IMG/VR virus record: IMGVR_UViG_3300042923_001044
Coordinates: 1-22,243 of that record
DNA: 22,243 bases
Strand: one strand, 5' to 3'
Source of the DNA: a virus
Part shown: positions 1 to 22,243 of the stretch, piece after piece
How the letters are laid out: every line of letters starts with the position of its first letter
Position numbering within the stretch: the stretch's first letter is position 1
The notes under the pieces: model-generated
What the model saw: the letters and a program-made list of their open reading frames with translations, nothing else
Told to the model about the DNA's origin: nothing
Databases searched by the model: none
Translations under genes and position numbers: made by a program

Positions 1-1
1 A

Positions 2-73
2 ATATCATGCAGATGTGTTGCTTTACCTGTTATTGACACTAATAAAATTAATTATATTGGAGTTAGAAAATAA
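2..73 (+). CDS. Minor head protein, Mu gpF / SPP1 gp7-like, C-terminal end only
   Basis: Only the last 23 codons before a TAA stop are present; the gene runs off the left edge in frame 2. The visible peptide contains CRCVALPV, which resembles the conserved C-terminal 'NCRC' end of Mu F-like/SPP1 gp7 minor head proteins. Proteins of that family sit inside the procapsid near the portal and are normally encoded just upstream of the protease, scaffold and capsid genes, as here. The identification rests on a short motif plus gene order, so it is moderate. It could be another protein with a Cys-x-Cys tail. Confidence 0.55.
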   Translation: MSCRCVALPVIDTNKINYIGVRK

Positions 74-94
74 TATCGAAAGGTGTTGTTTATT

Positions 95-160
95 ATGAAT
101 AAGTCATTAATTGTACTTTCTTCGCTGGAGGTGATCGAGTGGAGCAATCCACTCCAATAA
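95..160 (+). CDS. Short ORF (21 aa) between minor head gene and protease gene
   Basis: An ATG-initiated 21-codon frame lies 21 nt after the minor head stop. AAAGGTG at 79-85 sits about 9 nt before the ATG and could act as a ribosome binding site. The product is mildly hydrophobic at the N-terminus and has no recognisable domain. Its 3' end overlaps the start of the next short ORF in another frame, which suggests a translational relay, but expression is unproven. It could equally be noncoding leader. Confidence 0.22.
   Translation: MNKSLIVLSSLEVIEWSNPLQ
137..154 (+). promoter_or_regulatory. Hairpin with GCAA tetraloop at the start of the 19-codon ORF
   Basis: A perfect 7-bp stem, GAGTGGA/TCCACTC, closes a GCAA loop, which has the stable GNRA form. 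It begins directly after the 10-nt Shine-Dalgarno match GGAGGTGATC (127-136) and includes the GTG start at 139. Folding would hide the start codon but leave the Shine-Dalgarno exposed. A role in translation control is inference. Confidence 0.4.
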
Positions 161-198
161 AAGATATGACTATTCGTAGAAAGGGGGTGTGTAAATGA
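139..198 (+). CDS. Short leader ORF (19 aa) overlapping the protease start
   Basis: A GTG start follows GGAGGTGATC (127-136), a near-complete complement of the 16S rRNA 3' end, at about 7 nt spacing. This is the strongest Shine-Dalgarno in the region. The 19-residue product is basic and has no known domain. Its TGA stop overlaps the ATG of the downstream protease gene as ATGA (195-198), the usual arrangement for termination-reinitiation. It may be a coupling leader rather than a functional peptide. The start lies inside the 137-154 hairpin. Confidence 0.35.
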   Translation: MEQSTPIKDMTIRRKGVCK

Positions 199-1400
199 TA
201 AGATACGATAACGTACCGTTAAAGGCGGTTAAAACAGATGAAGGGTTTATATTAGACAAGCCAATTATTGGACGTGTTGGATTAATGAAGTACTTAAACG
301 CAGATGGCAGTATAAGAGTTGAGTATAGACCGCCAGAAGAAGCGTTTAAAGCTGACTCGTTAGCAAGCATTAGAGGTAAACCTATTACATTGGGACATGT
401 ACAAAATGCTAATTCTGATAATGCAGGCAATATCCCTATACTTGGTACTGTTTTAGGTAATGGAGAGCAAGATGGAGAAAATATTCGCGCTGATGTTACA
501 GTATTTAGATTGCCAACAGATGCAAGGGAATTATCTTGCGGATACTCATTAAAGCTTGACGAAACGCCGGGAACTTATCAAGGACAGCATTACGACGCTA
601 TACAACGAGATATAAAATACAATCATCTTGCAATCGTACCAAAGGGGCGCGCCGGAGTCGCAAGACTAAACATGGATGGCGACCAAATGTACGAAGATGA
701 TGCTAATTTCCCAATGATCGATAAAATGCAAGCAACAAAATCAAAAGAAAAAGCAACACGAATGCTTAAAGATGGCAAAATGACACAAGAAGAGCATGAC
801 AAAGTTGCCGCTATTGCAGACAAAATATTAAACAGGAAAGATGAAGGTGAAAAGATGGACAAAATTAGATTAGACAGTGGCATTGAATACGAATGCGCAC
901 CAGAAGTTAAAGTCGCAGTTGAAAAACTACAAAAAGATGCTGTGGATCAAAAGAAAGCACAAGAAACATTGCAAGCTAAATACGATTCAGTAGAAGCAAC
1001 AACTAAACAGTTAAAAGAAGATGCTACAAAAAAAGAAACTGAATTTAAAGCTAACTTTGATGAAGCTGTAAAATCACGTGTTGAAATTTTAGAAACAGCA
1101 AAACAACATAAGATTGATAAAGCAGATGAAATGCAAGATAAAGATATTAAAATTGCTATCATTAAAAAGGTTCGTGGCGATTCATTCAATATCGACGGAA
1201 AATCGGAAGATTATATTACAGCTGCATTTGATATGTGTAAAGGCGAAGTTAAACAAAATCAAGATTCGGCTAAAAAGAATCGTCAAGCAATGCATGATAA
1301 CAAAGATCAAAATCAAAACATCGATGAAGATGATTTAGAAGCGATTGAAGCTAAAATCAGAGAAGATGAAGCAAATGCATATAAAGGAGGTAACAAATAA
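195..1400 (+). CDS. DUF2213 prohead protease-scaffold protein
   Basis: This 401-residue protein matches the DUF2213 family, found beside capsid genes and regarded as a prohead maturation protease. Residues ~1-160 carry the family pattern: an N-terminal YDNVPL segment, RGKPITLGH near residue 60, then RELSCGYSLKLDETPG, a YDAIQRDIKYNHLAIV stretch and GRAGVARL. A linker follows. Residues ~221-330 are rich in Lys, Glu, Ala and Gln and look coiled-coil, as expected of a scaffold. The C-terminus is highly charged. ATG is preceded by AAAGGGGGTG, and the gene overlaps the 19-codon leader. It ends in a taATG overlap with the next gene. Protease function is inferred from family and position; I did not identify the catalytic residues with certainty. 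Confidence 0.85.
   Translation: MIRYDNVPLKAVKTDEGFILDKPIIGRVGLMKYLNADGSIRVEYRPPEEAFKADSLASIRGKPITLGHVQNANSDNAGNIPILGTVLGNGEQDGENIRADVTVFRLPTDARELSCGYSLKLDETPGTYQGQHYDAIQRDIKYNHLAIVPKGRAGVARLNMDGDQMYEDDANFPMIDKMQATKSKEKATRMLKDGKMTQEEHDKVAAIADKILNRKDEGEKMDKIRLDSGIEYECAPEVKVAVEKLQKDAVDQKKAQETLQAKYDSVEATTKQLKEDATKKETEFKANFDEAVKSRVEILETAKQHKIDKADEMQDKDIKIAIIKKVRGDSFNIDGKSEDYITAAFDMCKGEVKQNQDSAKKNRQAMHDNKDQNQNIDEDDLEAIEAKIREDEANAYKGGNK
855..1400 (+). CDS. Possible nested scaffold protein from an internal start of the DUF2213 gene
   Basis: An in-frame ATG at codon 221 of the DUF2213 gene is preceded by AAGGTGA (844-850), GG lying about 7 nt before the ATG. The 181-residue product would start MDKIRLDSGIEYE and consist of the charged, coiled-coil-prone C-terminal part. 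Phage lambda makes its scaffold Nu3 from an internal start in protease gene C in the same way. The ribosome binding site and domain boundary are visible; actual use of this start is inference. Confidence 0.35.
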   Translation: MDKIRLDSGIEYECAPEVKVAVEKLQKDAVDQKKAQETLQAKYDSVEATTKQLKEDATKKETEFKANFDEAVKSRVEILETAKQHKIDKADEMQDKDIKIAIIKKVRGDSFNIDGKSEDYITAAFDMCKGEVKQNQDSAKKNRQAMHDNKDQNQNIDEDDLEAIEAKIREDEANAYKGGNK

Positions 1401-1855
1401 TGGCTTTAGATTGGTATACAAGAGATTTAGATAAAGGTTTAGAAGGACAAGTTGCCGATAGCACGTCCAATACTATTGATTCATTTGCTATCGAACTGGT
1501 TGCAGGGGCAGAAGCAGGGCAACCAGTAATTCGTGGCACAATTGAAGGCACAGTAAAAGTACCTATTGACGATGCAGGAGCAGCTAAAGTAATTGGTATT
1601 ACAGTACATACACAAAAAGAACCACAAACACCTTATTACAAGCAATATGATTCAGTTCCAGTTATGACCAATGGTGACATTTATGTAAAAGTTGGAACAG
1701 CAGTTGTAGCTGGTGATACGGCTGGAATTTTAGGTAGTGCAGGCGTATATAGTTTTTGTCCGTCAACAACAGCATTGTCGATAGCTATTGCAAACGCAAC
1801 ATTTTTAGATAGTGCTGCTATCGGTGGATTAACAAGATTACGGATTCGTAAATAA
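1400..1855 (+). CDS. DUF2190 family capsid decoration-type protein
   Basis: This 151-residue protein belongs by pattern to DUF2190, small proteins encoded directly before the major capsid gene and often called capsid decoration or head-fibre-like. It has an early Gly/Ala-rich strand region (AGAEAGQPVIRGTIEG), a KVIGITVHTQ segment, a VPVMTNGDIYVKVG segment and a C-terminal GGLTRLRIRK tail, giving a mostly beta protein. The start overlaps the protease stop by one base (taATG), with GGAGG about 6 nt upstream, so translation is probably coupled. The role is inferred from family and order. Confidence 0.72.
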   Translation: MALDWYTRDLDKGLEGQVADSTSNTIDSFAIELVAGAEAGQPVIRGTIEGTVKVPIDDAGAAKVIGITVHTQKEPQTPYYKQYDSVPVMTNGDIYVKVGTAVVAGDTAGILGSAGVYSFCPSTTALSIAIANATFLDSAAIGGLTRLRIRK

Positions 1856-1869
1856 GAAGGGGTGAAATA

Positions 1870-2832
1870 ATGGAAAAAGAAACATTACTTAGATTAGATC
1901 AAGAAGCATTAAATACGTTGAATTTAGATGATACGTCAAGTGCGTTTGTAGCTAGACAATTAACACATGTTAGAGCACAAACAATTCAAGTCAAACATGC
2001 AGCGTTAAATGCATTTACACTTTTCCCTGTACAAACTGAGATCCCGGTTGGAGCCGATACAGCGGAACAAATTTATTACGATATGGTAGGTATGGCAACG
2101 ATTATTTCTAATTACGCTGACGATTTGCCAAGGGCCGATGTGGTTGCAGAAAAAACAGCAGTAAGCGTTAGGGATATTGGATCATCTTACGGATATTCGG
2201 TAAAAGAATTACAAAATGCAGCATACGCTAAAGTTCCATTGACGACGATGAAAGCAAGTGCAGTTAAAAGATCAAATGATAAAAAATTAAACGATGTCGC
2301 CTTTAAAGGCGACTCAAAATACGGTATCACTGGATTTATTGACAATGCAAACTTAAATGAATATACGTTAACGGCAGATGGTACAGGTTCTGCTACTAAG
2401 TTTAGTACAAAAACAGCAGCGCAAATGTTTAGAGATATGACAGCATTTATCGAATCAGTGCCAATCGCTACAGAATACACAGAAGCAATGAACACAATTG
2501 GCATTTCTCCTGCTGCACACTTAGCATTAGCAAGCACGACTTACAATACAACGACTGGATTAACTGTATTACAAACGTTGAAAGAACAACATCCAGAAAT
2601 TACTCGCTGGTTGAAAATTGGCGAATTTAAAAATGCTGATGCTACAGGGACTAAAGATATTATGATCGGTGGCTATTTCGACGCCGATTATGTTCGCTTT
2701 GAAATTCCAAATCGCTTTGAACAAAGACCGGTCCAAGAACGCAACCTTGAATATGTAGTTAATTGCTTATCTTCAACAGTTGGCGTAACGGTATTTAGAC
2801 CATTTGCTTTTAGTATCGCAGAAGGGGTATAA
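1870..2832 (+). CDS. Major capsid protein (DUF2184-type, HK97-fold family)
   Basis: The 320-residue product fits DUF2184-type capsid proteins. It has an N-terminal segment of short helices (SSAFVARQLTHVRAQTI), then the PVGADTAEQIYYD and DLPRADVV regions. A basic helix ending in ASAVKRSNDKKLNDVAFKGD matches the segment before the 'YGITGFIDN' stretch typical of these capsids. The C-terminal part includes IGGYFDADYVRFEIPNRFEQ and a closing VTVFRPFAF strand. It assembles the icosahedral shell, acting with the upstream protease-scaffold. AGAAGGGGTGAAATA precedes the ATG. The length is usual for the family. Confidence 0.85.
   Translation: MEKETLLRLDQEALNTLNLDDTSSAFVARQLTHVRAQTIQVKHAALNAFTLFPVQTEIPVGADTAEQIYYDMVGMATIISNYADDLPRADVVAEKTAVSVRDIGSSYGYSVKELQNAAYAKVPLTTMKASAVKRSNDKKLNDVAFKGDSKYGITGFIDNANLNEYTLTADGTGSATKFSTKTAAQMFRDMTAFIESVPIATEYTEAMNTIGISPAAHLALASTTYNTTTGLTVLQTLKEQHPEITRWLKIGEFKNADATGTKDIMIGGYFDADYVRFEIPNRFEQRPVQERNLEYVVNCLSSTVGVTVFRPFAFSIAEGV
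2296..2313. repeat. 18-bp perfect palindrome inside the capsid gene
   Basis: GTCGCCTTTAAAGGCGAC reads identically on both strands and is richer in G+C than its surroundings. It falls in codons for VAFKGD, so it may be a coding coincidence. As RNA it could form a short stem. No function is assigned. Confidence 0.4.
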
Positions 2833-2844
2833 GGAGGACATAAA

Positions 2845-3075
2845 ATGAAAGTACAAAACACAGGAGCTAGAATTATTATTGTTGATGATATTGCAATTAA
2901 ACCGGGTTATCCTGTCGATATTGATATTGATGTATTAGCAAAAAAACATAAATCGATCCAAGACAAGCTTGATGCTGGAATTCTGGTGAAATTGAGCGAT
3001 AACGAAGCGAAAAAGGCAACTAAAAATATTGATAAAGCAATCAAGGAAAAAGTCAAGGAATCGACTGAAAAATGA
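2845..3075 (+). CDS. Small post-capsid hypothetical protein
   Basis: This 76-residue protein starts with a short beta region (ARIIIVDDIAIKPGYPVDID) and ends in a Lys/Glu-rich helical tail. Small proteins of this kind often follow the major capsid gene in contractile and Mu-like phages, but I do not recognise the family. AAGGAGGACATAAA gives a strong ribosome binding site. The gene ends in an ATGA overlap with the next, suggesting coupling to the connector gene. A head-completion or minor decoration role is a guess from position only. Confidence 0.6.
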   Translation: MKVQNTGARIIIVDDIAIKPGYPVDIDIDVLAKKHKSIQDKLDAGILVKLSDNEAKKATKNIDKAIKEKVKESTEK

Positions 3076-3467
3076 CAGATGCCGAATTAGTTGCTTTATT
3101 TCGCACAATAGCACCAGAATTTGCATTGGTAACGGATGAACAAATACTTACAAATATCAATATTTATAAAGACTTTGTTTCGGAACGTGTATTCGGAAAA
3201 GTTTATTATAAAGCATTGTGCTATTTCACGGCCCATATGATGACAGTAGAAAAAATTATTGCCGAAGAAGGGGCAAGTAGTTCCTACATTACCGCTGGTG
3301 GTATTACTAGTGAAAAAGAAGGGGACTTGCAACGCAGTTATGCGAACACAAGTTCAAATTCATCTATTGATGATTTACTTAATAAAACTTTTTACGGCAA
3401 AATGTTCCTGCAATTACGTGGAATGTGTAAAATACCTGCTATTACGAGATTTGCGCCATGTCAGTAA
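3072..3467 (+). CDS. DUF4054 head-tail connector protein
   Basis: The 131-residue protein shows the DUF4054 pattern. An N-terminal helix (FRTIAPEFALVTDEQI) is followed by paired helices with YFTAHMMTVEK. A linker carries GGITSEKEGDLQRSYA, and the TFYGKMFLQLRGM end matches the family's 'YG..yl.l.r' close. These proteins are treated as head-tail connectors that bind below the portal. The start overlaps the preceding stop (ATGA), and the end overlaps the next gene by 10 nt, so the neck genes are tightly coupled. Confidence 0.8.
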   Translation: MTDAELVALFRTIAPEFALVTDEQILTNINIYKDFVSERVFGKVYYKALCYFTAHMMTVEKIIAEEGASSSYITAGGITSEKEGDLQRSYANTSSNSSIDDLLNKTFYGKMFLQLRGMCKIPAITRFAPCQ

Positions 3468-3904
3468 AAGATATTGACCTTGGGTGGAGTAAAATACTTG
3501 CTGACATGAAAAATCTTGATGCAAAAAGCGTAAAAGTAGGAATACAATCTGGTTCAACCGCAGAAGATGGCAGTAATTTAGCTATGATTGCAGCAGTACA
3601 CGAATATGGGAATGAAAAAGGAACTATTCCTTCAAGACCGTTTATCCGATCGACATTAGATACTAATAAACAACAAATTAAATCATTGTCAGATAAAATG
3701 GCAGGTAAAATAATTGACGGTACATCATCACCAAGACAAGCGTTAGATACTATTGGTATAGCTGTAACTGGAATGATACAACAAAATATAATAGAGGGAA
3801 ATTTCGTTCCAAACACAAAAGAAACAATAAGAAAAAAAGGATCCTCAAGACCTCTAATTCATTGGGGGCGTATGCGACAATCAATTAGGCATGTAGTGGA
3901 GTGA
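3458..3904 (+). CDS. HK97 gp10 / virion morphogenesis-like neck protein
   Basis: The 148-residue protein carries VKVGIQSG, then AAVHEYGN and IPSRPFIRSTLD, the signature of HK97 gp10/Mu gpG-type tail completion proteins. A helical middle and a GRMRQSIRHVV C-terminal strand follow, again typical. These proteins join the head-tail interface or tail terminator. The ATG lies within the end of the DUF4054 gene (10-nt overlap) and has only a weak GAG upstream, so translation probably depends on coupling. Confidence 0.72.
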   Translation: MSVKDIDLGWSKILADMKNLDAKSVKVGIQSGSTAEDGSNLAMIAAVHEYGNEKGTIPSRPFIRSTLDTNKQQIKSLSDKMAGKIIDGTSSPRQALDTIGIAVTGMIQQNIIEGNFVPNTKETIRKKGSSRPLIHWGRMRQSIRHVVE

Positions 3905-3908
3905 TTTA

Positions 3909-4277
3909 ATGGGATTTAGAAAAAACTTTATAATTACTAGAGTTGGCGGAACGGCTGGACATTATGATGATAGTGGTACTTGGATACCGGGGACGGCTAC
4001 TACCGATATCACTATCAAAGCTAGTGTACAACCCCTAAATTCTAATGATAGGGCCGAACTTACGGCTGGTGGCGAACGTACTGCCGATATAGTTAAAGTA
4101 TATACAAATACAAAATTACTTACAGCTAAACAAGCCTATGGAAATACGTTAGCTGTAGAAGCAGATATTTTAAATTACGATAGCGGTACATGGAAAATTA
4201 TAATGTGTTCGCCTTATCAGTCTAATGTAATTAGTCACTACAAAGCCTATGCGCAGGAGGTAACAGATGGAAACTAG
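3909..4277 (+). CDS. Putative head closure / head-tail joining protein
   Basis: A 122-residue, predominantly beta protein with GGTAGHYDDSGTWIPG near the N-terminus, DITIKASVQPLNSND, and an ILNYDSGTWKIIMC strand pair. This resembles head-closure proteins that form a small barrel on the connector and plug the DNA channel. The start is 4 nt after the upstream stop, preceded by GTGGAGTGAT. The end overlaps the next gene by 11 nt. The assignment rests on beta-pattern and position and is moderate. Confidence 0.55.
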   Translation: MGFRKNFIITRVGGTAGHYDDSGTWIPGTATTDITIKASVQPLNSNDRAELTAGGERTADIVKVYTNTKLLTAKQAYGNTLAVEADILNYDSGTWKIIMCSPYQSNVISHYKAYAQEVTDGN

Positions 4278-4797
4278 TCAAAAGTTATTCATGCATGACC
4301 TCATAGCCGAAATATTATCACTAGAAAAGAACAAAGTTATTACAGCGAATCAAACCGCACCGAAACCAACTAAAACATATTGCACACTACGATATTACTC
4401 ACATGGCCCTGAAATAATGGGCGAACAACGTAGCACAAGCACGGCAGGTATAGTTAATGTATTTACATCTAACACCTGCATGCTTGAAATACAAATGTAC
4501 GCAAATACTGGTACAGATGCTTGTTCTGAGTTGAATAAAGTAGTCAATGCATTTGATAGGGAATCGGTGCAACAACGCTGTAAGGCAAATTACATAGCAA
4601 TAGCTGATAGCAATACAGTACAGGATATTACAGCATTATTAGATAATGCGACATGGGAAATAAGAGCGTCAGTTGAAATAGAAATTAGATATAACACAGA
4701 ATTAACGGATGATGTTGGTTATGTTGATACTGTTACTATGCAATCTACAGTTAACAATTTACCAACACAAACTATTACAGTAACAGGAGGGGAATAA
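4267..4797 (+). CDS. LIC_12616-type neck/tail terminator protein
   Basis: The 176-residue protein resembles LIC_12616-like phage neck or tail terminator proteins. It has an N-terminal helix, a PTKTYCTLRYYSHGPEI strand region, a central CMLEIQMYANTG strand, and a closing segment WEIRASVEIEIRYN typical of such folds. It precedes the sheath gene, where the protein capping the tail tube and sheath at the neck is usually encoded. GGAGGTAACAG precedes the ATG, within the end of the upstream gene. Confidence 0.6.
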   Translation: METSQKLFMHDLIAEILSLEKNKVITANQTAPKPTKTYCTLRYYSHGPEIMGEQRSTSTAGIVNVFTSNTCMLEIQMYANTGTDACSELNKVVNAFDRESVQQRCKANYIAIADSNTVQDITALLDNATWEIRASVEIEIRYNTELTDDVGYVDTVTMQSTVNNLPTQTITVTGGE

Positions 4798-4799
4798 AT

Positions 4800-6173
4800 T
4801 TGGCAAACTTAGAAAGAATCGTCAATGTATCGATTGCTTTAAACACTGCAGGCATTAGTAAGCTAGGTTTTAATGATATGTGCATTGTTGGCACTCATGC
4901 GCTGTCATTAAATAGAGTTGATACAATCACAAGTACAGACGAATTGATTACAATGGGATTTAATATAACTGATCCTATTTATAATGCAGTAACTTCTGCA
5001 TTATCACAAACGCCACGAATCAAACAAGTTAAGATTGGCAGAATCGCACCTGCAACATCAATTATTAAAGTTAAAACTATTTCAGCAACAGCAATATATT
5101 CAGCTACTATTTCAAGTAAAGTAAGCGGTTCTGTAGTTGCACAAACTTATAGTTATACTTCAATTAGTGCAGATGCTACAGCAATTTTGACTGGATTATT
5201 AGCAGCAATTACAGCAGATACAGACGAAATTGTTACAGGTGTAGTCGCAGATTCAACTTTAACGTTAACACCTACAGACGATACAAACTTTAAAGTTACA
5301 GTATCGGATAATTTAGTACAAACGTTTGGTACAGCAACAGAAACAATTGCAGAAAGCATGGTTGCTATTACAACAGAAGATAACGATTTCTACGGTATTA
5401 TTCTTGCTGATAGAACAGTTGCTAACATTCAAAGTATGGCTTCATGGGTAGAAACTCATACTAAATTATTCTTAACAAGCACAGCAGAAGCAGGGGCAAT
5501 TGATGTAGTAAGCACAACAGATGCAGCTTATTTATTAAAAGATGATAATTATTATCGTACATCATATTGGTATCATGGAGAAGCAAGCACAGAATATATT
5601 GACGCTGCAATTATGGCTAGGTGCTTTATGATTGATGCTGGTGGAGAAAATTGGTCGTTAAAATCTTTAGCAGGTGTATCGACCGACAAATTAACTGAAA
5701 CTCAATTCAATGCGGTTAAAGCCAAAAACGGTAATACATTTGAAAACGTTAGAAATATCACAGTAACGCAAAATGGTAAAGTTGCAGCAGGTGAATGGAT
5801 TGATGTTATTCGTTTTAGAGATTGGTTGCAAGAAGAAATAGCGACTAATGTATTCACAGCAATGAAGAATAAAAATAAAGTTGGTTATATTGACGCTGGT
5901 ATTGCTATTATTGAAGCACAAGTTAGAAAAGGATTAGATGATGGCGTAACAGTTGGCGGTATTGCACCTACTGAATACGATGCAGACGGTAATAAAAATC
6001 CTAGTTATGTATTAACAGTACCTCTTGCCAGTGAAATTACAGCAACAGTTAAAGCGACACGCGTGTTATCTGGAATTTTATTTACTGCAAGATTAGCAGG
6101 TGCTATTAATGCAACTAATATTAACGGTTCGTTGACTTATGAAAATTTGACTACTACCGATAACGTAGCGTAA
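4800..6173 (+). CDS. Contractile tail sheath protein (DUF3383)
   Basis: This 457-residue protein matches DUF3383-type sheath proteins. The N-terminal part has IVNVSIALNTAG and TPRIKQVKIGR, and a Thr/Ala-rich inserted beta domain covers ~95-180. The conserved C-terminal half includes YWYHGEASTEYIDAAIMARC, IDVIRFRDWLQEEI and NKVGYIDAGIAIIEAQVR. Sheath subunits surround the tail tube and contract at infection. The start is TTG, chosen because AGGAGGGGAATAAA lies just upstream. The next gene encodes the matching DUF3277 tube protein. Confidence 0.9.
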   Translation: MANLERIVNVSIALNTAGISKLGFNDMCIVGTHALSLNRVDTITSTDELITMGFNITDPIYNAVTSALSQTPRIKQVKIGRIAPATSIIKVKTISATAIYSATISSKVSGSVVAQTYSYTSISADATAILTGLLAAITADTDEIVTGVVADSTLTLTPTDDTNFKVTVSDNLVQTFGTATETIAESMVAITTEDNDFYGIILADRTVANIQSMASWVETHTKLFLTSTAEAGAIDVVSTTDAAYLLKDDNYYRTSYWYHGEASTEYIDAAIMARCFMIDAGGENWSLKSLAGVSTDKLTETQFNAVKAKNGNTFENVRNITVTQNGKVAAGEWIDVIRFRDWLQEEIATNVFTAMKNKNKVGYIDAGIAIIEAQVRKGLDDGVTVGGIAPTEYDADGNKNPSYVLTVPLASEITATVKATRVLSGILFTARLAGAINATNINGSLTYENLTTTDNVA

Positions 6174-6187
6174 GGGGGTATTAATAA

Positions 6188-6613
6188 ATGAGTGTAAAAA
6201 CATATGATCCAAAAAACTTAGTAGTTATTTTTGGCTTAGAGCGTATTCATGGATTTAGCGAAGGAGATATGATTACAGTAAAACCAAATGGAGACGGATC
6301 GACCATATATGTTGGAGCAGATGGAGAAGTTGGAAGAAGTATTGACCCTAATGGAACGTTTGAAGTAACTATTTCATTAGCGCAAACTTCTGCATCAAAT
6401 GATACATTATCTACATATCGTGAATTAGATAGAGCTACAGGAAAAGGATTATTACCTCTTGCAATTAAGGATTTATCCGGTACTACAGTTTTTACAGCTA
6501 GTCAAGCATGGGTTAAAAATCTTCCAGAAGCTAAAAAGGGTAAATCTATTGATGCAAATGAATGGACAATATACACAGGCAATGCAGATGCATTCGTTGG
6601 AGGTAACAGCTAA
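6188..6613 (+). CDS. Tail tube protein (DUF3277)
   Basis: The 141-residue protein fits DUF3277, the inner tail tube of this type of contractile phage. Recognisable parts are the KTYDPKNLVVIFG start, the HGFSEGDMITVKPNGDG strand and AQTSASNDTLSTYRELDR. LLPLAIKDLSGTTVF and a final WTIYTGNADAFVGG follow. The tube assembles as stacked rings on the baseplate. AAGGGGGTATTAATAA precedes the ATG. The stop shares one base with the start of the chaperone gene. Confidence 0.87.
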   Translation: MSVKTYDPKNLVVIFGLERIHGFSEGDMITVKPNGDGSTIYVGADGEVGRSIDPNGTFEVTISLAQTSASNDTLSTYRELDRATGKGLLPLAIKDLSGTTVFTASQAWVKNLPEAKKGKSIDANEWTIYTGNADAFVGGNS

Positions 6614-7092
6614 TGGCTTTGGGAGATAGAATTGACGTAACAGTTGGCGAAAACATGTTTCATATTATGATGTTTGAGCCATTTAGAGCTATGGAAGTAT
6701 TAGGGGATTTGCAAAAAGTCTTTTCCCCTATTATTGGGAAATTGGCTGGTGGTATTGCTAAAAATACAGAAGTATTAGACGTTGAAGTAAATGATATTAG
6801 TGGTATGATGCCAGCACTCGAAGGGGCATTTGCTTCATTAGCTGAAAATGTAGATGGTAAGACATTAAAGAACATATGTTCTATGTTATTAAATCAAGAG
6901 TATATATCTGTAGATGATGAAACAGGCAGAGCTAAAGCATTAACAGCCGGTATGGTTAATAAAGTATTTTCCGGTAAGATTGGCGAAATGACTAAATTAA
7001 TGTGGGAAGTTATCAAGGTAAATTATTCCGATTTTTTTACAACATTCAGCACCCAATTTGGCAATCTAGAGGAGTTCATCACAAAGAAATAA
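6613..7092 (+). CDS. Tail assembly chaperone (zero-frame, gpG-like)
   Basis: The 159-residue protein lies between tube and tape measure genes, the standard place for tail assembly chaperones. It is helical after an N-terminal beta segment, and FEPFRAMEVLGDLQKVF is a typical motif. Chaperones of this kind bind the tape measure and guide tube assembly; a longer, frameshifted form usually also exists. A T TTT TTT heptamer in this reading frame (7032-7038) near the 3' end would move ribosomes into the -1 frame, adding the following ORF. GGAGGTAACAGCTA precedes the ATG. Confidence 0.78.
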   Translation: MALGDRIDVTVGENMFHIMMFEPFRAMEVLGDLQKVFSPIIGKLAGGIAKNTEVLDVEVNDISGMMPALEGAFASLAENVDGKTLKNICSMLLNQEYISVDDETGRAKALTAGMVNKVFSGKIGEMTKLMWEVIKVNYSDFFTTFSTQFGNLEEFITKK

Positions 7093-7286
7093 ATATACCG
7101 GGTGAAATGCGAGAAGATTTTCAAAGTAAGATTTTTATACTACGTGCTGTAGATAGTCAAATGACCACTATGGCAGAAGTAAAAAGCGGTGCTATAAATA
7201 TAGTAGATTTACAATACATAATTGCTTATCGTGATATGTTACATGATATAGAAATAGCCAATACACCACAACCGAAAAGGGGGTAG
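7002..7286 (+). CDS. C-terminal part of the frameshifted tail assembly chaperone (GT-like)
   Basis: This frame overlaps the end of the upstream chaperone gene and is in its -1 frame. A GTG at 7002 is the earliest start, but it has no convincing ribosome binding site. The likely product is a fusion: 142 codons of the chaperone, a slip at 7032-7038, then 82 residues read from 7038. The fused length would be about 224 residues. The added part is mixed alpha/beta and contains INIPGEMREDF and IVDLQYIIAYRDML. The tape measure gene follows 5 nt later, as in lambda G-GT and Mu-type cassettes. Confidence 0.7.
   Translation: MGSYQGKLFRFFYNIQHPIWQSRGVHHKEINIPGEMREDFQSKIFILRAVDSQMTTMAEVKSGAINIVDLQYIIAYRDMLHDIEIANTPQPKRG
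7015..7038 (+). promoter_or_regulatory. -1 frameshift site with upstream Shine-Dalgarno-like stimulator
   Basis: The slippery heptamer T TTT TTT (7032-7038) is in phase with the chaperone codons GAT TTT TTT ACA. AAGGT (7015-7019) sits 12 nt upstream, within the range seen for Shine-Dalgarno-stimulated -1 frameshifting as in dnaX. Slippage opens the 3' frame that ends at 7286. I see no strong downstream stem by eye. Confidence 0.65.
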
Positions 7287-7291
7287 ATAAA

Positions 7292-9172
7292 TTGGTTATA
7301 CGCGAATTAGTAGCAAGGTTGGGATTTTCGGTTGATAAAGGTTCTTTAGGTCAAGCAAGTTCAGCTATTAATAATACTAAAAGCTCAATGGAAAAGCTAG
7401 GTGCAACAGGATCAACGGCAGGATCACAAGCTTCTGGTGGATTAAACATGTTAGGCAGTGCTGCAAATATGGCAAAAGGTGTAATGCTAGGTTTAGGTGT
7501 AGCAATTACAGCAGCATTTGCTAGTGCGATAACAGGTAGTACTAAAGCATCTGATGAAATGCAGAATTTATATGGTCGTTTAGCAGTAGTTACAAAGTCA
7601 GAACAAGAACGTTTAGACGTTGAACAAAAATTGTTTGATACATCAAATAGAGCTAGACAGCCACTTGCCGAGACAGGAGATTTGTTTTTTAAAATCGCTA
7701 AAGCAAGTAATGAATTAGGTACTACGCAAGAACAAGCGTTACAAATGACAGAAACAGTTGCTAAAGCATTGACGGTAGGCGGAGCTGGTGTAGCTCAATC
7801 GCAAGCTACGATATTACAGTTAGGACAAGCTTTAGGCTCTGGCGTGTTGCAAGGTGACGAACTTAGATCATTGAATGAAAATGCTACTGACTTAATGCAA
7901 TCAATTGCTCAATATTTTGGCACAACAGTTGCAGGATTACGCAAGATGGGCAAAGAAGGCGAATTGACTGCTGACAAAGTAGCACAAGCAATATTATGGT
8001 CACAAAAAACTATTGATGCACAATTTGAAAAAATGCCACTTACTGTCGAACAAGCTATGGTTATGTCTGGAAATGCTTATAAGCAAGGCATATTCGAATT
8101 CGAGCGACAGACAGGATTTTTTTCGGCTATAGCTCATACAATTGTAAATGCAACAAAAGGTATTGGCAACAATTTGACTTGGTTGTCAAATAAAGTCGGT
8201 GGAATAAAAAACCTAATAACTATTTTAAGTGTAGGGTTTGGTATTTTAGCTGCATCTTTAGTAGTTTCCAATTGGGGTACATTTATTGGATGGATAAGTA
8301 AAGCAACTACAGCATTAAGAGGATTTGCAATAGCAAACGGAGCAGCTATGTGGGAATTTGTATTAATAGCTGCGATAATCGCAATTGTTGTACTAGCTGT
8401 ACAAGATTTATATACTTGGATAAATGGCGGTGATTCATTATTAGGGCGTTGGCTTGGTAGCTGGGAAGATTTTAAAGCTAAATCACAAACATTTTTCCAG
8501 CCACTTATTGACGCTTTTACTCCACTAATGTCAGCAATGCAAAATGGTTGGGAACAAATAAAAAGTTCTTTTTCGCAATTAAGTCCAGCTTTTTCCGCTA
8601 TGGGTGATGCTTTTTCAGCTTTGTGGACAGTAATTTCTCCTATAATTTCATGGATTTGCGAGGGATTAACTCAAATAGGAGTATTTTTAGTATCAAACGT
8701 AATTAATTACTTGCTACATTTAATAGAAGTATCAATGCAAATTGGCTCGTATGTTGTAAATGCAATTACGGCAGTTATAACAGGAATGGCTAATTCTCTT
8801 AGGCACATAGTAGAATTTGTTACTGCATTAATGAAAGGCGATTTTGACGGAGCTATAAACGCTATAAAAGATTACTTTAATGATTTAGGCGATACTGCTA
8901 TGACTATATTAAAAAATATCGGTGATGCAATAGGTACATTTGTTATGGATAAAATAACTTCTGCTAAAAATGCAATTGCTGATTTTTTAGGATGGTCAAC
9001 AAAGACAACAGCACAAGCTGTAAACGATTCAAAAACAAATTACAATCAAAATATTGCTATAAATCAAAATTTTAATGGTGGTACAGCAGCAGAAAACACG
9101 GGATATATGCAGGATGGCGCAAAAAGTGCTTTTGGCGACATAGGTACTAATTTTCAATTTGGAACGCCATAA
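7292..9172 (+). CDS. Tail tape measure protein
   Basis: The 626-residue protein has the conserved tape measure N-terminal domain: residues ~90-260 include SDEMQNLYGRLAVVTKSEQE, PLAETGDLFFKIAKASNELG and GSGVLQGDELRSLNENA. Hydrophobic segments lie near residues 50-70 and 300-375 (WEFVLIAAIIAIVVLAVQDL), expected of tape measures that enter the membrane at infection. The remainder is helical. TTG is the start, following AAAGGGGGTAGATAAA. At the usual ~1.5 Angstrom per residue, the tail would be roughly 95 nm; that is inference. No lytic domain is seen. Confidence 0.88.
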   Translation: MVIRELVARLGFSVDKGSLGQASSAINNTKSSMEKLGATGSTAGSQASGGLNMLGSAANMAKGVMLGLGVAITAAFASAITGSTKASDEMQNLYGRLAVVTKSEQERLDVEQKLFDTSNRARQPLAETGDLFFKIAKASNELGTTQEQALQMTETVAKALTVGGAGVAQSQATILQLGQALGSGVLQGDELRSLNENATDLMQSIAQYFGTTVAGLRKMGKEGELTADKVAQAILWSQKTIDAQFEKMPLTVEQAMVMSGNAYKQGIFEFERQTGFFSAIAHTIVNATKGIGNNLTWLSNKVGGIKNLITILSVGFGILAASLVVSNWGTFIGWISKATTALRGFAIANGAAMWEFVLIAAIIAIVVLAVQDLYTWINGGDSLLGRWLGSWEDFKAKSQTFFQPLIDAFTPLMSAMQNGWEQIKSSFSQLSPAFSAMGDAFSALWTVISPIISWICEGLTQIGVFLVSNVINYLLHLIEVSMQIGSYVVNAITAVITGMANSLRHIVEFVTALMKGDFDGAINAIKDYFNDLGDTAMTILKNIGDAIGTFVMDKITSAKNAIADFLGWSTKTTAQAVNDSKTNYNQNIAINQNFNGGTAAENTGYMQDGAKSAFGDIGTNFQFGTP

Positions 9173-9190
9173 TAAAAAGTAGGTGATAAA

Positions 9191-9826
9191 GTGGCAATAA
9201 TACCAGCGCTAACAAGCCCTAGTAAAATGGGAAATGACAATTTAGGATATATTTACTTTGATGTATTGCTAGAACGTAAAGCTGATTATGACAGTGAAGT
9301 AACAAGCAACCCAACAGAGACAGGTTTCGTTATATCAGATCATGTTATTAAAAAACCTAATAAACTAAATATTACCGCTTTATTTACCCCTACACCGGTG
9401 ACTTGGGCAGAATATCAAGGTGGTCCAAACGAAAACCGTTTGTTAGAACTTGAACAAAAAATAAAGGCTATGCGTGATGCTGGCGAAACAATTACAGTCA
9501 CTACACCGGACAACATTTACAGCGATATGGTACTTACATCAATATCATTACCAAGGGACAACAAAGGCTATAGCATAACAGCAAATTTAGAATTTACTAA
9601 CGTTATTATTGTTGATACGCAAACGGCAGATGTTCCAGAGGAATACGTTGTATTAGCTCCACAAGCACAAGCAGGACAAACTGATACAGATGCAGGAACA
9701 GCACAAACAGAAGAAATTACAGCACCAACCAATAATACAGATAGTACAACAAGCGGATCAGAAGCAACAGCAGATACATCTAACAAAAGTTGGGCAGCTA
9801 GTGTAGGCGATGCAATATTTGGTTAA
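9191..9826 (+). CDS. Dit-like baseplate/tail protein
   Basis: The 211-residue protein follows the tape measure and resembles the Dit-like N-terminal domain of contractile phage baseplates. It has GYIYFDVLLERKADYDSEV, SDHVIKKPNKLNITALFT and DNIYSDMVLTSISLPRD followed by ANLEFTNVIIV. From ~150 the tail is low-complexity (Gln, Thr, Ala, Asp, Ser), then a short WAASVGDAIFG end. GTG is the start, with AGGTGATAAA upstream. It likely forms the ring joining the tube to the hub. The low-complexity tail may be a flexible linker. Confidence 0.65.
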   Translation: MAIIPALTSPSKMGNDNLGYIYFDVLLERKADYDSEVTSNPTETGFVISDHVIKKPNKLNITALFTPTPVTWAEYQGGPNENRLLELEQKIKAMRDAGETITVTTPDNIYSDMVLTSISLPRDNKGYSITANLEFTNVIIVDTQTADVPEEYVVLAPQAQAGQTDTDAGTAQTEEITAPTNNTDSTTSGSEATADTSNKSWAASVGDAIFG

Positions 9827-9837
9827 GGAGGAACAAC

Positions 9838-10164
9838 ATGTTTACAATTTCAATGATAGATGCAAATGATTTTTACGAATCGGTAACTTTGGATAGCACC
9901 AGTTACAAATTACACTTTAGTTGGAATGGTACAAATTGGTGTATGGATTTAAGAGATCAAAAAAATGTTGATATTATCAGAAATATAGCGGTTGTTCCTA
10001 ATTTTCCTTTATTATTACAACACACAAGGCATACAAAAATAAAAGGTCAATTGCTTGCTATAGTTAATGATAACAGCACAACGATAGGACGTAAAGATTT
10101 TATTAACGGCAGAGCTAAGCTTGTATATATGACCTTGGAGGATTTAAACAATGCAATGGAATAG
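9838..10164 (+). CDS. Phage baseplate plug protein (Pam3 gp18-like)
   Basis: This 108-residue beta-rich protein has the pattern of the baseplate plug family between the Dit-like and hub genes. Its parts are an N-terminal strand, YKLHFSWNGTNWCMDLRDQ and GRAKLVYMTLEDL near the end. TTAAGGAGGAACAAC gives a strong ribosome binding site. The gene overlaps the next by 14 nt. The family name is from pattern recognition and position. Confidence 0.65.
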   Translation: MFTISMIDANDFYESVTLDSTSYKLHFSWNGTNWCMDLRDQKNVDIIRNIAVVPNFPLLLQHTRHTKIKGQLLAIVNDNSTTIGRKDFINGRAKLVYMTLEDLNNAME

Positions 10165-11122
10165 GATATACAAGCTATTACTAGGCGAAGCAGGGAATCA
10201 AGGCGTTTTACTAACTAACTTAAATGATGATGGAACAATAAAAAAAGACGCTATTAGAATAAACTTTGATATCGACAAAGATACAACAAAACGTACTAAC
10301 AAAAGCAAAATAAAGATATGGAATTTATCAGATGATACGCTAGACAAAATAGAAAAAAACGATTTGTTTGTTGAGTTATACGTTGGTTATAAAGATAGTG
10401 GATTAAAACGTATTTTTATTGGCTATGCGCTTACTGTAGAGACAAAAAACGACAATGGCGGTAAAGACATAGTAACTGAAATAACGGCAGCAGATGGGCA
10501 AGTACAAATACGTGATGCTATAATGTCGGTTGGTTATCCGGCCGGCATTAATAGCAAAGTTATACTAAACGGTATCGCTTCAACTATGGGGTTAGATTTA
10601 TTTGTTGCTGATGATGTAGACTTTCCGGATTATCCAGACGGTTTTTCTTTTGTTGGCTATGCAAAAGATGCATTGGATATTGTCGTAGGTGGTTTAGGTG
10701 GATCATGGAGTGTACAAAATGAAATATTACAAGTTATATTGTCCGAAGGAACAACAGGATTAAAAGGACTAGTATTTAATGCTGATAGCGGGTTGATAGG
10801 TTTTCCCGAACGTCTTGTTAGGTCTGCATATGCAACAGCAAAACAAATAGCTACAGCAACAGCACCACCAAAATTAAAGAAAAACGGTCAACCAAGAAAG
10901 CAACGTGCAAAAAAAGCTAAAAAGCAGAAGAAACAAAAACAATATGGTTGGAGAACAAATGTTTTATTAGCACCAACTACTAACCCCGGTGATGGCGTTA
11001 GGATAGAATCGGATTTTGTTACCGGTTGGCTAAAAATAGAATCATTAAAACATTCCGGCGATACACATAGCAATGATTGGAATACACAACTAGAATTAAT
11101 AGAGGTGTTGCTAGATGAATAA
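10151..11122 (+). CDS. Baseplate hub protein
   Basis: The 323-residue protein resembles gp27/gpD-type hubs. It opens with strands around IRINFDIDKDTTKRTNKSKI and IWNLSDDTLDKIEKND, then LYVGYKDSGLKRIFIGYALT. A middle domain with NGIASTMGLDLFV and a GGLGGSWSVQNEIL strand follows. Residues ~240-267 form an unusual Lys/Arg/Gln-rich stretch before a final beta segment (GDGVRIESDFVTGWLKIESL). Hubs form a trimer linking the tube to the spike. GGAGGATTTAAACA precedes the ATG, inside the plug gene; the end overlaps the spike gene by 8 nt. Confidence 0.72.
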   Translation: MQWNRIYKLLLGEAGNQGVLLTNLNDDGTIKKDAIRINFDIDKDTTKRTNKSKIKIWNLSDDTLDKIEKNDLFVELYVGYKDSGLKRIFIGYALTVETKNDNGGKDIVTEITAADGQVQIRDAIMSVGYPAGINSKVILNGIASTMGLDLFVADDVDFPDYPDGFSFVGYAKDALDIVVGGLGGSWSVQNEILQVILSEGTTGLKGLVFNADSGLIGFPERLVRSAYATAKQIATATAPPKLKKNGQPRKQRAKKAKKQKKQKQYGWRTNVLLAPTTNPGDGVRIESDFVTGWLKIESLKHSGDTHSNDWNTQLELIEVLLDE

Positions 11123-11705
11123 CAATCAAGTTGTAGATGCAATAGAAAAAACAATTACAAACAAAATAAATCAAGTTAACACTGCAATCGCAGGTGAAAT
11201 TATTTCATGGAACAAAGGTAGTAATAGAGCTGTAGTTAAGCCAAAAGGGAATATACCGTTTCCTGATGGGAGAATATTGCCATATCCAACTATTTCAAAC
11301 GTACCTATTATATTTCCTTGCGGTATGGGTGGCAAAGCTGGCATAACATTTCCTGTCGTTGGCGGTGACGGTTGTTTATTAGTTTTTTCTCAAGACAACA
11401 TGCAGACGTTTTTATCTAAAACAAATACCGAAGATCAACGCAAATTCCAGTTGTCAGATGCTTTTTGTATTCCCGGCCTTTATAGTGGTTCTACACCTAC
11501 TGCCGTAAGTAATCCAAACGATGTTTGCTTGTCAAACGGTGAAGGTAAAGTTTATCTAGGTTCTGACGGTTTTAATGGCACAACAGCAGATGGTACAATG
11601 TTTGGCTTTAGTGGTGGTGATTTAGTTGTAAATGGTATTTCATTGGTTAATCATTTACATGGCGGTGTACAAACAGGTGGTGGCAACACAGGAAAGCCTT
11701 TGTAA
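11115..11705 (+). CDS. Gp138-type membrane-puncturing spike
   Basis: The 196-residue protein fits the phage phi92 gp138-type spike. Its N-terminal OB-like domain shows AGEIISWNKGSNRAVVKP, VPIIFPCGMGGKAGITFPVV and GDGCLLVFSQDN. The C-terminal beta region ends in NHLHGGVQTGGG; this His-x-His motif matches the metal-binding tip of such spikes. A trimer sits at the end of the tail and pierces the outer membrane. That function fits a diderm host. GAGGTGTTGCTAG precedes the ATG inside the hub gene. Confidence 0.82.
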   Translation: MNNNQVVDAIEKTITNKINQVNTAIAGEIISWNKGSNRAVVKPKGNIPFPDGRILPYPTISNVPIIFPCGMGGKAGITFPVVGGDGCLLVFSQDNMQTFLSKTNTEDQRKFQLSDAFCIPGLYSGSTPTAVSNPNDVCLSNGEGKVYLGSDGFNGTTADGTMFGFSGGDLVVNGISLVNHLHGGVQTGGGNTGKPL

Positions 11706-11717
11706 AGGGGTGATAAG

Positions 11718-12083
11718 GTGGCTTATGATTTAGCTTTAAACGCTAAAACGCATGACTTAATAATTAAATACACAGATTTTTTACTAATAGATAACGCTGA
11801 ACGTATAGCGCAACAAATAAAAGTATCGTTATGGGAATGGCGTGGTGAATGGTTTTTGGATAGTCGTGATGGGGTTCCCTACATTGAATACATATTGGTT
11901 AAAAATCCAAACTTATCTCACATAAAAAAAATACTTACCGATAAAATATTGTCGGTTGATGGTGTTAATAGCGTATCTAGTTTAACGCTTGATTTTGATA
12001 GAGCTAATAGAACACTAGATGTAGAATATGTAGCTATTACAGAATACGGAACAGTTACAAGTCTTGAAACTCTTAATTATTAA
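11718..12083 (+). CDS. Baseplate wedge protein, gp25/gpW-like
   Basis: The 121-residue protein has the gp25-like pattern: a strand start (YDLALNAKTHDLII), DNAERIAQQIKVSLWEWRGEWF, GVPYIEYILVKNPN, and a two-strand end (SSLTLDFDRANRTLDVEYVA). The EWRGEW motif corresponds to the conserved 'GEW' region. It is part of the baseplate wedge that starts sheath assembly. GTG is the start, behind AAAGGGGTGATAAG. The neighbours are the spike and baseplate J, as expected. Confidence 0.85.
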   Translation: MAYDLALNAKTHDLIIKYTDFLLIDNAERIAQQIKVSLWEWRGEWFLDSRDGVPYIEYILVKNPNLSHIKKILTDKILSVDGVNSVSSLTLDFDRANRTLDVEYVAITEYGTVTSLETLNY

Positions 12084-12100
12084 AGAAAGGAGTTGAAATT

Positions 12101-13537
12101 ATGGCAACTAGTGAATATGGAGTTACGGCAGAAGGATTTAAAAGAAAACGTTTGGCCGAAATAAGAAGTAATATTTTAAGCCGTTTTGCTGATAAAACAG
12201 GTGTAACAATTGCAAATGGATCAAATTCAGTAATTGGCATGTTAACAGATATACATTCTTATGAATTATCTGATATTTGGAGTGGATTAGAAGGTTGTTA
12301 TAATGCAATGTATCCTAATAGCGCAAACGGTGTAAGCTTAACAAATTCAGCAGGATTGACAGCGATTAGACCGATTTCAGCAGAACAAACAACAGTTATA
12401 CTTGCTTGCTACGGTACAGCAGGTACAACAATAACAGAAGATGCTCAAATAGCTGATTCGGCAACGTCAGTAACCTATACAGCGGATGAAGATACAGAAA
12501 TTTCAATGTCTACCGTTTGTGATTGTGAAATAGTTGCACCTACAATAGTAGCAGGTACTATTTACTCGCTAACAATTGACGGTACAACTAAAACTTATAC
12601 AGCAGTAAGCGGAAACACAAAAACAATTGTTTTAACTGCTTTATATTCTCAATTTTCCTTTACAGATAGGATATTGTCTTTATCAAACGAAGTTTTGTCT
12701 ATAACAATGACAGATCAAAGTGATACATTTACATTGTCAGTATCAAATTTAACCGTGCAAAAACTAGGCTCACCTGTCAATTTTACTTGTGATACATATG
12801 GATCTATTACGCCTATACTTGGTAATTTAACTACTATTATAACTAGTATTACTGGTTGGAATAGCGTTAATAATGCCGTTAATGCAACAATAGGTAGGGC
12901 CGATGAAACAGATACAGAGCTAAGACAAAGATGGTCACAATCGGTATATAAAAAAGCGTCAGCAATGATTGAAGCTATACAAGCAAATGTATATGAAAAT
13001 GTTACTGGTGTAACTACGTGTTTAGTATATGAAAACTCTACAGATACAACAGACGCAGATGGAAGGCTACCACACAGCATTGAAGTTATTGTGTTAGGCG
13101 GTGAAGATACTGACATAGCAAAAGAAATTTGGACTTATAAAACTGCTGGTATTGATACAAATGGTAGTATATCCACAGAAGTAGCAGACAGTCAAGGCGT
13201 TAATCATACAATTAAATTTAATCGCCCTACAGAGGTAAAAGTATGGTTAAGTATTACAGTTACAAAAAATAGTGAGGAAACTTGGAGCGAAAACAATGCT
13301 ACTGAAATAAAAGAATTATTATTAACATATGGCGATAGCTTAACGGTTGGCCAAGACGTAATATTACAGAAAATGCTAGGCACTATCTATAGTAACACTA
13401 CAGGCATAGGATATGTAGCAATTACAGCAACTACAGGCGATACAGCAGGTACATATACGACAGATAACATTAGTATTACGGCAAGGCAATTAGCAGTTTT
13501 TGATACAACGCGAATTGAGGTAACTGTAAATGTCTAG
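12101..13537 (+). CDS. Baseplate J / gp47-like wedge protein
   Basis: The 478-residue protein belongs to the baseplate J family. The N-terminal part has GFKRKRLAEIRSNILSRF and IGMLTDIHSYELSDIW. The middle has an added Thr-rich beta insert (~130-225). The conserved region INNAV-like (WNSVNNAVNATIGRADETD) with TELRQRWSQSV is clear, and the end is a beta segment. It builds the wedge with the gp25-like protein. AGAAAGGAGTTGAAATT precedes the ATG. Its end overlaps the next gene by 8 nt. Confidence 0.88.
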   Translation: MATSEYGVTAEGFKRKRLAEIRSNILSRFADKTGVTIANGSNSVIGMLTDIHSYELSDIWSGLEGCYNAMYPNSANGVSLTNSAGLTAIRPISAEQTTVILACYGTAGTTITEDAQIADSATSVTYTADEDTEISMSTVCDCEIVAPTIVAGTIYSLTIDGTTKTYTAVSGNTKTIVLTALYSQFSFTDRILSLSNEVLSITMTDQSDTFTLSVSNLTVQKLGSPVNFTCDTYGSITPILGNLTTIITSITGWNSVNNAVNATIGRADETDTELRQRWSQSVYKKASAMIEAIQANVYENVTGVTTCLVYENSTDTTDADGRLPHSIEVIVLGGEDTDIAKEIWTYKTAGIDTNGSISTEVADSQGVNHTIKFNRPTEVKVWLSITVTKNSEETWSENNATEIKELLLTYGDSLTVGQDVILQKMLGTIYSNTTGIGYVAITATTGDTAGTYTTDNISITARQLAVFDTTRIEVTVNV

Positions 13538-14186
13538 ATCAGATTCGGCAAAATCACATTTATTAGCACAATATCAAGATAAACCTATTATGTACGCTTT
13601 AATCGAGTCGATATGCGAAGAAATGGATGAAATAGATGTAGTCATAAATGATTTAAATACAAAGCGTTGGATAGATACGGCAGAAGGTGTTCAACTTGAT
13701 GGAATAGGTACTATTATCGATAGAGATAGAATTATTTCAAATTCTGTTCAGCTTACATTTTTTGGATTCGAAGGGCAACCAAATGCTAAAGGATTTGGAC
13801 AAGCTAGATTTAGGAGTTCGGAAGAATCATATTTATCTAGTTCGGCACTATCTGACGAAGAATATCGTCTAGTTTTAAGAGCTAAAATATTTAAAAACAG
13901 CTCATTAACATACGCAGAAGATACAATTAGCTCATTACTATTTTTATTTGATACTAATAAAATAATATTGACAGATGTTGGCAATGCAAAATTTATTGTT
14001 GCTGTCGGTAGAATATTAACAGAAAATGAAATTATTATGATGCGAGCTTTAGATTTATTTGTGCGCGGCGGTGGTGTCGGATGCCAGTTTTTATCTCATT
14101 TTGAATACGGGAATACATTTGGATTTGAAGGGCAGAAAGGGGCCGTAGGTTTTGGACAAGGTAGATTTGCAAGCATATTTTTATAA
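13530..14186 (+). CDS. DUF2612 baseplate/tail protein with two FGFEGQ repeats
   Basis: The 218-residue protein matches DUF2612: ALIESICEEMDEIDVVINDL, RWIDTAEGVQLDGIGTIIDR, then a SDEEYRLVLRAKIFKNSS helix pair. Two 19-residue repeats starting FGFEGQ and containing GFGQ.RF lie at codons 78-96 (13761-13817) and 197-215 (14118-14174), flanking the conserved helical part. The family follows baseplate J and is likely an outer wedge (gpI-like) carrying the fibres. GAGGTAACTGTAA precedes the ATG. The fibre gene follows 12 nt later. Confidence 0.8.
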   Translation: MSRSDSAKSHLLAQYQDKPIMYALIESICEEMDEIDVVINDLNTKRWIDTAEGVQLDGIGTIIDRDRIISNSVQLTFFGFEGQPNAKGFGQARFRSSEESYLSSSALSDEEYRLVLRAKIFKNSSLTYAEDTISSLLFLFDTNKIILTDVGNAKFIVAVGRILTENEIIMMRALDLFVRGGGVGCQFLSHFEYGNTFGFEGQKGAVGFGQGRFASIFL

Positions 14187-14198
14187 GGAGTTGATTAA

Positions 14199-15215
14199 AT
14201 GAGTGATCCAGATTTTTCAAAATTATTTGGTAGTAGTGCAACGTCAACAAGTGAATGGACTGATCCTAATTATTTAACAGGTTGGGGATATTTAGGACAA
14301 GCTAACCCGCCATATCAGTTATTTGATGCATTACAAAAACAAACAGATACTAAACTAAAATGGTTATTTGATAAACTAGACAATGAGTTTAGACTTAATT
14401 CAACCGAATATGTAGTAGGCGATATTAAAATAAGTGAAAGTATGGAAAGTTATATTTACGCAGAATGTACAGTCGCAGGAACAACAGGGAACAGTGAACC
14501 TACATGGGGGACTACGGTTGGTGCAACCGTTACAGATGGTGGTGTAACATGGTTGTTAAAAAGAAAAGGGAATAACATACCTTATAATCAGCAAATTTAT
14601 AGTACAGCAGGGACATATACTTTTACAGCACCAGTCACCGGATTATATAAAGTTACTGTCGTTGGGGCTGGTGGAGGAGCTGGTGGAGCTAAGTCAACAT
14701 CCGTATCATTTTATGCTACTAGTGCTGGTGGTTCCGGCGGCGGAACTGCAATAAAAAACATATATTTAACAAAAGGGTCTTCTGTATCTGTTACTGTAGG
14801 CGCAGGTGGAGTTGGTGGGACAGCAACACCAACTAATGGTACTAGTGGCGGATCTAGTTCTTTCGGAGCTTATTGCTCTGCATCTGGTGGTGGCTATGGT
14901 GTGGCAGCAAGTGCATCAACAACAAATGTAATGTCATTATTAGGTTCTGGACCGGGAATTGGTAGTAATGGAGATATTAATATTGGTGGTTTTGCCGCAA
15001 GTATTGGAAGTATAGTTGTTACTTCTGGCGGAAACGCTTATGCTGGCGGTAATAGTGGCGGAACTTTTTGGGGAGGATCGTCAAATGGTTTCTTGGGCTC
15101 AAATGGCAATAATGGTAAAATTGGTGCTGGCGGTGGTGGAACAGCAACAACTAATATTGCCCTTGCTTTGTCTGGTGGTTCTGGTGGAGATGGTGCAGTG
15201 ATAATTGAATGGTAA
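14199..15215 (+). CDS. Glycine-rich tail fibre / receptor-binding protein
   Basis: The 338-residue protein has an N-terminal attachment region (~1-65; GYLGQANPPYQLFDALQKQT). A short domain follows, with NSEPTWGTTVGATVTDGG and then VTWLLKRKG. From ~138 it is a glycine-rich domain beginning GTYTFTAPVTGLYKVTVVG and containing many GG and Ser/Thr-Gly runs to the end. Such glycine-rich tips resemble phage adhesins that contact the host surface. It is placed right after the baseplate genes. AAGGAGTTGATTAA precedes the ATG. The receptor is unknown. Confidence 0.8.
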   Translation: MSDPDFSKLFGSSATSTSEWTDPNYLTGWGYLGQANPPYQLFDALQKQTDTKLKWLFDKLDNEFRLNSTEYVVGDIKISESMESYIYAECTVAGTTGNSEPTWGTTVGATVTDGGVTWLLKRKGNNIPYNQQIYSTAGTYTFTAPVTGLYKVTVVGAGGGAGGAKSTSVSFYATSAGGSGGGTAIKNIYLTKGSSVSVTVGAGGVGGTATPTNGTSGGSSSFGAYCSASGGGYGVAASASTTNVMSLLGSGPGIGSNGDINIGGFAASIGSIVVTSGGNAYAGGNSGGTFWGGSSNGFLGSNGNNGKIGAGGGGTATTNIALALSGGSGGDGAVIIEW

Positions 15216-15220
15216 GGAGG
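15214..15220 (+). promoter_or_regulatory. Orphan Shine-Dalgarno after the fibre gene
   Basis: AAGGAGG overlaps the fibre stop codon but has no usable start codon at normal distance; the nearest ATG at 15241 gives only five codons. It may be the former ribosome binding site of the gene that once followed the fibre, left behind when the acyltransferase was inserted. The idea is inference; the lack of a start is seen. Confidence 0.45.
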
Positions 15221-15243
15221 AATAATATAAAAACAATCGAATG

Positions 15244-15270
15244 TTAATATTAAATTGATTTTAATATTAA
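15244..15270 (+). promoter_or_regulatory. 11-bp inverted repeat upstream of the acyltransferase
   Basis: TTAATATTAAA (15244-15254) and its exact complement TTTAATATTAA (15260-15270) flank a 5-nt spacer. The right arm touches the ribosome binding site AAGGAG of the acyltransferase. The arms contain only A and T, so a hairpin would be weak. It could be a protein-binding operator or reflect an insertion boundary. No clear promoter is seen. Confidence 0.4.
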
Positions 15271-15281
15271 GGAGAATATTT

Positions 15282-16301
15282 ATGGCAACACAACATATAA
15301 ATTTTATTGATACAGCAAAAGGAATTTGCATTTTATTAGTTTTATTAGGACATGTTTATGAAATTCCTTTGCCGTTATTTAAATATATTTATTCTTTTCA
15401 TATGCCAGCATTTTTCTTTATATCTGGATATTTATTTAATACTAGACATTTAAATGAAAGCTATTTTCAATTTTTAAAAACAAAATTAAAAAGATTAATA
15501 ATACCATATTTTTCTATGGGATTAATATGTTATGTTTTATTTATCGTATATCCAATCGTTACAATAAAAGATATAAAATTAGATTATTGGTATTTTCTAA
15601 AACCTATTATTGGAATATTATACTCGATAGGAACAACAGAGTGGATTCCAAACTGTTCCCCTTTATGGTTTCTTACCTGTTTGTTTTGTACAGAACAATT
15701 GTTTTTCCAAATTTTTAAAAACAATAAAAAAACAATATTATTTGTTATTACTATAGTAATAAGTGGGATTTTTGGATACTTGACATCTCTTTATATTCCT
15801 TTTAAATTACCTTGGAATATTGATACATCATTAACAGCAATATGTTTTTATGCTTTTGGATTTATGGTTAGAAGACGAAATTTAGTCAATTTAATGATTA
15901 ATAAAACATCTTATCTATTGTTTCCAATAGCTTTGCTTATAAATTATGTATCGATAAAATATAATCCAATTACGATAGTAAATTTAGATGCAAATAAATA
16001 TGGTAATATACTATTATTTTATTTAGGTGCTATCAGTGGAATAGTATGTATAATATTAGTATCTAATTGGATACTAAAATCAAGTATACTAGCATTTTTT
16101 GGCAGGAATACGATGCCAATTATAGGCTTTAATTATGCTATAAATACATTAGTGGCCAAAACAATAAATATATTTACTATTACAAATACATGGCCTGTAA
16201 GATTTATTTTAGTAATTATTTATTTTGTTGCATTACTATTTTGTTTTGAAAAATTTCGTAATAAATCAAATTTAATTAATAAATATATTTATGGTAAATA
16301 G
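15282..16301 (+). CDS. Membrane acyltransferase (acyltransferase-3 family), likely moron
   Basis: The 339-residue protein matches the acyltransferase-3 (OafA/Oac-like) family. FIDTAKGICILLVLLGH has the conserved His24, followed by YSFHMPAFFFISGYLF. About ten hydrophobic membrane segments follow, including AFFGRNTMPIIGFNY near the end. It lacks an extra SGNH domain. Family members transfer acetyl groups to cell-surface sugars, for example O-antigen modification by prophage Oac. ATG at 15282 is chosen because AAGGAGAATATTT precedes it; an in-frame TTG at 15255 lacks a site. The gene is more A+T-rich than its neighbours (10 of 60 bases G/C at 15481-15540; 21 of 60 at 16501-16560). It interrupts the tail-fibre region and has its own terminator. 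The substrate is unknown. Confidence 0.82.
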   Translation: MATQHINFIDTAKGICILLVLLGHVYEIPLPLFKYIYSFHMPAFFFISGYLFNTRHLNESYFQFLKTKLKRLIIPYFSMGLICYVLFIVYPIVTIKDIKLDYWYFLKPIIGILYSIGTTEWIPNCSPLWFLTCLFCTEQLFFQIFKNNKKTILFVITIVISGIFGYLTSLYIPFKLPWNIDTSLTAICFYAFGFMVRRRNLVNLMINKTSYLLFPIALLINYVSIKYNPITIVNLDANKYGNILLFYLGAISGIVCIILVSNWILKSSILAFFGRNTMPIIGFNYAINTLVAKTINIFTITNTWPVRFILVIIYFVALLFCFEKFRNKSNLINKYIYGK

Positions 16302-16326
16302 AACATGATATGTTCTATTTTTTTTA
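16296..16326 (+). terminator. Rho-independent terminator of the acyltransferase
   Basis: An 11-bp stem (16296-16306 with 16310-16320) closes a GAT loop and runs into eight or so T residues. The core arms are AATAGAACAT and ATGTTCTATT. The acyltransferase TAG stop lies within the left arm, so the terminator is integral to that gene. It would isolate the acyltransferase from the next gene. Confidence 0.75.
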
Positions 16327-16350
16327 TATATTTAATTGGAGGGTATATAT

Positions 16351-17151
16351 ATGTGGGCAAGAGTAGTAGACGGAATAGTCGTAGAAACTACAGACATTGA
16401 TCCAACTGGAAGATTTGTTCAAGAATTTGTGGATCAATTTAAAGAATGTTCCGATGAAGTAGAGCAAGGCTGGCAATATATTAACGGTGTATTTTCAATA
16501 CGTACACAATCATATCTAATTCGCAACGGTGTATATACGTATGATTATTACCAAATTGGCGACACGGTAGTTACGGAACGACCAACGCCACCAAATACTT
16601 ACACATCATATGAATGGGGTACTATTTTAGCGATCGCAGGTAAAATAAGTTGTACAATAACAAAAAACTTTGCTGAAAATGATACATTAACAATCGCAGG
16701 TATTACGTTAACAATCGGCACAGATGTAATAGGCACAGATATAGCAACAACAGCAACAAATTTACAAACTGTATTATCTGCAAATACAACAATTAACGCA
16801 TTATATGCAGTTACGGTAGCAGGTACAACAATCACATTGACCGAAACAACGGCAGGTGGTGGAAATACTCCTAGCGAAGCGACAACGACAGGGACAGGCG
16901 TTATTACAAACGGAACAGCAATAACAAGTGCAGTAGAAACCACAGGGTGGAAAATAGATAAGGCGACATCATTAGATGCTTTAAATTCGTCTTATGTAAC
17001 GGCTAAAACAGAAATTCACAAGCAACATGATGGTTGTAGTTTAGCTACATGGCTAACTAGTGAACAAATTGCTACATATGAAACGATTTTAAAATCTCAA
17101 TATTTATCATTAAAAGATGAACTTATTGCAAAACAAAAGGAGCTGGGTTAA
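16351..17151 (+). CDS. Tail fibre-region protein
   Basis: The 266-residue protein begins MWARVVDGIVVETTDIDP and continues with GRFVQEF and GWQYINGVFS. That start is common in small tail or fibre-assembly proteins near fibre genes. Residues ~100-200 form a Thr/Ala-rich beta insert (TLTIAGITLTIGTDVIG), similar in style to inserted domains of phage structural proteins. The C-terminus is helical and charged. ATG at 16351 has GGAGGG (16338-16343) at about 7 nt. An in-frame TTG at 16336 would overlap that site, so I reject it. The function (fibre component or chaperone) is open. Confidence 0.6.
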   Translation: MWARVVDGIVVETTDIDPTGRFVQEFVDQFKECSDEVEQGWQYINGVFSIRTQSYLIRNGVYTYDYYQIGDTVVTERPTPPNTYTSYEWGTILAIAGKISCTITKNFAENDTLTIAGITLTIGTDVIGTDIATTATNLQTVLSANTTINALYAVTVAGTTITLTETTAGGGNTPSEATTTGTGVITNGTAITSAVETTGWKIDKATSLDALNSSYVTAKTEIHKQHDGCSLATWLTSEQIATYETILKSQYLSLKDELIAKQKELG

Positions 17152-17322
17152 ATGGCTGATACAAGATATTGTCCTTTCGGATGTGGAGTAATAATGACTC
17201 CAACAACAAGTAATAATGTAACAATTTATACATGCCATACGTGCGGATATCAAGAACATAACCAAGTTTTAGGCAATACAGCGATAGAAACAGATACTAC
17301 CGTATTAAAAACAACATTATAG
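17152..17322 (+). CDS. Small zinc-ribbon protein (56 aa)
   Basis: A 56-codon gene starts ATG directly after the upstream stop, with AAGGAG about 9 nt before. Cys7 and Cys11 (CPFGC) and Cys28 and Cys31 (CHTC, followed by GY) form a four-cysteine zinc ribbon. The CxxCGY part recalls the ribbon of RPB9/TFIIS-like proteins, although the first knuckle is CxxxC. The rest is Thr-rich. Function is unknown. The gene below has its GGAGG within 2 nt of this stop, so they are cotranscribed. Confidence 0.65.
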   Translation: MADTRYCPFGCGVIMTPTTSNNVTIYTCHTCGYQEHNQVLGNTAIETDTTVLKTTL

Positions 17323-17332
17323 GAGGAGTGTT

Positions 17333-17605
17333 ATGGATATTCCAAGACCTTATATAAATGGCTTTGTGATAATATTTATTATATCGTGTATTGCATGTGT
17401 GTATGCGGGAATAATGATTGGTTATCAGCAAGGCAAAGAAGATAGAGATAGTATTATTAATATTAAATACGATAATATTAACACTGAAATTTGGGGCGTT
17501 ATGATCCGTAATGGATTTACTCCTACCAAAGAGCAAAAACAAAACATTGAAACCGAAATTAAACAAAATCACCGCAAAGCTGGTTTTAGGGGTGATAATA
17601 AATGA
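17333..17605 (+). CDS. Small membrane protein, lysis region (holin- or spanin-like)
   Basis: The 90-residue protein has one membrane segment at residues ~11-31 (FVIIFIISCIACVYAGIMIG). A charged, mostly helical C-terminal part follows. This is the shape of an inner-membrane spanin or of a small holin-associated protein, and it lies two genes before the endolysin. TAGGAGGAGTGTT gives a strong ribosome binding site. The stop overlaps the next start (ATGA). No family is recognised; the lysis role is inferred from position. Confidence 0.6.
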   Translation: MDIPRPYINGFVIIFIISCIACVYAGIMIGYQQGKEDRDSIINIKYDNINTEIWGVMIRNGFTPTKEQKQNIETEIKQNHRKAGFRGDNK

Positions 17606-17988
17606 GTTTAGATGAATTTACCAAAAATCCTATAGAGGTAGTAATATCATTTGTTTTTATTCTTACTGTTGTTAGTTTGGCCAGACAATTACCATCATTA
17701 TTAGCAAAATTAATAACAGTTATACAAAATAACACTAACATCATGGAAATGCTAGTGAAAACAGTAGATAATCACGAAAGAAATTCAGAAGAAAAATTAA
17801 ATGGACTGTCAACAGCAATGACGGTCCTAACACAACAACAAAAATCAACACAAAAAGAAGTATCATTAATACATACTAATGTCATTGGCGTTCAAACCGA
17901 TGTACAAGTTATAAAAGATAACATGGTAACAAGGCAAGAATTACATAATACAGTAGATAAATTGTACGAAAGGGGAGAAAAATATTGA
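17602..17988 (+). CDS. Membrane-anchored coiled-coil protein, possible holin
   Basis: The 128-residue protein has a hydrophobic segment at ~11-30 (IEVVISFVFILTVVSLA), a second amphipathic stretch (LLAKLITVI), then a long coiled-coil-like region rich in Gln, Thr, Val and Asn. This form resembles small holin-like phage proteins that precede an amidase. The gene overlaps both neighbours by 4 nt (ATGA at the start, TTGA at the end), so the lysis genes are translated as a coupled set. Function is inferred. Confidence 0.55.
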   Translation: MSLDEFTKNPIEVVISFVFILTVVSLARQLPSLLAKLITVIQNNTNIMEMLVKTVDNHERNSEEKLNGLSTAMTVLTQQQKSTQKEVSLIHTNVIGVQTDVQVIKDNMVTRQELHNTVDKLYERGEKY

Positions 17989-18497
17989 AAATATGTATGA
18001 ATGGCGGTCATTATCCCGGGTTAGATAGTGGTGCATGCGGTAACTATCTACAAGAAGCAGATGTAACAAAAAATCTTATGCAGAAGGTTGCTGGTTATCT
18101 ACGAAATGTTGGCTACGAAGTATTAGAAGTACAGGAAAATGAATTAGAAGATATTACAAACACTAGTAATGATTTTGGTGCTGATTTATTTGTGTCATTG
18201 CATTGTAATGCTGCAACTAATACCGAAGCAAAGGGAACAGAAGTATTTTGCTATAGCCTAGATGGGAATGGTGCTAGATTAGCGCAAAATATTCAGGACC
18301 AAATAATAAATAGTTTAGGAACTGTAGATCGTGGTATTAAAGGGAACAAAGGATTATATGTTTTAAAACATACCGATTGCACAGCTTGTTTAGTAGAAAC
18401 AGCATTTATCTCTAACGAAGATGATGAAAACCTATTAGCCAATAATCTAGATGATTTTGCAAAAGCGATTGCTAGAGGAATTACCGATTATGTCTAA
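17985..18497 (+). CDS. N-acetylmuramoyl-L-alanine amidase (Amidase_3 endolysin)
   Basis: The 170-residue protein is a single Amidase_3 domain without a signal peptide or a separate wall-binding domain. The zinc and catalytic residues are in place: His9 (NGGH), Glu24 (QEAD), His73 (SLHCNA) and Glu138 (VETAFISN). It would cleave the bond between muramic acid and L-alanine in the cell wall. TTG at 17985 is the start, with AGGGGAG upstream, and overlaps the previous TGA stop. Its 3' end overlaps the next gene by 8 nt. It probably needs the neighbouring membrane proteins for release. Confidence 0.9.
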   Translation: MKICMNGGHYPGLDSGACGNYLQEADVTKNLMQKVAGYLRNVGYEVLEVQENELEDITNTSNDFGADLFVSLHCNAATNTEAKGTEVFCYSLDGNGARLAQNIQDQIINSLGTVDRGIKGNKGLYVLKHTDCTACLVETAFISNEDDENLLANNLDDFAKAIARGITDYV

Positions 18498-19011
18498 AGT
18501 TGTTATAGGATTTGTTGGTGGAGATACAAACTTAGATCGTGCAATCGAGTTTTTTAGTGATGCAGAACATTACGATATATCGCATACATTCGGTATTTTG
18601 TTCAACTCCACATTAGAAAGTACAGGCTGTAAAGAAGAAAACGACCCCTATAGTGGTGTATGGTTACATGATCCTAACAAATACATAAATAATCCTCATG
18701 CAAGATTTATCGAGGTAGAAGTCCCTAACATGTTAGCTCTTGAAGAAGAAGCTAGAAAAATGTTAGGGTCTTTTTATTCACTAGGGTCATGCATTGCATA
18801 TTTTTTAAAGAAAATCGTTAATATTGATTTACCTGATTTTATGCGTACCTGTGACTGTTCAGAGTTATGGACCCAATTACTACGGGTTGGCGGAAGAAAA
18901 GTATTACAAAAATATCAACCTAATCAAGTATCGCCTTTAATGTTGTTCAAATGGTGCATGCAAAACGGCGGTGTGGATGTAACTGCAAGATATAGAAAGG
19001 TGGTGGCATAA
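18490..19011 (+). CDS. YiiX-like permuted NlpC/P60 cysteine hydrolase
   Basis: The 173-residue protein shows the permuted papain-like order. An N-terminal FVGGD strand and His32 (ISHTFGI) come first, then Glu43 (STLEST) and Tyr96 near SFYSLG, and Cys123 (CDCSELW) comes last. In YiiX-type enzymes, His precedes the CSEL cysteine like this. Such proteins cut peptide or amide bonds, here possibly in peptidoglycan. ATG at 18490 is preferred because AGAGGA lies upstream and residue 1 begins the conserved strand; a longer frame from 18451 lies inside the amidase gene. Its place behind the amidase suggests a second lysis or wall-remodelling enzyme. Confidence 0.68.
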   Translation: MSKVVIGFVGGDTNLDRAIEFFSDAEHYDISHTFGILFNSTLESTGCKEENDPYSGVWLHDPNKYINNPHARFIEVEVPNMLALEEEARKMLGSFYSLGSCIAYFLKKIVNIDLPDFMRTCDCSELWTQLLRVGGRKVLQKYQPNQVSPLMLFKWCMQNGGVDVTARYRKVVA

Positions 19012-19119
19012 ATGCAATGGTTAAAATCAGCATGGATTAAAATTCGTGATGCAACATATCAAGCTGGAGCGGCAGCAATCGGAGCTAGTATTGTAAATGC
19101 GATAAAAAAGAAGGGGTAA
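19012..19119 (+). CDS. 35-residue amphipathic peptide
   Basis: A 35-codon gene begins one base after the upstream stop, with AAAGGTGGTGG upstream. It encodes two Trp residues, a KSAWIKIRDATY segment (residues 5-16), an Ala/Gly-rich hydrophobic stretch and a KKKG end. This pattern suggests a cationic, membrane-active helix. The motif matches KSSWVKVRDQAY in the next protein at 7 of 12 positions. Function is unknown; a role in lysis is possible given the neighbours. Confidence 0.55.
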   Translation: MQWLKSAWIKIRDATYQAGAAAIGASIVNAIKKKG

Positions 19120-19120
19120 T

Positions 19121-19561
19121 ATGCAATATATAACACCTTACATAACACCAATTTTAAAATGGTTATTGCCATATTTCCTAAAAATAGCTGACAAGTATTT
19201 GCCGGAAATTTTAGAGGATATCATAAATAAAATCAAAAATAATAAAAAGAAGGATGATGTAAAAATGAGTGAAACAACAGAAGTATTAAAAGAAACTGTA
19301 GGGACCACGGTGCAAACAGCTGCAACAATCGCAGAAATGACAGCAGAACAGGAAATACAGGTTAAAATGGATGAAGCAGTGGCTAAATTCACAGCAGAAC
19401 AACAAGCAGAAATTAATTCGACAAAATCTAGTTGGGTGAAAGTACGCGATCAGGCATATATTTCTTTGGTTACTACCACAGAAGACTATTTGGATGACCA
19501 AATTGCACTATTAGGCGTTAAAGCATTAGCACAACTTGAAAAATTAATCGCTAAATTATAA
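19121..19561 (+). CDS. Unrecognised lysis-region protein with possible second start
   Basis: The 146-residue protein has an N-terminal amphipathic, Pro- and Tyr-containing region (~1-40; ILKWLLPYFLKIADKYLP). A Lys-rich linker follows, then a helical, Ala/Thr/Glu-rich part. The segment KSSWVKVRDQAY (102-113) repeats the motif of the preceding 35-residue peptide. ATG at 19121 is 1 nt after that gene, with AAGGGG close upstream. A second in-frame ATG at 19265 has AAGGATG upstream and would give 98 residues, without the amphipathic part. No family is recognised. A strong terminator follows directly. Confidence 0.6.
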   Translation: MQYITPYITPILKWLLPYFLKIADKYLPEILEDIINKIKNNKKKDDVKMSETTEVLKETVGTTVQTAATIAEMTAEQEIQVKMDEAVAKFTAEQQAEINSTKSSWVKVRDQAYISLVTTTEDYLDDQIALLGVKALAQLEKLIAKL

Positions 19562-19562
19562 T

Positions 19563-19601
19563 AAAAAGCTCCTACCTCATTAAGAGATAGGAGCTTTTTT
19601 T
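19563..19601 (+). terminator. Strong terminator ending the late operon
   Basis: The long stem AAAAAGCTCCTA / TAGGAGCTTTTT carries an inner CTC/GAG stem and a 5-nt ATTAA loop, followed by a run of T. With A residues on the left and T on the right, it can work in both directions. It therefore also ends the convergent PH-domain gene, whose stop lies at its right edge. Confidence 0.88.
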
Positions 19602-20007
19602 ATTTTGCAATTAATTTTTGTTCATTTTTCTCTGCCGTACTTTCTAAAATCGATTTTATGTAAGCTGGATTTGTCACGTAAGAATAACCAGATAAACCGG
19701 CAGTCGCCGCAGATTGGATGTAGATTGTTCCATATCCAAATATTCTTCCTAGGATACCCTGATCATAATTAAAATTATTTATTTTACTAAGCGGAGTAGA
19801 GCCAGAATTGACAGAAACAACACCGACTTTAATATTAAATTTTTGATTAGTAAGAATAATTTCATCCATATAATATCGTAAAGCTCGATATATTAACCAT
19901 ACAATTCCAATCCCCATGGTAAATACAGTTACAACTAAAGGCCAAAAGAAGTACATCCAATGCTTTTGTATCCTTAAAACAGCTTGTTCATTTTTACCTA
20001 AATCCAT
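19600..20007 (-). CDS. PH domain-containing membrane protein (bPH_2-like)
   Basis: The 135-residue protein has one or two membrane segments at ~16-43 (FFWPLVVTVFTMGIGIVWLI). A bacterial PH-like domain follows, with the typical strands LTNQKFNIKVGVVS, STPLSKINNFNYDQG and GRIFGYGTIYIQSA ending in YVTNPAYIKSIL. Family members are membrane-associated and mostly uncharacterised. AAAGGATGTG precedes the start on the minus strand. It lies antisense to the late operon between the lysis genes and putative attP, a usual place for lysogeny cargo. Its role is not known. Confidence 0.75.
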   Translation of the reverse strand: MDLGKNEQAVLRIQKHWMYFFWPLVVTVFTMGIGIVWLIYRALRYYMDEIILTNQKFNIKVGVVSVNSGSTPLSKINNFNYDQGILGRIFGYGTIYIQSAATAGLSGYSYVTNPAYIKSILESTAEKNEQKLIAK

Positions 20008-20152
20008 AAAAACACATCCTTTGATAATTTTGTTTATGCAAGCTTATTTTACCACAAAAAGATATTATTTGCTATCGGAAGGAATAAGTAATGTTTTGCA
20101 GAAATAAACTACAATACTTTAATAATCTTAGTATTAAAAGGAGCTGTGTCAT

Positions 20153-20383
20153 ATGAGAGTAAATTGTTTTTTATGCGGTAAACCACAAAATGCACCAGAA
20201 ACCGATACTTTGACAGCTATAATGGTTAAAAGCAAAAAAATCCTACCGGAAGAAATTGAGAATACCGACTGGAAGTATGTTTGTAGCGATTGCTCACAAA
20301 CCGAAAAGTATTGGGAATGGACAAATTCTTTAGAATCAGTTGGGCATATAGCGTTAGCACCAAAAGCTAAAATATCGGAGTAA
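20153..20383 (+). CDS. Small four-cysteine zinc-ribbon protein (76 aa)
   Basis: The 76-residue protein has CxxC at Cys5/Cys8 (NCFLCGK) and Cys44/Cys47 (VCSDCSQ), spaced as in a zinc ribbon. The rest is charged, with two Trp near the second pair. AAAAGGAGCTGTGTC precedes the ATG, and a terminator follows 14 nt after the stop, so it is probably a single-gene unit. I see no clear promoter. Function is unknown; a nucleic-acid or protein adaptor role is possible. Confidence 0.68.
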   Translation: MRVNCFLCGKPQNAPETDTLTAIMVKSKKILPEEIENTDWKYVCSDCSQTEKYWEWTNSLESVGHIALAPKAKISE

Positions 20384-20397
20384 TATATAATATAGTT

Positions 20398-20425
20398 AAA
20401 GCGTCCAAGTAGGACGCTTTTCTTT
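20398..20425 (+). terminator. Terminator after the zinc-ribbon gene
   Basis: A 9-bp stem AAAGCGTCC / GGACGCTTT closes an AAGTA loop and leads into TTTTCTTT. It mainly serves the plus-strand gene. The minus-strand 31-residue gene ends at its right edge, where the reverse version would have a poorer T tract. Confidence 0.85.
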
Positions 20426-20519
20426 ATGACCAACACAAAACAATAATTAACAACCAAAAACCTAATCCTAATACTAAACCGTTTACAATTCCTCTAGCTG
20501 CATTCAATTCGCTTTTCAT
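20424..20519 (-). CDS. 31-residue single-pass membrane peptide
   Basis: A 31-codon minus-strand frame begins ATG with AAGGAG about 11 nt upstream (20531-20536 on the plus strand). The product has a short charged N-terminus (MKSELNAARG), then one hydrophobic segment (GLVLGLGFWLLIIVLCW) to the end. The ribosome binding site and clean topology support a real gene. It lies between the terminator and the repeat-rich attP candidate. Function is unknown. A small membrane protein of a prophage, perhaps in exclusion or toxin-like activity, is speculation. Confidence 0.5.
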   Translation of the reverse strand: MKSELNAARGIVNGLVLGLGFWLLIIVLCWS

Positions 20520-20558
20520 GCGTCATACATCTCCTTAATTCATTTACATTAGAGACAT

Positions 20559-20739
20559 ACTAGTAACAAAGCACTATATAAATACTTATTTACCAACAAT
20601 ATTAGTTCTCTAGTAAATAAATTTATCATAAATTAAACCCCTGTAAAATCAACGTTTTCAATACTCAGTAACGTTAAAAATTATTAAAAATAGATGAAAA
20701 CAATTACTATTAGTAACAAACTAGTAACTCAATAGTAAC
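20559..20739. repeat. TAGTAAC repeats, putative attP and integrase arm sites
   Basis: TAGTAAC occurs at 20561-20567, 20711-20717, 20722-20728 and 20733-20739, with a related CAGTAAC at 20666-20672. The last three begin exactly 11 bp apart, one helical turn. TAGTAACAAA is identical at 20561-20570 and 20711-20720. Between the two sets lies AACGTT-13 bp-AACGTT (20651-20675), a possible core. The segment from 20520 to 20741 is noncoding and borders the integrase stop, the usual place for attP. The core and function are inferred; the repeats are seen. Confidence 0.5.
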
Positions 20740-20741
20740 AC

Positions 20742-21797
20742 TTATTCTATTAAATCAACAGCTTTTTTTAATTCGTTTATATCCTTATGAGTGTAAATTT
20801 TTTCGGTTGTAATAAAACTATTATGACCTACTAAGTTTTTAATTGATGTACTATTTGCATCCGCATTGTTTAAAAGTGTTGCAAAAGTATGTCGGCAATC
20901 ATGCGGTTTATGTTCCATATTTAAATTTTCCATAATCGGTTTAAAAACATAATTGTAGTAATAATCATACAACATTTTTTTATTCTTGCTATTAACAATT
21001 AAATATTCGTTTTCTGTATCGATTCTATTTTTAAAATATTGTAGCACTTTGGAATGAATAGGGACTAACCGATTTTGTCCTGCTTCTGTTTTTGAATCAG
21101 TAACAATAAAATAACCTTCTTTAATATTTATATCACATAATTTTACATTTAACAATTCGCCAATTCTAACACCAGAATAAATCATAATTAGTATAGTATC
21201 GACAAATGGCAATGTAGGCTCTGTTTTAAATAATAAATCTATTTCAGATTGACAAAACGGAATCCTTGCGGTTTTATCTTTATTTTTGCCAATATCAATA
21301 TAATTAGAATAATCTTTATTAACTATATCATTTGTCATTGCATACTCAAATAATTGATTATATAAACTCTTCATTTTTTTTAATGTAGCATGTCCTTTGT
21401 CGCATTTCGATATAGCACTGTTTAAATTCGCTGTCTTAACGTCAATGAACTTCATCTTATGAAGTATACTAGAATTATTAAAAGCAGCGTTGTAACCGTT
21501 TTTAGTTGACGTGGCGGTATCTTCAAACTTGTTAGTCTTCCATAGTTCAAAAATTTCCTCAAAAGTAATTGAGTTATTACTTATAACATATGGATTTTTA
21601 TTAAACTCAGCTAATGCTAGTATAGCTTGTTCGCGTTTTTCATAATAACCTATAACTTTATATATTGGTTGTGCTTTTTCATTGAATCCTTCCGTTTTTC
21701 TAGCGACAAAAGGCTTTCTCCTGTTACCTTTTAATTTAAAAACTGAACCATATCCATTAGGGTAATCTCATACTGAACCATCTCGTTTCTTTAACAT
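20742..21797 (-). pseudogene. int: Tyrosine recombinase integrase with premature TGA at codon 10
   Basis: The frame runs 351 codons from ATG at 21797 but has a TGA at 21768-21770 (codon 10). Upstream of the TGA, MLKKRDGSV leads in; downstream, DYPNGYGSVFKLKGNRRKPF continues the usual N-terminal start of these integrases. TGG (Trp) would fit at the stop. No other ATG, GTG or TTG is in frame until codon 115, so restarting there would lose the N-terminal and much of the core-binding domain. The catalytic residues are intact: Arg211 (GVRIGE), Lys236, His299 and Arg302 (HDCRHT), His325 (GHNSF) and Tyr335 (EKIYTH). It would recombine attP with the host site. No strong ribosome binding site precedes ATG. 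It is either a recent nonsense mutation, a readthrough case, or a sequence error. Confidence 0.8.
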
Positions 21798-21816
21798 ATT
21801 ATAAATTTATTGTTCG

Positions 21817-22113
21817 TTAGAAATACTTTGACTTTCCTTTATGCCACTCTGGAACAATTGGTTTTTCATGCAAATATTGAAAATTTTTTCTGTAATGACG
21901 ATGGTTGTGTAAAGAAAAGTAAATATAGTTTTTATCATCAACCTCTAACGCTCGAAGAAAATAAGCCTTTTCTCCACCATGCATTACCGTTGCGCCAAAA
22001 ACATAGTCTTTTTCAAAATTAACTTCATATAATATTATTTGTAACATCGAAGCAATAGCCAAATAATCTTCCCGATCTTTATACTTTTCAATTAATTCTT
22101 TTTTATTAACCAC
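21817..22113 (-). CDS. Unrecognised 98-residue protein upstream of the integrase
   Basis: The protein begins VNKKELIEKYKDREDYLAIA and has a helical first half, then strands (DYVFGATVMHGGEKAYFLRA) and a His/Tyr-rich end (SLHNHRHYRKNFQYLH). I do not recognise it. GTG at 22113 is chosen since AAAGGAG (22123-22129 on the plus strand) is then 8 nt away. The earlier in-frame GTG at 22122 would touch the site. It is the first gene after the leftward promoter and lies 19 nt before the integrase start, so the two are probably one transcript. A regulatory or excision role is only a guess. Confidence 0.6.
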   Translation of the reverse strand: MVNKKELIEKYKDREDYLAIASMLQIILYEVNFEKDYVFGATVMHGGEKAYFLRALEVDDKNYIYFSLHNHRHYRKNFQYLHEKPIVPEWHKGKSKYF

Positions 22114-22156
22114 AGCAAACACTCCTTTGTCGAATTTTGTATTGTTTTGCGTTTTA

Positions 22157-22185
22157 TTGAAACTTACCTATAGTATGTGTACAAT
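22157..22185 (+). promoter_or_regulatory. Rightward sigma-70-type promoter
   Basis: TTGAAA (22157-22162), a 17-bp spacer and TACAAT (22180-22185) match the sigma-70 consensus well. The start of transcription would be near 22192, leading into a gene that runs off the right edge. It overlaps the leftward promoter, so only one polymerase can use the region at a time. Confidence 0.7.
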
Positions 22186-22198
22186 AAAGATAAGTCAA
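22170..22198 (-). promoter_or_regulatory. Leftward sigma-70-type promoter for the integrase operon
   Basis: On the minus strand TTGACT (22193-22198), a 17-bp spacer and TACTAT (22170-22175) form a good promoter. Transcription would begin near 22163 and read the 98-residue gene and the integrase. Confidence 0.7.
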
Positions 22199-22239
22199 TC
22201 GCGATTCGACAAATTAATAAAAAATGGAGATGCTTATTT

Positions 22240-22243
22240 GTGA
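22240..22243 (+). CDS. Possible start of a rightward gene, cut by the window edge
   Basis: TGGAG (22225-22229) lies about 10 nt before a GTG at 22240, downstream of the rightward promoter. An ATG at 22224 is also open to the edge but lacks a ribosome binding site. Only the start is present, so the product cannot be named. Position suggests an early or repressor gene. Confidence 0.25.

Follow-up and report, generated by a model that had tools for sequence, protein, structure and literature searches.

The integrase gene and its surroundings

The stretch analyzed here, referred to as the window, is a single IMG/VR contig record of 22,243 bases and belongs to a tailed phage. A contractile-tail gene block (head protease, major head protein, sheath, tape measure, baseplate, and fiber) is accompanied by lysis genes, and at the right end the minus strand encodes a tyrosine integrase (Table 1). 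The remaining window genes that were examined appear intact and none looks broken, so the break in the integrase is an isolated event. Elsewhere in the window, a tail assembly chaperone ORF (PHROG 1613; 6613-7286 region) overlaps an ORF at 7002-7286 in the −1 frame, with a T TTT TTT slip site at 7032-7038 inside the overlap; this is likely the ordinary programmed −1 frameshift of phage tail chaperones. A membrane acyltransferase (PF01757) at 15255-16301 adjoins the tail fiber gene and possibly alters the host surface in lysogens. A membrane-protein-like stretch is found near the integrase of L002, the nearest record by DNA, as well.

Table 1. Features at the right end of the window, with positions numbered from its first base.
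Feature	Position	Strand	Remarks
Tyrosine integrase gene, true extent	20742..21771	-	Start ATG 21771-21769; frame change 21762-21757; stop 20744-20742
CCC TAA, proline codon 4 then premature stop	21757..21762	-	The window has one base more than L002 here; motif of a known +1-slippery type
TGA flagged earlier	21768..21770	-	TG of the start ATG plus A of AGA; no codon of the gene
Weak Shine-Dalgarno-like GAGATGG	21778..21784	-	Aligns with GAGGTGG in L002; putative function
Intact downstream frame (N-G-Y-G-S-V...)	20742..21758	-	338 codons plus stop; catalytic R, K, H, R, H, Y present
Upstream ORF	21817..22122	-	95% identical in L002
TTACTAGT-type repeats	20558..20734		Downstream of the integrase; common to the window and L002

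The integrase matches the PF00589 catalytic domain (E=6.6e-24; 85 bits against a Pfam gathering score of 27.1), and R201, K226, H289, R292, H315, and Y325 fall in invariant columns of the family alignment. Judged by its sequence, the gene product is a tyrosine-recombinase phage integrase in which all catalytic residues are kept, in line with the intact catalytic domain described in an earlier note on this DNA. The start region reads GAGATGG ttcagt ATG AGA TTA CCC TAA TGG ATA TGG. Translation from ATG 21771 yields M-R-L-P, followed by TAA (21759-21757) at codon 5, and the +1 frame is open for 338 codons from AAT 21758. Owing to one extra base, the ribosome reaches TAA at codon 5 and the gene has no continuous reading frame from its start.

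Position of the start and of the extra base

The window and L002 share 91% identity across 608 bases, a region that takes in the upstream ORF and the N-terminal part of the integrase. The L002 integrase is read in one frame (GTG AGA TTA CCA AAC GGT TAT GGA), beginning a few bases 3' of GAGGTGG, and the GTG start aligns with ATG 21771. In this alignment the window has exactly one base more, located inside CCC/TAAT between the proline and asparagine codons. Across the 28 codons that follow the shift (codons 5-32), the two genes show no amino-acid changes and about eleven synonymous differences, which argues that the downstream frame was under purifying selection until recently. Beyond codon 33 the integrases diverge, and overall identity is 42%. 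The two phages, whose sheath proteins are only 28% identical, are nearly the same in sequence ahead of the integrase gene and through its N-terminal part, and then differ in the catalytic part (window 20742-22243 against L002 1440-3300), which points to mosaic exchange within the integrase gene. The TTACTAGT-type repeats are candidate arm-type attachment sites, and their sharing by the window and L002 along with the N-terminal part of the integrase would fit arm-site binding by that part.

Other relatives place the start at the same codon. The N-terminus is readable in 212 unique family members, and 198 of these have a canonical start exactly at the position of ATG 21771, before [KR]-x-P-N (171 ATG, 19 TTG, 8 GTG). 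A first set of relatives gave 89/89, although it had been chosen by a pattern that requires this start. The P-N-G-[YF]-G motif is read through in one frame by 134 sampled relatives, and in L221 ATGAGATTACCTAATGG corresponds to the first codons of the window minus one base. Integrases with an M-[KR]-[LN]-P-N-G-[YF]-G N-terminus, such as those of Propionispira arboris (L138), Butyrivibrio phages Idris and Arawn, and Fusobacterium phage Funu2, resemble the window protein in length, catalytic residues, N-terminal motif, and start position. They are encoded in one frame, whereas in the window codons 1-4 and the rest lie in different frames. The best integrase identity among sampled relatives is 66% (L138), and none above this value was found in 189 Propionispira-order genomes or in 17 genomes of the family of G562. 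Further searches with the upstream ORF (Propionispira order), with the major head protein (398 genomes), and by megablast of the window against phages left this maximum unchanged; such collection scans may leave out the window's own or near-identical records. These comparisons establish, at the sequence level, where the gene starts, that it has a single base more than its relatives, and that its downstream frame is intact and was under purifying selection in the past.

The earlier note had traced the gene from ATG 21797 through MLKKRDGSV, a TGA (21770-21768) taken as codon 10 that would have arisen from TGG, and then DYPNGYGSVFKLKGNRRKPF and an intact recombinase domain. That reading frame exists, and it contains no further canonical start until ATG 21455 at codon 115, as the note had said. 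The TGA, however, is no codon of the gene. The alignment with L002 and the 198 of 212 relatives identify it as the TG of the true start joined to the A that opens the following codon, and ATG 21797 is ATA in L002, with the surrounding DNA aligning to the L002 leader, so we reject a TGG-to-TGA change and judge the upstream ATG a chance occurrence. The proposed alignment of the N-terminal segment led to the same place, as the starts of relatives coincide with the codon overlapping the TGA, not with the upstream ATG. Genome-wide recoding of TGA, which the note had called unlikely, is discarded here as well, given that TGA terminates 4 of the 32 genes counted in the window. What survives is an interrupted, otherwise intact integrase and the consequences listed for it (a locked lysogen, recoding, or a sequence error); the mechanism is different, namely a one-base frame change at codons 4/5.

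Some relatives carry ATC, ATT, or ATA at the conserved start position (L152/L235, L246, L227, L171, L172/L176, and L177). Only L227 has a canonical start farther upstream in frame, and in most of them a purine-rich Shine-Dalgarno-like stretch lies at the usual distance. Such starts possibly represent damped initiation of the integrase.

Insertion, sequence error, or a shift-prone stop

We consider it probable that the extra base is either a recent one-base insertion or a sequencing or assembly error, the two taken jointly. The sequence has one base too many between codons 4 and 5 of the true frame, and translation from ATG 21771 gives M-R-L-P and terminates at TAA. If the mutation is real, the phage could not integrate, or the prophage could not excise, apart from low-level slippage at CCC-U; alternatively, the metagenome sequence would contain a one-base error. 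The intact downstream frame suggests that the change is recent. A single C inserted in an ancestral CCT AAT produces CCC_TAA automatically, and frame-broken copies are ordinary in this integrase family, to judge from the sampled sequences: 8 of 244 distinct family loci are broken elsewhere in the gene, four of them by a frame change and none at codon 4.

The main alternative is programmed or tolerated leaky +1 frameshifting at CCC_UAA, which would make full-length integrase at a low and perhaps regulated rate. In this scheme, tRNA-Pro would occupy CCC at codon 4 while the ribosome pauses at UAA, then slip by one base to CCU, and decoding would resume at AAU. We regard functional shifting as unlikely, despite several features that agree with it. 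A shift-prone codon is directly followed by a stop, and the product frame lies at +1. CCC_UAA is of the same site type as CCC_UGA in the tsh gene of Listeria phages PSA, A118, and A500, in which a +1 shift takes place and whose low-GC host rarely uses CCC (PMC5009743). CCC was also among the most slippery codons before a stop tested at the prfB site (PMC10885494), and in E. coli slippage occurs on CC[C/U]-[C/U] near the start codon, with CCC-C next to it shifting up to 1% (PMC4519876). In the window, CCC accounts for 7 of 178 proline codons. The synonymous-only differences in codons 5-32 likewise agree with a selected downstream frame. By analogy with these sites, the CCC_UAA arrangement could yield some integrase.

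A second integrase bears on both explanations. Scanning IMG/VR for the shifted start in its asparagine form retrieved L318 (GTG AGA AAT CCC TAA CGG TTA CGG), which encodes a complete integrase of the same family in its +1 frame and has the identical arrangement at the same codon. A general CCC-form scan of IMG/VR returned L318 again and no other integrase, and a leucine-form scan returned no integrase. L318 shares only 38% protein and 47% DNA identity with the window integrase, so its frame change is very likely independent. Recurrence at one codon argues against an insertion or error, as random insertion would rarely strike there twice, and so, by analogy, does a motif of a known shift-prone type. 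Coincidences expected at this site number well under 0.1, a rough estimate in which the family size in IMG/VR is assumed (probably hundreds to thousands of members) and the frame-change rate is about 1.7% per gene over about 1,000 bases. CCC is not rare among the L318 genes counted.

Against functional shifting, the site is confined, among the sequences sampled, to the window and L318. CCC_TAA is absent from about 240 other sampled family loci, in a sample whose members are at most 66% identical to the window integrase, and L002 reads in one frame. The shifted-start pattern was also sought in bacterial genomes, namely 391 from the class of L178 (a Lachnospiraceae MAG), 399 from the class of L153 (Virgibacillus), and 189 from the Propionispira order, and gave chance matches only; the matches L013-L017 and L334-L337 are likewise chance and not integrases. 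The downstream RNA folds no better than shuffled sequences (z of -0.16 and 0.95), giving no sign of RNA structure as a stimulator, and inspection by eye revealed no internal Shine-Dalgarno of the prfB kind. The resemblance to known systems is thus partial. Like the Listeria tsh sites, the window has CCC directly before a stop, a +1 direction, a phage gene, and a low-GC genome, but in tsh the shift occurs late in a structural gene and appends an extension, whereas the window site lies at codon 4, would be required for the whole protein, lacks conservation in the sample, and has a hypothetical product. The prfB site (CUU_UGA) shares the early stop and the need of a +1 shift for the whole protein, and differs in its internal Shine-Dalgarno, in CUU rather than CCC, in UGA rather than UAA, and in being conserved. 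Because the inserted C makes the motif by itself, and with neither stimulatory structure seen nor conservation in the sample, we favor an insertion or error over functional shifting.

Two other routes to an integrase carry far less weight. A start at ATG 21797 followed by TGA readthrough can be practically dismissed: the frame is open except for the TGA, but ATG 21797 is ATA in L002, the region aligns with leader DNA, and the start codon of relatives overlaps the TGA, such that rescue would need +1 frameshifting at CCC_UAA instead. It is also highly improbable that a downstream or non-standard start yields a usable shorter integrase. Some relatives apparently use ATT, ATC, or ATA, but at the normal start position; in the main frame of the window, the earliest start-like codons are two ATA, codons 36 and 40, with no ATG before codon 106. 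Products from these starts would be devoid of the conserved N-terminal part.

Consequences for reading integrase genes

If the extra base is a mere break or error, the locus serves as a caution that in-frame stops need checking against the true start, since the apparent nonsense codon here overlaps the start codon itself. It is doubtful, on present evidence, that some phage integrases are throttled by a "shifty stop" placed four codons past the start, such that only +1-slipping ribosomes make the enzyme, and that this arrangement has arisen independently at least twice, in the window and in L318. If CCC_UAA is indeed used, translational control of the integrase, and hence of the choice to integrate or excise, would be exerted within the first few codons.
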